From Candidatus Gastranaerophilales bacterium (GTDB lineage: Bacteria; Cyanobacteriota; Vampirovibrionia; Gastranaerophilales; Gastranaerophilaceae), in contig CALVAM010000002.1 in the NCBI GenBank assembly GCA_944325545.1, positions 62,001 to 126,000 of the forward strand: a stretch of 64,000 nucleotides of DNA, read 5' to 3'. A model generated the notes under the pieces. The model saw nothing but the letters and a program-made list of their open reading frames with translations, did not search any database and was not told the DNA's origin. The translations under genes were made by a program, and so were the position numbers. Positions 1 to 64,000 of the stretch are shown here, in pieces. Position 1 is the stretch's first letter. Each line of letters begins with the position of its first letter.

Positions 1-1324
1 CTTCAATAAATCCGGTATTAAATTTTCCACTCATAAATACTTCATCCTCAACGATTTCTTGGTGGAAAGGTATTGTTGTTTTAATACCCGTAACAACATA
101 CTCTTTTAAAGCTTGATACATTCTACGTCTAGCTTCGTTTCTATTTTCTCCCCAACAAATCAATTTACCAATCATAGAATCATAATAAGGCGGAATTGAA
201 TATCCAGGGTACACGTGAGAATCAACTCTTATACCAAAACCTCCGGGAGCAAAATATCCGTCAATTTTCCCAGGGCAAGGCATAAAATCATTATCAGGAT
301 CTTCAGCATTTATTCTACATTCTATAGCATGGCCTCTTAATAAAACATCATCTTGGGTGTAACCTAATTTTTGTCCGGAAGCAACAAGAATTTGTTCTCT
401 TACAATATCAATTTGAGAAATCATCTCCGTAACACAATGTTCAACTTGAACTCTTGTATTCATTTCCATAAAATACCATTTTCCGTCATGATCAAGTAAG
501 AATTCACAAGTTCCGGCTCCTTCATACTTAATTGCTTTTGCAGCTCTTACAGCTGCTGCACCCATTTCTTTTCTTGTTTTTTCATCAATTGCAGGAGATG
601 GAGCTTCTTCTAATAATTTTTGATGACGACGTTGAATAGAACAATCTCTTTCTCCTAAGTGAATAACATTTCCAAAAGAATCCCCTAAAATCTGAACTTC
701 TATATGTCTAGGGTTTTCTAAGAACTTTTCTGCATAAACTCCCGGATTTCCAAAGAATTTTTCGGCTTCCTGCTGACATAAGTTCATATTAGACTCTAAT
801 TCATCATCATTTCTTACAATTCTCATGCCTTTTCCGCCACCACCTGCTGTAGCTTTAAGAATTATTGGATAACCTGCTTTATGAGCAAATTCTCTAGCTT
901 GTTCAACGCTTTCCAACAAACCTGTTCCCGGAGTTACAGGAACATTGTTTTCTATCATTGTTTTTCTTGCAGTAGCTTTGTCACCCATTTTTCGCATTGA
1001 TTCTGCTGAAGGCCCAATGAATTTGATACCGTGTTCTGTACAGATATCAACAAAATCTGCTCTTTCTGACATAAAACCATATCCCGGGTGAATTGCATCG
1101 CAACCTGTCATTAATGCAGTTGAGATAATTGCAGGAATGCTTAAATAACTTTGTGAGCTTGGTGCAGGCCCTATACAATATGCATCTGTTGCTAATCTTA
1201 CGTGCAAAGATTTTGCATCTGCTTGTGAATATATTGCTACTGTAGGAATCCCTAACTCTCTACAAGCTCTTATTACTCTTACTGCGATTTCGCCTCTATT
1301 TGCTACCAATACTCTTTTAAACAT
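1..1324 (-). CDS. accC: Acetyl-CoA carboxylase biotin carboxylase subunit (partial, C-terminus cut)
   Basis: ATP-dependent biotin carboxylase: it carboxylates the biotin carried by AccB in the first step of fatty-acid synthesis. The start ATG at 1324 is preceded by AAGGAAT and gives the typical N-terminus MFKRVLVANRGEIAVRVIRA. The reading frame is open to the window edge for 441 codons. The last visible residues (NTGFIE) lie close to the usual C-terminus (family about 450 aa), so only a few residues are missing. It lies downstream of efp and accB on the same strand. The 70-bp accB-accC gap contains a heptamer repeat tract, so the two may be one transcript with the repeat in its internal UTR. 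Product identity is very secure. Confidence 0.96.
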   Translation of the reverse strand, partial: MFKRVLVANRGEIAVRVIRACRELGIPTVAIYSQADAKSLHVRLATDAYCIGPAPSSQSYLSIPAIISTALMTGCDAIHPGYGFMSERADFVDICTEHGIKFIGPSAESMRKMGDKATARKTMIENNVPVTPGTGLLESVEQAREFAHKAGYPIILKATAGGGGKGMRIVRNDDELESNMNLCQQEAEKFFGNPGVYAEKFLENPRHIEVQILGDSFGNVIHLGERDCSIQRRHQKLLEEAPSPAIDEKTRKEMGAAAVRAAKAIKYEGAGTCEFLLDHDGKWYFMEMNTRVQVEHCVTEMISQIDIVREQILVASGQKLGYTQDDVLLRGHAIECRINAEDPDNDFMPCPGKIDGYFAPGGFGIRVDSHVYPGYSIPPYYDSMIGKLICWGENRNEARRRMYQALKEYVVTGIKTTIPFHQEIVEDEVFMSGKFNTGFIE

Positions 1325-1358
1325 ATTCCTATTCCTTATAATCAGTAAATAGTAAATG

Positions 1359-1393
1359 TTCACTATTCACTATTCACCAATCACTATTCACTA
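1359..1393. repeat. Heptamer tract (NTCACTA)5
   Basis: Five consecutive heptamers of the form NTCACTA (the reverse complement of TAGTGAN), one of them with a single change. The tract ends 1 bp before the accB stop codon. It belongs to the same family as the tracts in the large repeat islands near 13.9, 24.3 and 41-42 kb. Confidence 0.85.
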
Positions 1394-1394
1394 A

Positions 1395-1853
1395 TTATTC
1401 TACATACATTAAAACTTGACCAAACTCTATTGGGTCACCGTTTTTAACGCAAATTTGAACAACTTTACCAGCTTGTTCTGATTTGATTTCATTCATTAAC
1501 TTCATTGCTTCAATAATACATACAACATCCCCTGCTGCAATAGTAGAACCTACTTCAACAAAAGGTGCAGCATCAGGTGATGATGCAGCATAGAAAGTTC
1601 CTACCATTGGAGATGTAATTGCTTTTCCTTTTACTTCAGGCTCTTTTGTTGCTGCTGTTTGCGAAGCTGGAGCTGCTGAAGTTTGTGGAGCAGACATTAC
1701 CGGTTGTGCTACAGGTGCTGATACCATATTTACTTCAGGTAAATCTTTTCTTATTGTTATAGCTTGTTCGCCATCTTCTAAAGAAATTTCTGTTAAACCG
1801 TTATCTGCAATTATTTTTGCTAATTTTTCTATATAATCTGATTCAAATTTCAT
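1395..1853 (-). CDS. accB: Biotin carboxyl carrier protein of acetyl-CoA carboxylase
   Basis: Carrier subunit of acetyl-CoA carboxylase. The 152-aa protein has an N-terminal helical region (1-40), an Ala/Pro/Thr-rich linker (about 43-78) and a C-terminal biotinyl-lipoyl domain (about 79-152). The domain holds the biotinylation motif EAMKLMNE with the target lysine at residue 118. The start is supported by AGGAG 7 nt upstream. The gene sits between efp and accC on the same strand, an order common in Cyanobacteria and Firmicutes. Length and motif are fully typical. Confidence 0.97.
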   Translation of the reverse strand: MKFESDYIEKLAKIIADNGLTEISLEDGEQAITIRKDLPEVNMVSAPVAQPVMSAPQTSAAPASQTAATKEPEVKGKAITSPMVGTFYAASSPDAAPFVEVGSTIAAGDVVCIIEAMKLMNEIKSEQAGKVVQICVKNGDPIEFGQVLMYVE

Positions 1854-1939
1854 TTATGTTCTCCTTTTACTAGAGCTAATAGTGAATAAATGTGTAATGA
1901 CTTTAATAGAACATTACACATTTTTTCTTTTATAAACTC

Positions 1940-2497
1940 TTATACACGATCTAAGTATTCGTTACTTCTGGTATCAACCCTAATTACATCACCATTTGAA
2001 ACAAAGAATGGAACTTGTACCACCGCACCTGTTTCCAATGTTGCAGGTTTTGTTCCGCCTTGTGCAGTATTTCCCTTTTCTGATGGTGGAGTATCTACTA
2101 CTTCTAATTCTACGTGTGCTGGAATATCTACACCAATGATTCTCTTGTCATGCATTAATACTTGAACTATCATATTTTCTTTTAAATACTTAACACCATC
2201 GCCTACTTGAGATTCGTTTAATTGTAATTGTTCATATGATTCGTTATCCATCATAACGTAATCTTTACCTTCTTTATATAAATATTGCATTTCTCTACGA
2301 TCTAGCATAGCTTTTGCAACTTTTTCACCTGCTCTAAATGTTTTTTCTATTACGTTTCCTGATTCAACATTTTTTAATTTAGTTCTTACAAACGCTGCAC
2401 CTTTTCCGGGTTTTACGTGTAAGAATTCTACAACAGTCCATAAACCATTATCTAATTCTAATGTTAAACCGTTTTTCAAATCGTTTACTGATATCAT
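1940..2497 (-). CDS. efp: Elongation factor P
   Basis: Translation factor that binds between the P and E sites and relieves ribosome stalling at polyproline. At 185 aa it is full length. The KOW-like N-terminal domain has the loop VKPGKGAAF, whose tip residue is K32, the position that is post-translationally modified in many bacteria; the modifying enzymes are not in this window. The OB-fold domains end with [10 protein letters not shown], close to the canonical C-terminus. The start has a strong AAGGAG. It is the first annotated gene of the efp-accB-accC run, and a short leader ORF and a promoter lie just upstream. Confidence 0.97.
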
Positions 2498-2519
2498 ACC
2501 GACTCCTTAAAATTCATAT

Positions 2520-2591
2520 CTAATACTTATCTATTCTTATTTTGATACTAACATAAATGATTTTTTCTCGCAACTCTTCTAAAAATACCAT
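2520..2591 (-). CDS. Possible 23-aa leader ORF upstream of efp
   Basis: A 23-codon ORF starting MVFLEELREK ends 22 nt before the efp start codon. It has the strongest Shine-Dalgarno seen in this part of the window (AGGAGG at 2605-2600, 8 nt from the ATG). The site lies in a small hairpin: TAAGCC and GGCTTA pair around the loop AGGA, so ribosome access could be switched. The peptide has no recognisable family and contains no proline. It could be a regulatory leader peptide, a real microprotein or a chance ORF in an AT-rich leader. The ribosome binding site is seen directly; function is unknown. Confidence 0.35.
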   Translation of the reverse strand: MVFLEELREKIIYVSIKIRIDKY

Positions 2592-2595
2592 TATT

Positions 2596-2611
2596 TAAGC
2601 CTCCTGGCTTA
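2596..2611 (-). promoter_or_regulatory. Hairpin presenting a Shine-Dalgarno in the efp leader
   Basis: Perfect 6-bp inverted repeat (TAAGCC / GGCTTA) with a 4-nt loop. On the minus-strand RNA the loop plus the first stem bases form AGGAGG, the ribosome binding site of the 23-aa leader ORF. On the plus strand the hairpin is followed by a T-rich stretch and could instead act as a weak terminator. Confidence 0.4.
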
Positions 2612-2646
2612 TTTTTAAAATTTTACTTGGCAAATAAAATTTTTTA

Positions 2647-2654
2647 ATTATAAT
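2647..2654. promoter_or_regulatory. Overlapping divergent -10 boxes (efp and a small ORF)
   Basis: The palindrome ATTATAAT gives TATAAT on both strands: 2652-2647 for the efp leader and 2649-2654 for the small ORF at 2711. Predicted starts leave an efp leader of about 140 nt and a plus-strand leader of about 50 nt. No good -35 is visible on either side. Confidence 0.4.
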
Positions 2655-2710
2655 AAAAAGACACCCTGAAATCAGGGGGAGGAAATATACACTGTCCGAA
2701 AGGTATTTTT

Positions 2711-2893
2711 ATGATTAGTAATAATATCGCTTTTTTATCCCAAAATGCCAGAGCTAAAAATAATTTATCAAAGAGTAACACTACAAACCCGCAAAGAATT
2801 GCTATTAAACATAAATTTCAAGCAAAACTTAAACAATCACATATGAATTTATTCAATTTCATCAATGATGATTTTAGTTTTTTCAAGAAATAA
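2711..2893 (+). CDS. Small basic hypothetical protein (60 aa)
   Basis: A 60-aa ORF with a credible ribosome binding site (GAAAGG, 7 nt before the ATG) and an upstream TATAAT. The product is rich in Asn, Lys and Ser, has no membrane segment and matches no family I recognise. It overlaps the 3' end of recN by 11 bp on the opposite strand. The leader holds a palindrome (CCCTGA/TCAGGG) related to the dispersed repeats seen elsewhere in the window. It may be a real small protein or a chance ORF. Confidence 0.4.
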   Translation: MISNNIAFLSQNARAKNNLSKSNTTNPQRIAIKHKFQAKLKQSHMNLFNFINDDFSFFKK

Positions 2894-4532
2894 GGGTTTG
2901 AGCAAATTTTAAGGATTCTTCGGTCACTTCGCCGCCTGCAAGTTCCGCAATAGCTTTTAATTTTGCTTCGCCATCTAATATTGAAATGTTTACATTTGTT
3001 GAATTTTCTTGAGTTTTCTTTACATAAATATGCTTATCTGATTTTGAAGCTATTATTGCTTGATGGGTTATCATAATTATTTGCATGTATTTTGATAACT
3101 CTTTTACCTCATCTGCCACTGATTGAGATGTTTTTCCCGAAATTCCAGTATCTATTTCATCAAAAATAACCGTATCAATATTATCACTTTGAGCAAATAT
3201 TGTTTTTATCGCAAGCATTACTCTTGAAATTTCTCCACCTGAAGCTACTTTAGCTAACGGTTTTAAATCTTCGGAAATGTTTGTTGAAATTAAGAATTCG
3301 ACTTTATCAATCCCATTTGATGTTAAATCAGTTTTCTCAAAATCTATAGCAAATTTTACTTTTGGAAGTTCCAATTTTTCCAATTTCTCTACAATTAATG
3401 AAGATAATACGTTTGCATAATTTTTTCGCTCTAATGAAATTTCTTCTGCCAATTTTTGTAATTCATTCTTCTTAATTTGTATATCTTGTTCTAATTCTTC
3501 TATGTTTTGAGTTGAAAATTCTATACCTTCCAATTCTTTTCTTAAATTTTCACCTTGAGAAATAACATGCTCTAAACTTCCACCATATTTTCGTTTCAAT
3601 TTATCCAACAAAAATAAACGTTCTTGAATTGAATTAATTTTTTCCTCGTCGTTATCCAACGAACTTGAATAATTCCTTAAAGTTGAGCCTAAAACTTTCA
3701 ATCTTTCTATCAAATCAATCAATTCGCTTTCTGATTCTTCCAAAGAATTATCCATCATACAGGCTTTTGATAAATTTGTTTTTATTTGAATTAAACCATC
3801 TAATATTGCTCCATCATCACCTGAAATTGACCAATACGATGAACCTGTTAGGTCTTTTAATTTCTCTACATTTTCTAAAATATTTAATTCATTTGTTAAT
3901 TCTTCATCTTCAGTAATTGATGTTATTTGAGCTTCTTCAATCTCATTTACTTGAAACCTTAAAAAATCAATTTGTTCTTCTGTTTTATTAGCAGAATTTT
4001 TTAATTCTTCTAATTTAGATAACATATTTTTGTAGTTTATAAATTCTTCTCTATATCTATCAAGCTTTGCTCCGCAAGTATTTTTTGTATATGAATCCAA
4101 TAATGTTATATGGTATTTAGGTTGTAAAAATGAATAAGTTTGATGTTGAGAATGAATATCCAAAAATAATTCTCTAAAATTTTTCATAAACTCCTGATTG
4201 ACTAAACATCCGTTTATTCTAGAACGAGAAGCTGTTAGAGTTATTTCTCTGGATAAAATTATTTCTTCACCTGAATTATCTATTCCGTTTTCTTCAAATA
4301 ATTTCGATAAATCTTGTTTTTTATTAATTATTGTTAATTCAATTATGGCCTTGTCTTTACCGTTTTTTATAACTTCTTTAGAAACTTTTGCACCAAAAGC
4401 TATATCGATAGCATTTATTAAAATACTTTTTCCTGCACCTGTTTCTCCGGTAATTATATTTAAACCCTCAGAAAATTCTAAATCTAATTCATCTATTAAT
4501 ATATAATTTTTGATAAATATCTTTGATAACAT
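2883..4532 (-). CDS. recN: DNA repair protein RecN
   Basis: SMC-like ATPase of recombinational double-strand-break repair. The 549-aa length is typical. Walker A GETGAGKS is near residue 30 in the canonical N-terminus, coiled-coil arms span about 150-350, the ABC signature region (KVASGGEISR) is near 430, and Walker B (VIFDEIDTG) follows. It lies 7 nt downstream of the TPR gene, so the two are probably cotranscribed from the promoter at 5688. The 3' end overlaps a small opposite-strand ORF by 11 bp. Confidence 0.96.
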   Translation of the reverse strand: MLSKIFIKNYILIDELDLEFSEGLNIITGETGAGKSILINAIDIAFGAKVSKEVIKNGKDKAIIELTIINKKQDLSKLFEENGIDNSGEEIILSREITLTASRSRINGCLVNQEFMKNFRELFLDIHSQHQTYSFLQPKYHITLLDSYTKNTCGAKLDRYREEFINYKNMLSKLEELKNSANKTEEQIDFLRFQVNEIEEAQITSITEDEELTNELNILENVEKLKDLTGSSYWSISGDDGAILDGLIQIKTNLSKACMMDNSLEESESELIDLIERLKVLGSTLRNYSSSLDNDEEKINSIQERLFLLDKLKRKYGGSLEHVISQGENLRKELEGIEFSTQNIEELEQDIQIKKNELQKLAEEISLERKNYANVLSSLIVEKLEKLELPKVKFAIDFEKTDLTSNGIDKVEFLISTNISEDLKPLAKVASGGEISRVMLAIKTIFAQSDNIDTVIFDEIDTGISGKTSQSVADEVKELSKYMQIIMITHQAIIASKSDKHIYVKKTQENSTNVNISILDGEAKLKAIAELAGGEVTEESLKFAQTLIS

Positions 4533-4539
4533 ACCCTAA

Positions 4540-5676
4540 TTACTCTTCCAAATCATCATCTTCTTCTTCTTGAATTTGATTATCTTCTTCTAGTTCATCT
4601 TCTGAAACTTCTTCAAATTCATCATTAATTTCTTCTTCACTATTTTCATTATCTTCAATATTGTCTTCTTCCAATGTATCTTCTTGACTTTCCTTATCAT
4701 CAAGATTTTCTGTCTGATACTCTTCAATTTGATTTTGAGGAAGCAATGTTTCTTTTCCCAATTTTGATTCTATATATTTTATTTCTTCTTTAATAATTTT
4801 TTTAGGAAAAGTTAGTGTATATGGATTATTTAAGGCCAAATTTAAATTTTTATAATATTCATCCATTTGTCCGATAAATTTATAAACTCTTGCAAGACAA
4901 TAATATAAATCTCCATTTGCTTCCTTTTCAAGCTGTGTATGCAAAATTTCTAAAATTTCTTCGATATCATTTTCTTTCAAACATATTTTTGTTAAAAGCT
5001 CATAAGCTTGAATATCATTGGAATTATATTGAATAGTTTTTAATAAATAATTTTTTGCTTCATCCAGATTTCCTGATTTAAAAGCAATTGCTCCTAAATT
5101 AAAATATGCCCAACTATAATCCGGAGATATTTCTAAAACCTTATTATAACTTTGAATAGCAAAATTAGTTAATCCGTCTTCTTGATAAATATAGCCTAAA
5201 TAAAAATATGCAAAAACATCATTAGGATTTAATTCAACTGCTTTTTGGAAATTATCCATTGCTAAGTGTTTTTCTTCTTTTTTAAAATAACAAAGTCCTA
5301 TATTAAAATAACAATTACCATCTTTATTATCTGTTTCAAGAACTTTTTTAAAAACAGAAATTGCTTCATCCCATTCATTTAGTTCAACTAAAACTTCTCC
5401 CAAATTATAGTAAAAATCTTCCTGTGGTGAAAGTTCTATTGCTTTTTCATACATTTTTCTCGCATCAGAAAATTGTTTTAATTTTTCATATACAATTCCG
5501 AGATTATAATAAAGTTCTGCATCTTCAGGAAAATATTTTATTAAATATTTCAAATTCCCTTCCGCTTCTTCATTAAACCCTTGATTTACTAGTAAAATAG
5601 AAAGTTCTCTTCTTGCTTGAAAATTTGAAGGATCATTTTTTAATAAATTTTGTAACGTTTCAATATCATAACCCAT
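4540..5676 (-). CDS. Tetratricopeptide-repeat protein with acidic tail
   Basis: 378-aa cytosolic protein made of about seven TPR units (roughly residues 5-260, e.g. AELYYNLGIVYEKLKQF). It ends in an extremely acidic Glu/Asp-rich tail (about 310-378). There is no signal peptide or membrane helix. TPR stacks are protein-binding scaffolds; the partner cannot be told from sequence, although cotranscription with recN suggests a link worth testing. The ATG has no Shine-Dalgarno but lies 6 nt after a perfect TATAAT, so the mRNA is predicted to be leaderless. Confidence 0.85.
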   Translation of the reverse strand: MGYDIETLQNLLKNDPSNFQARRELSILLVNQGFNEEAEGNLKYLIKYFPEDAELYYNLGIVYEKLKQFSDARKMYEKAIELSPQEDFYYNLGEVLVELNEWDEAISVFKKVLETDNKDGNCYFNIGLCYFKKEEKHLAMDNFQKAVELNPNDVFAYFYLGYIYQEDGLTNFAIQSYNKVLEISPDYSWAYFNLGAIAFKSGNLDEAKNYLLKTIQYNSNDIQAYELLTKICLKENDIEEILEILHTQLEKEANGDLYYCLARVYKFIGQMDEYYKNLNLALNNPYTLTFPKKIIKEEIKYIESKLGKETLLPQNQIEEYQTENLDDKESQEDTLEEDNIEDNENSEEEINDEFEEVSEDELEEDNQIQEEEDDDLEE

Positions 5677-5682
5677 ATATCG

Positions 5683-5688
5683 ATTATA
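5683..5688 (-). promoter_or_regulatory. -10 box for a leaderless TPR-recN transcript
   Basis: TATAAT on the minus strand, then 6 nt, then the ATG of the TPR gene. A normal start site 7 nt after the -10 box would fall on the A of the start codon. No clear -35 and no Shine-Dalgarno. Confidence 0.55.
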
Positions 5689-5755
5689 ACTTAAAATTTA
5701 TTGAACTCAATTAAAAATTGTTGTAATATAGATTAAAAAGATTGTGAGGTAAATT

Positions 5756-6250
5756 GTGAAGGGAAAAGCTTTTAAATTCGGAGATAACATTTCAACAGAT
5801 CACATTGCACCGGGAAGATTATTCCATTTGCGTTCTGATTTAAATGAATTTGCAAAACACGTTTTAGAAGATGCTGATGAAAATTTTGCAAAAAATATGT
5901 CAAAAGGCGATTTTGTTGTTGCAGGAAATAATTTTGGGCTTGGATCTTCAAGAGAACATGCTCCTCAAATTATTAAAATTGCAGGGGTGGGAGCAGTAAT
6001 TGCTAAATCTTTTGCTAGAATTTTTTACAGAAATGCTATAAATATCGGTCTACTGGCAATTGAATGTGATACTGATGGTATTGATGCCGGAGATGAATTA
6101 GATTTGGATATAAAAGCAGGTACTTTAAAAAATATTACAAAAGGAACAATTATTGCTATAGAACCATTACCTGATGTTATGATAAAGTTATTAGAGGATG
6201 GCGGATTAATTGAACATATTAAAAAGAATGGTGATTTAATTCTCGGATAG
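5756..6250 (+). CDS. leuD: 3-isopropylmalate dehydratase small subunit (LeuD/HacB type)
   Basis: Swivelling small subunit of an aconitase-family isomerase, normally paired with a 4Fe-4S large subunit (LeuC) to interconvert 2- and 3-isopropylmalate in leucine synthesis. The 164-aa length fits the short archaeal/thermophile-like LeuD group. Motifs GDNISTDHIAPGR near the N-terminus and GNNFGLGSSREHAP near residue 60 are diagnostic. The start is GTG with GTGAGGT 7 nt upstream. No leuC, leuA or leuB is adjacent, so substrate (isopropylmalate or homoaconitate) rests on family resemblance. Confidence 0.9.
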   Translation: MKGKAFKFGDNISTDHIAPGRLFHLRSDLNEFAKHVLEDADENFAKNMSKGDFVVAGNNFGLGSSREHAPQIIKIAGVGAVIAKSFARIFYRNAINIGLLAIECDTDGIDAGDELDLDIKAGTLKNITKGTIIAIEPLPDVMIKLLEDGGLIEHIKKNGDLILG

Positions 6251-6276
6251 TGTATTGAATTAAAAATTAACTTTTA

Positions 6277-6316
6277 AAAAAGGTCGATTTCGAATTATTT
6301 CAAAATCGACCTTTTT
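6277..6316. terminator. Bidirectional intrinsic terminator
   Basis: A perfect 14-bp stem (6277-6290 with 6303-6316) with a 12-nt loop, an A-run on the left and a T-run on the right. It lies between the convergent leuD and the transporter at 6334 and can serve both. Confidence 0.9.
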
Positions 6317-6333
6317 ATCTATTTTGTCACTAA

Positions 6334-7656
6334 TTACATAAATCTGAAGTTTATATAAACAGAGCTTATCAAAAGTGAGACAAATACAACTGCAACACCA
6401 TATTTCATAAATCTCATAAAGAACATAGGATGTCCTTCTTTTGCAGCATTTTCAGAAACAATAACGTTTGCAGCAGCACCAATCATAGTCATATTACCAC
6501 CAAGACAAGCACCTAATGATAGACACCACCATAGAGGAGTTGTATATTCAGCTCCCATAGTTTTTTGAATTTCTACAAGCATAGGTGACATTGTTGCTGT
6601 GTATGGAATATTATCAATAATACCTGAAATTACACCTGATGCCCATAAAATAAGCATTGAAGCAGCTTCTTGAGAACCTTGAGTAACTTTCAATATCCAT
6701 TCTGCCATTAATTTTATACCGCCTGATGCTTCTACACCACCGATTATAATAAATAAACCAATAAAGAAAAATATTGTATTCCATTCAACATCTCTTAAGA
6801 TATCAGTTGGTTTTTCAAATAATAATAAGAAACTTGCTCCTAACATTGCTGCTACACAGGTTTCTATATGTGTCATATCGTGTGTTACAAAGCCTAAAAT
6901 TACTAAAGCTAACACAATCATTGATCTTATCATTAAGTTTTTGTCAGTAATTGTTTTTGAATTATCAATATTAGCAACTTCTTGCATTTTTTCAGGAGTT
7001 GCGTGTAATTTCTTCTTGAATACTAATGCCAATAAACCTAATGTTACTAATAATATAACAGCAATTACAGGAGTTAAACTATTTATGAAATCCATAAATG
7101 AAAATCCTGCTGCACTTCCAATAATAATGTTTGGAGGATCACCTATTAATGTAGCTGTTCCACCGATATTAGATGCAAATATTTCAGTTAACAAATAAGG
7201 AATCGGATCTATTTCTAATTGTCTTGCAATAAAGAATGTAACAGGCATAATTAGAATTACAGTTGTTACGTTATCCAAAAATGCACTTGTTATAGCTGTA
7301 AATAAGCCTAAGGCTATTAATATTGCGATAGGATGACCTTTGGTCATTTTTAAAAGAGCATTTGCTATATAGTTAAAAACTCCGCTTCTTGTTGTAATGC
7401 TTACTATTATCATCATTGACACTAATAAGAAAATTACATTAAAATCTACAAAATTAATAAAATAATGTGGATTTAATACTCCATCAATACTTTTAGCTTG
7501 ACTTACCAAACCCAGTAATATCGTAATACCAGCTCCTAAAAGAGCAATTGTAACTTTAGGAATTTTTTCTGTCGCTATGAAGATATAAGCGAGAATTAGA
7601 ATTCCTGCCGAAATCAACACATTATGTGCTGACACAAAACTGTGAATTAATTCCAT
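6334..7656 (-). CDS. ArsB/NhaD-type ion transporter
   Basis: 440-aa inner-membrane protein with about 11-12 hydrophobic helices, of the ion-transporter superfamily that includes ArsB and the Na+/H+ antiporter NhaD. Conserved features are SAFLDNVTTVILIMPV near residue 125 and NIGGTATLIGDPPNIIIG near 170, with a second inverted half (GVISGIIDNIPYTATMSP, GACLGGNMTMIGAAANV). The substrate (Na+/H+, arsenite or a dicarboxylate) cannot be fixed from sequence. The start is supported by AAGGAAAG. It is transcribed alone, ending at the strong terminator after leuD. Confidence 0.85.
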   Translation of the reverse strand: MELIHSFVSAHNVLISAGILILAYIFIATEKIPKVTIALLGAGITILLGLVSQAKSIDGVLNPHYFINFVDFNVIFLLVSMMIIVSITTRSGVFNYIANALLKMTKGHPIAILIALGLFTAITSAFLDNVTTVILIMPVTFFIARQLEIDPIPYLLTEIFASNIGGTATLIGDPPNIIIGSAAGFSFMDFINSLTPVIAVILLVTLGLLALVFKKKLHATPEKMQEVANIDNSKTITDKNLMIRSMIVLALVILGFVTHDMTHIETCVAAMLGASFLLLFEKPTDILRDVEWNTIFFFIGLFIIIGGVEASGGIKLMAEWILKVTQGSQEAASMLILWASGVISGIIDNIPYTATMSPMLVEIQKTMGAEYTTPLWWCLSLGACLGGNMTMIGAAANVIVSENAAKEGHPMFFMRFMKYGVAVVFVSLLISSVYINFRFM

Positions 7657-7709
7657 AATCTTTCCTTTCTTTTTTTAATAATTTCTAATTTTGAATTATT
7701 ATTTTACTA

Positions 7710-8042
7710 TTATGGTGCATTTGGATATACTTCCGTTTTAAATAGAAAGGCAAGTGTATTTATATTATTATTTATATATTTTTTTTCTGTAAATTTATAA
7801 TCTAAATCAAAAAAGTTAAATGTTTTTATCTCAAGATTACCAAAAGTTCCATTATTATCATTATTGGTATTTGAAACTACAAAAAAACTTTTTGTATCAA
7901 CGGTTGAAATAATATCACAGTGGAATTCATCTTCTATATTTGTTATAGAATTTATTGAACAAAATTCTTTGGCATTAACAGTGTTAGTTAATGCAATTAT
8001 TGAGAATATAATAATAAAAAATATTTTTATTAAAATTTTCAT
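7710..8042 (-). CDS. Small exported hypothetical protein (110 aa)
   Basis: 110 aa with a clear Sec signal peptide: KILIK, a hydrophobic Ile/Phe core, then cleavage after NAKEF or VNA near residues 23-25. The mature part is about 85 aa, rich in Asn/Thr/Phe, with two Cys (CSI and CDI) that could form a disulfide. No family is recognised. The ATG has no Shine-Dalgarno; a TGCTAAAAT extended -10 ends 6 nt before it, so a leaderless transcript is predicted. It lies between the photolyase and the ion transporter on the same strand. Confidence 0.65.
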   Translation of the reverse strand: MKILIKIFFIIIFSIIALTNTVNAKEFCSINSITNIEDEFHCDIISTVDTKSFFVVSNTNNDNNGTFGNLEIKTFNFFDLDYKFTEKKYINNNINTLAFLFKTEVYPNAP

Positions 8043-8048
8043 ACAAGA

Positions 8049-8057
8049 ATTTTAGCA
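8049..8057 (-). promoter_or_regulatory. Extended -10 for a leaderless transcript
   Basis: TGCTAAAAT on the minus strand, followed by 6 nt and the ATG of the exported 110-aa protein. Same geometry as uvrA and several other genes here. Confidence 0.5.
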
Positions 8058-8076
8058 TAAAAATTAAATAAAAATT

Positions 8077-9351
8077 TTAATGAATATATGTATTAATATA
8101 AGAATAAATATCAAATTTTTTGCTTAAAGAATTAAAAGTCATTCTTCTGGTTTTCCCTGTAACGATAAAATCTTTAAAAGCTCTATCGTGTAAACCGCCT
8201 ATTGCCCAAAGTATTCCTACATAACCATTAGATGAAGGAGAATCATATGCATATTTATCATTCAAATAAATTGCTGTTTTTAAAGCTTCTTGAGGAGTTG
8301 GTGACCATTCTAAAATTTTTTTTGCCCAGTACATTCTCAAATATCCATGAATTACACCTTCTGTTTTTAGTTGAATTTGTGTTGCATTCCACAATTTATC
8401 ATGAGTTTTAGAATTTTCTAATTCTTTTTCAGTATAAATATAATTTCTTAAATCATTTTTGTGTATTTCTAAAGAAACTTTTGCCCAATTTGGAATACAT
8501 TTAAGTGATTTAAAATTTTTGCAATACAAACAAAAATTATCAGCTAATTCTTTTCTAATTATTAATTCTTCAAGAAAAGTTTCTTTATTACCTTCACTTA
8601 CATTTGATTTTATGACCTCTAGAGCAACTCTTTGAGAAGAAATAAATCCAAGATTTAAATATTTTGATAAATTCGATAAAACATTTTTAGTCGGATTATT
8701 TTTTAATTCAGAATAATATGGAAGTTTATTTTTTATAAAATCTTGTAAAACATTTTCAGCTTCGGTTTTTGCTGAAAAATTTTTAGGATATTCTGTTAAA
8801 AAAGAATATATATTATTATAGATTTTTCTCCTTAAAGTTACTGCTCCGTATTCTTGTTTGTCTGAAATAAATCTTGCAGGAATAATATTATGACTGTCAA
8901 TTTCGTAAATTTTAAAGTTTGTATTTTTAAGCCATTTTCTATTTAATATAGGATTAAAATCAATAATTAAAATAGATGTATTTAATTTTTTTAAATAATC
9001 TAAAATATTTTCATTATCGGATAAAACTTCAAAATCTAAATTATTATTAATAAAGTCTTTTTTGGTATTTTCAATTTGTTTTTCGATAAAATTTTGTTTA
9101 GGCAAATATTTATAAAATATTTTAGGATGAATAATTTGTAGTGGGAAATTCAATTCTTTAGATTTTTCCAGTGCAAGTTGTAATGCAAAATTGTCTTTAA
9201 CTCGTAATTCTCTTTCACATAAATATACAATTTTTCCTGTAGAAATCTTATAATTATTCAAATCAAAAACTCTTAGAGGATTAATAATAACTTCTGTTTT
9301 TATGTTATTTGATATATAAGTTAAAAAAGTATTTTTTACAAATTTTTGCAT
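8077..9351 (-). CDS. Class II deoxyribodipyrimidine photolyase
   Basis: FAD-dependent, light-driven repair of cyclobutane pyrimidine dimers. The 424-aa protein has the N-terminal alpha/beta domain (RVKDNFALQLALE, IDSHNIIPA, AVTLRRKIY) and the class II FAD domain, including LWNATQIQL, HGYLRMYWAKKILEWSP, IYLNDKYA and IGGLHDRAF. These strings separate class II from class I enzymes and cryptochromes. It is divergent from uvrA across 136 bp, pairing direct reversal with excision repair. No Shine-Dalgarno is visible; TATAAA lies 9 nt before the ATG, so the leader would be very short. Confidence 0.92.
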   Translation of the reverse strand: MQKFVKNTFLTYISNNIKTEVIINPLRVFDLNNYKISTGKIVYLCERELRVKDNFALQLALEKSKELNFPLQIIHPKIFYKYLPKQNFIEKQIENTKKDFINNNLDFEVLSDNENILDYLKKLNTSILIIDFNPILNRKWLKNTNFKIYEIDSHNIIPARFISDKQEYGAVTLRRKIYNNIYSFLTEYPKNFSAKTEAENVLQDFIKNKLPYYSELKNNPTKNVLSNLSKYLNLGFISSQRVALEVIKSNVSEGNKETFLEELIIRKELADNFCLYCKNFKSLKCIPNWAKVSLEIHKNDLRNYIYTEKELENSKTHDKLWNATQIQLKTEGVIHGYLRMYWAKKILEWSPTPQEALKTAIYLNDKYAYDSPSSNGYVGILWAIGGLHDRAFKDFIVTGKTRRMTFNSLSKKFDIYSYINTYIH

Positions 9352-9472
9352 AATAGATTTTTTATAAAAAATACTTATAAAGATATTAACTAAATATCTA
9401 ATATTTAAAAAAAAATATAATTAATTCATTTATCAAAATAAAAAATTGATATTAGTTTTAAAAGATTTCACG

Positions 9473-9481
9473 TGATATAAT
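9473..9481 (+). promoter_or_regulatory. Extended -10 for leaderless uvrA
   Basis: TGATATAAT (extended -10) ends 6 nt before the uvrA ATG at 9488. The expected transcription start coincides with the start codon, and no Shine-Dalgarno precedes it. Confidence 0.6.
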
Positions 9482-9487
9482 TTGATT

Positions 9488-12307
9488 ATGTCAGATAAAA
9501 TTACAATTAAGGGTGCGAGAGAACATAATTTAAAAAATGTATCTTTAGAAATTCCAAGAAATGAATTAGTTGTATTTACAGGAGTTTCCGGTTCAGGAAA
9601 AAGTTCGCTTGCTTTTGATACTATTTTTGCGGAAGGTCAAAGACGTTATATAGAAAGTCTTTCTACATATGCTCGTCAGTTTTTGGGTCAGATGGATAAA
9701 CCGGATGTAGATTATATTGATGGACTTACGCCTGCGATTTCAATTGACCAAAAATCAACAAGTAACAATCCACGCTCAACTGTCGGAACTGTTACGGAAA
9801 TCTATGATTATTTAAGACTTTTATATGCAAGAATTGGAACTCCATATTGTCCTAAATGCGGAAAACCTATAAAACCACAAACAATTGATGAAATTGTAAA
9901 CAATATTTTAAAATTAGAAACGGGAACAAAAATTCAAATCCTTGCTCCGCTTGCTAAAGGTAAAAAAGGCGAGTTTCAATCTTTATTTGAAGAATTAAGA
10001 CAAGAAGGCTTTGTGAGGGTTAAAGTTGATGGTGAAATTTATAATCTTGATGAGGATGAAATAAAACTGGCTAAAACTAAAGCTCATACAATTTCTGTTG
10101 TGGTAGATAGAGTTGTAGTCAAGCCGGAAGCCAAATCAAGAATCGCTGATAGTGTGCAAATTGCTCTAAAAAAAGCTGATGGAGTCATAAACATTGATGT
10201 TATCGGGAAAGAAGAATTAATTTATAGCGAAAAACTTGCTTGTCCTGACTGTAATTTAAGCTTTGAAGAATTAACTCCTCGTATATTTTCATTCAATGCT
10301 CCTTATGGTGCTTGTGAAAAATGCGGAGGAATTGGAGTAGATTTTAAAATTGATCCTGATTTAGTAGTCCCTGATAGAGAAAAGTCTGTTAATGAAGGTT
10401 GTATTTACCCCTGGAGTAAGTCTTCTACCGGATATTATGAAGATGTTTTAAATGCAGTAAAAATGGAATATAAAATGGATTTTGATATTCCGTTTAAGGA
10501 TATGCCTAAAGAACATCAGCAAATTATTTTATATGGTTCAGATGATAGAATTCCTATGCGAATTCGTGAATTCGGATCCAAAAGATATCGCACAACAATG
10601 CAGAAGTTTATTGGTGTCATTCCGTTTTTAATGAAACACTACAATGTAGATAGCGAGTATTGGAAAGCTGAAATAGAAAAATACATGGTAACAACGCCTT
10701 GTGAAAAATGCGGCGGTGCTAGACTTAAACCTTTTCCTCTAGCTGTTAGGATTAATGGAAAAAATATTCATGAATTTTGTTTAATGCCGATTGATAAAGA
10801 ATTAGAATTTATAACTGATTTGTATTTAACTCTTTCTGATTTCCAAATGAAAATCGGAAAACAGATTTTAGATGAAATTAGGGCAAGATTAAAGTTTTTA
10901 TGTGATGTAGGACTAAATTACTTAACACTTGCAAGAACTTCAGGTACATTATCAGGAGGTGAAGCACAAAGAATAAGACTTGCAACACAAATCGGAAGCG
11001 GACTTTCAGGAGTTTTATATGTTTTAGATGAGCCTTCAATTGGGCTGCACCAAAGAGATAATGAACGTTTGATAAAAACTTTACTTAAATTAAGAAATAT
11101 GGGGAATTCCTTAATTGTAGTAGAACATGATGAAGATACAATTCGAAACGCTGATTATATCGTTGATATTGGTCCTAAAGCAGGAATAAATGGTGGAAAT
11201 ATTATTGCTCAAGGAACTGTTGAGGATATTATTAAAGCTGAAGATTCTATCACCGGTAAATATTTAAGTGGAGAATATCATATTCCTTTACCTAAAAAAA
11301 TAAGAGAAGGAAATGGGGAATTTTTACAAATAAGAAATGCTCATTTGAATAACTTAAAAAATATAGATTTAGATATTCCATTAGGTAAAATTGTTGTTCT
11401 AACTGGTGTCTCAGGCTCCGGAAAATCAACATTAATGCAAGATCTGATTTATGAGTATGCACTGCATAAATTAAGAAAGAACAAACCGAAACCTCAAGGA
11501 GTAGATGAGATTTTAGGATTTGAACACTTAGATAAAATTATTGATATTGATCAATCTCCAATAGGAAGAACTCCACGTTCTAATCCTGCAACTTATACAG
11601 ATGTATTCACTCCGATAAGAGAGCTTTTTGCAAAAACTAACGAAGCTAAAATGCGAGGATATAAACCTGGCAGATTTAGTTTTAATGTAAAAGGCGGACG
11701 TTGCGAAGCTTGTAGTGGTGATGGGGTTTTAAAAATTGAAATGAACTTCTTATCTGATGTGTATGTCAAATGTGATGTTTGTAAAGGTAAAAGATATAAT
11801 AATGAAACATTAGAAGTTAAATATAAAGGAAAAACTATTTCTGATGTATTAGAAATGAGTGTTAAAGAAGCGTATGAGTTTTTTGAAAACATTCCTCAAA
11901 TAGCAAATAAGCTCAAAACTTTAAATGATGTAGGTCTTGATTATATCAAATTAGGTCAGAGTGCAACAACTTTATCAGGTGGTGAAGCACAAAGAATTAA
12001 ATTAGCGGCTGAGTTAAATAAAAGAGCTACCGGAAAGACTTTGTATCTTCTTGACGAACCTTCCGTAGGACTCCATTGGTATGATTTAGATAAATTAATA
12101 AAAATTATTCAAAAACTTGCTGATAATGGAAATACTATTTTAATAATCGAACATAATTTGGATTTAATTAAAATTGCAGATTATATTATTGATCTTGGTC
12201 CGGAAGGCGGTAATGCAGGTGGAGAAGTTGTTGCTTGCGGCACTCCTAGAGAAATTATTGATAATAAAAATTCGTATACAGCTCAATATCTTAAAACATT
12301 TTTTTAG
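9488..12307 (+). CDS. uvrA: Excinuclease ABC subunit A
   Basis: Damage-recognition ATPase of nucleotide excision repair; works as a dimer with UvrB. 939 aa, normal length. Two ABC ATPase halves have Walker [10 protein letters not shown] and GVSGSGKST and signatures [12 protein letters not shown] and [12 protein letters not shown]. Zinc-binding cysteine pairs appear at CPKCG, CPDC...CEKCGG and CEAC...CDVCKG. I chose ATG 9488 ([14 protein letters not shown]) over the in-frame TTG at 9482 because the former is the family start and sits exactly 6 nt after the -10 box. No leader or ribosome binding site exists for either choice. Confidence 0.97.
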
Positions 12308-12329
12308 AAATTTTTAATTTTATTATAAA

Positions 12330-13145
12330 CTATAATTTGCTTTTCTGTTCTAATTCAGCTCGATAACGCTTGTAATTGTTATTTAATTCAGTTAAACTTA
12401 TCGCTTTATCAATAGCTTGAAGAGCGTGTTCATAATCTCCTGCGATTTCATATGAATGAGCTAAATAAAAATATGAAAACGGTGAATTTTCCATCTCTGC
12501 AATAAGTTTTGATGAATTTATTCTTCTTTGATCATATTTAGCTTTTAATCTTTTTGATTCAATTAAATCCTCTTCAGCTCCTTTTTCGTCACCAAGAGCT
12601 CGTTTGATTTTACTTCGTTTCCCGTATAAATAATATGAATTGATGTCTCCTTCGACTTCATCAATTGCTTTATTAATGTAATCTAATGCCATTTGATTAT
12701 TTACATTTATAAAGCTATCTGCATTTTCAACATAACGACGCATTGTATCAGTTTTTACGATAGTTGTGTTAAAAGTATATTTAATAGTAAGGCTTTCTTT
12801 AGAAGTGTTTGCAGGGAATTTATCAAACGGAGCAGCTTTCTTTAAAGCTTCTAAAGTTGCTTCATCAAATACAGGATTATTAGAGCTTTCTATAATTTGA
12901 GCGTCTAGAAGATGTCCAAATCTGCTTACTTTAAACATAACAGTAGCGTGACCATCCTCTACAAAATCAGGCGGATCCCAACTTCTTTGAATTTTATTTT
13001 GAAGAGATGTCATATAATCAGAAAAACTTACCTGTAAATCTTGAGTCCCTCGATATTTGTTATAATCAAACTCCGAAGAAAATACAGGAAGTGCAAGCAT
13101 AAATAAAATGCAAGCATAAATAAATCTTTTTACACAATACCCCAT
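12330..13145 (-). CDS. Exported TonB-C-domain/TPR protein
   Basis: 271 aa with an N-terminal hydrophobic segment (KRFIYACILFMLALPVFSS) that looks like a signal peptide or anchor. A TonB/TolA-like C-terminal domain follows (about 35-135; IQRSWDPPDF, ATVMFKVSRFGHLLDAQII), then a helical TPR-like region to the end. The usual order is reversed: in TonB proper this domain is at the C-terminus. The role is probably periplasmic interaction or envelope-linked, but unproven. It starts 10 nt after pncC and has no Shine-Dalgarno. A TAAAAT box ending 6 nt before the ATG suggests its own leaderless transcript in addition to read-through. Confidence 0.75.
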   Translation of the reverse strand: MGYCVKRFIYACILFMLALPVFSSEFDYNKYRGTQDLQVSFSDYMTSLQNKIQRSWDPPDFVEDGHATVMFKVSRFGHLLDAQIIESSNNPVFDEATLEALKKAAPFDKFPANTSKESLTIKYTFNTTIVKTDTMRRYVENADSFINVNNQMALDYINKAIDEVEGDINSYYLYGKRSKIKRALGDEKGAEEDLIESKRLKAKYDQRRINSSKLIAEMENSPFSYFYLAHSYEIAGDYEHALQAIDKAISLTELNNNYKRYRAELEQKSKL

Positions 13146-13151
13146 AAATTT

Positions 13152-13157
13152 ATTTTA
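13152..13157 (-). promoter_or_regulatory. Possible -10 for a leaderless transcript
   Basis: TAAAAT on the minus strand, 6 nt before the ATG of the TonB/TPR gene and overlapping the end of pncC. The box is A/T only and could be chance; it counts mainly because the spacing matches other genes. Confidence 0.35.
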
Positions 13158-13634
13158 TATTAAATCTAAAAATGAGTAAACTTTTTGTAAAACAGCTTTT
13201 ACAAATTCTTCTTTCATTTTTATTCTTGGCGTTTCAGACGGTAATAAAACTTTATAAGTTAAAACTTTATTTTTTGTATAGATAGTTGAAAACATAAGTC
13301 CGACGGGTTTTTCTTTAGTACCTCCTGTTGGTCCTGCAATACCTGTTGTTGAAACACAAATATCAGCATGAGTTAATTCATATAATCCTTTTGCCATTTC
13401 ATAAGAACATTCTTCACTTACTGCTCCAAAATTTTCTAGTGTTTCTAATCTAACTCCAAGCATTTTATGTTTTGCTTCATTAGAATAGGTAATTAAATTA
13501 AGATGTACAAATTCAGAGCTTCCGCTTATATCTGTAAGTTTTGAGCTTAAAAGTCCGCCAGTGCAAGATTCTGTTGTTGCTATTGTTAAATTTTTTTCAA
13601 ATAATTTTTTTGCTACATCAAGTTCGATACTCAT
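13155..13634 (-). CDS. pncC: Nicotinamide-nucleotide amidohydrolase PncC (CinA C-terminal family)
   Basis: Deamidates nicotinamide mononucleotide to nicotinate mononucleotide for pyridine-nucleotide salvage. The 159-aa stand-alone CinA C-terminal domain has the hallmarks ATTESCTGGLLSSKLTD, FVHLNLITYSNEAK, GAVSEEC and STTGIAGPTGGTKEKPVG. The N-terminal MoCF domain of full CinA is absent, as in E. coli PncC. The start is supported by GAGGT, with a TATAAT further upstream. It is followed at 10 bp by the TonB/TPR gene. Confidence 0.93.
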   Translation of the reverse strand: MSIELDVAKKLFEKNLTIATTESCTGGLLSSKLTDISGSSEFVHLNLITYSNEAKHKMLGVRLETLENFGAVSEECSYEMAKGLYELTHADICVSTTGIAGPTGGTKEKPVGLMFSTIYTKNKVLTYKVLLPSETPRIKMKEEFVKAVLQKVYSFLDLI

Positions 13635-13677
13635 TTTTACCTCGTTTTTATTATATCTGAAAAAGTTTATAAGTAAA

Positions 13678-14193
13678 ATTTCCTTCCATTTATGAGAGAA
13701 GGTTAGGAAGGGTGATAATTCATAAGTGGAGATGTTTATAAGTTTAGGAGTTTTTAAGAAATTATGTTGAGGAGTTTAGAAGGAGTTTTAGTTTCCCCTC
13801 CCCTTGAGGGAGGGGGTTAGGGGGTGGGGTGGATTTAAAAGAGGAGAATTTAATAAGTTTAGGAATGTATAAGAAGTTAACAAAAATTCTATTCACTACT
13901 CACTATTCACTAAATATAAGCTTTTGGTGCAAAAAATTGCCCCCTACGTACTAATTTAAAATGCACTCCTCACTCTTAACGCCTCACGCTTCACTGCTGG
14001 AGCAAGCTCCATCCTACTATTCTAAATATAAGCTTTTGGTGCAAAAAATTGCACCCTACGGACTTACTACGTGTTTTTGGGGGATATTTCAATTTCATCC
14101 CCTCCCTCAAGGGGCGAGTATTGTATGGGAGGAAAAATTGAGGTGGAGCTAATAATAAAATTCTACTCACACCTCACACCTCACTCATCACTA
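13678..14193. repeat. Repeat island A (562-bp gene-free gap)
   Basis: The gap between pncC and the secreted protein at 14197 holds no convincing gene. From left to right it contains: G/A-rich sequence; a CCCTCC/GGAGGG palindromic block (about 13795-13825); a heptamer tract at 13889-13912; a GGTGCAA hairpin at 13926-13943 (one arm mutated); a degenerate heptamer stretch with GGAGC/GCTCC (about 13963-14010); a perfect GGTGCAA hairpin at 14038-14055; a second CCCTCC block (about 14098-14114); and a diverged heptamer tract at 14163-14193. Part of it (13849-13920) is the reverse complement of a segment of island B. Confidence 0.85.
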
Positions 14194-14196
14194 AAA

Positions 14197-14796
14197 TTAA
14201 TATGTCGTACGCTTTAGAATTATTTTTGATTTTTCGTTATACAAATTATGCTTGTACCAAACCCCTTCAAATTCTCCATCCGGTGTGAATAAATACTGAC
14301 AATCTTTTGATACAAAATAGATTGCACTCACAGGAGTTCCTGAGATTCTGTATTGGATAGAATAATAAGGATAGTCAGGATATTCACCATAGATAAAATC
14401 AACGTATTTTAAGTTTCCTAAAGCATCATAATAATAAGCTTTTGAAACATCTTTTTTATCCTGAAGAGCATACATATAAATATTTTTCATTCTTTTATAA
14501 TAAAAAGCCGAAATATTATAATCTCCGTATTCTTTATATCCTGCAGATGCTGCAAGATAATGTTCAATTCTTTCTTTATCTTTCAATTTATCTTTGAACT
14601 GAGATTTAAAATCTTCTTGTTTTACAACAGGGTTTTCAAATATTATATCTTTAACTTCATTAATTATGGCTTCTTTTTCAACAATTGATTTGTCTATCCA
14701 ATCATATTTTATATCTGCAATATAAATGTCATTATAATTAGCTGAAACAAAAGGACAAACTAGTAAAAATAAAATAGTAGATAAAATTTTTTTCAT
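14197..14796 (-). CDS. Exported hypothetical protein (199 aa)
   Basis: 199 aa with a Sec signal peptide (KKILSTILFLLVCPFVSA, cleavage near residue 19). The mature protein is Tyr/Asp/Lys-rich with no transmembrane helix. The C-terminal half (about 120-199) carries repeated Tyr-Tyr and Gly/Asp turns such as YYYDALGNLKYVDF and LFTPDGEFEGVWY, suggesting a beta-rich fold. No family is recognised. The start has GGAG 8 nt upstream. It is divergent from the DUF374 gene across 66 bp, and the stop codon abuts the last heptamer tract of island A. Confidence 0.7.
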   Translation of the reverse strand: MKKILSTILFLLVCPFVSANYNDIYIADIKYDWIDKSIVEKEAIINEVKDIIFENPVVKQEDFKSQFKDKLKDKERIEHYLAASAGYKEYGDYNISAFYYKRMKNIYMYALQDKKDVSKAYYYDALGNLKYVDFIYGEYPDYPYYSIQYRISGTPVSAIYFVSKDCQYLFTPDGEFEGVWYKHNLYNEKSKIILKRTTY

Positions 14797-14849
14797 CTTA
14801 AAACTCCATAATTTTATAATAAGTATATCACATTCTTTGAGTTTTATAG

Positions 14850-14855
14850 TATAAT
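14850..14855 (+). promoter_or_regulatory. -10 box for a leaderless DUF374 gene
   Basis: TATAAT followed by 7 nt and the ATG at 14863. No Shine-Dalgarno and no convincing -35. Confidence 0.5.
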
Positions 14856-14862
14856 TAGAGCT

Positions 14863-15546
14863 ATGGTAAGAATTTTAGATGGTAAAAATACTAACAAAGT
14901 TTCGCATCTTGTTTTCAGAGTATTAAAATTTCAAGAGCTTTTTACAAGAATATTAGAAGTAAATAATCCTGATAAAATGCCTTGTATATATGCAATGTGG
15001 CATGCTCATCAGTTTTGTATTCATGGAATACGTCATCGTTCAAAATTACATGTTCTAGTAAGTCGTTCTCGCGATGGTGAAATTATTGCAGATGTTGTAG
15101 AACGTTGGGGCTTCAAAACCGTTAGAGGTTCTAAGGGTAAAAAAGGTGCAGTAGAAGCTACAATGCAGATGATTTCTATATTAAAGAATGGTGAAAATTG
15201 TGCAATGATGGTTGATGGACCTAAAGGACCTGCAAGAGTAGTTAAAGACGGTGTGATAAAAATCGCAAAAATGGCAGGAGTTCCTATTGTTCCTGTATAT
15301 TGGTATTCTAAAAATCCTACTTTTGCAAAGTTCCCATCTTGGGATGAAATGAGATGTCCCATTTTTAGTACAAATTTAATAAATCTTTATGGAGAGCCTA
15401 TTTATGTTCCTCAAGACGGTGATGCGCTTGCAGAGGAACAAGCAAGATTAGAATTACAAAAAAGTTTAGAAAACCTCGAAAAAGAGGCTCCTAAAGCGTT
15501 TGATGAGGTATACAAATTCGGAATATGGAAAAGAAAACAAAATTAA
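14863..15546 (+). CDS. Lysophospholipid acyltransferase-like protein (DUF374)
   Basis: 227-aa protein of the DUF374 acyltransferase-like family, thought to act on lipids at the inner membrane. Diagnostic segments are AMWHAHQF near residue 45, SRSRDGEIIADVVERWG, VRGSKGKKGA and MVDGPKGPARVVKDGV. The His in MWHAH is the likely catalytic residue by analogy with LPLATs. No hydrophobic signal is strong enough to call a membrane helix. It is the first gene of a forward run; the next gene overlaps its end by 22 bp. The acyl acceptor is unknown (a lipid A-type or other envelope lipid is plausible). Confidence 0.82.
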   Translation: MVRILDGKNTNKVSHLVFRVLKFQELFTRILEVNNPDKMPCIYAMWHAHQFCIHGIRHRSKLHVLVSRSRDGEIIADVVERWGFKTVRGSKGKKGAVEATMQMISILKNGENCAMMVDGPKGPARVVKDGVIKIAKMAGVPIVPVYWYSKNPTFAKFPSWDEMRCPIFSTNLINLYGEPIYVPQDGDALAEEQARLELQKSLENLEKEAPKAFDEVYKFGIWKRKQN

Positions 15547-16349
15547 AACTCCTTGCTATTCAAATGGAATCTGCTATTGGGGATTTAAAACTTAACATTG
15601 AAAGCGTTAAAAATTTGTTAGTGGCAAATTTAAATAAATATGAGCCTTTGGATTTTGTATTTTTGCCGGAAGTTTGGACAACAGGATGGTATTGTCCGAA
15701 GTTTCATCAAAATGCTGAAGATATAAAAAATTCCGATTCTGTTAAAATGCTTCAAGAAATCGCTAAAGAATATAATGTTAATATTATTGGCGGAAGCTTT
15801 ATTCAAAAAAAAGGAGATAAGTATTTTAATACTTGTCCTGTAATTAATAGATGTGGGGAATTAATTTGTACTTATGATAAAAATCATTTATTTTCATATT
15901 ATGGAGATAATGAAGGTGAATATATCGAAAAAGGAACTAATCCTGTAATTGCAGAAATAGAAGGCGTTAGAATAGGGATTTCAATATGTTATGATATTCG
16001 TTTTCCTGAAATTTATCGTGCATATAGAAAAGCAGGTGCTGATATTTTAGTTGATATGGCAGCTTGGCCCAAGAGTAGAAAAATTCATTGGGATAGTCTT
16101 ACAACTGCAAGAGCTGTTGAAAATCAGTCTTATTTTGTGGCTTTAACTCAAACCGGACTTCTTAATGACGGTTCTGAAAATCTCGGACATTCTATGATTA
16201 TTGATTATGAAGGTAAAATTTTAGATGAAATAAATGAGTTAGAAGGCGGAATTTATGCTGAAATTGATTTAGAAAAAATGTATGATTTCAGGGATAAATG
16301 TACTGTTTTAAAAGATATTAAAGACTCGTATGAGGTTATTATTAAATGA
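15525..16349 (+). CDS. Carbon-nitrogen hydrolase (nitrilase superfamily)
   Basis: 274-aa nitrilase-fold amidase. The Glu-Lys-Cys triad is visible: FLPEVWTTGW (Glu near 48), YDKNHLF (Lys near 120) and ISICYDIRFPE (Cys near 155), a pattern typical of the omega-amidase/NIT2-like branch. The probable substrate is a deaminated glutamine analogue such as 2-oxoglutaramate, but sequence alone does not decide. The start at 15525 overlaps the acyltransferase end by 22 bp and places LKLLAIQMESAIGD at the usual family start. It overlaps dacB by ATGA, implying tight coupling. Confidence 0.85.
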   Translation: MEKKTKLKLLAIQMESAIGDLKLNIESVKNLLVANLNKYEPLDFVFLPEVWTTGWYCPKFHQNAEDIKNSDSVKMLQEIAKEYNVNIIGGSFIQKKGDKYFNTCPVINRCGELICTYDKNHLFSYYGDNEGEYIEKGTNPVIAEIEGVRIGISICYDIRFPEIYRAYRKAGADILVDMAAWPKSRKIHWDSLTTARAVENQSYFVALTQTGLLNDGSENLGHSMIIDYEGKILDEINELEGGIYAEIDLEKMYDFRDKCTVLKDIKDSYEVIIK

Positions 16350-17680
16350 AAAAAATTTTAATAGTTTTATTGTTAATCTTGTTTTCTTGTTTTAATTTTG
16401 CTGATGCAAAAAGTACAAAACGAGATTTTAATTCAATAATTAATGAATCAGGGGTTGAAAAGAATTCAATTTCAGTTTCAATCAAAGATTTAAATACAGG
16501 CAAAGTTGTTTATCAATTAAATGAAAAAATTCTTATGCATCCTGCTTCTATCCAGAAAATTTTAACTTTACCTCCTGCTGTTGAAGTCTTGGGTGAAGAT
16601 TATGAATTCTCTACAGAAATTTATAAAAGAGATGATAATACTTTTTTATTCAAATTGGGGGCTGATCCTTATTTAACAACTTCTGATTTAAGTAAATTAG
16701 CAAGTAAACTTACATTGGATACTAAAAAAGTTTTAATTGATGATAGTATTTTAGAAAAAAAAGATTGGGGTGAAGGCTGGCAATGGGATGATGATATGAA
16801 TATCTTAATGCCAAGATTTAATTCATATAATTTAGATAGAAATCTTATTAAACTTACAATTATGCCTACTAATAAAGGAGAATTAGCTACAATTATTAAT
16901 CCAAGCAGATATCCTTTAGTGTTTTTAAATAATGTAATTACTTCAGATAAAAACGATGTAAAAGTAACAAGAGATAATTCAATATCAAATAATGCACTAG
17001 CTTTAAATGGAACTGTTAATAAACCTGTTACTGTTTATGTTCCGACTAATAACTTAAAAAGATATTTTGATATTAAATTAATGAATACTTTAGCTGAGAA
17101 AAAAATATATTTAAAACAAAATTTTATAGTAGATAAAAAATTATCAAGTGATGTGGAGTTAGAAAAAATTACTCATCCGATTTCTCAAGCTATAGATGAT
17201 GTTTTGAAAAATAGTAATAATTTAGTTGCAGAAACAACTGTAAAATTGGCAGGCGGAAAAAAATACGAAGATAAAGGAACTGATATAAACGGGATAAAAG
17301 TTTTTAATTCTTATTGTGAAAAAATGGGATTAGATAATTCCAGATTAAAAATAGTTGATGGAAGTGGTGTTTCTAAAAATAATCTTATAACAACTGATTT
17401 TATGACTGAGTTTTTAATAAAAAATAAAGATAATTCAGTTTTATCAAAACTTCCTAGCCCTGGAGAAGGAACTTTGACACATAGAATGCTTCCGATAAAA
17501 GATAATTTGAAAGCAAAAACCGGAACTCTAGCAGATATAAGTTCTATTGCAGGATTTTTGACTACAAAGAACAATAATAAATATGCATTTTGCATAATAA
17601 TCAATGATCCGTCTTCAACTACTTCTGATATGAAATCTTTGGAAGATTACTTAATTCGTGAACTTTATTTAAAATTATAG
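16346..17680 (+). CDS. dacB: D-alanyl-D-alanine carboxypeptidase/endopeptidase (PBP4 class)
   Basis: Periplasmic class C penicillin-binding protein that trims or cleaves peptidoglycan cross-links. 444 aa. Signal peptide 1-21 ends in ADA. The SxxK motif is S68-I-Q-K71 (HPASIQKIL), the SxN-type motif is NSNNLVAET near 295, and the KTG motif KAKTGTL is near 395. The start codon overlaps the previous stop (ATGA). A Cys at residue 15 with poor lipobox context makes a lipoprotein unlikely. Its neighbours suggest envelope-maintenance coexpression. Confidence 0.92.
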   Translation: MKKILIVLLLILFSCFNFADAKSTKRDFNSIINESGVEKNSISVSIKDLNTGKVVYQLNEKILMHPASIQKILTLPPAVEVLGEDYEFSTEIYKRDDNTFLFKLGADPYLTTSDLSKLASKLTLDTKKVLIDDSILEKKDWGEGWQWDDDMNILMPRFNSYNLDRNLIKLTIMPTNKGELATIINPSRYPLVFLNNVITSDKNDVKVTRDNSISNNALALNGTVNKPVTVYVPTNNLKRYFDIKLMNTLAEKKIYLKQNFIVDKKLSSDVELEKITHPISQAIDDVLKNSNNLVAETTVKLAGGKKYEDKGTDINGIKVFNSYCEKMGLDNSRLKIVDGSGVSKNNLITTDFMTEFLIKNKDNSVLSKLPSPGEGTLTHRMLPIKDNLKAKTGTLADISSIAGFLTTKNNNKYAFCIIINDPSSTTSDMKSLEDYLIRELYLKL

Positions 17681-17687
17681 GTATAAA

Positions 17688-18539
17688 ATGTTTCAAGTAA
17701 TTGCTCAATATCTTGAATATCTTGAGCTTGAAAAAGGGCTTTCTCAAAATACAATAGATGCCTATAGAAGAGATTTGTCTGATTTTTCATTTGGAGTGGA
17801 TGATATTAAAAATATAGATAGAAATTTTATTGGAAGCTATGTTAGAAACTTAAGAGAAAAAAAATTAGCACCCACAAGTGTTATAAGAAAAGTGGCAACT
17901 CTAAGAGGATTTTTTAAATGGGCAACATCAGTTGGAATAATTGAAAAAAATCCTGCATCAACTTTAGAACAACCCAAAACCCCTCAAAGATTGCCAAAAG
18001 TTGTTTCTTTAAAAGAAATTGAAGAAATGCTTCATAACAATCTTACTCCAATAGAGCATGTGATTATGGAACTTTTATATAGCTGCGGTTTAAGGGTTTC
18101 AGAACTTGTTAATTTGAAAATTAATGATATAGATTTGAATTCAAAATATGTTCGTTGTTTTGGAAAAGGTTCTAAGGAAAGAATTATTCCGATAGGTGAA
18201 ACTGCAAAAAATATTATTAAAACATATTTGCCTTATCGAGAACTTGTTATAAAAAAATTTAATATTGAAAGTAAAAGTTTACTTATTTTAGAAAATGGAA
18301 GATTTATAACAAGACAAGATGTTTATAATTTTATTCATGCTCAAGGTAAAATTATTCACAAAAATATTTCCCCACATACATTACGTCATAGTTTTGCTAC
18401 TCATCTTCTGGAAAACGGTGCTGACTTAAGAGTAGTGCAAGAATTGTTAGGTCATAGTGATGTTTCAACTACACAGCTTTATACGCATATAAGTAAAAAA
18501 CGTTTGAAAGAAGTTTATTTTTCGATTAATAAATCTTAA
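17688..18539 (+). CDS. Tyrosine recombinase XerC/XerD family
   Basis: 283-aa site-specific recombinase. The N-terminal SAM-like core-binding domain runs from 1 to about 85 (LEKGLSQNTIDAYRRDL). The catalytic domain carries the Arg of CGLRVSELVNL, HTLRHSFATHLLENGADL, LGHSDVSTTQLYTHI (nucleophile Tyr in LYTH) and the intervening Lys beta-hairpin. Length and motifs fit chromosome-dimer resolution enzymes acting at dif with FtsK. XerC, XerD or a single-Xer system cannot be distinguished without the rest of the genome. It lies 7 nt after dacB with only a weak AGG. Confidence 0.9.
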   Translation: MFQVIAQYLEYLELEKGLSQNTIDAYRRDLSDFSFGVDDIKNIDRNFIGSYVRNLREKKLAPTSVIRKVATLRGFFKWATSVGIIEKNPASTLEQPKTPQRLPKVVSLKEIEEMLHNNLTPIEHVIMELLYSCGLRVSELVNLKINDIDLNSKYVRCFGKGSKERIIPIGETAKNIIKTYLPYRELVIKKFNIESKSLLILENGRFITRQDVYNFIHAQGKIIHKNISPHTLRHSFATHLLENGADLRVVQELLGHSDVSTTQLYTHISKKRLKEVYFSINKS

Positions 18540-18612
18540 TATTTCATGTAACAAATTTGCGATAAATCCGATTTTATGGTAATTTTACATTAGAATAAAA
18601 TGGTGAGGATTT

Positions 18613-19176
18613 ATGAAAAGCACAACACTTAGAAGATCAAATATTACCAGAGAAAAAGTTGCCATGATGGAAGCACTTAATCGCTATAATAAAACCCACA
18701 TGGATGAAGATTTTTATAGAGTTCAAAACAAAAATCGTGAACTGGATGCTCTTTGGCAATCTTTTGGTATAAAATCTCAAAAGAGTGAAAAAGCTCCTCA
18801 AGTTTATTTTGTTACAGGTTTAGTTATTGGAGTTATTATTACTCTTGTTATTACAACTTTTGTTAGTTTATTGATTAATGTATCAACTCCTAAAGAAGAT
18901 GTTGTGGCACCTGTTAAAAAGGTTTCTGTAGGAACAGGAAAATTTTCATTTATTCCTGCTGACAGTGCTTCTTCTAAAAAAGTAGCTGCACCTGTTGTTA
19001 CTAATGAAGAATATGAAGTTAAAGAAGGTGATACTTTAGAAAGTATCGTAATAAGATTTTATGGTTCTTTTGATATGAATAAAGTAAATGCTATTCAAGA
19101 AGCTAATAAAATGGCAAATCCTAATGCTTTATCTATTGGACAAAAATTAATTATCCCTATGAATATTAATCAATAA
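18613..19176 (+). CDS. Membrane-anchored LysM protein
   Basis: 187-aa bitopic protein: a cytoplasmic N-terminus (about 65 aa, charged), one transmembrane helix (about 66-90; GLVIGVIITLVITTFVSLLI), a short linker, and a C-terminal LysM domain (about 133-185; YEVKEGDTLESIVIRFYG, NPNALSIGQKLIIP). LysM binds N-acetylglucosamine in peptidoglycan, so the protein likely tethers the inner membrane to the wall. The start is supported by GTGAGG, with TAGAAT (18591-18596) as a possible -10. radA starts 2 nt after its stop. Confidence 0.85.
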   Translation: MKSTTLRRSNITREKVAMMEALNRYNKTHMDEDFYRVQNKNRELDALWQSFGIKSQKSEKAPQVYFVTGLVIGVIITLVITTFVSLLINVSTPKEDVVAPVKKVSVGTGKFSFIPADSASSKKVAAPVVTNEEYEVKEGDTLESIVIRFYGSFDMNKVNAIQEANKMANPNALSIGQKLIIPMNINQ

Positions 19177-19178
19177 TT

Positions 19179-20555
19179 ATGGCTAAACTTAAATCAAAAT
19201 ATGTTTGTCAAAATTGTGGATATGAAACAGCAGGTTATTTAGGAAAATGTCCTGAATGTGGCAGTTGGGCATCTTTTGTTGAAGAGATAAATACTCCTGC
19301 TAAAAAGGATGAAGTTTTTAGCGGAGTTTTAGAAACTTTACCTCCGATGAAACTTAATGAGATTGAAATGAATTCAGAAATTAGGATGAGTACGAATATT
19401 TCTGAATTTGATAGAGTTTTAGGTGGTGGAATTGTTTTAGGTTCTTTAGTTTTAATAGCAGGTGATCCTGGAATTGGGAAATCTACTATTTTGCTTCAAA
19501 CTTCCGGAGAATTATGTAAAAATAATAAAAAAGTTTTTTATGTTTCGGCAGAAGAGTCTGCAAGTCAGATTAAGCTAAGAGCAGAAAGACTTGGCGTTAA
19601 GTCCGATAGTTTATACATTTACCCCCAAACGAATTTAGAGCTTATAAAAAAGCATATAGAAGATTTGAAGCCTGATTTAGTTATTATAGATAGTATTCAG
19701 GCAGTTTATACTTCTCAAATCCAAAGTAGTGCTGGGAGTGTTTCTCAAATAAGAGAATGTACAAATTCACTTATGCAAATTGCTAAATCTCAAAACGTAT
19801 CAATTATTGTGATAGGTCATGTCACTAAAGAGGGAAATATTGCGGGACCTAAAGTTTTAGAGCATATGGTGGATACTGTAATACAATTTGAGGGTGATAA
19901 GTATAAAACATATAGAATTTTGCGTTCAATAAAAAACCGTTTTGGAAATACTTCAGAAGTCGGGATTTTTGAAATGAATTCTAACGGTTTAAGTGAAGTT
20001 ATTAATCCAAGTGAATTGTTTTTAAAAGAATACAATCAAACCCAAACACCCGGAAGTACAATTATTGTAACAAGTGAAGGCACTCGTCCGCTGCTTGTGG
20101 AAATTCAGGCTTTAGTGGGAACAACTCCTTATCCTGCACCAAGAAGGGTGGCAAATGGAGTTGATACGGGTAGGGTTTTACAAATTCTTGCTGTTTTAGA
20201 AAAAAGAATTGGATTAAATTTGTCTAAACAGGACGTGTATGTCAATGTAATTGGTGGGATTGATGTAAATGAACCTGCCGCGGATTTGGGAATTGCTCTT
20301 GCAATTGTTACTTGTGTAAGGGATGTCGTTTTTGATTCACATACCGCAATAATTGGTGAGATTGGTTTATCAGGAGAAATTAGAGCGGTTAATCATATTG
20401 AAAAAAGAATTAATGAAGCTCAAAAATTGGGATTTAAGAAAATTATTATTCCTGAAGCTAATGATGTTCAAGAAGAGTTTAAAGACATTAAAATCATAAA
20501 AGTAAAAAAAATTATTGAGGCAATAAATCGTGGCATCATTAAATGTAATAACTGA
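19179..20555 (+). CDS. radA: DNA repair protein RadA
   Basis: RecA-like DnaB-type helicase that drives branch migration in recombination. The 458-aa protein has an N-terminal zinc finger (C10, C13, C24, C27), Walker A GDPGIGKST (95-103), the RadA-specific KNRFG motif, and a C-terminal Lon-protease-like domain (about 290-455). Length is typical. It sits directly after the LysM gene and its last 26 bp overlap the next gene. There is no strong Shine-Dalgarno, so translational coupling is likely. Confidence 0.96.
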   Translation: MAKLKSKYVCQNCGYETAGYLGKCPECGSWASFVEEINTPAKKDEVFSGVLETLPPMKLNEIEMNSEIRMSTNISEFDRVLGGGIVLGSLVLIAGDPGIGKSTILLQTSGELCKNNKKVFYVSAEESASQIKLRAERLGVKSDSLYIYPQTNLELIKKHIEDLKPDLVIIDSIQAVYTSQIQSSAGSVSQIRECTNSLMQIAKSQNVSIIVIGHVTKEGNIAGPKVLEHMVDTVIQFEGDKYKTYRILRSIKNRFGNTSEVGIFEMNSNGLSEVINPSELFLKEYNQTQTPGSTIIVTSEGTRPLLVEIQALVGTTPYPAPRRVANGVDTGRVLQILAVLEKRIGLNLSKQDVYVNVIGGIDVNEPAADLGIALAIVTCVRDVVFDSHTAIIGEIGLSGEIRAVNHIEKRINEAQKLGFKKIIIPEANDVQEEFKDIKIIKVKKIIEAINRGIIKCNN

Positions 20556-21948
20556 AAAGTTTTATAAACCAATATTAGTATTAATTTTTGTAATAGGAAT
20601 TTTAGTTCGTTTATTTTTTTATATAAAAAATTCTTCTTTATGGTTAGATGAAGCAAGTTTGGCTATAAATGTAGTACAAGGTTCTTATATAGATTTATTA
20701 GGAGGCTTGAAACTTTTACAGGCTTCGCCTCCTGCATTTACTATTATTTCTAAGTTTTTAGTAAATATATTTCCGATAGAAAATTTTTTTATAAGAGATT
20801 TAATATTAAGATTTTTACCGTTTATATCGGGAGTTTTGTCAATTTTTGCTTTTTATAGTCTTCTAAAAATAGTTTTTAAAAATAATCAAAATGCAATATT
20901 AACAGGTTTATTTTTTCTGGCATTAAATCCTGCAGCGGTATTATATTCTGTTCAATATAAACAATATTCTCTAGAATTACTTGTTGCAATCGTGTTATTA
21001 ATTATTTTTTATAAGATATTACTTTTGAATCAAAATAAATGGTATTATTCTTTGATTATTGCTTTAGCACCCTGGTTTTCGTATTCATCATTTTTTATAA
21101 TTATATCAGGACTATTTGGATTATTGTGGAGTAGTAGAAAAAAATTTGTAACGTTAATAATTCCTTTTATATTTAGTTGTCTTGTCTATTATTTTATTAG
21201 TTTAAAATCTGTGTTTAAAATTAATTATTCCGGAATGGATGAATATTGGAGCATGGCATATTCATTTTTTGAATTTAAACATCCTACAAGGATATTATAT
21301 AGGTTGGGTGATTTGTTTACAATGTCTAAGTATCCGACATTAGTTGCAGGATTAATTTGTTTTATTGCAGAAGTAAAATATGTAATTTCTAAAGATCATC
21401 ATTTTTATGAAAAAATATTATTTGTATTACCTATAATTTTAACATTATTTGCATCAATATTTCATAAATATCCGTTCTGTTGCAGACTTATATTATTTTT
21501 ACTTCCGTTGTTATTTATAACAATTGTATCTTTGGATAAAATTTGGGGAAATATTTTGAAGCTAATTATAGTATTTATATTTGCTATATCTATATTTAAT
21601 TATTTTCCTGATGCAAGGGAATATTACTATACTTATGCAAGAGATGTTGTTAACTACGTGTTAGAAAATAAAAAACAAAATGATGTTATTCTTTTAGATA
21701 ATATGAACGCAGAATATAAATTGTATTTAGGCGAGTACGATGATGTAATGGTATTAAATGCGAATTGTTTGAAAAATAATATAGAAAAATGTGCAGAACA
21801 AATTTTATTACTTCCGCGAGGTAATTATTATTTTCTTTCTTCTTCATATTATGCAAAAGAAATAGTTCAAGAAATTGGTTTGAAACCAGTTGAGCTTAAT
21901 TTAAGTTTTGAACCTAAAAAATGCAAAGCTGTTTATTTTAAAAAATAG
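20530..21948 (+). CDS. Integral-membrane glycosyltransferase (GT-C, ArnT/PMT-like)
   Basis: 472-aa polytopic membrane protein with about 11 hydrophobic helices and a C-terminal soluble part (about 370-472). The early loop SLWLDEASLAINV matches the Asp-Glu catalytic loop of polyprenyl-phosphate-dependent GT-C enzymes. It probably transfers a sugar from a lipid-phosphate donor outside the inner membrane; donor and acceptor are unknown. The start is GTG at 20530, overlapping radA by 26 bp, with GAGG 10 nt upstream. The base composition is as AT-rich as its neighbours. Confidence 0.75.
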   Translation: MASLNVITEKFYKPILVLIFVIGILVRLFFYIKNSSLWLDEASLAINVVQGSYIDLLGGLKLLQASPPAFTIISKFLVNIFPIENFFIRDLILRFLPFISGVLSIFAFYSLLKIVFKNNQNAILTGLFFLALNPAAVLYSVQYKQYSLELLVAIVLLIIFYKILLLNQNKWYYSLIIALAPWFSYSSFFIIISGLFGLLWSSRKKFVTLIIPFIFSCLVYYFISLKSVFKINYSGMDEYWSMAYSFFEFKHPTRILYRLGDLFTMSKYPTLVAGLICFIAEVKYVISKDHHFYEKILFVLPIILTLFASIFHKYPFCCRLILFLLPLLFITIVSLDKIWGNILKLIIVFIFAISIFNYFPDAREYYYTYARDVVNYVLENKKQNDVILLDNMNAEYKLYLGEYDDVMVLNANCLKNNIEKCAEQILLLPRGNYYFLSSSYYAKEIVQEIGLKPVELNLSFEPKKCKAVYFKK

Positions 21949-21959
21949 AGGGAACGGGA

Positions 21960-22778
21960 ATGATAATTGATGCTCATACGCATGTTGGAAAGGCTTTTTG
22001 GGGAGATTTCTCGCCTGAAATGCTTTTAAATATTGTGGATAATAATGCTGATTTTTTAATTTGTTCTAATCTTGCAGGTATTGATTGGTATACTCAAAAA
22101 AATGAATTAGACGCTAATTTAGAAATGTTAGAAGCTTCTAAAAAGTATAGTAAAATAAAACCTTTGCTTATTTGCCAAGTTGAAAGAACAAGCAGTTGTG
22201 AAATAGTAGAAAAATTAATTAAAGAAAATCCGGAATTTATTGGGCTAAAATTTCATCCGGAATTTACAAAATTACCTGCAAATTCGGATAAATATGATAA
22301 ATATTTAGAACTTGCTCGAAAGTATAATAAACCTTGTTTGTTTCATTCAGATAATATAAATTCAAAATATGCTTCTCCTAAGTTAATTTATGAAAAGGCT
22401 CAGCAATTTCCAAATGTTCCGATTATTTTAGGTCATTTATCTATGGGGGATATAAATTCCAAATCGGAAGCAATTAAACTCATGGTTGATTCAATTGAAA
22501 ATAATAAAGCGAAATTATATGTTGATACTTCTTGGTTAGAGTTAGATGAAATAATATTATTGATTGATAGTTTAAAAAATACAAGTAGAGGTGATTTTAC
22601 AAATAGAATCTTGTGGGCAACAGATACTCCTGTAGGAGAAATTAATCAAAATAAAAATTATTATCAAGATAGATTATCTAATTTTAAACAAATAATTTTG
22701 AATAATTATAATGATAAAAATTTATTGGAAAATATTCTTTTTAATAATGCAAAAAAATTATTTAAGCTGAAAGTTTAG
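21960..22778 (+). CDS. Amidohydrolase-family metal-dependent hydrolase
   Basis: 272-aa TIM-barrel protein of the amidohydrolase_2 group (TatD/ACMSD-like). Metal-binding HxH is near residue 6 (DAHTHVG). The following segments are the expected His and Asp ligand positions: GLKFHPEF near 97, CLFHSD near 120, ILGHLSMGD near 157 and LWATDTPVG near 218. The substrate is unknown. It follows the glycosyltransferase by 11 bp with GAGGGAA as ribosome site. Its end overlaps the convergent peptidase-like gene by 17 bp. Confidence 0.78.
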   Translation: MIIDAHTHVGKAFWGDFSPEMLLNIVDNNADFLICSNLAGIDWYTQKNELDANLEMLEASKKYSKIKPLLICQVERTSSCEIVEKLIKENPEFIGLKFHPEFTKLPANSDKYDKYLELARKYNKPCLFHSDNINSKYASPKLIYEKAQQFPNVPIILGHLSMGDINSKSEAIKLMVDSIENNKAKLYVDTSWLELDEIILLIDSLKNTSRGDFTNRILWATDTPVGEINQNKNYYQDRLSNFKQIILNNYNDKNLLENILFNNAKKLFKLKV

Positions 22779-24147
22779 TTTGTTGATTATTTTGGAATTC
22801 ATCTAAACCAATTTTCCAACTATCTTCATATTGATTATTTTGGGAAGCAATTTCTTCCGGAAGTCCTGCGTGATGGATTTTAGGAAGTAAATATTTTTCG
22901 CTCATTTCAATTGGTGCTGCGACATCATCATCAGAATCTTGACAAATAAAAATACCTTCTCCATTAGGATTTACTTTGTAACCTACAATAGTAATTTCAT
23001 GTCCTGCTAATCTGTTTTCGTTATCAGGATCAGGCCAAGTGTAGCCAATAATTATATTATGTCCCATCTTTAAAGTATCTAATAAGTCTTTCTTTATGGT
23101 AGAAAAATCTTTTTCATACCCTTTTAATCTTCCGTTTTCGTCAACAATTTGGTAAGTAACGGAAGTTGTATTTTTATCTTCTACAACAGATTCAACATAT
23201 GTTTTTTCAAAATCAATTAATCCGCCGTCTTCTTGAGTCCAAGCATTAGGAGCACGTTTATCTGTAAGGGAATTGTATGTTTGTTGAGAACCTACCTGCA
23301 TTAACATTGATTGCATTAAAACATCAATTATAGAACGTTCACCTTTATCTCTATGATGGTTTTGAATTCTTGCTCTGATTATTGCGTTCTCATCAGGTTT
23401 TAATAATATTTTTGCAGTATTAAAATCTAACATTTGGTGAGGAGTTTTAAATTTTGTAAGCAACCAAATTGCATCAGAAGATTTTTCTGAAAGATTATCC
23501 ATTTTAATTGTTTTTTCAACTTCGTTTTTAGGCGAAGTAAGTCCCTCAACCATTCTGAAAAATTCTGCAGTATGTTTTGTTGCTAAATCAAATTCGATAC
23601 TTGCAGCAGGACACGTTCCTGTATGTAAGTTTTCTAAATCAAATTTTGCTTTTGCTATTTCTTGAGGATTTTCACTAAGTCCTGTTATTAATCCTATTAC
23701 TTGTCTTTGATATTCAGGAGGAATATCTTCTGCTGTTTGAGTTATTACATATGGATTTGCTAAAATATCTAAACATTCATTTAAAATATTTATTTTATCT
23801 AATCCCGGATCTCGTTCTTCTTTTAAAATTTTATGTAAATTATCTAAAACAGTGCTTTTATCATTTGAATTATTTTTTAATAATAACCCTGATTTTAAAG
23901 CAAATTCTAATTTTTTTCTATGATCTAAATCTAATTCATTTATTAAATCTTCATATTTATTTTTTTCGTCTTTAGTAACCAAAGAAGTTCTTACAGTTAC
24001 AGTTGATTCATATGCAGATGCTTTAAAACTTGGTTTAGTGTGAGTTTTAATTTCTTCAGGAATATTAACAGAATTATTTTGAGGGGTAACTTGTTTTACT
24101 CCTTGGGTATTATAAAAATTTACATTATTAAAATTCACACTAGCCAT
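22762..24147 (-). CDS. Uncharacterised protein with a papain-like Cys-His-Asp pattern
   Basis: 461-aa protein with no recognised family. Residues 1-45 are Asn/Val/Thr-rich and end in PSFKAS. A helical region with charged repeats follows. Then HTGTCPAASIEF (C179), AGHEITIVGYK (H383) and FICQDSDDD (D404) occur in the order of a papain/C39-like catalytic triad, with the His on a strand before a Gly-Tyr and the Asp after an ICQDS strand. I infer a cysteine peptidase or transglutaminase-like fold. The 204-residue Cys-His spacing is longer than usual and could hold an insertion. No signal peptide, transmembrane helix or Shine-Dalgarno. Confidence 0.5.
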   Translation of the reverse strand: MASVNFNNVNFYNTQGVKQVTPQNNSVNIPEEIKTHTKPSFKASAYESTVTVRTSLVTKDEKNKYEDLINELDLDHRKKLEFALKSGLLLKNNSNDKSTVLDNLHKILKEERDPGLDKINILNECLDILANPYVITQTAEDIPPEYQRQVIGLITGLSENPQEIAKAKFDLENLHTGTCPAASIEFDLATKHTAEFFRMVEGLTSPKNEVEKTIKMDNLSEKSSDAIWLLTKFKTPHQMLDFNTAKILLKPDENAIIRARIQNHHRDKGERSIIDVLMQSMLMQVGSQQTYNSLTDKRAPNAWTQEDGGLIDFEKTYVESVVEDKNTTSVTYQIVDENGRLKGYEKDFSTIKKDLLDTLKMGHNIIIGYTWPDPDNENRLAGHEITIVGYKVNPNGEGIFICQDSDDDVAAPIEMSEKYLLPKIHHAGLPEEIASQNNQYEDSWKIGLDEFQNNQQTKLSA

Positions 24148-24235
24148 ATATTTATTAAAAAACGAAATTAGTGAAAAAATTGCTAAAATGTAACAATTTT
24201 TAACAAGAGAATTGAGTTTAATTTATTTTTCCTGT

Positions 24236-24714
24236 TAGGAGGTGGAGTGAAAAAGTTTTGTTGGGTTCCACCCAACCTACTTACTAGTGAATAGTGATTA
24301 GTGAATAGTGAATAGTGAGTAGTGAATAGAAATTTATAAACTCTTTTTCAACTTCTCAACTTATAAACTTCTCATTAATTGTAGGGTGCAATTTTTTGCA
24401 CCAAAATCTTATATTTAGTGACTAGTGAATAGTGAGTAGTGAATAGTGAGTAGAATTTTTATTAACTTCTTATACATTCCTAAACTTATAAATATGTCAC
24501 CCTGAATTCATTTCAGGGTCTTATAAATTAGTTTGTAGGGTGCAATTTTTTGCACCTTGTAAATAATAAAACCCCACCCCGAAATCAGAGATTTCGACCC
24601 TCCCTCAAGGGTAGGGTAGTTAGTAGGGTGCAATTCTTTGCACCAAAAGTGGTAGGTTGGGTGAAGCCCAACAAAAACTTCTATTCACTACTCACTATTC
24701 ACTAATCACTAATT
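24236..24714. repeat. Repeat island B (593-bp gene-free gap)
   Basis: The gap between the peptidase-like gene and ftsY holds no gene. It contains: a GTTGGG/CCCAAC palindrome (about 24259-24278); heptamer tracts at 24285-24329, 24416-24453 and 24681-24711; GGTGCAA hairpins at 24385-24402, 24539-24556 and 24627-24644 (loops TTTT, TTTT, TTCT); a CCCTGAA/TTCAGGG hairpin at 24500-24518; a CCCTCC-type block near 24595-24612; and a second GTTGGG/CCCAAC palindrome near 24653-24672. About 75 bp around 24485-24557 is almost identical to 41115-41190 in island C. Confidence 0.9.
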
Positions 24715-24740
24715 TGTAAAAATTATTCCCTGCTATTTTT

Positions 24741-25643
24741 TTAATCAAACAAAGCTTGAATAAATTCTTTTGATTCGAAGTCTTTTAAGTCTTCCATTTT
24801 TTCACCAACTCCAACGAGTTTGACAGGAAGATTGAGTTCTTTAGCTATCGCTAAAACTATAGCACCTTTTGCGGAACCATCAAGTTTAGTCAATGCAACT
24901 GAGGTTAAATTAACACACTCTTTAAATACTTTTGCTTGTTGTAAACCGTTTTGTCCTGTGTTTGCGTCGATTACTAAAATACTTTCTCTTAATTCATCCG
25001 GAGCATTTTTATCGATTACGTTTTTAATTTTTGATAATTCTTCCATTAAATTAAATTTATTCTGTAACCTTCCTGCTGTATCGACAAGAATTACATCATA
25101 TTTTTCATTACGAGCTTTTTGGATAGCTTCATAAACTACAGATGCAGGATCTGCTTTATCTCGTCTTACAATATCCGCTCCTGAACGTTTTGACCAAATA
25201 TCTACTTGTTCTTCTGCTGCAGCTCTAAAGGTATCGCCTGCTGCGATTAAAACTCGCTTACCTTCTTGTTTAAATTTATAGGCTAATTTTCCGATAAGAG
25301 TAGTTTTTCCTGCTCCATTTACGCCGGTTATAAAATAAATATTTAGTTCATTTTCTTTATAATTTAGTTTACAAGAACCTGTCTTATCAAGAATATTTAA
25401 AAATTCATTTTGTAAAAATTCTTTTACTTGTGAAGGTTTAATTTTATTTTGTCCCCTTAGTTTATCAACCAATTCAGAAGCATAATTAACCCCTAAATCT
25501 GCACTAATTAAGATATCTTCCATATCTTCAAGGACAAATTCCGAAAATTCTTCTTCCTCAGAAATTGTATCTACGACATTACCTACTAATGCTTGAGCAG
25601 TTTTTGAAACTGTATTTTTTAACTTATCGAAAAAATTAAACAT
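24741..25643 (-). CDS. ftsY: Signal recognition particle receptor FtsY
   Basis: SRP-receptor GTPase that docks ribosome-nascent-chain complexes at the membrane. 300 aa: a short N-terminal extension, the helical N domain, then the G domain with GVNGAGKTTLIGKLA (P-loop), DTAGRLQNK, TKLDGSAKG and VGVGEKMEDL. I start it at ATG 25643 (MFNFFDKLKN) rather than the upstream TTG at 25658, because AAAGGA lies 7 nt before the ATG. The long acidic A domain of E. coli FtsY is absent. It lies 88 bp downstream of nusB, an order known from cyanobacteria. Confidence 0.96.
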   Translation of the reverse strand: MFNFFDKLKNTVSKTAQALVGNVVDTISEEEEFSEFVLEDMEDILISADLGVNYASELVDKLRGQNKIKPSQVKEFLQNEFLNILDKTGSCKLNYKENELNIYFITGVNGAGKTTLIGKLAYKFKQEGKRVLIAAGDTFRAAAEEQVDIWSKRSGADIVRRDKADPASVVYEAIQKARNEKYDVILVDTAGRLQNKFNLMEELSKIKNVIDKNAPDELRESILVIDANTGQNGLQQAKVFKECVNLTSVALTKLDGSAKGAIVLAIAKELNLPVKLVGVGEKMEDLKDFESKEFIQALFD

Positions 25644-25665
25644 TTCATTTCCTTTCAATATAGTT

Positions 25666-25727
25666 GAGAAGTTTATAAAGAATTAATAATAAACTTCTCT
25701 TCACTACTCACTCTTCACTAATCACTA
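25666..25727. repeat. Inverted repeat plus heptamer tract between nusB and ftsY
   Basis: A perfect 11-bp inverted repeat (GAGAAGTTTAT at 25666-25676 with its complement at 25689-25699) runs directly into four NTCACTA-type heptamers (25700-25727), one of which ends in C. It lies 4 bp from the nusB stop codon. It may act as a weak terminator or an RNA-processing site between the two genes. Confidence 0.75.
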
Positions 25728-25731
25728 ATAG

Positions 25732-26391
25732 TTATTTAAGTCCGTTCTCAACGATTACTTTTGCTAAGATTCCGTTTACAAAGGAAGAAGAATCTTCTGT
25801 TGAATATTTTTTAGCTAATTCAACAGCTTCATCAACAACAACTTTTAAAGGAGCTCCTTTTGTATAAAGAAGTTCTGTAATTGCTATTCTTAAGATATCT
25901 TTGTCAATTTTAACAAGTCTTGAGATATCCCAACCGTTTGCATATTTTTGGATTTCTCCGTCAATTTTTTCGTGGTTTATTTTAAACTGTTCAGCAATTT
26001 CTACTGTATAGTTTTTCACTTCTGATTGGTTTTCTAATGTTGTAAACTCAGCTATTTCAAGAGCTAAAATTGCTTTTTCTGCAACATCCAACATTGTATC
26101 GACTTTTGAAATCATCTCATCAGTCATAGGGATTTTTACAGGACGGTTTTTTGCACCCAATGGTCTTGAAAGATTTGATTCGTGTTCTGCTTCGTAAGTA
26201 TCCAACATATCTTTAATATCGATTAAAGAGCCTACTGTTAGTTTTAATTCTTCTGAAGCTGAGTTAGAAAGAATTCTAACGGATTTCAACATAATATCTT
26301 CAAAATCTTTTCTTGAATATTTTGTAATTTCTTTATCAAATTGCGAAAAAAGTATTAATGCTAATTCTCTTGCTGCACGTCTTGCTTGCAT
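25732..26391 (-). CDS. nusB: Transcription antitermination factor NusB (long form)
   Basis: RNA-binding factor of the rRNA antitermination complex with NusE (S10). 219 aa, longer than the 140-aa E. coli protein but like cyanobacterial NusB. The core helical domain is at both ends (MQARRAARELALILFSQ; DISRLVKIDKDILRIAITELLY, KVVVDEAVELAKKYSTEDSSSFVNGILAKV) with a central insertion (about 60-125). The start is supported by AGGAGA. It is upstream of ftsY on the same strand and divergent from deoB. Confidence 0.93.
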   Translation of the reverse strand: MQARRAARELALILFSQFDKEITKYSRKDFEDIMLKSVRILSNSASEELKLTVGSLIDIKDMLDTYEAEHESNLSRPLGAKNRPVKIPMTDEMISKVDTMLDVAEKAILALEIAEFTTLENQSEVKNYTVEIAEQFKINHEKIDGEIQKYANGWDISRLVKIDKDILRIAITELLYTKGAPLKVVVDEAVELAKKYSTEDSSSFVNGILAKVIVENGLK

Positions 26392-26445
26392 TTATTTATC
26401 TCCTAAAATTTTGTATTACTTTTTTTTAATAATAGCATAAAAATA

Positions 26446-26454
26446 TGTTATAAT
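26446..26454 (+). promoter_or_regulatory. Extended -10 of deoB
   Basis: TGTTATAAT, followed by an ordinary leader of about 16-18 nt and AGGAGG (26466-26471), 6 nt before the deoB ATG. It contrasts with the leaderless promoters that use the same box. Confidence 0.6.
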
Positions 26455-26477
26455 TAAAAAAGTTTAGGAGGCTAAGG

Positions 26478-27659
26478 ATGAAAAAAAGAGCGATAATAAT
26501 GGTAATAGATTCTATGGGAATAGGAGCTATGGACGATTATGCAGAATTTAATGACGTAAAAGAATGTAACACACTAAAAAATGTTTGTGAATTTAATAAC
26601 GGTCTTGATGTTCCTGTAATGGAAGCGATGGGTTTGGGAAATATTCAGGATTTTAAAGGTATAAAAAAGACAGCTACTCCGATTGGACAATATGGAACTT
26701 TAATTGAAAAATCAAAAGGAAAAGATACAACTACAGGACATTGGGAAATTTCAGGCATAGTATTAGATAAACCTTTTGCAACGTTTCCTAATGGTTTTCC
26801 AAAAGAATTAGTAGATAAATTTGTTGAAGAAACTAAGTGTGGCGGAATTCTTGCCAATTGTCCGGCAAGCGGAACTGCTATTATTGAAGAATTAAACGAA
26901 GAACATCACAAAACTAAGTATCCGATTGTATACACTTCTGCTGATAGCGTATTTCAAATAGCTTTAGATACTGATTTAATCCCACTAGATACTTTATATA
27001 AATGGTGCGAAATCGCAAGAAGAATTTTGGATGAAGGAAAATATAACGTATCAAGAGTAATTGCAAGACCTTATAAAGTTATTGATGGAAAACCTACAAG
27101 AATTTCTAAAGACAGAAGAGATTATTCTGTTGCTCCTTATGGAAAAACTATTTTAGATAAGGTAAAAGATTGCGGAGCAAAAGTTATTGGTATCGGAAAA
27201 ATCGAAGATATTTTCTCTAAAGCAGGTATAACTCATGCTATTCACACAGGTTCTAATAAAGAAGGTTTAGAATTAACTCTTAAAGCTGTTAAGGGCGAGT
27301 TAGATTTGGATAGTATTAAATATAAAGACACAAATATAACGGATGATAGTAGAGAAATTATTTTTACAAATCTTGTAGATACAGATATGTTATTCGGACA
27401 TAGAAACAATGCCGAAGGATATGGTAAAGCAATAGAAGAGATTGATGACTATTTGGATATGATTTTACCAAATATTACAGAAGATGATTTGTTAATAATA
27501 ACAGCAGATCACGGTTGTGATCCAACTGTAGCTGGAACTGATCATACAAGAGAAAAAGTACCTGTGTTATATTATTCAAAAAATATTGAACCAAAGGATT
27601 TGGGGGTAACACTTGGGTTTGATTCAATCTCAAAAAGAATAAACGATTGGTTATTTTAA
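26478..27659 (+). CDS. deoB: Phosphopentomutase
   Basis: Mn-dependent mutase that interconverts (deoxy)ribose 1- and 5-phosphates in nucleoside salvage. 393 aa, normal length. Alkaline-phosphatase-fold metal and phosphothreonine segments are seen: IMVIDSMGIGAMDD near residue 7, DTTTGHWE (nucleophile Thr near 90), ADHGCDPT and GTDHTREKVP near 345-360. It has a strong AGGAGG. deoC (which splits deoxyribose 5-phosphate) lies 1.5 kb downstream on the same strand but separated by ferredoxin and uppP. Confidence 0.96.
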   Translation: MKKRAIIMVIDSMGIGAMDDYAEFNDVKECNTLKNVCEFNNGLDVPVMEAMGLGNIQDFKGIKKTATPIGQYGTLIEKSKGKDTTTGHWEISGIVLDKPFATFPNGFPKELVDKFVEETKCGGILANCPASGTAIIEELNEEHHKTKYPIVYTSADSVFQIALDTDLIPLDTLYKWCEIARRILDEGKYNVSRVIARPYKVIDGKPTRISKDRRDYSVAPYGKTILDKVKDCGAKVIGIGKIEDIFSKAGITHAIHTGSNKEGLELTLKAVKGELDLDSIKYKDTNITDDSREIIFTNLVDTDMLFGHRNNAEGYGKAIEEIDDYLDMILPNITEDDLLIITADHGCDPTVAGTDHTREKVPVLYYSKNIEPKDLGVTLGFDSISKRINDWLF

Positions 27660-27676
27660 TTTTTTGGTTTTGATAG

Positions 27677-27682
27677 TATAAT
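27677..27682 (+). promoter_or_regulatory. -10 box upstream of the tandem array and ferredoxin
   Basis: TATAAT within a 7-bp inverted repeat (TTTTGAT/ATCAAAA, 27668-27687). Transcription from here would run through the whole 102-bp tandem array into the ferredoxin gene, giving a leader of about 300 nt. Confidence 0.45.
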
Positions 27683-27702
27683 CAAAATGAAAAATCTATT
27701 GA

Positions 27703-27967
27703 GTTGACCGGTAGAAAGAAAACAAACTCGGGAATGACATCAATGTCAGCTGACCATATAGTTCAAGGTCAAGTAAAAGCCAACTGGTAGAAGATACTGG
27801 AGAGGTTGACCGGTAGAAAGAAAACAAACTCGGAAATGACATCAATGTCAACCGACCATATAGTTCAAGGTCAAGTAAAAACCAACTGGTAGAAGATACT
27901 GGAGAGGTTGACCGGTAGAAAGAAAACAAACTCGGGAATGACATCAATGTCAACCGATTATATAGTT
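27703..27967. repeat. 102-bp direct tandem array, 2.6 copies
   Basis: Copies start at 27703, 27805 and 27907 (each GTTGACCGG). The first two differ at about four positions and the third is truncated near 27967. Each unit contains TGACAT-CA-ATGTCA, GACC/GGTC arms around 11 nt, and ACCA/TGGT, so the RNA of each unit could fold. The plus strand has stops in every frame within a unit. The minus strand is open only because 102 is a multiple of three. The array fills the 330-bp gap between deoB and the ferredoxin. Confidence 0.92.
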
Positions 27968-27989
27968 AAAAGAAAAAAAGGAGAAAAAA

Positions 27990-28166
27990 ATGAACGTAAC
28001 AATTAATGATTCTTGTGTAGGATGCGGTGCTTGCGAATCAATTTGCGAAGCAGTTTTTCATGTAGAAGATAAAGCAGAAGTTAATGCAGCTAATGTTGTC
28101 GGTAATGAAGAATGTGTAAAAGAAGCTGCTAATGCTTGTCCTGTATCCGCTATTGAAGTAGCTTAA
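27990..28166 (+). CDS. Small [4Fe-4S] ferredoxin (58 aa)
   Basis: A 58-aa electron carrier, MNVTINDSCVGCGACES at the N-terminus. Cys9, Cys12 and Cys15 form CxxCxxC, and C49-P50 (NACPVSAIEV) supplies the fourth ligand of one 4Fe-4S cluster. Cys19 and Cys41 sit at positions that form a disulfide or are relics of a second cluster in single-cluster ferredoxins. AAGGAGA lies 7 nt upstream. It suggests low-potential anaerobic metabolism. It is flanked by the tandem array and a strong terminator, so it is a one-gene transcript. Confidence 0.92.
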   Translation: MNVTINDSCVGCGACESICEAVFHVEDKAEVNAANVVGNEECVKEAANACPVSAIEVA

Positions 28167-28188
28167 TTATATACGGATAGATTATATT

Positions 28189-28237
28189 AAAAAAGAAGAG
28201 GTATGTTTATTAATAAGCGTATCTCTTCTTTTTTTAA
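28189..28237 (+). terminator. Ferredoxin terminator
   Basis: The A-rich left arm ending GAAGAGGTATG pairs with CGTATCTCTTC (two G-U pairs), with a loop of about 11 nt followed by a T-run. Confidence 0.85.
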
Positions 28238-28262
28238 TAATATTTTATAGTAGCCAGCTCCG

Positions 28263-28271
28263 TGTTATAAT
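28263..28271 (+). promoter_or_regulatory. Extended -10 of uppP
   Basis: TGTTATAAT. The surrounding 16 bp, CTCCGTGTTATAATAA, are identical to the hom promoter at 42136-42151. Confidence 0.6.
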
Positions 28272-28304
28272 AATTCAAGAAAGAATTTATGAATGAGGGA
28301 GAAT

Positions 28305-29147
28305 ATGGATTTAATACAATCAGTTTTAATGGGAATAGTTCAAGGGCTTAGCGAATTTTTGCCGATTTCAAGTTCTGCACATTTAGTATTTACTTCAAAT
28401 TTCTATAAAGTATTTAAAGGTATTGAAATAGTTCAAGAATCTAATCAAGAAGTCTTTTTGGATATAATGTTACATTTAGGAACTTTAATTGCTGTTTTGA
28501 TATTCTTTAGAAAAGAAATTATGCAGATTCTAAATGCATTATATTTTGGGTTAAAAAACAAAGACTATTCATCATTAGATTTCAAATATGGAGTATATAT
28601 TTTTCTAGGTACAATAATTACCGTATTAATCGCTTTTCCTCTAAATGAAGTTGCTGAATTTTTGGTATTTAAACCTGCAATTGTTGGAATATTACTTGTA
28701 TTTACAGGGATTTTACTCCTTTCAAGCGAAGCTTTGGCTAAAAAAATTGTAAATAAGAAAGAAGTATCATTAAAAAGCTCAATTTTAATTGCAATAGCCC
28801 AAGGATTAGCAGCACTTCCTGGGTTTTCTCGTTCTGGTTTAACTATTGCAACAGGGCTTTTAAACGGACTTGATAGAACTACTGCTGCGAGATACTCATT
28901 CCTACTTAGTATTCCAATAATTCTTGGGGCTTCAATGGTTTATCCGCTTATAAAACTCGATTTTCACGAAGTTATTTCATATAATTGGACTGCAATAATA
29001 GTTGGAACAATCGTTTCCGGAATTGTAGGTTATATTTGTATTAAATATTTCTTAAAATTTGTATCTAAATTTTCACTTGGAATATTCGGTTATTATTGTT
29101 TAATTGTAGGTATTTTTACTGCAGTGTTTTTTGAAATATTCAGATAA
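28305..29147 (+). CDS. uppP: Undecaprenyl-diphosphatase
   Basis: Integral-membrane phosphatase (BacA type) that recycles undecaprenyl pyrophosphate for peptidoglycan and glycan export. 280 aa from ATG 28305 with AGGGAG 5-6 nt upstream; this start is better than the in-frame ATG at 28293, which lies inside that ribosome site. The signature loops are GLSEFLPISSSAHLV near the N-terminus and PGFSRSGLTIATG near 180. About eight membrane helices. deoC follows 14 bp later with AGAGG. Confidence 0.96.
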   Translation: MDLIQSVLMGIVQGLSEFLPISSSAHLVFTSNFYKVFKGIEIVQESNQEVFLDIMLHLGTLIAVLIFFRKEIMQILNALYFGLKNKDYSSLDFKYGVYIFLGTIITVLIAFPLNEVAEFLVFKPAIVGILLVFTGILLLSSEALAKKIVNKKEVSLKSSILIAIAQGLAALPGFSRSGLTIATGLLNGLDRTTAARYSFLLSIPIILGASMVYPLIKLDFHEVISYNWTAIIVGTIVSGIVGYICIKYFLKFVSKFSLGIFGYYCLIVGIFTAVFFEIFR

Positions 29148-29161
29148 GAAAAGAGGTTATT

Positions 29162-29812
29162 ATGGAATTAAATAAATATATAGAACACACTTTATTAAAA
29201 CAAGATGCTAAAAAAGACGAGATTATAAAATTGGTTGAAGAAGCCCGTAAATACAACTTTCTAGGTGTATGTGTCAATCCTTCTTATGTATCTCTTGCAA
29301 AACAGTATCTAAAAGATACTAATGTAAAAGTGGTTACAGTAGTTGGTTTTCCTTTAGGACAGACTACTTGTGAAAATAAAGTACTGGAAACAATTGATGC
29401 AATAAAAAATGGTGCTGATGAAATTGATATGGTACTAAATTCAGGCAAGTTAAAAGATAACGAATTTGATTATATCGTGGATGAGATTTCAAAAGTCAAA
29501 GCTGCTTGTCAGGGTAAGAATTTAAAAGTTATTTTAGAGACCGATTTATTAAACAAAGAAGAAATCAAAAAAGCATGTGAGCTTTGTATAAAAGGCGGAG
29601 CCGATTTTGTTAAGACTTCAACAGGATTTGTTAAAAACGGAGTCGGTGCAAAAGCAGAAGATGTAAGGCTTATGTATGAAACTGTTAAAGATTCAGGACT
29701 TCAAGTAAAAGCATCAGGCGGAATTCGTGATAAGAAAGCAGCTTTAGATATGATTGAAGCAGGGGCAACAAGGTTGGGAACAAGTTCCGGAGTGAAGATA
29801 GTATCGGAATAA
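29162..29812 (+). CDS. deoC: Deoxyribose-phosphate aldolase
   Basis: Class I aldolase splitting 2-deoxyribose 5-phosphate to glyceraldehyde 3-phosphate and acetaldehyde, the step after DeoB. 216 aa. The Schiff-base Lys is K151 in GADFVKTSTGF; other signatures are VVGFPLGQTT and EIDMVLNSG (90-95) and KASGGIRD. It lies between uppP and priA with short spacers, so it is probably cotranscribed with them. Confidence 0.96.
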   Translation: MELNKYIEHTLLKQDAKKDEIIKLVEEARKYNFLGVCVNPSYVSLAKQYLKDTNVKVVTVVGFPLGQTTCENKVLETIDAIKNGADEIDMVLNSGKLKDNEFDYIVDEISKVKAACQGKNLKVILETDLLNKEEIKKACELCIKGGADFVKTSTGFVKNGVGAKAEDVRLMYETVKDSGLQVKASGGIRDKKAALDMIEAGATRLGTSSGVKIVSE

Positions 29813-29816
29813 TATA

Positions 29817-32021
29817 ATGAAATATGCGTTAGTATTAGTCAATATTAAAGGGTTAGGAGTTAGGACTTTTAGTTATTTAATTCCTGAAGAGATGAAGGAA
29901 ATTATCCAAATTGGACAAGCTGTATTAGTTCCGTTTGGACGTCAAGGACTTATTAACGCTTTTGTTGTCGGGTTTTCTGATTATCTTCCGGGGGATTTTA
30001 AAGTAAAAAAAATCAACAAAATAATTGATGAAACCCCTCTATTTTCGATAAAATATTTAAAACTTCTTGAATGGGTTGCGAATTATTATTGTACGGATTT
30101 TGTAACTGTTTTAAATGCAGCTCTTCCGATGAAATTAATCGAAAAAAATGCTAAAGTCGAACAATCTGTATCATTTATTAATGATGAAAATGAAAAACTT
30201 ACTAAAAGACAAAAAGAGATTCTGCAATTATTAAAAGAAAAAGGAAAGTCATCATTAATAGATTTTGAAGAAGAGGCTAAAACTACTCGCTCAACAATGA
30301 AAAAATTAGAGAATTTAGGCTGTATTAAAATTGATACGGAATATGTCTATAGAAATCCTTTATCAATATTCAAAGATGTTAAAACAGAGCCTTTATTTGA
30401 ACTTTCTGGAGAACAAATTACAGTTTATGAAGGTATTAAATCAAAGTTAAAATCACAAAACCCGATTTTACTTCACGGAGTAACTGCATCAGGAAAAACG
30501 GAAGTTTATTTTAGACTTATAAAAGATGTTATTGATTCAGGAAAGAATGTCTTGTTTTTAGCTCCGGAAATTGCATTGGCATCACAGCTTACAAAGCGTT
30601 TAGCAAGAAAATTCGGGATAAAAGATGTTGCAATTTGGCATAGCAGTATTTCTGATGGCGAAAAATACGATGTTTGGCAAAGACTTTATCGAGATGAAAT
30701 AAAAATTTTGGCAGGAGCACGTTCAGCTGTTTTTGCACCGCTTCAAAATATCGGACTTATTATTATTGATGAAGAGCATGAAGGAGCATACAAACAAACA
30801 AGTCCTGCACCAAGATATGATGCAAGGGTTGTTGCAAGACGTTTAGCACAATTCCATCAGGCACCTTTGCTTTTAGGCTCTGCTACTCCTGATGTTTCAA
30901 CTTATTATTATGCTACAAATAACAATAATCTGTTTGAAATGAAACATCGATTCAATAACTCTCCGCTTGCGAAACCTCAAGTTATTAATATGCAAGAATA
31001 TGGTCGTGCGTCTTATCGTGGTATAATTTCTAAGCCTTTGCAGATAGAAATTACTGAAACACTTGAAAGAGGGCAACAAGTAATTTTGTTGATGAACAGA
31101 CGTGGTTATTCAACTTACACACAATGTAAAGCTTGCGGAACTGTTGTAGAATGTTCTGATTGTTCAATACCAATGATTTGGCATGCCAGCACAAAGACTT
31201 TAAAATGCCATTACTGCAATAAAGAAATGCATTTTCCTGATTTTTGTCCACAATGCGGTAGTGATGCTCTTTCAACTTCCGGAGTTGGAACACAAAAAAT
31301 TGAAGTTTTAATCAAAGAATTATATCCTGATGCTAGAGTAGAAAGAATTGACAGCGATATTTTAACAAGAAAAAATGCTCATATTGAACTTTTAAATCGG
31401 TTTCAAAAAGGTGAAATAGATATTTTAGTTGGGACTCAGATGATTGCTAAGGGTTTGGATAATCCGAACGTAACTTTAGTAGGAGTTTTGAGTGCTGACA
31501 CAGGATTTAACATTCCTGATTATCGGGCTTCTGAAAGAGGGTTTCAATTATTAACTCAAGTTGCCGGAAGAGCAGGAAGAGGTGAATTTAAAGGAAAAGT
31601 ACTTTTCCAAACATATAACCCTGATTTTTATGCCTTCCAAACTGCAAAATCTCAAGATTATGAAAAATTTTTTGAAACAGAAATTAAATCACGTCAAGAA
31701 TTTGATTATCCGCCATTTAGTCAAATAATAAGATTAATCTTATCTTCCGAAAACCAGTTCAGAGCAGAAAAATCTGCTATGGAAATAGCTTTAAGACTTA
31801 ATACTATGACAGAGAAATTTGGGTTTGGAGAATATTTAGAAACCTTAGGACCAACTCCTTGCATCATAGAAAAAATTCATAAATTATACCGTTTTCAAAT
31901 ACTTATAAAAAATAAACTATCGCAAAAAGGACATGATTTTGTTTCAAAATTCTTGAATAAGATAACACTTCCAAAAGATATTAAACTTGCAATTGATGTG
32001 GATCCATTGGATATACTATAA
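29817..32021 (+). CDS. priA: Primosomal protein N' (PriA helicase)
   Basis: 3'-5' helicase that restarts stalled replication forks. 734 aa. It has an N-terminal DNA-binding domain, Walker A GVTASGKTEVY near 222, the DEEHE box near 320, paired zinc sites (CKACG, CSDC, CHYC, CPQCG, about 435-480) and helicase motifs GTQMIAKGLD and QVAGRAGRG. It follows deoC by 4 bp without a clear Shine-Dalgarno and ends at a terminator shared with the convergent sigma gene. Confidence 0.96.
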   Translation: MKYALVLVNIKGLGVRTFSYLIPEEMKEIIQIGQAVLVPFGRQGLINAFVVGFSDYLPGDFKVKKINKIIDETPLFSIKYLKLLEWVANYYCTDFVTVLNAALPMKLIEKNAKVEQSVSFINDENEKLTKRQKEILQLLKEKGKSSLIDFEEEAKTTRSTMKKLENLGCIKIDTEYVYRNPLSIFKDVKTEPLFELSGEQITVYEGIKSKLKSQNPILLHGVTASGKTEVYFRLIKDVIDSGKNVLFLAPEIALASQLTKRLARKFGIKDVAIWHSSISDGEKYDVWQRLYRDEIKILAGARSAVFAPLQNIGLIIIDEEHEGAYKQTSPAPRYDARVVARRLAQFHQAPLLLGSATPDVSTYYYATNNNNLFEMKHRFNNSPLAKPQVINMQEYGRASYRGIISKPLQIEITETLERGQQVILLMNRRGYSTYTQCKACGTVVECSDCSIPMIWHASTKTLKCHYCNKEMHFPDFCPQCGSDALSTSGVGTQKIEVLIKELYPDARVERIDSDILTRKNAHIELLNRFQKGEIDILVGTQMIAKGLDNPNVTLVGVLSADTGFNIPDYRASERGFQLLTQVAGRAGRGEFKGKVLFQTYNPDFYAFQTAKSQDYEKFFETEIKSRQEFDYPPFSQIIRLILSSENQFRAEKSAMEIALRLNTMTEKFGFGEYLETLGPTPCIIEKIHKLYRFQILIKNKLSQKGHDFVSKFLNKITLPKDIKLAIDVDPLDIL

Positions 32022-32050
32022 ATGCCCCTTTAAAAAGAGGCATTTATTTT
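32020..32050. terminator. Bidirectional terminator between priA and the sigma factor
   Basis: A 12-bp stem (AAATGCCCCTTT with AAAGAGGCATTT) and a 2-nt loop. The one imperfect pair is C-A in the plus RNA but G-U in the minus RNA, so it is slightly better for the sigma gene. Confidence 0.8.
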
Positions 32051-32053
32051 AAA

Positions 32054-32980
32054 CTATTCTTCATCTAAATAAGTTTTTAAATTCTCAATACGCTCAACTT
32101 TCCTCAATTTTTGCAATGCGATGTTTTCTATCTGTCTAATTCTTTCTTTGGAAAATCCTAAAGCATTTCCGATTTGTTCCAAAGTCTTTGGCTCATTATC
32201 CTCAATGCCAAATCTTCGTTTTAAGATCTCTTCTTCTCTTTTATCCAAATTTTTCAATAATCTAACCACATCATGTTCTCTTAACTTTTTTTGAACATTA
32301 TTTTCAGGCGAAGAATATGTTGTGTCTTCAACATAATCTTGAATACATAAATCATCAGTTACATAAGTATCTAAGCTTACAGGTTCTTTTTTTAAAGCAC
32401 TTTTAACCTCATTAATCTTTTTAAAATCAAGTCCTGAAATTTTAGAAATAGTTTCATCATCAACTTCCATATCCGTATCAAAAGTTGCGATAGAACAAGC
32501 TTTTTTGTATTTTCTTATTTTTTCCAACATATGAACAGGAATTCTAATAGTTCTGGAATGATTAGAAATCGCTCTGATTATTGTTTGTTTAATCCACCAA
32601 GTTGCATAAGTTGAGAATTTAAAATTCTTTTTGTAATCAAACTTCTCTGCAGCTTTAATCAACCCCAAAGAACCTTCTTGAACTAAATCCATAAATAAAA
32701 CGCCTTGCCCAATGTATTTTTTTGCAATACTAACAACAAGCCTAAGATTAGCTTGAATTAACGCCTTTTTTGCTTCTTCTTTTTCTTTCTTACTGCCTTC
32801 TTGAATTTTCCTTCCAAGTTCCATTTCTTCCGTTTTAGTAAGCATTTTTTTCTTACCGATTTCTCTCAAATACATTTGTAAAATATCATCGTTATTGACA
32901 ATTGTGCTAAAAGTTTTAGGTAAATTAGCATCCATTTCTGAATTGTCAATATACTCTAAATTATTAAAAGCTCTACTCAT
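32054..32980 (-). CDS. RNA polymerase sigma-70 family factor (RpoD-like)
   Basis: 308-aa sigma factor with regions 1.2 ([11 protein letters not shown]), 2 ([54 protein letters not shown]), 3 and 4 ([13 protein letters not shown]-like; [20 protein letters not shown]). The short N-terminus lacks region 1.1, so it is either the principal sigma of a small-sigma lineage or a group 2 paralogue. Region 2.4 looks able to read ordinary TATAAT boxes. The start has GAGGAG. It is 70 bp downstream of macB and convergent with priA. Confidence 0.9.
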
Positions 32981-33050
32981 CTTTTTAATCTCCTCTAGCC
33001 TTCCATGGTATTAGACGAAAGATTAAAAAAAAAGTTCCATAAAATTTTAA

Positions 33051-34277
33051 TTATTCATATCTTAAAGCATCAATAGGGTTTAAAAGAGAAGCTTTATAAG
33101 CAGGATAATATCCAAACCCAATTCCAACAAGTCCTGAAAAACCAAACGAAAGCAAAATCGGAGGAAGAGTTATTTCAATTGCAGTGTGAAACACTCCGCC
33201 AATAATCAAAGAGATTAATATTCCTATGACAACACCGATTAATCCTCCAAGCATAGAAAGAACAAGAGCTTCAATCAAGAATTGAGAGCGGATGTCTTTA
33301 GCTCTGGCTCCTATTGCCATTCTAATCCCAATTTCTTTTGTTCTTTCAGTAACGGATACAAGCATAATATTCATAATCCCAATTCCGCCGACAACAAGAG
33401 AAACAGATGCAATTGAAGCAAGCAAGATTGCAAAAGTTTTAACAGTCGATTTCATTTTTTCTTGGAATTCGGCACTATTTCTTATATCAAAATCATTTTC
33501 CTGTAATTTTCCCAGTGCGTGTCTTCGTCTCAAAACTTCTTCAATATCTTGTTCAGCAATCGTAGAATCTTCTAGAGATTTAGCTTTAACTATAATCTGC
33601 TTAACAGATCCCGGGAAATCTGTACCAAAAACTTTTCTTTGAGCCGTAGATAATGGAATTAAAATCAAATCATCTTGATCCATTGGTCCCATTTGTCCCT
33701 TAGATTTTAAAGTTCCAATAACTTTGAAAGGAACATTTCCAATCCTTAGAGTTTTTCCAATAGGATTTATATCTCCAAATAATTCTGTTTCAATAGTAGA
33801 GCCGATTAATGCTACTTTTGCAGCATTATTATCATCATCTTTTGTAAAACTTCTGCCTAAATTTATTTCATAGTTTTTAATATACAAATAAGAAGAATTC
33901 ACTCCATAAACAGAAGTCTGCCAGTTTTGGTTCCCGTACATCACTTGACTTGTAGAATTCAAAATTGATGCAACAGCTTCAACTCCTCTTGCCTGTTTTT
34001 TTATAGCTTCAGCATCTTTAACACTCAAAGTTGGTTTTGTTCCGCTTCCCATAGAAACTCCGCCTGTTTTAGCCGTTGCAGATCTGATTGTTAATAAATT
34101 AGACCCCATAGATTCCATATTCGCTTGAACTTGTTTATTAGCTCCTGCTCCTATTGCAAGCATAATAATTACAGCTGAAACCCCGATTATTATACCTAAA
34201 GAAGTCAGAGCTGAACGCATTTTATTTACTCTTAAAGAATTCAGAGCAATATTAAGAGTTGATTTAAAATCTATCAT
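33051..34277 (-). CDS. macB: MacB-type ABC transporter permease
   Basis: 408-aa permease of a MacAB-type tripartite exporter. There is one N-terminal membrane helix (about 22-42), a periplasmic MacB_PCD domain (about 45-240) and the FtsX-like C-terminal block with three helices (280-400; GIMNIMLVSVTERTKEIGIRMAIGA). In E. coli MacB the ATPase is fused; here it is a separate gene 3 bp upstream. It probably exports a peptide, lipid or drug. The last gene of the tolC-macA-ATPase-permease set. Confidence 0.88.
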   Translation of the reverse strand: MIDFKSTLNIALNSLRVNKMRSALTSLGIIIGVSAVIIMLAIGAGANKQVQANMESMGSNLLTIRSATAKTGGVSMGSGTKPTLSVKDAEAIKKQARGVEAVASILNSTSQVMYGNQNWQTSVYGVNSSYLYIKNYEINLGRSFTKDDDNNAAKVALIGSTIETELFGDINPIGKTLRIGNVPFKVIGTLKSKGQMGPMDQDDLILIPLSTAQRKVFGTDFPGSVKQIIVKAKSLEDSTIAEQDIEEVLRRRHALGKLQENDFDIRNSAEFQEKMKSTVKTFAILLASIASVSLVVGGIGIMNIMLVSVTERTKEIGIRMAIGARAKDIRSQFLIEALVLSMLGGLIGVVIGILISLIIGGVFHTAIEITLPPILLSFGFSGLVGIGFGYYPAYKASLLNPIDALRYE

Positions 34278-34280
34278 ATT

Positions 34281-34997
34281 CTAAGTTTCCTTTGTTCGAT
34301 GTTTCATCCATTCTTCTTTAGACAAATCGGATACAATTTTACCGTCTTTGAATTTTATAATCCGTTTAGTATATTCTGCAATATCGGGTTCGTGTGTTAC
34401 AAGTACTACAGTTTTTCCCATCTTATTATTTAAATTTACAAAAAATTCCATCACATCAATACTGGTTTTAGTATCCAAATTTCCGGTAGGTTCATCTGCT
34501 AAGATAAGCGGTGCATCATTAACTATGGCTCGAGCTATGGCTACTCTTTGCTGTTGACCTCCTGACATTTGAGATGGCATGTTGTTTTCTTTTTTTTCTA
34601 AACCTACTATCTTTAAAGCTTCTCTTGCTCGTTTGTATCTTTCAGCTTCGGGAATCCCTTTATAAATCATGGGAAGACACACATTATCAATTGCAGAAGT
34701 CCTCGAAATCAAATTAAATCCCTGAAATACAAAGCCGATTTTATTATTTCTAATATCAGATAATTCGTCACTTGAAAGAGAAAAAACATCTACTCCATCC
34801 AAATAATATTCGCCTGAAGTTGGTCTATCTAGCGTTCCCAACATATTCATACAAGTTGATTTTCCTGAACCCGAAGTTCCCATAATCGCTACAAATTCAC
34901 CCTCGTCAATAGAAAATGAAACATCGTTTAGTGCGTAAAATGTTTCATCTCCCATTTGATATGTTCTTATAGCGTTTCTAACTTCAATTAGTGCCAT
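34281..34997 (-). CDS. MacB-type ABC transporter ATPase
   Basis: 238-aa ATPase of the MacB/LolD type. Walker A GTSGSGKST is near 40, Q-loop FVFQGFNLI, signature MSGGQQQRVAIARA, Walker B LILADEPTGNLD and the switch His in VTHEP. It powers the adjacent permease. It starts 5 bp after macA and ends 3 bp before the permease. Confidence 0.93.
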   Translation of the reverse strand: MALIEVRNAIRTYQMGDETFYALNDVSFSIDEGEFVAIMGTSGSGKSTCMNMLGTLDRPTSGEYYLDGVDVFSLSSDELSDIRNNKIGFVFQGFNLISRTSAIDNVCLPMIYKGIPEAERYKRAREALKIVGLEKKENNMPSQMSGGQQQRVAIARAIVNDAPLILADEPTGNLDTKTSIDVMEFFVNLNNKMGKTVVLVTHEPDIAEYTKRIIKFKDGKIVSDLSKEEWMKHRTKET

Positions 34998-35002
34998 TTT
35001 TA

Positions 35003-36154
35003 TTAAAATCTCATCTTTGCCATATTATTACTATTAGGCTTTTTGGAATTCTTACCTGAAACTCCAATAATAACTTTATCATTTTCTTTTAATTCATCAG
35101 AAATTATTTGAGTTTTATTATCATCAAATAAGCCTAATTTTACATTATATCTTTGAGGGCCTGATTTTGTAAGTACCCAAACTCCTTGGGTTTCATATTT
35201 TTTAGTATTATCAGGCGGAGTAAATTTGAAAGCTTTATTGTCAACACATAAAACGTCTTTAGCTTCTCCAACAATAATTGAAACATTTGCACTCATCCCA
35301 GGAATAACAAATCTTTCTGAATTATCAACTGAAATTATTACAGTATAAGTTACAACGTTATTTGTAGTAGTAGAAGCTAAACGCACCTGAGTTACATCAC
35401 CTTCAAAGATTTTATCTTGGTATCCGTCAAGTGTATAATGGGCTTTTTGTCCTACTTTTACTTTACCGATATCAGCTTCTGAAACACTTGTTTCTATTTG
35501 CATTTTTGTTAAGTCTTTTGCAACTTCAAATAATGTTGGAGTATTAAAGCTTGCTGCAACAGTTTGTCCTACATCTACCGCTCTTGAAATTACTGTACCG
35601 TCTACAGGAGATGTAATTTTAGAATATCTTAAATTCGTCAAATTATTTTCTAAAGCCGCAGAAGATGCACTGACTTCTGCTTTTGCAGCATTTACTTCTG
35701 CTAAAGCTTGCAAATAATTTGATTGAGCTAATTCAACATCATCTTTTGATACATAATGTTTTTCATATAAGTGTTTATACCTTGAATAATTATTCTTTTT
35801 ATAAGCCAACGTAGCATTTGCCTTAGATAAAGTTGCTTGAGCGTTATTAAGCTTTGCGGTAGATTGATCTACATTTGCTTGGAACAAGCTAGGATCAAGT
35901 TCTGCAAGTAAATCCCCCTGTTTAACAACTGAGTTATAATCAACATAAATTTTAGCAACAGTACCTGAAACTTGTGTACCAACAGCAATTGTATTTATTG
36001 GTTTTATGGTTCCTGATGCTTCTACATATTGAGTAATCGTACCTTTTTTTATCTCTTTTGTTATATATTTTACGGAACTTTTATTGAAAACTAATATTAT
36101 AATTATTATTAAAACTACTAATATTCCTGCTCCGCTTAGTAACTTTTTTTTCAT
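35003..36154 (-). CDS. macA: Periplasmic adaptor (MacA/HlyD family)
   Basis: 383-aa membrane-fusion protein bridging the permease and TolC. An N-terminal membrane anchor (about 5-24) is followed by a barrel-sandwich/lipoyl half (VEASGTIKPINTIAVGTQVSG), a coiled-coil hairpin (about 90-170), the second lipoyl half (ITSPVDGTVISRAVDVGQTV) and beta-barrel/membrane-proximal domains. It overlaps tolC by 4 bp (ATGA), showing translational coupling. Confidence 0.92.
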   Translation of the reverse strand: MKKKLLSGAGILVVLIIIIILVFNKSSVKYITKEIKKGTITQYVEASGTIKPINTIAVGTQVSGTVAKIYVDYNSVVKQGDLLAELDPSLFQANVDQSTAKLNNAQATLSKANATLAYKKNNYSRYKHLYEKHYVSKDDVELAQSNYLQALAEVNAAKAEVSASSAALENNLTNLRYSKITSPVDGTVISRAVDVGQTVAASFNTPTLFEVAKDLTKMQIETSVSEADIGKVKVGQKAHYTLDGYQDKIFEGDVTQVRLASTTTNNVVTYTVIISVDNSERFVIPGMSANVSIIVGEAKDVLCVDNKAFKFTPPDNTKKYETQGVWVLTKSGPQRYNVKLGLFDDNKTQIISDELKENDKVIIGVSGKNSKKPNSNNMAKMRF

Positions 36155-37743
36155 CTTACCCCCATTGATTTTAATAAGGTTTCTCTTGCTACATTATAAT
36201 TAAAAACCGCTTCAACATAACTTAACTGAGCGTTATTATAATTAGTTAAAGCATCTTGTAATTCTACATAGTTATTAAGTCCTACGCTATATCTTCCATC
36301 AGCTAATTCAAAATTTTCTAAAGTAGCTTTTACTTTTGAATTCATTAGAGGAATTTTTCTTTCAAGTTGTCGCATATTAACGTAATTAGTTTGAACTTCC
36401 CAATAAATATCAGATTTTGCGATATTAACATTATTTAAAGCGATGTCTAAATAACTTTCACCTTCTTTAGTTTGATAATAAATTCCATATGGATTTAAAG
36501 AACCAATTCCGATATTAACTCCAACTTGCAGAGGACTGGAGTCTCTTCTTTCATTTTTTGTGTATCCCCAAGTAAGACTACCATCAATTTGAGGAGCGTA
36601 CTGTCTTTTAATAGCTTTTAAAGATTCTTCCTGTACCGAAACTAACATTCTATTTGATTTTAAATCAGGTCTTAGTTCTAAAGCTCTATCTACAGCTTCT
36701 TGTTTTGAAATCCCCCAAGGTTTAAATTCGAAGTTTTGAATAATATCTTTATGTTTTATTCCCGCTGTAAGTAAAATCAAACCGTCAGCAGTTTTTTTAA
36801 CCGGTTCGGAAATTTGTTTAATATTATTGAGGTTTTCTACCTTTGCCCTGTAATCAGCTTTCAGAAACCCAAAATTTTCGGTATTTTTTACGATAAAAGG
36901 TTTTTCTTCTTGAAAATACATAGAATTTTTAAGTGCAATAATAGCTGTTTGCAAGTTATTTTGCCCTTCTACGAGTTGAATTTTCGCATCTGCAAGGTTG
37001 GCTTCCGCGTTTACTACATCTATTTTTGATCTTAAGCCTTCTTCAAACATTGCTTTAGAACGTTCATAGTTAAGTGTTTGAATTCGAACATTTTGTTCGT
37101 AAATATCTAAATTAGCCAGAGCTGAAAGAACTTTAAAGTAATTAATTTTTACATTATAAATAACAGTTAAGACATCAAATTCATAATCGAATTCCGCAGA
37201 TTGAGTATCATATTTTGCCATATTAATTTGAGCAGTAGTTCTTCCAAAATCCCAAATCATTTCAGAAATTCCAACATTGAAACCAGCGGAATTATCATAA
37301 GAATAAACTGTTCCTCCGGTATCATTATGGTTATAACTTACTTTTGCAGTCAGGCGAGGAGCATAATTGCTTCGAGCTTGTCCTATTCCTGATTTAGCAG
37401 CTTCTATTCTCGATAATGATACCCCTAAATTAGGGTTATGAGAAAGTGCATATCCTACACATTCCTCAATTGACATAACCGGCATGTCTTTGTAGGCTAT
37501 TTTAGGACGTCCTTCCAAGACAGGGGGAAGGACTATTTCTTCTACTCGAGCTTTTTTAACTTTTTTTTCTTTCTTTTCTTTTTTTAATTTAATTTCATTA
37601 GAATCTTTTTTCCAAAACCAAGAAAATTTAGGCTTTTTAACTTCGGTTTCTTTAGACGAATTTTCAATTGCAAAAAGAAGACTATTTGATAATAGACTCA
37701 TTGTTAAAAAAGTAATTGTTAATTTCTTAGTAAAATTTTTCAA
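36151..37743 (-). CDS. tolC: TolC-family outer-membrane efflux protein
   Basis: 530-aa outer-membrane channel. Signal peptide at about 1-26, then a Lys/Glu-rich N-terminal stretch (about 28-70) that is unusual for the family. The two OEP repeats begin at SIEECVGYALSHNPNL (near 90) and near KQEAVDRALELRPDL (near 340). The start is TTG at 37743 with AGGAG 5 nt upstream. It is the first of the four exporter genes and 103 bp downstream of the beta-barrel-like gene. Confidence 0.9.
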   Translation of the reverse strand: MKNFTKKLTITFLTMSLLSNSLLFAIENSSKETEVKKPKFSWFWKKDSNEIKLKKEKKEKKVKKARVEEIVLPPVLEGRPKIAYKDMPVMSIEECVGYALSHNPNLGVSLSRIEAAKSGIGQARSNYAPRLTAKVSYNHNDTGGTVYSYDNSAGFNVGISEMIWDFGRTTAQINMAKYDTQSAEFDYEFDVLTVIYNVKINYFKVLSALANLDIYEQNVRIQTLNYERSKAMFEEGLRSKIDVVNAEANLADAKIQLVEGQNNLQTAIIALKNSMYFQEEKPFIVKNTENFGFLKADYRAKVENLNNIKQISEPVKKTADGLILLTAGIKHKDIIQNFEFKPWGISKQEAVDRALELRPDLKSNRMLVSVQEESLKAIKRQYAPQIDGSLTWGYTKNERRDSSPLQVGVNIGIGSLNPYGIYYQTKEGESYLDIALNNVNIAKSDIYWEVQTNYVNMRQLERKIPLMNSKVKATLENFELADGRYSVGLNNYVELQDALTNYNNAQLSYVEAVFNYNVARETLLKSMGVR

Positions 37744-37846
37744 AAATTCTCCTATCGCAAAAATATTTTAGCCCAAAAAAATAAATTTGAAATCACTTCT
37801 TTAGCTTAATTTATTCATAAAACGATGGTGAAATTAAAAAGTTCAT

Positions 37847-38488
37847 TTAAAACCTAAAATTTGTACCAAAATTTATTTGAGTACGCTTAGGAGCATTTGT
37901 TGTCGAATAAATCTGACTTGTTCCAACATTAAAATCCATTCGATCATCTTCAAAAGGCTTATAAAACAATTTCATTTCATTTTTTTGATTGTTTTCTAAA
38001 AGATTTGTTGAATAAGAATTTTGAATAGAAAAATGCTGGTTTATTTCATATTCAGGTGTGAAAGCAAAAATTCCTCTTCCAACAGGAGTCGGAGATAATA
38101 AAGAACTATTTGAACGATAATACGCCCCTAAAGAAAACTTATTTTTCTTATACTTTGTATACAAAGTATTCATATGGCTCATACTATCAGCATTATAAGT
38201 ATAATCCGTATTCGTTCCGTAATAAAAATCTTTCCATTTCTTTTCTTTATTAAAAGAAAATGTCTTTTTATTATACGGATTATATTCTCCATACTTTTGA
38301 ATATTTCCTAAAAAAACATTTTCTTGACTAGATTTATCGATTTTAGTTTCATCAAAATTACTTTTATCAAAAGTTGGAATCTTAATCGAAGTATCAATAG
38401 GATCATCTAAATATACAGGAGATAACTCTTCTCCAGCGAAAACCGTTATATTTATTAAGACCAATAAGATTAATAAAAACTTTTTCAT
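37847..38488 (-). CDS. Outer-membrane beta-barrel-like protein
   Basis: 213 aa from ATG 38488; I reject the upstream TTG because the signal peptide (KKFLLILLVLINITVFAGE) starts at this Met. After a Pro/Asp-rich linker the second half (about 75-213) has alternating aromatic/polar strands such as DFYYGTNTDYTYN and KFSLGAYYRSN. It ends in NFGTNFRF with a terminal Phe, the classic BAM-recognition ending. No specific family is recognised. It may belong to the same transcript as tolC-macAB. A weak GGAAAA precedes the ATG. Confidence 0.7.
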   Translation of the reverse strand: MKKFLLILLVLINITVFAGEELSPVYLDDPIDTSIKIPTFDKSNFDETKIDKSSQENVFLGNIQKYGEYNPYNKKTFSFNKEKKWKDFYYGTNTDYTYNADSMSHMNTLYTKYKKNKFSLGAYYRSNSSLLSPTPVGRGIFAFTPEYEINQHFSIQNSYSTNLLENNQKNEMKLFYKPFEDDRMDFNVGTSQIYSTTNAPKRTQINFGTNFRF

Positions 38489-38527
38489 AAAAATATTTTC
38501 CAAAAACAAGAATTTGTATAAATAATA

Positions 38528-38536
38528 TGTTATAAT
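38528..38536 (+). promoter_or_regulatory. Extended -10 for the leaderless HD gene
   Basis: TGTTATAAT, then 6 nt, then the ATG at 38543. No Shine-Dalgarno. It lies within the 54-bp divergent spacer shared with the barrel gene. Confidence 0.6.
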
Positions 38537-38542
38537 AAAAGT

Positions 38543-39349
38543 ATGAAATCAGTCAAAGAGTTATCTGTAGAATCAAAAATTATTAAGAGATTACATGACA
38601 ACCCCAATTGTCTAAAACTTGTGCATTATTTGTTTGAAGATGAAGAGCTTCAAGAAATGCAAGATTATGCAAATAATGTTTCAATAAAACGTCTTGGGTA
38701 TAATGATCACGGTCCTGTTCATATGAGGCAGGTTGCTGCTAATGCGATAAAAATGCTTAATATTCTTCACGATTCCGGTATAAAAATGTCACTTGAGGCA
38801 GAAGAAATAGGAACTTTTGAAGATAGCATGTGCTCTGTTATTCTTGCAGGTTTGATGCACGATTTGGGAATGATGATAGGAAGACAAGGACACGAAGAAA
38901 TGTCTGTCATTTTAGCAAAACCCCTTATTGAAAGAGCTTTAATGCATGTTTTCCCGCATGATTTACATAAAAGAGTAGTTATTCGCTCAATTGTAATAGA
39001 ATCAATAATTGGTCATATGTCATCAAGAAAAATTCATTCAACCGAAGCCGGAATAATTCTTATCGCTGACGGTTGCGATATGACAAAAGGTCGTGCGAGA
39101 ATTCCGCTTACTATTAATACTACTCCGAGAGTTGGGGATATTCATAAGTATTCTGCAAATGCTATTAATAGAATTCGTATCCTAAGAGGAGAAAGAAGAC
39201 CTATTAAAATAGTTGTGGAGATGACTGCAGATGTCGGATTTTTTCAAGTAGAAGAAGTTTTATTTACAAAAATTGATGCAAGTCCTGCTAAAAAATATGT
39301 TGAATTATATGCAGGAGTTGATGGACAAGATCCTAAATGTTATTTATAA
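38543..39349 (+). CDS. HD-domain phosphohydrolase-like protein
   Basis: 268-aa cytosolic protein with HD-superfamily metal ligands: YNDHGPVHMRQV (first His pair near 56), GLMHDLGMMIGRQGHE (HD pair near 106) and a late Asp in IADGCDMTKGRARIP. HD enzymes cleave phosphate esters or nucleotides; the substrate here is unknown. The C-terminal 60 residues (MTADVGFFQVEEVL) form a separate small domain. It is convergent with the SulP gene (3-bp gap) and predicted to be translated from a leaderless mRNA. Confidence 0.82.
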   Translation: MKSVKELSVESKIIKRLHDNPNCLKLVHYLFEDEELQEMQDYANNVSIKRLGYNDHGPVHMRQVAANAIKMLNILHDSGIKMSLEAEEIGTFEDSMCSVILAGLMHDLGMMIGRQGHEEMSVILAKPLIERALMHVFPHDLHKRVVIRSIVIESIIGHMSSRKIHSTEAGIILIADGCDMTKGRARIPLTINTTPRVGDIHKYSANAINRIRILRGERRPIKIVVEMTADVGFFQVEEVLFTKIDASPAKKYVELYAGVDGQDPKCYL

Positions 39350-39352
39350 AAA

Positions 39353-40984
39353 CTATCTTTGCCAAAAATGTTTCTTTTTAACTTTATTTTTTAGGCAATT
39401 TTTAGCAAAATCAATTGCGTCTGTTTCATTTAAGAAAACCTTATCCTCACCAATTTGAGAAATTATGTTGTGATTTTTTAATTGCTTTAAAACATCTTCA
39501 TTATTTAACACAAGCAAAATTTTAATTTTTTGAGCCTGTAATCTTATTATGATATCTTCTAAAGCAAATATTGCAGAAATATCCAGTAAATTATCAGAAG
39601 AATAATCTAAAATAAGATATTTTGTTCCCCAAATATCTTCAAATTGTGAAATTAATTGGGTAGCTGAACCGAAGAAAAACTGACCGTCAATATGCACAAC
39701 TCTTATTTTATGCTTATAATCTTTATCCAATAATTTTTCTAATTTTATAATATCTTTGTCATAAATTTGTTTATGTACAAGTTTTGCACTATCAGCAATT
39801 CTTTTAGCATAAAGTAGAGCTGCACAAGTAATTCCAGCTCCTACTGCAACAATAAGATTATAAAATACGGTTAATAAAAATACCAAAGATAATACATATA
39901 AATCATCTTTTGGAGCATATTTTATAACTTTCAAAAGCTTCATATCAATAATATCGTATCCGATTTTAATTAAAATCCCCGCTAAAACGGCAAGAGGAAT
40001 TTCAGCCACAAATCCTGAAAATTGAAATAACAATAAAAGTAAAATAATTGGATTAATTATTGTTGTAAGTTTAGTAGTAGAGCCTGTATTAATCGCAGCA
40101 ACAGTTCTCATAGTGGCAGCAGATCCAGGAAGAGAACCTGTTAGGGCACAAAAAATATTTCCGATACCTTGTGAAATTAACATTCTTTTAGAAGAAGTTT
40201 TGGTTTTTGTTAAAGAATCAGCTACAAGCGTTGTTAAAAGGCTTTCAGAAGATAATACAATCGCTAAAATTACAGAATAATGCAAATATGTAATTAATTC
40301 TTTTAAATGGATTTGAGGAATTACAATTTGTGGAAAATCAATCGAAATTTGTGAAATTTTTTCAACATTCAATCCCATTTTTATAGAAATAATTGTACAA
40401 ATAATAAGTGCAATTGCTTGAGATGGAATAATTTTATTAAATCTCTTTGGAATAGAAAATACTATCAAAAGAGTTAACGCTCCAATAAAAAGTGCATGAT
40501 AGTTAATAGAACTAAAATTGTGTAAAAATGCATTCAAACTTGAAATAGTATTCGACATAATCGGACATCCGATTAGCGGATTTAATTGCATAATTATAAT
40601 AATAAATCCAATACCATTCATAAATCCTGAAATTACAGGATAAGGAACATATTTAACAATTGATGGGAGAGATGTCATTCCAAGAATAATTTGTAAAATA
40701 GCAGCAATAAGGATAACTAAAATTATTGTTGAAATATTAGCGTTCAAAGCAGCCATCATTGAAGCGATAACAATAGTAACAGGTCCTGTAATTCCTGAAA
40801 TTAGAGGAACTTTACCGCCTAAAATTCCTGCAACAAAACAAAGAATAATAGCCCCCCAAACACCTGCACTAGCTCCAAGTCCTGTTGCAACACCAAAAGC
40901 TAAAGCTTGAGGAAGAGCGACAATAGCAGAATTTAAAGCTCCTAGAGTATCTCCTGCAAGAATTTTTAATCTTGTTTTAATCAT
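39353..40984 (-). CDS. SulP-family anion transporter with STAS domain
   Basis: 543-aa inner-membrane anion transporter (SLC26/SulP) with about 12-14 helices. The motif GVWGAIILCFVAGILGGKVPLISG and the ISQGIGNIFCALTGSLPGSAA region are typical. A C-terminal STAS domain (about 435-525; VVHIDGQFFFGSATQL) follows. Candidate substrates are sulfate, bicarbonate or a dicarboxylate; sequence does not decide. The ATG has no ribosome site; TGTTAAGAT ends 6 nt upstream. Confidence 0.9.
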   Translation of the reverse strand: MIKTRLKILAGDTLGALNSAIVALPQALAFGVATGLGASAGVWGAIILCFVAGILGGKVPLISGITGPVTIVIASMMAALNANISTIILVILIAAILQIILGMTSLPSIVKYVPYPVISGFMNGIGFIIIIMQLNPLIGCPIMSNTISSLNAFLHNFSSINYHALFIGALTLLIVFSIPKRFNKIIPSQAIALIICTIISIKMGLNVEKISQISIDFPQIVIPQIHLKELITYLHYSVILAIVLSSESLLTTLVADSLTKTKTSSKRMLISQGIGNIFCALTGSLPGSAATMRTVAAINTGSTTKLTTIINPIILLLLLFQFSGFVAEIPLAVLAGILIKIGYDIIDMKLLKVIKYAPKDDLYVLSLVFLLTVFYNLIVAVGAGITCAALLYAKRIADSAKLVHKQIYDKDIIKLEKLLDKDYKHKIRVVHIDGQFFFGSATQLISQFEDIWGTKYLILDYSSDNLLDISAIFALEDIIIRLQAQKIKILLVLNNEDVLKQLKNHNIISQIGEDKVFLNETDAIDFAKNCLKNKVKKKHFWQR

Positions 40985-40990
40985 AAATTA

Positions 40991-40999
40991 ATCTTAACA
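40991..40999 (-). promoter_or_regulatory. Extended -10 for the leaderless SulP gene
   Basis: TGTTAAGAT on the minus strand, then 6 nt, then the ATG at 40984. No Shine-Dalgarno. Confidence 0.55.
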
Positions 41000-41019
41000 T
41001 AAAAGATTCCATTTTAAAT

Positions 41020-41339
41020 TAGTGATTAGTGACTAGTGAGTAGTGACTAGTGAGTAGTGACTAGTGAGTAGTGAATAGTGAGTAGAAATTTATTATTAAC
41101 TTTTTCTAAACTTCTCAACTTATAAATACGTCACCCTGAATTCATTTCAGGGTCTTATAAATTAGTTTGTAGGGTGCAATTTTTTGCACCAAAATCTTAT
41201 ATTTAGTGAATAGTGATTAGTGAGTAGTGAATAGAAATTTATTATTAACTTTTTCTCAATTCCTCAACTTCTCAATAATTGTAGGGTGCAATTATTTGCA
41301 CCTAAATCTTATATTTAGTGATTAGTGAATAGTGAGTAG
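41020..41339. repeat. Repeat island C, left half (401-bp gene-free gap)
   Basis: Opens with nine perfect TAGTGAN heptamers (41020-41085), the longest tract in the window. A CCCTGAA/TTCAGGG hairpin (41134-41152), a GGTGCAA hairpin (41173-41190), a heptamer tract (41204-41234), a second GGTGCAA hairpin with an ATTA-like loop (41285-41302) and a third tract (41316-41339) follow. The connecting phrases (AAAATCTTATATT before tracts, CTTCTCAACTTATAAA after them) also recur. No gene is seen. Confidence 0.92.
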
Positions 41340-41385
41340 AAATTATTTATTGCAACCTGCTTTTTAACAAAACAAACCCAATGTT

Positions 41386-41595
41386 CTATTCAAAATCTGC
41401 TAATTTGTAAAATTCTATTTCTAATACATCTGCAAGTTCAAATAATTTTCTAAGACTCATATATTTTTGTCCTTTCTCTACCCTGCAAATATATTCTTTT
41501 GAGAAATCAAGTTTCTCTGCTAAAACTTCTTGAGTTAACATTTTAGCTTCTCTATATTTTTTTATATTTTGTCCTAATTTTTTTATTCTTGACAT
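41386..41595 (-). CDS. XRE-family transcriptional regulator (69 aa)
   Basis: A minimal Cro/cI-type helix-turn-helix protein. The HTH spans about residues 9-62 (LGQNIKKYREAKMLTQEVLAEKLDFSKEYICRVEKG in outline: TQEVLAEKLDFSKEYICRVE is helices 2-3). There is no extra sensor domain. It has a weak AGG 5 nt before the ATG. Two 15-bp direct repeats lie just upstream, next to a divergent 45-aa ORF, an autoregulated pair arrangement. The module sits between two halves of a repeat island. Confidence 0.88.
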   Translation of the reverse strand: MSRIKKLGQNIKKYREAKMLTQEVLAEKLDFSKEYICRVEKGQKYMSLRKLFELADVLEIEFYKLADFE

Positions 41596-41596
41596 A

Positions 41597-41646
41597 TGAC
41601 CTATTTTTCCACATAATATAAATTAAGTCATTGACCTATTTGTCCA
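41597..41646. promoter_or_regulatory. Direct-repeat operator between XRE gene and 45-aa ORF
   Basis: TGACCTATTTTTCCA (41597-41611) and TGACCTATTTGTCCA (41632-41646) are 15-bp direct repeats with one mismatch and a 35-bp offset. They flank the likely promoters of both divergent genes; the second copy contains TTGACC, a -35-like element for the plus strand. Probable XRE binding sites. Confidence 0.6.
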
Positions 41647-41669
41647 AAGTAAAAATTATAGGATTTTTT

Positions 41670-41807
41670 ATGAATAAAAAATTTAGAATTATTAAAAATA
41701 TGTTATCTTATTTGATTTTAGTAAGTGAAACTGTAGATAAAAACACACCACTAAAAGATGTGCGAGAATTTTTTATTAGCATGTATCAACTTATAGATGA
41801 ACAGTAA
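41670..41807 (+). CDS. Small hypothetical protein (45 aa) divergent from XRE
   Basis: 45-codon ORF, MNKKFRIIKNMLSYLILVSE at the N-terminus and ending IDEQ. AGGA lies 6 nt before the ATG. It is amphipathic, with a basic start, a hydrophobic middle (MLSYLILV) and an acidic end, too short for a confident domain. Control from the shared direct-repeat operator suggests it is the target of the XRE protein. It could be a toxin/antitoxin-like or accessory peptide, but nothing identifies it. Confidence 0.5.
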   Translation: MNKKFRIIKNMLSYLILVSETVDKNTPLKDVREFFISMYQLIDEQ

Positions 41808-41811
41808 GTAA

Positions 41812-42116
41812 GGTGCAAAAAATTGCACCCTACGTACTTAAAAAATACGTCACCCTGAATTCATTTCAGGGTCTTATAAATTAGAAAATAAAACTACAAG
41901 TGTGTAAGATTCCGAAATAAATTCGGAATGACAAAATAAATGATTAAAATGTAGTAGGTTGGGTGAAACTCAACAAAAACTTCTATTCACTATTCACTAA
42001 TCACTAAATATAAGATTTAGGTGCAAAAAATTGCACCCTACGTACTTATAAGTTGAGAAGTTTAGAAAAAGTTAATAATAAATTTCTATTCACTATTCAC
42101 TACTCACTATTCACTA
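41812..42116. repeat. Repeat island C, right half (364-bp gene-free gap)
   Basis: Holds a GGTGCAA hairpin (41812-41829), CCCTGAA/TTCAGGG (41853-41871), ATTCCGAA/TTCGGAAT (41909-41929), a GTTGGG-type palindrome with one altered arm (about 41957-41974), a heptamer tract (41983-42006), a GGTGCAA hairpin (42020-42037), the TTATAAGTTGAGAAGTTTAG phrase and a last heptamer tract (42086-42116). The first hairpin starts 5 bp after the stop of the 45-aa ORF. Confidence 0.9.
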
Positions 42117-42139
42117 ATTGAACAAATAATTTATCTCCG

Positions 42140-42148
42140 TGTTATAAT
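42140..42148 (+). promoter_or_regulatory. Extended -10 of hom operon
   Basis: TGTTATAAT with TTGAAC (42118-42123) as a possible -35 at 19 bp. AAGGAG (42160-42165) precedes the ATG at 42172. Confidence 0.6.
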
Positions 42149-42171
42149 AAATTTTATTTAAGGAGAAGTGT

Positions 42172-43431
42172 ATGGCAAAATTAAAAATCGGTTTAATCGG
42201 TCTTGGAACAGTAGGTACTGGTGTTTATAAAACATTACAAGATATCAATAATGTAGAAATTGTAAAAATTGCAGTAAAAAATATTAACAAACCTCGTTCA
42301 GTAAATGTTCCAACAACGATGATGACTGATAATCCATATGAAATCGTAAATGATCCTTCTATCGATGTTGTTGTAGAACTTATTGGCGGTGTAAATCCGA
42401 CTTGGGATTATTTAGAAACAGCTATTAAAAACGGGAAGCATATAGTTACTGCTAATAAAGAATTATTAGCTAAAAAAGGTGAGGAATTATTCAATTTAGC
42501 AGAAAAATACAACCGTGTTGTTTTATATGAAGCAGCAATCGCTGGTGGTATTCCAATTATCATGCCTGTAAAAACTATACTTGCTGGCAATAAAATCAAT
42601 AAAATACAAGCAATATTAAATGGAACAACAAATTATATTTTAACAAATATGGATGTTAACGGTTCATCATATGACGAAGTATTAAAAAAATCCCAAGAAC
42701 TTGGTTATGCAGAAACTGACCCAACAGGCGATGTTGAAGGATTTGATGCAGCTTATAAAATAACAACTCTTGCAACAATAGCATTCAAAAAAAGAGTAAA
42801 ATTAGAAAATGTATATAGAGAAGGTATAACAAAAATTCGCAGAGAAGATATGAAAAATGCGAATGAATTGGGTTACAAAATAAAATTAATAGCAAGTGCA
42901 ACTATAGATGAAACCAATAATGCAGATGTAAGAGTTCATCCAATGTTGGTTTCTAAAAATAATATGCTTGCACATATTGATTATGTAACTAACGCCGTAA
43001 AAATAAAGGGTCATCCGATTGGTGACATAGTTTTATCAGGACCGGGAGCAGGAGAATTTCCGACCGCGAGTTCTGTTGTAGGAGATATTTTAGCTATAGC
43101 TTCAGAATTTGGAAGAACAGATTATATGTTGCCAATGATGAGATGTAATCATACTGAAGCTGCAAATCCTGTTAAAATAGATGATACTTTTAATAAATAC
43201 TATATTTCAATAACAGCTCCAAATGCGATAGGTATTATTGCAAAAATCGGCACAATTTGTGCTAGTAAAAATATAAGTCTTTCAAGTATAATGCAAAAAG
43301 AAGTTTCCGGTGATAATAATGCAGATATCATTGTGATTACAGAATCTTGTCAGGAAAAACTAATAAAAGAAGTTGTTGAAGAATTAAAAGATTGCACAGT
43401 AAACAGTCTAATAAGAGTAGCAGAGGGGTAA
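42172..43431 (+). CDS. hom: Homoserine dehydrogenase
   Basis: NAD(P)-dependent reduction of aspartate semialdehyde to homoserine, the branch to threonine and methionine. 419 aa. The Rossmann start is LKIGLIGLGTVGTGVY, the catalytic region AANKELLAKKG...YEAAIAGGIPII...LNGTTNYILT, and the C-terminal ACT domain (about 345-419; YYISITAPNAIGIIAKIG) predicts threonine feedback. AAGGAG supports the start. thrC follows 33 bp later, then proB. Confidence 0.96.
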   Translation: MAKLKIGLIGLGTVGTGVYKTLQDINNVEIVKIAVKNINKPRSVNVPTTMMTDNPYEIVNDPSIDVVVELIGGVNPTWDYLETAIKNGKHIVTANKELLAKKGEELFNLAEKYNRVVLYEAAIAGGIPIIMPVKTILAGNKINKIQAILNGTTNYILTNMDVNGSSYDEVLKKSQELGYAETDPTGDVEGFDAAYKITTLATIAFKKRVKLENVYREGITKIRREDMKNANELGYKIKLIASATIDETNNADVRVHPMLVSKNNMLAHIDYVTNAVKIKGHPIGDIVLSGPGAGEFPTASSVVGDILAIASEFGRTDYMLPMMRCNHTEAANPVKIDDTFNKYYISITAPNAIGIIAKIGTICASKNISLSSIMQKEVSGDNNADIIVITESCQEKLIKEVVEELKDCTVNSLIRVAEG

Positions 43432-43464
43432 AGGGTTAAAGGGGTAAAAGAAAGGTAAATTAAT

Positions 43465-44532
43465 ATGGAAAAAATGTATTATCAAGGACTTATTAACAGA
43501 TACAAAAAATATTTGCCGGTAAATGAAAACACGCCAATAGTGACTTTAAACGAAGGAAATACTCCTTTAATAAAAGCTGATAATTTAGCAAAAAAAATTG
43601 GTCTTGAAGCTAATATTTATTTAAAATTTGAGGGATGCAATCCAACAGGAAGCTTTAAAGATCGTGGAATGACAATGGCTGTTACTAAAGCAAAAGAAGC
43701 AGGAGCAAACGCTATTATATGTGCTTCAACAGGTAATACTTCAGCTTCAGCTGCTGCATATGGTGCAAAAGCAGGAATCAAAACATTTGTATTGATTCCT
43801 GACGGGTATATTGCTTTAGGGAAATTATCTCAAGCAATGATGTACGGTGCAGAAATTATTGCTATTCAAGGAAATTTTGACCAAGCACTTGATTGCGTAA
43901 GAGAGATTTCCGCAACACATCCTATTACTTTAGTAAATTCAGTTAACCCATATAGAATAGAAGGACAAAAAACAGGGGCATTTGAAATTTGTGATGCATT
44001 AGGCAAAGCTCCTGAATATCACTTTATACCTGTAGGAAATGCCGGAAACATAACTGCATATTGGAAAGGTTATAAAGAATATCATTCAGAAGGAATTATT
44101 AAAGCATTACCCAAAATGATGGGCTACGAAGCAGAAGGTTCTGCAGCAATCGTCAGAGGTGAAAGAATCTTAAAACCTGAAACTTTAGCAACTGCAATAA
44201 GAATCGGAAACCCTGCAAGTTGGAAACAAGCAGAAGCAGCCAGAGATGAAAGCTGTGGAAAAATCGGCTGCGTTTGTGATGAAAAAATCGTAGAAGCGTA
44301 TAAAATGTTAGCATCAACAGAAGGTATTTTATGTGAACCTGCCAGTGCAGCATCTGTTGCAGGTTTAATTCAAGCACATTCTCAAGGTCTTGTTAAAGAA
44401 GGTTCTGATATCGTTTGTATTTTAACCGGAAACGGATTAAAAGATCCTGATAATGCGATTAAATATTCAAATTCTGATGTTAAAAAGACATCTTCTGAAA
44501 TAAAAGACGTATTAAAAGCAATGGGAATGTAA
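43465..44532 (+). CDS. thrC: Threonine synthase
   Basis: PLP enzyme converting O-phosphohomoserine to threonine. 355 aa. The PLP lysine is in [11 protein letters not shown] near residue 68, and the phosphate-binding loop follows ([14 protein letters not shown]). The homoserine kinase (thrB) that makes its substrate is not in the window. The leader contains three AGGGG-like blocks; AAAGG is the likely ribosome site. Confidence 0.96.
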
Positions 44533-44535
44533 TTT

Positions 44536-45681
44536 ATGGAAAGAGAAGAATTTGTTAGTGCTAAGAGAATTGTAATAAAACTTGGAACAAATGTTTTACG
44601 AAACGAAGACGGAGAAGTTGCAATTTCGAGGATTTATTCTTTCATTGAAGATATGGCAAAACTTGTTAAACAAGGAAAAGAGGTTATTCTTGTAACAAGT
44701 GGGGCAGTTGGGTTAGGAAAGAAAAAATTGAATCTTGAATCTACTGCAGAAGACGGAGTTAAGCAAGCTTGTGCTGCTATTGGACAAAGTCGTTTAATGT
44801 CTTTTTATGAAAACGGGTTTGGAATTTATGACATTCCAATCGCTCAAATTCTTTTAACAGAAGACGATTTTTCTCTTAGACACAGATATTTGAGCCTTAG
44901 AACAACTTTAAATAAAATACTTGAATTTGGAGTTGTTCCAATTATTAACCAAAATGATACAGTTTCAACGATCAAAATGAACACTGTTTTATCAGGTATG
45001 AAAACTTGTTTTTCTGATAATGATAAATTATCAGCTTTGGTTTCGAGTGAATTAGATGCTGATTTATTAATACTTCTTTCTGATATAAACGGACTTTATA
45101 CAGCCAATCCGAAAGAAGATCCAAAAGCTGAATTAATTAAGGAGGTAGATGGAGTTACTGATGATATTATGGCATTAGGTACCGACGCATCAGAAGGTGG
45201 TCGTGGCGGTATGAGAACAAAACTTGAAGCTGCTAAATTGGTTACACGATTTGGCGGTAAAGTTCTTATTGCTAATGGGAAAATACCTTACGTAATAAGT
45301 AAAATCTTTGATAAAGAAGATATTGGAACAATGTTTTTACCTACAAGCGAAAATCTTTCTGATAAAAAACGTTGGATAGGTTATGCAACAAATATTAGAG
45401 GACAATTAATCGTTAACCAAGGTGCTAAAAAAGCTATTTTGGAACAATATTCAAGTCTTTTACCGATTGGAATTTTAAATGTAATAAATGATTTCAAACA
45501 AGGAGAAGTTGTTTCAATTTGTGATGAAAATAATGTGGAAATTGCTAGAGGAATGGTAAACTATAGTTCTGAAGAATGTAGGAAAATAGTTGGAGCTCAT
45601 TCTGATAACATTGAAGCGATTTTAGGTTATAAAAATTATGATGCCGTTATTACAAGAGATAATATTACCGGTTTATTATAA
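44536..45681 (+). CDS. proB: Glutamate 5-kinase
   Basis: First enzyme of proline synthesis. 381 aa. An N-terminal amino-acid kinase domain (RIVIKLGTNVLRNEDGEV, VTSGAVGLGKKKL, NQNDTVST, DINGLYTANP, GGRGGMRTKLEAA) is followed by a C-terminal PUA domain (about 285-375; GQLIVNQGAKKAIL). It follows thrC by 3 bp with no clear Shine-Dalgarno. The proA partner is not in the window. Confidence 0.96.
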   Translation: MEREEFVSAKRIVIKLGTNVLRNEDGEVAISRIYSFIEDMAKLVKQGKEVILVTSGAVGLGKKKLNLESTAEDGVKQACAAIGQSRLMSFYENGFGIYDIPIAQILLTEDDFSLRHRYLSLRTTLNKILEFGVVPIINQNDTVSTIKMNTVLSGMKTCFSDNDKLSALVSSELDADLLILLSDINGLYTANPKEDPKAELIKEVDGVTDDIMALGTDASEGGRGGMRTKLEAAKLVTRFGGKVLIANGKIPYVISKIFDKEDIGTMFLPTSENLSDKKRWIGYATNIRGQLIVNQGAKKAILEQYSSLLPIGILNVINDFKQGEVVSICDENNVEIARGMVNYSSEECRKIVGAHSDNIEAILGYKNYDAVITRDNITGLL

Positions 45682-45693
45682 TTTTTTTAGATG

Positions 45694-45699
45694 TATAAT
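45694..45699 (+). promoter_or_regulatory. -10 box of the pxpA-dapA run
   Basis: TATAAT directly preceded by TG, 18 nt before the ATG of pxpA, leaving a short leader with AGGGGAA. Confidence 0.45.
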
Positions 45700-45717
45700 T
45701 TATAGGGGAATTTGAAT

Positions 45718-46512
45718 ATGCAGGATACAATAGAGAGAAAATCAATAAAAAATATCGATTTTAACTGCGATTTGGCTCAAGCTTACGGGATATACAAAAA
45801 TAGTCAAGAATATCAACTTTTGGATTATGTAAGTTCTGTAAATATATCTTGCGGGTTTCATGCCGGAGATCCGATGAGTATTAAAGAAGCAATGCTTAAG
45901 GCTAAAGAAAAAAATGTCGCAATTGGTGCTCATATTGGTTTTAATGATATTCAAGGATTTGGCTATCGTCCGGTTGAATTAAAAGATGAAGAATTAGAAG
46001 CTTTAGTAATCTATCAGGTTGGAGCAATCATGTCTTTTGCAAAAGCTTTTGGGTTGGGTATTGAACACGTTAGACCGCACGGTGCAATGTATAAAATGGC
46101 AGGTGAAGATTTTACATTTTCTACTGTGATTGCAAAAGCAATTAAAAAATGTTCTGATTGGCTTGTTTATTATGCTCCGGCTGGTGAGGTGACTCAAAAA
46201 GTTGGGGATTACGTTAATATTCAAGTTGCTCAAGAAATCAGTTTAGAAAAAACTTATAGAGAAGATTTATCTATTGATTATTCAATTCCTGATAATACAA
46301 ATAATTATGAAATGATAAAAAGATTTCAACATTTATTGCATACTTCACAAATTAGAAATAATTTAGGCGGAATGAATTTTGTTGAAGTTGATACAATACA
46401 TTTTTCTAATAAATACAAAAATTCTTTAGAATTAATACAACAAGCAAGGAATTTAATAACTCCTGCTCCAGTAAATTATATTAATGCAAAAGCTTCCGGA
46501 TGGGTGGATTAG
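45718..46512 (+). CDS. pxpA: 5-oxoprolinase subunit A (LamB/YcsF family)
   Basis: 264 aa from ATG 45718, chosen over the TTG at 45712 because AGGGGAA is 8 nt upstream. LamB/YcsF signatures: DFNCDLAQAYG, VNISCGFHAGDP, IGAHIGFNDIQGFGYR and VRPHGAMYKMA. PxpA normally works with PxpB and PxpC in ATP-dependent cleavage of 5-oxoproline (pyroglutamate); neither partner is adjacent, so the activity is inferred from family. yvcK starts 3 bp downstream. Confidence 0.88.
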   Translation: MQDTIERKSIKNIDFNCDLAQAYGIYKNSQEYQLLDYVSSVNISCGFHAGDPMSIKEAMLKAKEKNVAIGAHIGFNDIQGFGYRPVELKDEELEALVIYQVGAIMSFAKAFGLGIEHVRPHGAMYKMAGEDFTFSTVIAKAIKKCSDWLVYYAPAGEVTQKVGDYVNIQVAQEISLEKTYREDLSIDYSIPDNTNNYEMIKRFQHLLHTSQIRNNLGGMNFVEVDTIHFSNKYKNSLELIQQARNLITPAPVNYINAKASGWVD

Positions 46513-46515
46513 ATT

Positions 46516-47826
46516 ATGTTTTTCAAATTAAAAAATAATGTAAAAGTAACAAAAGATATGGGTTGGTTAATTCCAGGATTAGAAGTAAAACGTTGGTTTC
46601 TTTTAATTTTTATCGGCTCAATTATGATAGTATTAGGTTTTATGGTTCTTGCAAATGTAAGACCAATATATTTAACGCTAGAATTAATAAGAAAAGCCGC
46701 ATTAATCTTGCCATCAAATTTCTTAGCAGCATTATTTATTTTGATTGGTTCGATAATATTTTTCAAAGGTTGGCAAAAAACAACTTTATCAATTATGGAT
46801 ATGGATTCTAAAAAAGGTAATGATTCTATTTTAGAAAAATTATATCGCAGAAGAAAATTGAATAAAGGTGCAAAAATAGTAGCGATAGGCGGAGGAACAG
46901 GTCTATCAATGTTATTAAGAGGTATAAAAAAATATACCAACAATATTACTGCAATTGTAACAGTAGGTGATGACGGCGGAAGTTCTGGAAGATTGAGAGA
47001 AGAAATGGGAATTCTTCCACCAGGAGATATTAGAAATTGTATTGCTGCATTAGCCGATGATGAAGATTTAATTACAAAACTTTTTCAATATCGTTTTAAG
47101 TATGGAGAAGGTTTAGAAGGGCATAGTTTTGGAAATTTGTTTTTGACTGCATTGTGTGCAATTACTGGTGATATGGTAAGAGCGGTTAAAGAATCTTCAA
47201 ATGTATTAAATATAAGAGGTGTCGTTCTTCCTGCAACATTGGATGATATGAAATTGGCTGCAATTTTTGAAGATGGAAGAATTGTTAAAGGTGAATCTAA
47301 TATTCCGGAACAACACGGGAAGATTAAAAAATTATTTACGGATCCTGAAGTTTGTCATGCTTTGCCGGAAGCAATTGCAGCAATTAAGGATGCGGATTTA
47401 ATAATTTTAGGACCGGGAAGCTTATATACAAGTGTTATTCCGAATTTGCTTGTAGAAGGAATAGTTGAAGCTATTGAGAAATCTCACGCTAAGAAAATTT
47501 ATGTATGCAATATTATGACACAACCGGGAGAAACTGATGATTATTCAGTAGCAAGTCACGTAAATGCTTTGATTGCTCACGCAAAAGGTAAGAAAATTAT
47601 TGATGCAGTCTTAGTGAATAATTTATTACCTGATAATATTTCAGAAGGATATGCAAAAAGTGGTTCAATACCTGTAAGATTGGATATGGAAAACATTGCT
47701 CCTATAGGTATTGAAGTTGTATCTCAAAAATTAATTCAAGAAAGTAAAGAAGGTCTTGTCAGACACTGTTCTAAAAGGGTAGCTAGAGCTGTTTATTACT
47801 GGTATAGAAAAGCAACAAAAAAATAA
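46516..47826 (+). CDS. yvcK: Gluconeogenesis factor YvcK/CofD-like, membrane-anchored
   Basis: 436 aa. Residues 1-85 carry two hydrophobic helices (about 27-49 and 60-85) before a UPF0052/YvcK domain: KIVAIGGGTGLSMLLRG, TVGDDGGSSGRLREE, LPPGDIRNCIAALAD and GPGSLYTSVIPNL. YvcK proteins bind UDP-sugars and balance carbon flux to peptidoglycan. The N-terminal membrane segment is not in B. subtilis YvcK; cyanobacterial forms can have one. The coupling with pan genes probably reflects a housekeeping operon. Confidence 0.92.
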   Translation: MFFKLKNNVKVTKDMGWLIPGLEVKRWFLLIFIGSIMIVLGFMVLANVRPIYLTLELIRKAALILPSNFLAALFILIGSIIFFKGWQKTTLSIMDMDSKKGNDSILEKLYRRRKLNKGAKIVAIGGGTGLSMLLRGIKKYTNNITAIVTVGDDGGSSGRLREEMGILPPGDIRNCIAALADDEDLITKLFQYRFKYGEGLEGHSFGNLFLTALCAITGDMVRAVKESSNVLNIRGVVLPATLDDMKLAAIFEDGRIVKGESNIPEQHGKIKKLFTDPEVCHALPEAIAAIKDADLIILGPGSLYTSVIPNLLVEGIVEAIEKSHAKKIYVCNIMTQPGETDDYSVASHVNALIAHAKGKKIIDAVLVNNLLPDNISEGYAKSGSIPVRLDMENIAPIGIEVVSQKLIQESKEGLVRHCSKRVARAVYYWYRKATKK

Positions 47827-47827
47827 T

Positions 47828-48658
47828 ATGAAAACAATTAATCATTTTAAAAAATTAAAAGCTAATAATGAAAAAATTGCAATGCTTACGGCATATGATT
47901 ATTCTACTGCACAGATTTTAGATAAAATTGATATCGATGGAATATTAGTTGGTGATTCTTTAGCCATGGTCGCTTTAGGGTACGAAAATACATATAATAT
48001 TACAATTGATGAAATGTTAGTTTTTGTAAAAGCGGTCGCAAGAGGTGCCAGAAATTCTTTTATCATAGGTGATATGCCATTTATGAGTTATAATCTTTCT
48101 GTCGAACAAGGACTAGAAAATGCTTCTAAAATGATTAAAGCCGGTGCATCTGCTGTTAAAATGGAAGGTTGTAATGAACATATTATAGCCTTAATTAAAA
48201 GAAGCGTAGAATCAGGAATTCCTGTTTTAGGTCATTTGGGATTTACCCCTCAACTTATGAATACAATTGGCGGACATAAAATTCAAGGAAAAACAAGTAA
48301 TCAAATTGATATAATTTTAGAAAGTGCTAAAAAACTTCAAGAAGCAGGATGTTTTGCAATTGTATTGGAACTTATGCCAACAGAGGCTGCTAAATATATT
48401 ACAGATAATCTCAATATTCCAACAATAGGAATTGGTGCGGGAAAAGATTGTTCGGGACAAATTGTTGTGACTGATGATATTTTAGGAAAATTTACAGATT
48501 TTGTTCCAAAATTCGTGAAAAAATATACAAATTTAAATGAAATAACTTTTAACGCTTTACAAGAATATAAAAAAGAAGTTAAAGAAATTATTTTTCCTTC
48601 CGATAAAGAGTCTTTTGAACTTGTTTTGGAAGAAAAGATAAAATTAGGGGTAGAATAA
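47828..48658 (+). CDS. panB: 3-methyl-2-oxobutanoate hydroxymethyltransferase
   Basis: First committed step of pantothenate synthesis (ketopantoate formation). 276 aa. Signatures: MLTAYDYSTAQILDK, GDSLAMVALGY, KMEGC and HLGFTPQLMNTIGGHKIQG, with Glu of VLELMP near 180. It starts 1 bp after yvcK with no ribosome site, implying coupling. Its TAA overlaps the panC ATG by one base. Confidence 0.96.
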   Translation: MKTINHFKKLKANNEKIAMLTAYDYSTAQILDKIDIDGILVGDSLAMVALGYENTYNITIDEMLVFVKAVARGARNSFIIGDMPFMSYNLSVEQGLENASKMIKAGASAVKMEGCNEHIIALIKRSVESGIPVLGHLGFTPQLMNTIGGHKIQGKTSNQIDIILESAKKLQEAGCFAIVLELMPTEAAKYITDNLNIPTIGIGAGKDCSGQIVVTDDILGKFTDFVPKFVKKYTNLNEITFNALQEYKKEVKEIIFPSDKESFELVLEEKIKLGVE

Positions 48659-49512
48659 TGTTGGTACATAAAATTAGTGAAGTAAGAGAAAAAGTAAAAG
48701 GATGGGATGGTTTAAAAATAGGGCTTGTTCCGACAATGGGTGCTTTGCATGAAGGTCATTTGAGCCTAATAAAAAAGGCAAAAGAAACTTGTGATAAAGT
48801 GGTTGTTTCAGTTTTTGTTAATCCTATTCAATTTGGTCCTTCTGAAGATTATGATAAGTATCCGCGTACGTTAGAAAATGATATGGAATTATGTAATAAA
48901 GAAGGAGTTGATTTAGTTTTTGCACCTTCTCCAAGTGAGATGTATGGTGAAAATATTAGACTTTCTAATGATAATTTAACTTATGTTTGTCCTCCATTTT
49001 TCTATGTAAATAAATTGTGCGGAAAATCAAGAATTGGGCATTTTGACGGAGTTTGTACCGTTGTTTTAAAATTGTTCAATATAGTTCAACCGGATTGTGC
49101 CTTTTTTGGACAAAAAGACGCTCAACAAGTAATCATAGTTAAAAAAATGGTTAAAGATTTAAATGTTCCTGTTCAAATTATTCAATGTCCAATTGTAAGA
49201 GAAGAATCAGGGTTGGCTTTAAGTTCAAGAAATAAGTATTTAAGTGAAAACGGGAAAAAAGAAGCACTTGTTCTTAGTCAAATTTTGAATAATATAAAAG
49301 CTTGTTATAAAAAAGGAATTACTGATATTGAAGCTTTAAAAGAAACAGCTTATAGTTATTTAAAAGATAAACACGAATTAGAATATTTAGAAATCTTAGA
49401 TAAAAATACTTTGGAAGAAAACAAAAATGCAGATGAAAATTCTATAGCTCTTATAGCTTGCAGAGTAGAAAATGTTAGACTTATTGATAATATTTATTTA
49501 GGAGAAATTTAG
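48658..49512 (+). CDS. panC: Pantothenate synthetase
   Basis: ATP-dependent condensation of pantoate and beta-alanine. 284 aa. Signatures: GLVPTMGALHEGHLSLIKKA, VSVFVNPIQFGP, FFGQKDAQQ and LALSSRNKYL. Stop-start overlap with panB (TAATG). The next gene starts directly after its stop. Confidence 0.96.
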   Translation: MLVHKISEVREKVKGWDGLKIGLVPTMGALHEGHLSLIKKAKETCDKVVVSVFVNPIQFGPSEDYDKYPRTLENDMELCNKEGVDLVFAPSPSEMYGENIRLSNDNLTYVCPPFFYVNKLCGKSRIGHFDGVCTVVLKLFNIVQPDCAFFGQKDAQQVIIVKKMVKDLNVPVQIIQCPIVREESGLALSSRNKYLSENGKKEALVLSQILNNIKACYKKGITDIEALKETAYSYLKDKHELEYLEILDKNTLEENKNADENSIALIACRVENVRLIDNIYLGEI

Positions 49513-50364
49513 ATGCAAAAACTTACATCCAAAAGCTTTGAATTTATAAAAAATATTCTTTATTTTTTTAAAATATTTGTAATTTTTTCAATATTAATGC
49601 TTTTGTTTGAATGGGTGGAACATCTTTTGAATACAAATTGGGCTTGGTTGAATTTCATAAGACCATTATTGAATTCTGTATTAAAAATGTCTGAATCCAT
49701 AAATAAAGGATCAATTAATCTTTTAGGAGCTTTATTTGAATTCAAATATGGCATTGCATTAATTATTTTCACTGTTATTTATTATGTTATAAATGGTTTA
49801 ATATTTTTAAATTCTCTATTAGAAAAAATTGTTATAAATACTCAAACTTTATGTAAAAAAATTGAAGAGGATAGATTTAATAAATCTCTACAGGAAGATA
49901 TAAATAAAAAACAACGACAAATAAAAAAATTTTCAATAGCAATAAAAACTAAAGCAAAACAAAAATTTAAGCATCAGGAAATTAATGTAGATATTAGTGA
50001 ACAAAATGTATTAATGAATAAGTACATAATGGAAAAATTATCGGTTATACCAAAAGAATTTAATGGTGGATTTTTGTATGAATTTCACGACTTTAACCAG
50101 ATAGATTCTGTATTAGAAATAATGTTTAAAGTTTTAAAATCAACAGCACCAATAGAATATGCAATAAGCGTTCAAGTAAATAATAATTATACTTTATTGG
50201 AGAAGTTAATGTCATTGGACTATTACGGAAAAATTATAATGTCGTCTGATACATCTTTCAGATATCAATTTAATTCTTTGCATAAATATGAGACTTCGCA
50301 GGTAGGAATTTTTCAAAATGGTGATCAGACAGTAGAAGTTCATGAATTTAAAGAAATTATGTAG
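49513..50364 (+). CDS. Conserved-looking membrane protein of unknown function
   Basis: 283 aa. Two N-terminal membrane helices (about 15-37 and 74-98) are followed by a basic coiled-coil segment (about 105-150; IEEDRFNKSLQEDINKKQRQ) and a soluble C-terminal domain (about 165-283), all probably cytoplasmic. No family is recognised. The ATG is immediately next to the panC TAG, with AGGAG inside the panC end, so it is coexpressed with pantothenate synthesis. dapA has its own -10 just after this gene's stop. Confidence 0.65.
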   Translation: MQKLTSKSFEFIKNILYFFKIFVIFSILMLLFEWVEHLLNTNWAWLNFIRPLLNSVLKMSESINKGSINLLGALFEFKYGIALIIFTVIYYVINGLIFLNSLLEKIVINTQTLCKKIEEDRFNKSLQEDINKKQRQIKKFSIAIKTKAKQKFKHQEINVDISEQNVLMNKYIMEKLSVIPKEFNGGFLYEFHDFNQIDSVLEIMFKVLKSTAPIEYAISVQVNNNYTLLEKLMSLDYYGKIIMSSDTSFRYQFNSLHKYETSQVGIFQNGDQTVEVHEFKEIM

Positions 50365-50370
50365 TATAAT
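50365..50370 (+). promoter_or_regulatory. -10 box of dapA
   Basis: TATAAT abutting the stop codon of the membrane-protein gene, 24 nt before the dapA ATG; AAAGGAG follows in the leader. Confidence 0.45.
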
Positions 50371-50394
50371 AGGACGGGAAAAAGGAGTTATATT

Positions 50395-51273
50395 ATGAGA
50401 TATGATGCAGGTGAAGTAATAACGGCAATGGTAACCCCATTTAACGAAAAAAGGGAAATAGATTATGAAAAAGTAGAAGCACTTGCATATCAATTGGTAC
50501 ATACAGGTTCAGATGCAGTATTAGTAACAGGAACAACCGGCGAATCCCCAACTCTTACACACGAAGAAGAAATAGAAATTTTAAGCAGTGTAAAAAGAGC
50601 TGTTAATAATCAAGGTAAAGTTATTATGGGAACAGGCTCAAATTCAACCGAAACTGCTGTTATGATGGCAAAATTAGCTCAGAAAGAAGGAGCTGATGCG
50701 ATTCTGTCAGTTGTCCCTTATTATAATAAGCCTTCACAAGCAGGTATGATAGAACATTTTTCCGCAATAGCAGAAGCAGTAGATTTGCCAATTATTTTAT
50801 ATAATATACCATCAAGAACGGGTGTTAATATGTCGGTTGAAACAGTTAAAAATTTGGCAAGAAAATATGAAAATATAGTTGCATTAAAACAAAGTTTTGG
50901 TGATATGGATGTGGTTACAGAATTAAAGTTAAATTGTCCAAAAGATTTTACAATATATTCTGGTGATGATAGTTTGACTCTTCCAATGTTATCAGTTGGT
51001 GCTCACGGCGTAATTTCTGTTGCATCGCATTTGTTTGGTAAAGAAATTAAATCTATGATTAGAAATTTTAAAACCGGAGATTTTATGACTGCAAAAAATA
51101 TGCATCAAAAATTATATCCGATTTTCAAAAAATTATTTATGGCACCAAACCCTGTTCCAGTAAAAGCAGCTTTAGCTTATAGAGGAATAATAGAAGAATA
51201 TGTAAGAAGACCTTTGGTGGAACTTACAAAATCAGAAAAAGCTGAATTAATTTTTACTCTTGATTCAATATAA
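50395..51273 (+). CDS. dapA: 4-hydroxy-tetrahydrodipicolinate synthase
   Basis: Condenses pyruvate with aspartate semialdehyde in the lysine/diaminopimelate pathway. 292 aa. Schiff-base Lys K165 (VALKQSFG), catalytic Tyr Y136 (YNIPSRTG) and GTTGESPTL near 47. Strong AAAGGAG. It competes with Hom, also in this window, for aspartate semialdehyde. Confidence 0.97.
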   Translation: MRYDAGEVITAMVTPFNEKREIDYEKVEALAYQLVHTGSDAVLVTGTTGESPTLTHEEEIEILSSVKRAVNNQGKVIMGTGSNSTETAVMMAKLAQKEGADAILSVVPYYNKPSQAGMIEHFSAIAEAVDLPIILYNIPSRTGVNMSVETVKNLARKYENIVALKQSFGDMDVVTELKLNCPKDFTIYSGDDSLTLPMLSVGAHGVISVASHLFGKEIKSMIRNFKTGDFMTAKNMHQKLYPIFKKLFMAPNPVPVKAALAYRGIIEEYVRRPLVELTKSEKAELIFTLDSI

Positions 51274-51342
51274 TCAGTCGGGTAAGATATAAATTTTAAG
51301 ACTTGGATTAAAATTATAGATAATATAATAAGGAGTATATAA

Positions 51343-52650
51343 ATGAAAAACAAATTAATAATGTTTTGGGCAATTGTAGTGATAGTAATTGCTTCCATTA
51401 TTACAATTTTCGTTAAACCGACAAAACTAGGCTTAGATTTAGTCGGAGGCTCAAGATTAGTACTTGAAGCTCAAACAACAGATACAATTGCACAGATTAC
51501 GCCGGATATGATGGCAAGCTTACAATTTGCAATTGAAAATCGTGTTAATAAACTTGGTGTTTCAGAAACAGTAGTTCAAAGAGCAGGCGATAGACGTCTT
51601 GTTGTTGAAATTCCGGATGTTTCAGACTTAAACCAAGCAAAAGCATATTTAGGTGAAACAGCAGAATTAGATTTTAGAAAACCTGTTATGAAAGATGGTG
51701 AACCTGAATGGGTTGCGACAGGTTTAACCGGTAAAGATTTATCAAGAGCAAATTTAAGCACCAACTCTCAAAATGGTCAGTGGGTTGTTGATTTGGAATT
51801 TAATAATGAAGGAACTAAAAAATTCGCTGATTTAACAAAACAACTTGTCGGTCAACCAATGGCAATATTTTTTAACGGAGAATTACAATCAGCACCTGTA
51901 ATTAGAGAAGCTATTCCAAGTGGAAGAGCTCAAATTTCAGGTGGCGATAACGGATTTGTTTACGAAGAAGCTAAGACAATGGTAGATTTGCTAAATGCCG
52001 GAGCTTTGCCAATTCCTGCTAAAATAATTGAAGAAAATACAGTTGGTCCGACTTTAGGTGCGGATAGTATCGCAAAATCAAAAGTAGCCGGTGCTATAGG
52101 GTTAGGTTTTGTAATGCTATTTATGGCTATTTATTATAGAGCACCTGGAGTTATTGCCGATATAGCTTTGGTAATATATGGATTAATGTTATTTGCTTTA
52201 TTTAAAGCTATTCCTATTACATTGACTTTAGCAGGTATCGCAGGATTTATTCTTAGTATCGGTATGGCGGTTGATGCTAATATCTTAATCTTTGAAAGAA
52301 CTAAAGAAGAATTAAGAGCAGGTAGAACATTATTTACCGCAATTAATTCCGGTTTTGATAGAGCATTTACAAGTATTTTTGACTCTAATATGACTACAAT
52401 TATTACTTGTACAATCCTCTATTACTGCGGAACAAGTATTGTTAGAGGGTTTGCTTTAACTCTTGCAATAGGTGTTATAGTTTCAATGTTTAGTGCTATT
52501 ACAATTACTAAAAATTTCATGCATCTAATTTTTGGAACAGGAAAACTACAACATCCTGAACTCTTCGGACTTAGAAAAGATGAAATTAATGAAGGTTTTC
52601 AAGCTGTTGAAACTAAACGCGAAAAAGCTAAATTTGGAATTTTAGACTAA
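51343..52650 (+). CDS. secD: Protein translocase subunit SecD
   Basis: Sec-associated subunit using the proton gradient to pull exported proteins. 435 aa, a shorter form. N-terminal membrane helix (about 5-24), LGLDLVGGSRLVLEA, periplasmic P1 domain (about 40-250) and a C-terminal six-helix block (GVIADIALVIYGL, GMAVDANILIFERTKEEL). AAGGAG supports the start. It pairs with secF 18 bp downstream. Confidence 0.95.
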   Translation: MKNKLIMFWAIVVIVIASIITIFVKPTKLGLDLVGGSRLVLEAQTTDTIAQITPDMMASLQFAIENRVNKLGVSETVVQRAGDRRLVVEIPDVSDLNQAKAYLGETAELDFRKPVMKDGEPEWVATGLTGKDLSRANLSTNSQNGQWVVDLEFNNEGTKKFADLTKQLVGQPMAIFFNGELQSAPVIREAIPSGRAQISGGDNGFVYEEAKTMVDLLNAGALPIPAKIIEENTVGPTLGADSIAKSKVAGAIGLGFVMLFMAIYYRAPGVIADIALVIYGLMLFALFKAIPITLTLAGIAGFILSIGMAVDANILIFERTKEELRAGRTLFTAINSGFDRAFTSIFDSNMTTIITCTILYYCGTSIVRGFALTLAIGVIVSMFSAITITKNFMHLIFGTGKLQHPELFGLRKDEINEGFQAVETKREKAKFGILD

Positions 52651-52668
52651 TTAAATGAGGATAATAAA

Positions 52669-53628
52669 ATGAAATTAAAATTAGATATAGTAAAAAATAG
52701 ATTCATATTTCTAGCATTATCTGCTTGCTTATTATTACCAGGGATTGTAGCGATGATTTATTCAACAATAACTTATCCGACTCATACTCCATTGAAAGTC
52801 GGTATTGATTATACAGGTGGTACAACATTACAATATGGAATTAAAGAAAATATTTCTAATGAAAAATTAAGTGAAGTAAGAAATAATCTTGAACAAGGCG
52901 GCATTGATAATCCATATTTGCAGATTATTCACGTTAACTCTCAAGATAATAATGATTTAAAATCAATTCTTTCAATAAGAACAAAATTTATTGAAGAAGG
53001 TTCTGAAACACAAAATAATATTACTAATATCGTATCTAAAGACTTCAATGGAGCAGAATTAGTTCAAGTATCCTCTGTTGGACCTACTCTTGGGGTTGAA
53101 CTTTTTAAAAATTCACTAATTGCATTATCTTTAGCTCTTATTGGAATTATTGCTTATCTAACATTTAGATTTCAATTTGATTACGCTTTATCTGCAATAT
53201 TGGGACTTGTTCACGATACAATATTTGTTCTCGGAGTATTTTCTATATTAGGATTGTTTTATGATGTGCAAATTGATGCATTGTTTGTAACAGCTTTATT
53301 AACTGTAATCGGTTTTTCTGTTCACGATACAATTGTTGTGTTTGACAGAGTTCGTGAAAATTTAAAATATTATTCAAAGAAAATGTCTTTTGGAGAAATT
53401 ATGAATGCAAGTATTAACCAAACTCTTGCAAGAAGTATTAATACTTCTCTAACTACTCTTATAACTCTATTGGCTTTATATTTCTTAGGCGGAGTTACAA
53501 CTAGAGATTTTGTACTTGCAATGATTTTAGGTATCACTGTTGGTACTTATTCAAGTATCTTCTTCTGTTCAACTCTTGTTGATATTTGGGAAGATAAAAA
53601 AATGATAAAACAAAAAGTTTCAGCTTAA
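52669..53628 (+). CDS. secF: Protein translocase subunit SecF
   Basis: Partner of SecD. 319 aa. N-terminal membrane helix (about 12-32), KVGIDYTGGTTLQYG, a short periplasmic domain, then five more helices with VHDTIFVLGVFS and FSVHDTIVVFDRVREN near 215-225. GAGGA precedes the ATG. A strong terminator follows. Confidence 0.95.
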   Translation: MKLKLDIVKNRFIFLALSACLLLPGIVAMIYSTITYPTHTPLKVGIDYTGGTTLQYGIKENISNEKLSEVRNNLEQGGIDNPYLQIIHVNSQDNNDLKSILSIRTKFIEEGSETQNNITNIVSKDFNGAELVQVSSVGPTLGVELFKNSLIALSLALIGIIAYLTFRFQFDYALSAILGLVHDTIFVLGVFSILGLFYDVQIDALFVTALLTVIGFSVHDTIVVFDRVRENLKYYSKKMSFGEIMNASINQTLARSINTSLTTLITLLALYFLGGVTTRDFVLAMILGITVGTYSSIFFCSTLVDIWEDKKMIKQKVSA

Positions 53629-53632
53629 TCAT

Positions 53633-53668
53633 AAAAAGGAAAATATTATTAATGATATTTTCCTTTTT
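53633..53668 (+). terminator. secDF terminator
   Basis: Perfect 14-bp stem (53633-53646 with 53655-53668) and an 8-nt loop, ending in a T-run. Confidence 0.9.
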
Positions 53669-53709
53669 TATTAGCAAAAAAATTTATGAGAAGTTTTTAA
53701 TAAGCAACT

Positions 53710-55098
53710 ATGAAAATTTTACCAATATTTTTTAATAATCAAATATCAAATAGTTATGTTACCAATAAATATCAGCCACCTTTAGTTACAAGTCCGCAAT
53801 TGCAGTGTCTTAAGTGTGACACAGTAACTTTTCAAAGCAAAGCTCATCCTGAAGAAAAATTAAAATTATTATTACAATACAAACTTCCGGATTTGTATTC
53901 TGATGTAATATTATTGGATAATTCTGTATTGGAAAATGCTTTAAAAAGAAAAATATTTTCTTCTCCGATAAAAAATGTAGTAAAATTTTTACAAATGTAT
54001 AAAAGTTCATTGTTTCCGATAGAAAAACAAGTCTTAAATCTTCTTGAACATTCGGCTTCTAAGCAATCTAAAAAAACATTGGAACAAGTTATACACGATC
54101 AGTTTGCTAAACATAATAAAATTTTGATGGATGAGCAGAAACCTATTTTTGATAAATTAGTTGAATATTCTAAAGAAATGCCATCAGATTTAAAACAAGA
54201 ATTTGACAGTTTAATGGAACTTTATAACAACAAAATTTTGCATAAATCCGTAATTGTTCCGTTTAGTGTAAAAGAGTTTAAATATAAACTTGATAGAATT
54301 TCAGAAAGTATTAGAAGCAGAAATATCAGAAAAGAACGTCAAGTAATGCAAAAATTGCTTAAAATGACAGAAAATTTTATAAACTCTAAAGAACACGTAA
54401 TACAAGAAAAAACAAATACTAAAAAACGTTCAATTGCCAATAAAAAACCGAAAGATTTGACTAAGCATAATGCAGAAGTTTTAAGACAGATGGAGAAAGT
54501 TTTGAATAGCTCTTCATTAAAAGATGATAGAGAACTCAATAATTTATTTATCATGTCAAAATCACAAATATATAAAATTCCTACATTACATCCGTTTAAA
54601 AGAAAGTCATTTATTTATAATCTTAATAAAATAACTTCTAAATTGGAGGATCAAAAATTAGGTAATTTAATAATAAAAACAGCATTAGAACTTCCAACTT
54701 CTAAAAATTCACTATCAGCTTTTATTGTTAATGAAGCCTTAAATTCATCCGAAAAAATAGGTTATGACCTATTAGTTAATTCATTAGGCACAATAGAACA
54801 CATAAAACCTCAAATAAAAGGCGGAGAAGATGAATTAAATAATATGGCTTTAGCATCAAAATACAAAAATAATACCAGAGCTCATACTGCAATTTCAACT
54901 CTCATGAGAAAAGAACCACACCTATACGAAACATTCCAAAAACATATTGATAGATTAGTCGAATTATACAATACCGGAATATTCCGAAAAATAGGCTTAT
55001 CTAAAGGCTACATTACAAACCTAGCATATACTCTAGAAAACTTATCTCCGGAAGAAAATCCTCTAAAAATAGATTTATCAAAATTAGAAAAAATTTAA
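53710..55098 (+). CDS. Uncharacterised protein with an HNH-nuclease-like C-terminus
   Basis: 462 aa, no known family as a whole. Residues 1-45 are Asn/Ser/Thr-rich and end in TVTFQSKA; C33 and C36 form CLKC. Residues 50-350 are charged helices with a Lys-rich stretch near 235-250. Residues 360-392 read GTIEHIKPQIKGGEDELNN followed by N388-N389-T-R-A-H392. This matches the HNH pattern (Glu-His, Gly-Gly, Asn, Asn/His) with EH at 363-364, GG at 371-372, N378 and N388 or H392. The usual CxxC zinc knuckles are absent. The ATG lacks a Shine-Dalgarno. Its end overlaps the convergent gene by 4 bp. Confidence 0.5.
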   Translation: MKILPIFFNNQISNSYVTNKYQPPLVTSPQLQCLKCDTVTFQSKAHPEEKLKLLLQYKLPDLYSDVILLDNSVLENALKRKIFSSPIKNVVKFLQMYKSSLFPIEKQVLNLLEHSASKQSKKTLEQVIHDQFAKHNKILMDEQKPIFDKLVEYSKEMPSDLKQEFDSLMELYNNKILHKSVIVPFSVKEFKYKLDRISESIRSRNIRKERQVMQKLLKMTENFINSKEHVIQEKTNTKKRSIANKKPKDLTKHNAEVLRQMEKVLNSSSLKDDRELNNLFIMSKSQIYKIPTLHPFKRKSFIYNLNKITSKLEDQKLGNLIIKTALELPTSKNSLSAFIVNEALNSSEKIGYDLLVNSLGTIEHIKPQIKGGEDELNNMALASKYKNNTRAHTAISTLMRKEPHLYETFQKHIDRLVELYNTGIFRKIGLSKGYITNLAYTLENLSPEENPLKIDLSKLEKI

Positions 55099-56804
55099 AC
55101 TTTTTTTCCTTTAATTTTTTCTGCAATTTTCTTACATCTGATATTATCAAGTTCTTTTAAAACTTTTTCAACAGGCACTTCCCACGCTCCAGCAGTAGGA
55201 GTTTGAAAAGGTTTAATGCTTTTATACCACCCGATATCATCACCTTCAGTTTTAAACCAACGCCATTCAACAATTCTATTGAAAAGCCCAAAAGTCTTGA
55301 TACCCAAAGCTCCTGCTAAATTCATGACCCCATTATCAGTGGTTACCATTAAATCCATACAATTCATAGCACAAGCTGTATCTTCCCAATTTTTGAAAGT
55401 TTTACCCAATCGTATAAGATTACAATCCTCAGGAATTCTATCCATTTGACGTGAAAGATCATCAACCTGAAAACTATAAACTTCTACATCAGGTAATTGC
55501 ATAAGCGGATATAAATAGTTTAATGGGATATCTCTGTCAGTTTCCTTACTAGCTAGTGTTCCTTCATAAGCTATACCAATTTTAATTTTATCATTATCAT
55601 TAATATGCCCTTTCTTATAAGCATTAACCTTAGTTTTAGGAACTTTTAAATATCCGCCGGCTTTTGGTATAGAATCAAACTGTGTTCCGCAAACGATAGG
55701 TAAATCCATCATTGGAATGTAATAATCATAATTTATATTAGGAATTTGATCCTCCGTATAAATTTCAACTCCTAATTTTGAATCCTTAAACAATTCAACC
55801 AAAGGTCTCTGAACAACAAGAGAAACTTCTTTACAAAGTTTTTTTAATTCATCCAAAAATCTAACAAACATAATAGAATCACCAAAACCCTGTTCAAAAT
55901 GAACTAAAATATGCTTATCCTGAATATTTAATTTCATATTCCATCTTTTTTTCTTGTTAGAGAAAATTTGAGGGAAAGAAACACCTTTTAAATCTTCTTT
56001 TTGGAATCTGTGTTGTAAAAATTTAAAACCTTCAGAAAAACGTTTGTGCCTTACTAAATAAGCTCCATATGCGTGCAAATCAGAATGTGTAGGATTTAAA
56101 TACATAAGTTTTTGGTAGAATTCATCGGCTTTTTGAATTTCATCAAATTTTCCGTAAACGTATGCTAAATTTTTTACTACAATTCTATTATTAGGAGCTA
56201 ATTCATAAGCTTTTGTTAAGTATTCAATTTGTTTATCTTTAAATTTATCTTGGTAACAAGTAGAATATAAATGCCCTAACATGTTATAAATTGAGAAATT
56301 ATTTTTGTTTCTGATAAGAGCTTTTTCATAATATTCAATAGCTTTCTTGTTATCCTTAATATCAGTATAAGTTAAATCTGCAAGATAAACATAAACATCT
56401 TCTTTGTCAGGTGAGATTTCTTCAAAACGTTTAAGAAATTTAATCGCTAAATCAGCATTTCCAATTGATTTCATACACAAACCAATGTTTTTATAAATAT
56501 TAATGGGAAATCCTGAAAACTTCATGATATCTCTGTATTGTTCAATTGCTTCAATGAATTTTTTTTCATTTGACATTTTACGAGCATATTGCATAGCATA
56601 ATTTATATATTGATTGACAACTCGATTTTTCTCAAATTGATCAAAAATGGTAGGAATAAGCTCTCTATAAATTTGCAAACCTTTATCAAAATTATTATTC
56701 TTACAATAATAATCAGCCATAGCTTCATCTAAAGAAAGAATTAAATCTTTAGAATTATCCATGGGAATTTCTTTTTTTATAACTAAACGTTTTGAAACTT
56801 GCAT
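55095..56804 (-). CDS. TPR-glycosyltransferase fusion protein
   Basis: 569 aa. The N-terminal two-thirds (about 15-290) is a TPR array (e.g. GNADLAIKFLKRFEEISPDKEDVYVYLADL). The C-terminal part (about 300-555) resembles family 9 heptosyltransferases: KHILVHFEQGFGDSIMFVRFL, IGIAYEGTLASKETDRDIPL, MDLMVTTDNGVMNLAGALG and GLFNRIVEWRWF. Such fusions occur in glycosylation loci; donor and acceptor are unknown. AAAGGA precedes the ATG. It is convergent with the HNH-like gene. Confidence 0.8.
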   Translation of the reverse strand: MQVSKRLVIKKEIPMDNSKDLILSLDEAMADYYCKNNNFDKGLQIYRELIPTIFDQFEKNRVVNQYINYAMQYARKMSNEKKFIEAIEQYRDIMKFSGFPINIYKNIGLCMKSIGNADLAIKFLKRFEEISPDKEDVYVYLADLTYTDIKDNKKAIEYYEKALIRNKNNFSIYNMLGHLYSTCYQDKFKDKQIEYLTKAYELAPNNRIVVKNLAYVYGKFDEIQKADEFYQKLMYLNPTHSDLHAYGAYLVRHKRFSEGFKFLQHRFQKEDLKGVSFPQIFSNKKKRWNMKLNIQDKHILVHFEQGFGDSIMFVRFLDELKKLCKEVSLVVQRPLVELFKDSKLGVEIYTEDQIPNINYDYYIPMMDLPIVCGTQFDSIPKAGGYLKVPKTKVNAYKKGHINDNDKIKIGIAYEGTLASKETDRDIPLNYLYPLMQLPDVEVYSFQVDDLSRQMDRIPEDCNLIRLGKTFKNWEDTACAMNCMDLMVTTDNGVMNLAGALGIKTFGLFNRIVEWRWFKTEGDDIGWYKSIKPFQTPTAGAWEVPVEKVLKELDNIRCKKIAEKIKGKKV

Positions 56805-56906
56805 AAAATATCCTTTATTAAAATTTAATAATAAAGGTATAATATCATATTTATATAATTAAAAAATGGACTATTTACACTAATTTTAAGAAATATTTTC
56901 AAAAAA

Positions 56907-56940
56907 AATTGTAAAGTGTTATTCAATTATTGTTACAATT
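56907..56940 (+). promoter_or_regulatory. Inverted repeat with -10 upstream of the HTH-recA operon
   Basis: AATTGTAA (56907-56914) and TTACAATT (56933-56940) form a perfect 8-bp inverted repeat with an 18-nt spacer. The right arm contains TGTTACAAT, an extended -10-like element (56931-56939). This is the pattern expected of an operator over the promoter. Confidence 0.45.
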
Positions 56941-57006
56941 AGTAGAAATAATTTTTTTTATTGATTAGAATATCTATTGGGAATAGAAAGAGGGGAACTT
57001 ATCAAA

Positions 57007-57540
57007 ATGAACGCTAATCCGAATAAAGTACTTTTACCTAATGATGTTAGAAAACTTTTAAATATAGATAATAAAGAAATAGTTGAACTATGTAAAAAAA
57101 CATCTGTTGTTCCTAAAAAAGATAACAGAGGACAAATCTATTTTTCAATAGATGAAGTAAAAAAATTAAAAAATGCACAAACCTCAATAGTGGCAGAAAT
57201 GACAGAGAAGAGAGAAGATAAGAATAGCGAAAGAAAGGCAACATTACCCGTTATGACAAAACCAAATTCACAAGTTGTAGTAAATGGTTTGTTAGAAACC
57301 CTCAACAAAATGGAAAATAATATAACAACTTCTATGACCAAGTTGATTGATGAAAAATTGGAAGGCATGGATGATGTTGTATTAGAACTTGTAAGGTGCA
57401 AAACAGAAAATGAAAATTTAAAGAATAAAGTAAATGAATTAAATAAAGAAAATTTTAAATTGAAAAATCTATTAAGCAGTTTTAAACCTTTAATGTGCGG
57501 ATTTTATATAAAGAAAGAAGAAGATAATATAATTATTTAA
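57007..57540 (+). CDS. MerR-like/coiled-coil DNA-binding protein upstream of recA
   Basis: 177 aa from ATG 57007; the longer form starting TTG at 56977 has no ribosome site. N-terminal residues 1-55 look like a winged-helix MerR/HTH module (LLPNDVRKLLNIDNKEIVELC, QIYFSIDEVKKL). A middle region has helical repeats, and a leucine-zipper-like coiled coil follows (about 110-160; ENENLKNKVNELNKEN). No family name is certain. AGGGG is 11 nt upstream. It lies 20 bp before recA, so it may regulate or be coexpressed with it. Confidence 0.65.
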   Translation: MNANPNKVLLPNDVRKLLNIDNKEIVELCKKTSVVPKKDNRGQIYFSIDEVKKLKNAQTSIVAEMTEKREDKNSERKATLPVMTKPNSQVVVNGLLETLNKMENNITTSMTKLIDEKLEGMDDVVLELVRCKTENENLKNKVNELNKENFKLKNLLSSFKPLMCGFYIKKEEDNIII

Positions 57541-57560
57541 CAGAATTTTAGGATAGAAGT

Positions 57561-58577
57561 ATGGCAAAAGAAGAATTAGCAACAAATATAAGCGAAGAAA
57601 GAAGTAAAGCACTAAAACTTGCAATAGATAAGATAGAAAAAGATTTTGGGAAAGGTGCAATAATGAAGCTTGGTGATAAGCCGGCAGTAAGTGTTGAAAC
57701 TATCCCAACAGGGGCTTTGGCATTGGATGTAGCTCTTGGTGTAGGCGGAATACCACGCGGTCGTATTATTGAAATTTATGGTCCTGAATCATCAGGAAAA
57801 ACAACTTTAGCACAGCATATCGTAGCAGAATGCCAAAAACGTGGCGGAATTGCAGCTTTTGTTGATGCTGAACACGCACTTGATCCTGAATATGCAAGAA
57901 ATCTTGGTGTAAATGTTGATGAATTATTGATTTCACAACCTGATACAGGTGAACAGGCTCTTGATATTACGGAAGAACTTGTTCGCTCAGGTGCTGTGGA
58001 TGTTATTGTTGTGGACTCAGTCGCTGCTCTTGTTCCAAAAGCTGAAATAGAAGGTTCTATGGAAGATCAGCAAATGGGATTGCAAGCAAGATTAATGTCT
58101 AAGGCTCTAAGAAAGTTAACAGGTATTATTGGCAAAACTAATACTACAGTTATATTTATTAACCAATTAAGACAAAAAATTGGTGTTATGTACGGTAATC
58201 CTGAAACTACAACAGGTGGTAATGCCCTAAAATATTACGCATCTGTTCGTTTAGAGATTAAACGTGTTGAAGGTCTTAAAGGTGATGGAGAAGATATCGG
58301 TAACCACGTTAGAGTTAGAATTTTAAAGAATAAAGTTGCTCCTCCATTTAGAACTGCAGAATTTGATATTATTTTTGGAAAAGGTATTTGTAAAATCGGA
58401 AATATTCTCGATGTAGCTGTTGATTTAGATATCGTCAAAAAAGCAGGTTCTTGGTTTAGCTTCAATGATGATAAGTTGGGTCAAGGCAGAGATAAAGCAA
58501 AAGAATTTTTAGCTGCTAATCCTGATATTCTTAATCAGGTAGAAACTCTTGTGAGAGAAAAATTGGCAGCAAATTAG
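57561..58577 (+). CDS. recA: Recombinase RecA
   Basis: DNA strand-exchange ATPase and SOS coprotease. 338 aa. Walker [10 protein letters not shown] (74-82), DAEHALDP, Walker [11 protein letters not shown] and loops [14 protein letters not shown] and [26 protein letters not shown] supports the ATG. No LexA-type box is obvious upstream. It is the second gene of the HTH-recA unit. Confidence 0.98.
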
Positions 58578-58621
58578 TTACCATCCCCAAACCCCTATAT
58601 TTATTGGGTTTATAGATTTGC

Positions 58622-58652
58622 TTGACAAACTATTTTAGGTGTGGTATAAAAT
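58622..58652 (+). promoter_or_regulatory. Near-consensus sigma-70 promoter between recA and dnaN
   Basis: TTGACA (58622-58627), a 17-bp spacer, then TATAAA (58645-58650) with TGG just before it. This is the best -35/-10 pair I found in the window. The predicted start is about 58657. Confidence 0.7.
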
Positions 58653-58656
58653 TAGT

Positions 58657-58709
58657 GGGGTAAATGTATATTTTTGAGTCTTGCACATTCTGCAAGACTT
58701 TCCTTTTTT
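58657..58709 (+). ncRNA. Candidate small RNA between recA and dnaN
   Basis: Transcription from the consensus promoter would run only about 20 nt before a terminator: a perfect 9-bp stem (AGTCTTGCA 58677-58685 with TGCAAGACT 58691-58699), a 5-nt loop and a T-rich tail. A strong promoter with a strong terminator and no useful ORF between them is what a roughly 50-nt sRNA looks like. It could instead be an attenuator for dnaN or the recA terminator with a chance promoter. Confidence 0.5.
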
Positions 58710-58731
58710 GTAATAATAATTTAATCTTTTG

Positions 58732-58760
58732 TTTACTTGTTATTTTATTTGTATTAAAAT
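58732..58760 (+). promoter_or_regulatory. Likely dnaN promoter
   Basis: TTTACT (58732-58737), 17 bp, TAAAAT (58755-58760). The leader ends in AGGGG before the ATG at 58794. Confidence 0.45.
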
Positions 58761-58793
58761 AACCTTGCTAAGAGATATTAAGGGGTGTATTAA

Positions 58794-59915
58794 ATGAAAT
58801 TTGTTGCAAATAAAGATGATTTGTTAAATGGAATTAAGATAGTTGAAAGAGCTACGGTTGTTAAAGGATTACAGCCGGTTTTAGCTAATGTTTTAATTGA
58901 AACTGTAAGTGATAATCAAATAAAGCTTACTGCGACAGATTTTGATTTATCAATTATAACGCTGATTAGTGCTAATATTCAAGAAGAAGGAAAGATTACA
59001 TTACCGGCTAAGAAGTTAAGTGAAATTTTATCAAGGCTAAATGATGAACTGGTGAATTTTGAAATAAATTCATCAACTGCAACAATAACTTGTAAAAACT
59101 CAAAGTTTGATATAATAGGGATTTCTGCAAATGAATTTCCGCAAATAGAAGAAAATATTGCAGAAACTGATTGTATGGAAATAGAAACAAAGCCTTTTAT
59201 TAAAGCAATAAGAGAAGTAGTTTCAGCTGCTGCAGGATATGAAACAAACAATTTATTATCAGGAGTTGTTTGTGAAGTTAATAAAAATATCTTAGAAATG
59301 GCTGCTACTGATGGTAACAGACTTGCAAGAGTAAGAGAGGTTGTTAAAAATACTTCTTCTGATGCTGAAAAACCTTTTGAAATGTTGATTTCATCAAAAG
59401 TTTTATCTGAATTATCAAAAATTTCATTGCTTGTTGAGGCAGATAATATAAGAATTTGTAAGGAAATGAAAAAAATAGTTATCACAATTGATAAAACTAA
59501 AATTGTTACTCGTTTAATGTTAGGTCAATTCCCTAAATATAACCAATTAATTCCACAATCTTTCCCTAAAGAAGCTAAAGTTAATAAAAATAACTTAATT
59601 TCAGCTTTAGAAAGAGTTGCGGTTATGGTTAATGAAAAAAATAGTATAGTTAAATTTGAATTTATTGATAATACTTTAAAATTATCAGGAGACACTCCAG
59701 ATGCAGGTAATTCTCAAGACGAAATCGATATTAACTATATGGGAGAACCTTTAGCTATTGCTTTTAATTATAAATTTATTTTAGAATTTCTTAAAATAGC
59801 TGAATCTGAAGAAATTAGTGTTAAGTTAAATTCTCCATTATCTGCAACAGTGTTTGCACCGATTTCTGATGAGGATTATATTTATCTGGTAATGCCGGTA
59901 CAACTTAGAAATTAA
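58794..59915 (+). CDS. dnaN: DNA polymerase III beta subunit (sliding clamp)
   Basis: Ring-shaped processivity clamp. 373 aa with three clamp folds of about 120 aa each (starts near 1, 125 and 245). Signatures: LANVLIETVSDNQIKLTATDFDLS in outline, LEMAATDGNRLARVR and FPKYNQLIPQSFPKE, plus a C-terminal YLVMPVQLRN, close to the canonical MPMR-like end. It lies outside a dnaA-dnaN pair here, next to recA. AGGGG supports the start. Confidence 0.96.
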   Translation: MKFVANKDDLLNGIKIVERATVVKGLQPVLANVLIETVSDNQIKLTATDFDLSIITLISANIQEEGKITLPAKKLSEILSRLNDELVNFEINSSTATITCKNSKFDIIGISANEFPQIEENIAETDCMEIETKPFIKAIREVVSAAAGYETNNLLSGVVCEVNKNILEMAATDGNRLARVREVVKNTSSDAEKPFEMLISSKVLSELSKISLLVEADNIRICKEMKKIVITIDKTKIVTRLMLGQFPKYNQLIPQSFPKEAKVNKNNLISALERVAVMVNEKNSIVKFEFIDNTLKLSGDTPDAGNSQDEIDINYMGEPLAIAFNYKFILEFLKIAESEEISVKLNSPLSATVFAPISDEDYIYLVMPVQLRN

Positions 59916-59954
59916 TTGATGTGGAGTGTAATGTTATAGAAAATAATAAGATGT

Positions 59955-59985
59955 AAAAAAGCTGAGATTTAATCTCAGCTTTTTT
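59955..59985. terminator. Bidirectional terminator between dnaN and the GGDEF gene
   Basis: Perfect 15-bp palindrome arms (A-run plus GCTGAGATT, and its complement) around a single central base; T-runs on both sides. Confidence 0.92.
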
Positions 59986-60001
59986 ATTTCTATGTTTTTA
60001 A

Positions 60002-60874
60002 TTACATTTCTAAATTCATTTGAGAGAATTGAATAATTTTATTTTTCCCTCTGTGTTTTGCGTTATAAAGTGCGTGTTCTGCATATCTGATTACAGTATT
60101 TGCATCTTCTTCAACGTCAGGCATGCAAGGATAGGTAGAAATTCCTCCGGAGATAGTTATTTTATGAGGTTCATCTTCTCCTTGAGGAATAAATTCCATT
60201 TTTTCAATTTCTCGTCTAAATCTTTCGCCGAATAAGAAAGCATTGTCTTCGGAAGTATTAGGTAATACAAGTAAAAACTCTTCATCACCATATCTGGTTA
60301 CAATATCTTCTTTTCTTGCCATTGCAGATAATTTGTTTGCTATATTTTTAAGTAGAATATCGCCCCATTCATATCCGTACATATCATTTACAACTTTAAA
60401 GAAATCGATGTCGAAAAGAATACAAGATAATTTAGTACCGTATCTTTTTGAACGAGAAATTTCTTCTTCTAAACGTTCTTGAAGATATTTTCTATTATGC
60501 AATCCTGTTAAATCATCTGTTGCAGAAACTCTTTCTACTTTATCTTTTAATTCTTTTGTTTTTAATAAAGCTTTAACACGAACAATTAATTCATCAGTAT
60601 TATTAAAATCTTTTATAAAATCATAACTTTCTGCTCTTACAGTTGCCTCTCTTTTTGTTTCACCTAAAAACAAAATAGGGCAAGGGAATTTATTTGTCAT
60701 AAGTGCATCTTTGGCTAAGTCTATATTTTCAATAATCATTAAAGAAGGATTGATAACTGCATAATCCTTGATTTGATCAATAGAAACAACTCTGACATCA
60801 ACTTCATCAATTTCCATAAGCTTAGCTTGTAATTCCGGCATTGGTTTTGTTGAATAAATAACAATATTGCTCAT
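60002..60874 (-). CDS. Receiver-like/GGDEF-domain protein
   Basis: 290 aa. An N-terminal receiver-like domain (1-105) lacks the canonical phospho-Asp cluster. A GGDEF domain (about 118-285) has DLTGLHNRKYL, FDIDFFKVVND, the signature GDEEF (196-200) in place of GGDEF/GGEEF, and an RxxD inhibitory site (RKED, 187-190). GGDEF enzymes make cyclic di-GMP. The Gly-to-Asp change at the second position may reduce or alter activity. GAGGA supports the start. Convergent with dnaN. Confidence 0.85.
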   Translation of the reverse strand: MSNIVIYSTKPMPELQAKLMEIDEVDVRVVSIDQIKDYAVINPSLMIIENIDLAKDALMTNKFPCPILFLGETKREATVRAESYDFIKDFNNTDELIVRVKALLKTKELKDKVERVSATDDLTGLHNRKYLQERLEEEISRSKRYGTKLSCILFDIDFFKVVNDMYGYEWGDILLKNIANKLSAMARKEDIVTRYGDEEFLLVLPNTSEDNAFLFGERFRREIEKMEFIPQGEDEPHKITISGGISTYPCMPDVEEDANTVIRYAEHALYNAKHRGKNKIIQFSQMNLEM

Positions 60875-60952
60875 AAAAAATCCTCTTATTTAAAATTTTA
60901 TTCTTATATTAAATATACACTAATTGTAACGTTTTGTAAATCCATATTAAAA

Positions 60953-60982
60953 AAGAAGCCGAAGTAAAAACTCCGACTTCTT
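60953..60982 (-). terminator. Terminator of the DegT gene
   Basis: 13-bp stem (60953-60965 with 60970-60982) and a 4-nt loop. The two imperfect positions are G-U pairs only in the minus-strand RNA, and a T-run follows in that direction, so it serves the DegT gene. Confidence 0.85.
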
Positions 60983-61000
60983 TAAAATATAATGTCAAAT

Positions 61001-62119
61001 TTATGCTAATGCTTTTGATTTTTCAATACAGTTAATCAAAGTAGAAGCAACTGTCTTTTGTTCTTCAAGAGTAAGTTCAGGGAACATAGGAAGTGAAATA
61101 ACACATTCGGTATCTTTTTCAGTGTTAGGAAGCATTCCCTTAGTCCATCCAAGATGAGCATGAACTTTTTGTAAATGAAGAGGTACCGGATAATATAACA
61201 TAGCACCGATTCCAGCTTCTTGAAGCATTTTATGGATATTATCACGATTAGGGATTTTCACTGTGTATTGGTGGTAAACACAATAAGTATCAGCTAATTC
61301 GTGAGGAGTAACTATATCTTCACATCCTGCAAATAATTCATTATAAGTTTTAGCGTGTTCTCTTCTTAATTTATTCCATTCATCAATATAGTTTAGTTTA
61401 ACTCTTAAAATAGCAGCTTGAATTTCATCAAGACGAGAGTTTACACCGATTTCATCGTGGTAGTATCTAACAGCACCACCATGGTTTCTTAAAGCAATAA
61501 TTCTATTTTTCAAGTTTTCACTATTAACTGTGATTAAACCTCCATCACCCATTCCACCTAGATTTTTAGTTGGATAGAAGCTGTAGCATCCTATATCTCC
61601 GAAAGTACCAACCATTTGTCCTTTATATTTAGCACCGATTGCTTGACAGCAGTCTTCAATTACGTATAAATTATGGCGTTTAGCGATATCCATAATTGCA
61701 TCCATATCACAAGGTTGACCATATAAGTGAACAGGAATAATTGCCTTTGTTTTTGGTGTAATTCGTTCTTCTATTTTTTTAGGATCAATATTAAATGTAT
61801 CTGCATCAATATCAGCAAATACCGGAGTAGCTCCAACAATTCCGATAGCTTCTGTAGTAGCTACAAATGTGAAAGCTGTTGTGATAACTTCGTCCCCTTT
61901 TCCTATATCCAAAGCTCTTAAAGCCAAATGAAGAGCGTCTGTACCTGAGTTTAAAGCAACTGTATAGTTACATCCGATATATTTTGCGAGTTCTACTTCT
62001 AAAGCTTTGCAGTTTGGTCCTAAAATATAAGAACCTGAACGTAGTACTTCGCATACTGCTTTTTCAATTTCATTTCCAATTTTTGCATATTGTCTTTTTG
62101 AATCCAAAATAGGTATCAT
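61001..62119 (-). CDS. DegT/DnrJ/EryC1-family sugar aminotransferase
   Basis: 372-aa PLP enzyme that aminates keto-sugar nucleotides for glycan or lipopolysaccharide synthesis. PLP Lys is K185 in YSFYPTKNLGGMGDGG; other signatures are ALNSGTDALHLALRAL, TAFTFVATTEAI and VIEDCCQAIGAKYKG. AGGAGG lies 7 nt upstream; two TATAAT boxes (62139-62134, 62158-62153) precede it. The exact sugar is unknown. With the TPR-glycosyltransferase it suggests glycan decoration. Confidence 0.9.
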   Translation of the reverse strand: MIPILDSKRQYAKIGNEIEKAVCEVLRSGSYILGPNCKALEVELAKYIGCNYTVALNSGTDALHLALRALDIGKGDEVITTAFTFVATTEAIGIVGATPVFADIDADTFNIDPKKIEERITPKTKAIIPVHLYGQPCDMDAIMDIAKRHNLYVIEDCCQAIGAKYKGQMVGTFGDIGCYSFYPTKNLGGMGDGGLITVNSENLKNRIIALRNHGGAVRYYHDEIGVNSRLDEIQAAILRVKLNYIDEWNKLRREHAKTYNELFAGCEDIVTPHELADTYCVYHQYTVKIPNRDNIHKMLQEAGIGAMLYYPVPLHLQKVHAHLGWTKGMLPNTEKDTECVISLPMFPELTLEEQKTVASTLINCIEKSKALA

Positions 62120-62201
62120 ATTAATCCTCCTTTATTATACTTCCTCTCTATAATTATAGTTTAGCACGGATTTTTGGAGTCTTTATATAATCTTGATAAG
62201 T

Positions 62202-63170
62202 TTAGTTAAGCGAAAGAATTATTGCAATAATTAATGCTATAGAAAAATAAATCATTAAATTTCTTGATTGATAAATTCTAACCATAAAACTCGGAGAATT
62301 CATCATATTCTCCATAGGGAAATGATACCATTTTTTTTCTGGAATTGAACTTGAATCTGTAGAAAAATCTATCATTGATTTATATAAATCTATTGCTAAA
62401 GGAATTGTTAGATATGATAAAAAGACTTGCCAATCTAAAATATCAAAAATGCATAATACAATAGGCGAAACGTAGGCTAATACAAGTAATATTTTCAAAA
62501 CTATAAGGCTAGAAAGCTGAGAATCAAATGAATTTGCGATAGTTTTTTTACCTTCATTCAAATCAAACTCAAAATCCATAACAGTATGACTGTATAAAAG
62601 AACTACTGTCATAAACATAGTAGGAATTGATAATATTAAACTATCAACAGAAAAAGTTTTCGTCATAACATAAAAAACTCCGCCAAATAACGCAGGTCCG
62701 TAAGCTAAAGCAACTGCAAATTCCGAAAGTTTAATTTTTGACATGAAAGAATATAAAACACAAATAATTCCACCAATAATGCCGAAATATAAAACGCCAA
62801 TTCCGCATTTGAAGTAAAGGAAAAGTCCAATAAGTCCTGCTATAAATAAGTAAATAAATACTAAAAATAACAATTCTTTTTTGCTTATCAAACCTGCAAT
62901 TAAATATCTGCATTTTGTTTTTTGTGAATTTCTTAAGTATTCTTTTTTATCAAATCCAACTTGTTTGATTAAAGATTTGTAATCAAAATAATCATCTAAA
63001 ATGTTTGTAGCAAGATGAACTAATCCAATTCCGACTAGAGCTAAAATTCCATATCCGATATTTCCCGAATGTAAGGCAGAATAAGTAAAAACAACTCCCC
63101 AAGACATAATTGTCATCGGAAGAGAAAATACTCTTGAGCAAATTAAAATTGAGCTAACTTTGTTTAACAT
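62202..63170 (-). CDS. UbiA-family prenyltransferase
   Basis: 322-aa integral-membrane prenyltransferase with about 8-9 helices. The two Asp-rich motifs are NILDDYFDY (56-64) and DFEFDLNEGKKT near 200. It probably attaches a polyprenyl chain to an aromatic acceptor, as MenA does in menaquinone synthesis; the exact acceptor is unknown. The ATG has no Shine-Dalgarno and is 6 nt after TGTTATAAT, so a leaderless transcript is predicted although it lies downstream of same-strand genes. Confidence 0.85.
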   Translation of the reverse strand: MLNKVSSILICSRVFSLPMTIMSWGVVFTYSALHSGNIGYGILALVGIGLVHLATNILDDYFDYKSLIKQVGFDKKEYLRNSQKTKCRYLIAGLISKKELLFLVFIYLFIAGLIGLFLYFKCGIGVLYFGIIGGIICVLYSFMSKIKLSEFAVALAYGPALFGGVFYVMTKTFSVDSLILSIPTMFMTVVLLYSHTVMDFEFDLNEGKKTIANSFDSQLSSLIVLKILLVLAYVSPIVLCIFDILDWQVFLSYLTIPLAIDLYKSMIDFSTDSSSIPEKKWYHFPMENMMNSPSFMVRIYQSRNLMIYFSIALIIAIILSLN

Positions 63171-63176
63171 AGAGTT

Positions 63177-63185
63177 ATTATAACA
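63177..63185 (-). promoter_or_regulatory. Extended -10 for the leaderless UbiA gene
   Basis: TGTTATAAT on the minus strand, then 6 nt, then the ATG at 63170. Identical box and spacing to the HD gene at 38543. Confidence 0.6.
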
Positions 63186-63208
63186 TATAGCTAATTTTAA
63201 TAAAATGT

Positions 63209-63424
63209 TTAGCTTACTAATCCTCCAAAAGCCATAACATCTTCGTATTCGGCTCCGGCCTCAAGCATTTCTTCTGCTGTAAATCCAAAAAGTGTAATTG
63301 TATCAATAACTTCGTTTTTGTGTCCAATATTTTTTATGACAGATTCAAGAGCAGATTCTCTTGTCATGTATTGGAATTTGTTGTGAATACCTTGTTTAAG
63401 ACTTCTTTTTTTAGCTTTTCCCAT
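63209..63424 (-). CDS. Small hypothetical protein (71 aa) after ROK kinase
   Basis: 71 aa, basic at the N-terminus (GKAKKRSLKQG) and acidic/hydrophobic after (FTAEEMLEAGAEYEDVMAFGG). No membrane segment. Its ATG directly follows the TAA of the ROK gene with zero spacing, and AAGGAAGG inside the ROK end is its ribosome site, so the pair is translationally coupled. No family recognised. Confidence 0.65.
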   Translation of the reverse strand: MGKAKKRSLKQGIHNKFQYMTRESALESVIKNIGHKNEVIDTITLFGFTAEEMLEAGAEYEDVMAFGGLVS

Positions 63425-64000
63425 TTAAACACCTTCCTTTGCGAGTGCTAAAAGAGCTGCTCCAATCATGCCGGAATAATTTCCAGCTGTAGCCAATCTT
63501 ATCGAAGTTGGAGAAGTTACAATATCAGAATTAACTTCTTCTTCTATTTTTTTAACATCAACAAATTGAGCCATAGAACCTGATAAAACAACACAATCCG
63601 GATCAAAAAGATTTGCTAAACCTTTAATTCCAATCATTATATCTCTTTGCCAACGATTTAAAATTTCAATCATTTTTTCATCGCCGTTTTTAACACCATC
63701 TATTACATCATAAGTTGTTACATTTTTATCATTCAAAGCTTCTTCTGCATCTAGTTTTAATGCAGTACCTGAAGCGTAGATTTCAAAACAATCATAACTT
63801 CCGCAAGTACATTTTCTGCGTTTATCAGGATACATCTTAAAATGCATTTCTCCAGCGGCGCCTGATTTTCCCTTAAGGAGTTTATTATTGATAATAATTC
63901 CTCCTCCGACTCCTGTTCCAAGAGTCAACATAACAGAAACATCAGTCCCTCTTGATGCACCAATTTTGTATTCTGCCCAAGCTGCAGCGTTTGCATCGTT
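63425..64000 (-). CDS. ROK-family sugar kinase (partial, N-terminus outside the window)
   Basis: The frame is open to the window edge and starts in the middle of the protein (NDANAAAWAEYKIGASRGTD). 191 codons are visible. ROK glucokinase features: GTGVGGGIIINNKLL, GAAGEMHF and a Cys zinc site CTCGSYDCFE. The catalytic Asp is NDAN at the visible edge. Probably a glucokinase or a related hexokinase feeding glycolysis; specificity is not determined. A downstream M (63931) is internal, not the start. Confidence 0.92.
   Translation of the reverse strand, partial: NDANAAAWAEYKIGASRGTDVSVMLTLGTGVGGGIIINNKLLKGKSGAAGEMHFKMYPDKRRKCTCGSYDCFEIYASGTALKLDAEEALNDKNVTTYDVIDGVKNGDEKMIEILNRWQRDIMIGIKGLANLFDPDCVVLSGSMAQFVDVKKIEEEVNSDIVTSPTSIRLATAGNYSGMIGAALLALAKEGV

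Follow-up and report, generated by a model that had tools for sequence, protein, structure and literature searches.

The window analysed here, a stretch of 64,000 nucleotides from a Candidatus Gastranaerophilales genome, has a complex of short tandem repeats in the gap between bicA and hom. Gastranaerophilales are non-photosynthetic relatives of cyanobacteria. The left outer arm of the complex is a TAGTGAN array on the plus strand (41020-41085), in which nine TAGTGA units with the seventh bases T, C, G, C, G, C, G, A, and G are closed by an extra TAG; the first-pass annotation had read these letters correctly. Two inner left arms follow on the same strand, one of four units (N = A, T, G, and A) plus TAG at 41204-41234 and the other of three units (N = T, A, and G) plus TAG at 41316-41339. 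On the right side the arrays are inverted. Three units on the minus strand (41983-42006) make up the inner right arm, and four units (42086-42116, minus strand), 55 bp ahead of hom, make up the right outer arm. The segment 41055-41131 is 96% complementary to 42040-42116 over 77 nt. Between the inner arms there is a short ORF on the minus strand (41400-41594), which by eye is helix-turn-helix-like.

Similar arrays are found elsewhere in the window. In the gap downstream of ftsY, the left arm has six units (24285-24330, plus strand) and the right arm is an inverted array of four units (24681-24711, minus strand), 29 nt behind the ftsY stop. The predicted fold of this gap pairs the two arms. Between them lies another plus-strand array of five units (24416-24453), which adjoins a GTAG-footed palindrome. 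The 73 bp gap between nusB and ftsY has a minus-strand array (25697-25727) 4 nt behind the nusB stop, with two units being GAGTGAG/GAGAAG variants. Another minus-strand array (1360-1393), including one TGGTGA unit, is located 1 nt behind the stop of accB, which encodes the biotin carboxyl carrier protein. Also on the minus strand are an array of three units adjoining a TGCAATTTTTTGCA palindrome (13889-13912) and a variant array, TAGTGAT GAGTGAG GTGTGAG GTGTGAG TAG (14164-14193), 3 nt behind the stop of the gene at 14197-14796.

Other repeats are also present. Dispersed palindromes (GTAGGGTGCAATTTTTTGCACC, GTAGGTTGGGTGAAGCCCAAC, GTCACCCTGAATTCATTTCAGGGTC, and a CCCTCCCTTGAGGGAGGG type) form a mosaic beside the arrays (24240-24680, 13880-14070, 41130-41310, and 41810-42050), several of them with a GTAG foot as in REP sequences. 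Arrays of 8-mers of the AACTTCTC / AAGTTNAN type, which have variable positions, often follow the TAGTGAN arrays (41090-41120, 24340-24375, and 13700-13880; also locus L178 of genome G012). Similar 8-mers are the arms of other S23 genes, the gene family described below. Between deoB (phosphopentomutase) and uppP, a 102 bp unit is found in three tandem copies (27703-28008).

The window includes about 12 TAGTGAN tracts on both strands, and TAGTGANTAGTGA has 35 matches against 0.01 expected from shuffles, in agreement with the earlier statement that many tracts occur in both orientations. Genome-wide, TAGTGANTAGTGANTAG has 138 matches and the reversed pattern has none. With these matches and with tracts in other genomes, the repeat is not limited to one locus. 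Since several contigs of this assembly (G000) end near arrays (C2:6-36, C8:141-464, C17:44-67, and C19:68-547), the true number of arrays is probably larger than the number counted. Pattern counts refer to the whole genome, and array statistics to a 415 kb sample of it (30% G+C), mostly around known tracts. Short tandem repeats in this sample most often have a period of 7, and almost every tract with this period is of the TAGTGAN family. Arrays with at least two perfect units are intergenic in 50 of 50 cases. The comparison with the heptanucleotide STRR of heterocystous cyanobacteria, made in the first-pass annotation, is a good one, and the genome falls within the cyanobacterial phylum. Both are tandem heptanucleotides between genes with many copies per genome. 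The unit sequence is different, however; TAGTGAN is not a known STRR unit, and the host is not a heterocystous cyanobacterium but a member of a non-filamentous sister lineage.

Positions of the unit differ greatly in variability. In lag-7 tracts of the 415 kb sample, detected independently of the motif, neighbouring units differ at T in 10%, A in 12%, G in 2%, T in 1%, G in 7%, A in 2%, and N in 74% of cases. Decay is thus not equal at all seven positions, and the hexamer is not invariant, as had been proposed, with its positions differing in 1-12% of neighbouring units. Variant units (GAGTGA, TGGTGA, and GCGTGA) exist, and some are in the window (1360-1393, 14167-14193, and 25701-25727). Given their composition, the N letters along a tract are in an order indistinguishable from chance, and an avoidance of identical neighbours is not significant when letters are shuffled within tracts (P 0.27). 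The possibility that N forms compensating pairs in a stem is unsupported, with N matching between arms no more than by chance (P 0.97). Some predicted stems have a single mismatch every 7 nt. In a simple reading, N would be the position needed by neither the stem nor a putative bound protein.

Arrays are often arranged as convergent pairs. Opposite-strand neighbours are plus-then-minus in 19 cases and the other way in 3. In a relative, G007, every gap of the flagellar run flgI-flgJ-(89 aa)-flgH-(166 aa) has a convergent pair around an A-rich loop, and predicted folds of these ORF-less pairs have z from -5.7 to -10.9.

Between groES and groEL, such a pair encloses a gene. In G007 and G021, the order is groES, array, a 118-codon TIGR02436 ORF, inverted array, and groEL. 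TIGR02436 is the family of a four-helix-bundle protein for which the names S23p and 23S-rRNA intervening-sequence protein (IVP) are also in use. In the predicted fold of the full element (z -5.3) the arms are paired. Among 30 species, this site has the element in 19, an empty gap of 11-35 bp with no array in nine, and an ORF-less remnant (137 and 204 bp) in two. The 204 bp remnant (G068) has GAAAATT-type arms, like those of the S23 gene elsewhere in the same genome. While both empty and filled sites exist, target duplication is ambiguous at their A/T-rich ends.

TIGR02436 was found in 29 of the 58 genomes of the genus, and almost every copy lies between tandem arrays in inverted orientation. 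Depending on the species, the unit of these arrays is TAGTGAN, TCGTGAN, GTGAAGN, or one of several 8-mers. TAGTGAN tracts are commoner in genomes where the arms of the S23 gene itself are TAGTGAN (p 0.002), and the same holds for 8-mers (p 0.03); p-values for such associations, here and below, are optimistic because the genomes and species are related. In the genome of the window, the groES-groEL element with a broken ORF is the only S23/IVP gene detected. Its arms are GTGAAGN and the dispersed arrays are TAGTGAN, a mismatch of units that counts against the link. No S23 gene was detected in eight of the 26 tract-bearing genomes of the genus, including the richest one (G012, 443 hits); five of these eight genomes are less than 90% complete.

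Seven species have TAGTGAN arms at groES-groEL. The left arm has the N string A T C A in all seven, and the string of the right arm has a single change, against differences of up to 57% at third codon positions of the ORF between the arms. In these parent elements, N is therefore heterogeneous within an array but inherited. The description of the seventh base as free is right for variation within an array but not between species, where N is conserved in orthologous arms instead of mutating freely; with the variation at other positions, this leads us to reject the strict free-base model in part. The conservation of the arms could also be explained by a role in gene regulation or transcript stability, with TAGTGA arrays retained as DNA or RNA binding sites of a host protein. 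Their location near stop and start codons would suit such a role. However, 32 of the 58 genus genomes, complete ones included, have no arrays, the nusB-ftsY array is present only in the genome of the window and three close relatives (four of 30 species), and the flanking genes have no function in common. A regulatory origin is thus improbable.

Another explanation is plain replication slippage, by which intergenic 7-mers would arise by themselves, and S23 elements would only have inserted within or next to them. An idea quoted in the literature ties the heptamer period to the footprint of DNA polymerase (PMC4692102). Unit numbers downstream of ftsY differ by one between the close relatives G066 and G022, and tracts of many other phyla keep one and the same seventh base throughout, both as expected from slippage. 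But slippage does not explain the excess of convergent pairs, the association with S23 genes, or the matching of the two arms at one site where the unit differs between species. It is also at odds with groES-groEL gaps that are empty and have no array, and with the difference in N between most neighbouring units. We regard slippage alone as unlikely, marginally less so than regulation, and the earlier view that the unit has spread and that simple slippage is insufficient is right.

The GTAG-footed palindromes bring in a further candidate, REP elements moved by a Y1 (REP-associated) transposase, in which the palindromes and not the arrays would be the real element. Modules of GTAG plus palindrome exist beside several arrays in the window, and Y1 transposases exist in the genus. 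Their presence is not associated with arrays, however (16 of 26 genomes with arrays and 17 of 32 without), and groES-groEL elements have arrays but no GTAG-type palindromes. The REP/RAYT transposase was rejected as the driver, and this origin is very improbable.

The reading we prefer, with a probability of about 0.7, is that the arrays are arms of intergenic stem-loop elements of the IVS/S23p type and of their ORF-less derivatives. It brings together the observed anatomy, the association with the S23 gene, the empty and filled sites, and the predicted folding. A full element consists of a heptamer array, an S23/IVP (TIGR02436) ORF about 118 codons long, and an inverted array. It lies between the stop codon of one gene, which it follows closely, and the ribosome-binding site of the following gene, where insertion would be tolerated. 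In RNA, the two arrays of about 33 nt can pair, with mismatches often at the variable position, and leave the ORF in the loop. Most dispersed copies would be ORF-less derivatives with the same kind of arms, outnumbering their parents. The array at 41020-41085 would be one such arm, and the genome around it has a single detected S23/IVP gene, which is broken. The element may move, or may have moved, as a unit. Recognition of the repeats by a homopentameric S23 protein is proposed, so that a position not contacted could vary. RNase III may cut the element from transcripts, by analogy with IVSs in rRNA. The first-pass annotation called the tract a microsatellite, a term that misses the convergent pairs able to form a stem and the S23/IVP gene inside the parent elements.

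The association of S23 genes with arrays extends beyond the genus. We collected 131 TIGR02436 loci from the genus, other Cyanobacteriota, other phyla, plasmids, and viral contigs. Strong flank complementarity (score of at least 18) was found in 80 of them (61%) versus 19 of 843 control ORFs (2.3%; Fisher p 4e-63), a conservative contrast because the controls come from loci chosen for arrays, with control sizes unmatched to S23 ORFs. About 40% of S23 loci have no strong flank complementarity. The best tandem period is 7 in 87 of the 131 loci and 8 in 22, and the median arm is 33 nt. TIGR02436 is present, often in multiple copies, in 44 of 50 genomes of many phyla, nearly all chosen for a TAGTGAN tract alone, and in none of 14 control genomes. 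Across 386 genomes of the cyanobacterial phylum, it is found in 25 of 29 with tracts versus 121 of 357 without (p 3e-8). In other phyla, named loci spanning roughly 8 kb around the tracts had no S23 ORF. The link there therefore holds for whole genomes, and for the flanks of S23 genes located at other sites in them. A complete cyanobacterial genome (G199) has about a dozen S23 copies with common AGGTTTC-type left arms and additional nested arrays, the pattern expected of an amplified family. In another cyanobacterium (G099, locus L257), the S23 gene is flanked by TTAGTCA/TTGGTCA-type arrays, which are putative STRRs.

The closest known system is the IVS of 23S rRNA with S23p. It is reported that the 23S rRNA IVS of Coxiella burnetii is excised by RNase III and has GACAGAT/GACAGAA heptamers ahead of its S23p ORF (PMC4990558). 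Inverted arms with a stem of about 28 bp and an S23-family ORF in the loop, often decaying, are common to rRNA IVSs (PMC4990558) and the elements here, and the tandem GACAGAT units with GACAGAA, in which the last base is changed, resemble our arrays. Complementary ends able to form a stem are seen here in predicted folds, flank complementarity, and the pairs of the window; an S23p ORF lies inside the parent elements of relatives and is absent within the pairs of the window. The rRNA IVSs differ in being inside 23S rRNA (helix 25 or 45) and not between protein genes. Moreover, the arms here are mostly whole tandem arrays, and cutting by RNase III, known for rRNA IVSs, is putative.

Xanthomonas is another example. 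X. campestris has 186 degenerate GGGANTN tracts, mostly of four units and often in convergent pairs near the upstream ORF, and each Xanthomonas genome has 70-75 convergent plus/minus pairs (PMC4692102). Like TAGTGAN, the GGGANTN / GGGAATC repeats of Xanthomonas and GGGGA(T/C)T of Nostoc are degenerate intergenic heptamers (PMC4692102). In addition to its heptamer repeats, X. campestris has an S23-family protein, XCC0516 (2gsc), a solved S23 relative (E 4.5e-28) described as a toroidal homopentamer (PMC4990558). The Xanthomonas and Nostoc repeats were interpreted as G-quadruplexes and not linked to S23 (PMC4692102), while a G-quadruplex is impossible for the TAGTGAN unit. The TAACTGA repeats of Beggiatoaceae, cyanobacteria, and Bacteroidetes are likewise intergenic heptamers, patchy, of 2-6 units, and near gene ends; they differ in the unit and, in BOGUAY, in having a single orientation near start codons (PMC4679880). 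Gene regulation or transcript stability has been proposed for those of Beggiatoaceae (PMC4679880). MITEs, too, are short non-coding copies with inverted ends, dispersed in the genome alongside less common coding copies, but here there is no transposase of a known family and the arms are tandem arrays.

It is conceivable, at somewhat less than even odds, that all of these form one class across bacteria: TAGTGAN, cyanobacterial STRRs, Xanthomonas GGGANTN, and Beggiatoaceae TAACTGA would be the arms either of S23/IVP elements or of ORF-less copies descended from these. The S23 homopentamer would read or generate the 7-nt unit, and it would also maintain the element or move it. In the open-access papers searched, we found none that links the arrays to S23, none about TAGTGA arrays, and, apart from the Coxiella IVS, none on heptamers together with S23 proteins. 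S23/IVP proteins, rRNA IVSs, and heptanucleotide repeats are each without a settled function so far. An anatomy shared across phyla would supply a parent element for the repeats and a likely ligand, its own arms, for the protein, and would account for the repeats being patchy, convergent, intergenic, and lineage-specific in sequence. If the S23 link holds, several unexplained families of bacterial repeats would be tied to one kind of element.

S23 genes with such arms are also found in other contexts. On plasmid pANA02 of Anabaena sp. 90 (L297, 1489-1857), an S23 gene with 7-mer arms lies between cas6 and cas4 in a type I-D CRISPR locus. Passenger S23 genes of this kind could be mistaken for CRISPR-associated genes; the FLSHclust CRISPR paper names a 23S rRNA IVP domain only in a legend. 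S23/IVP genes with 7-mer arrays are present on contigs classed as viral as well (L411-L421).
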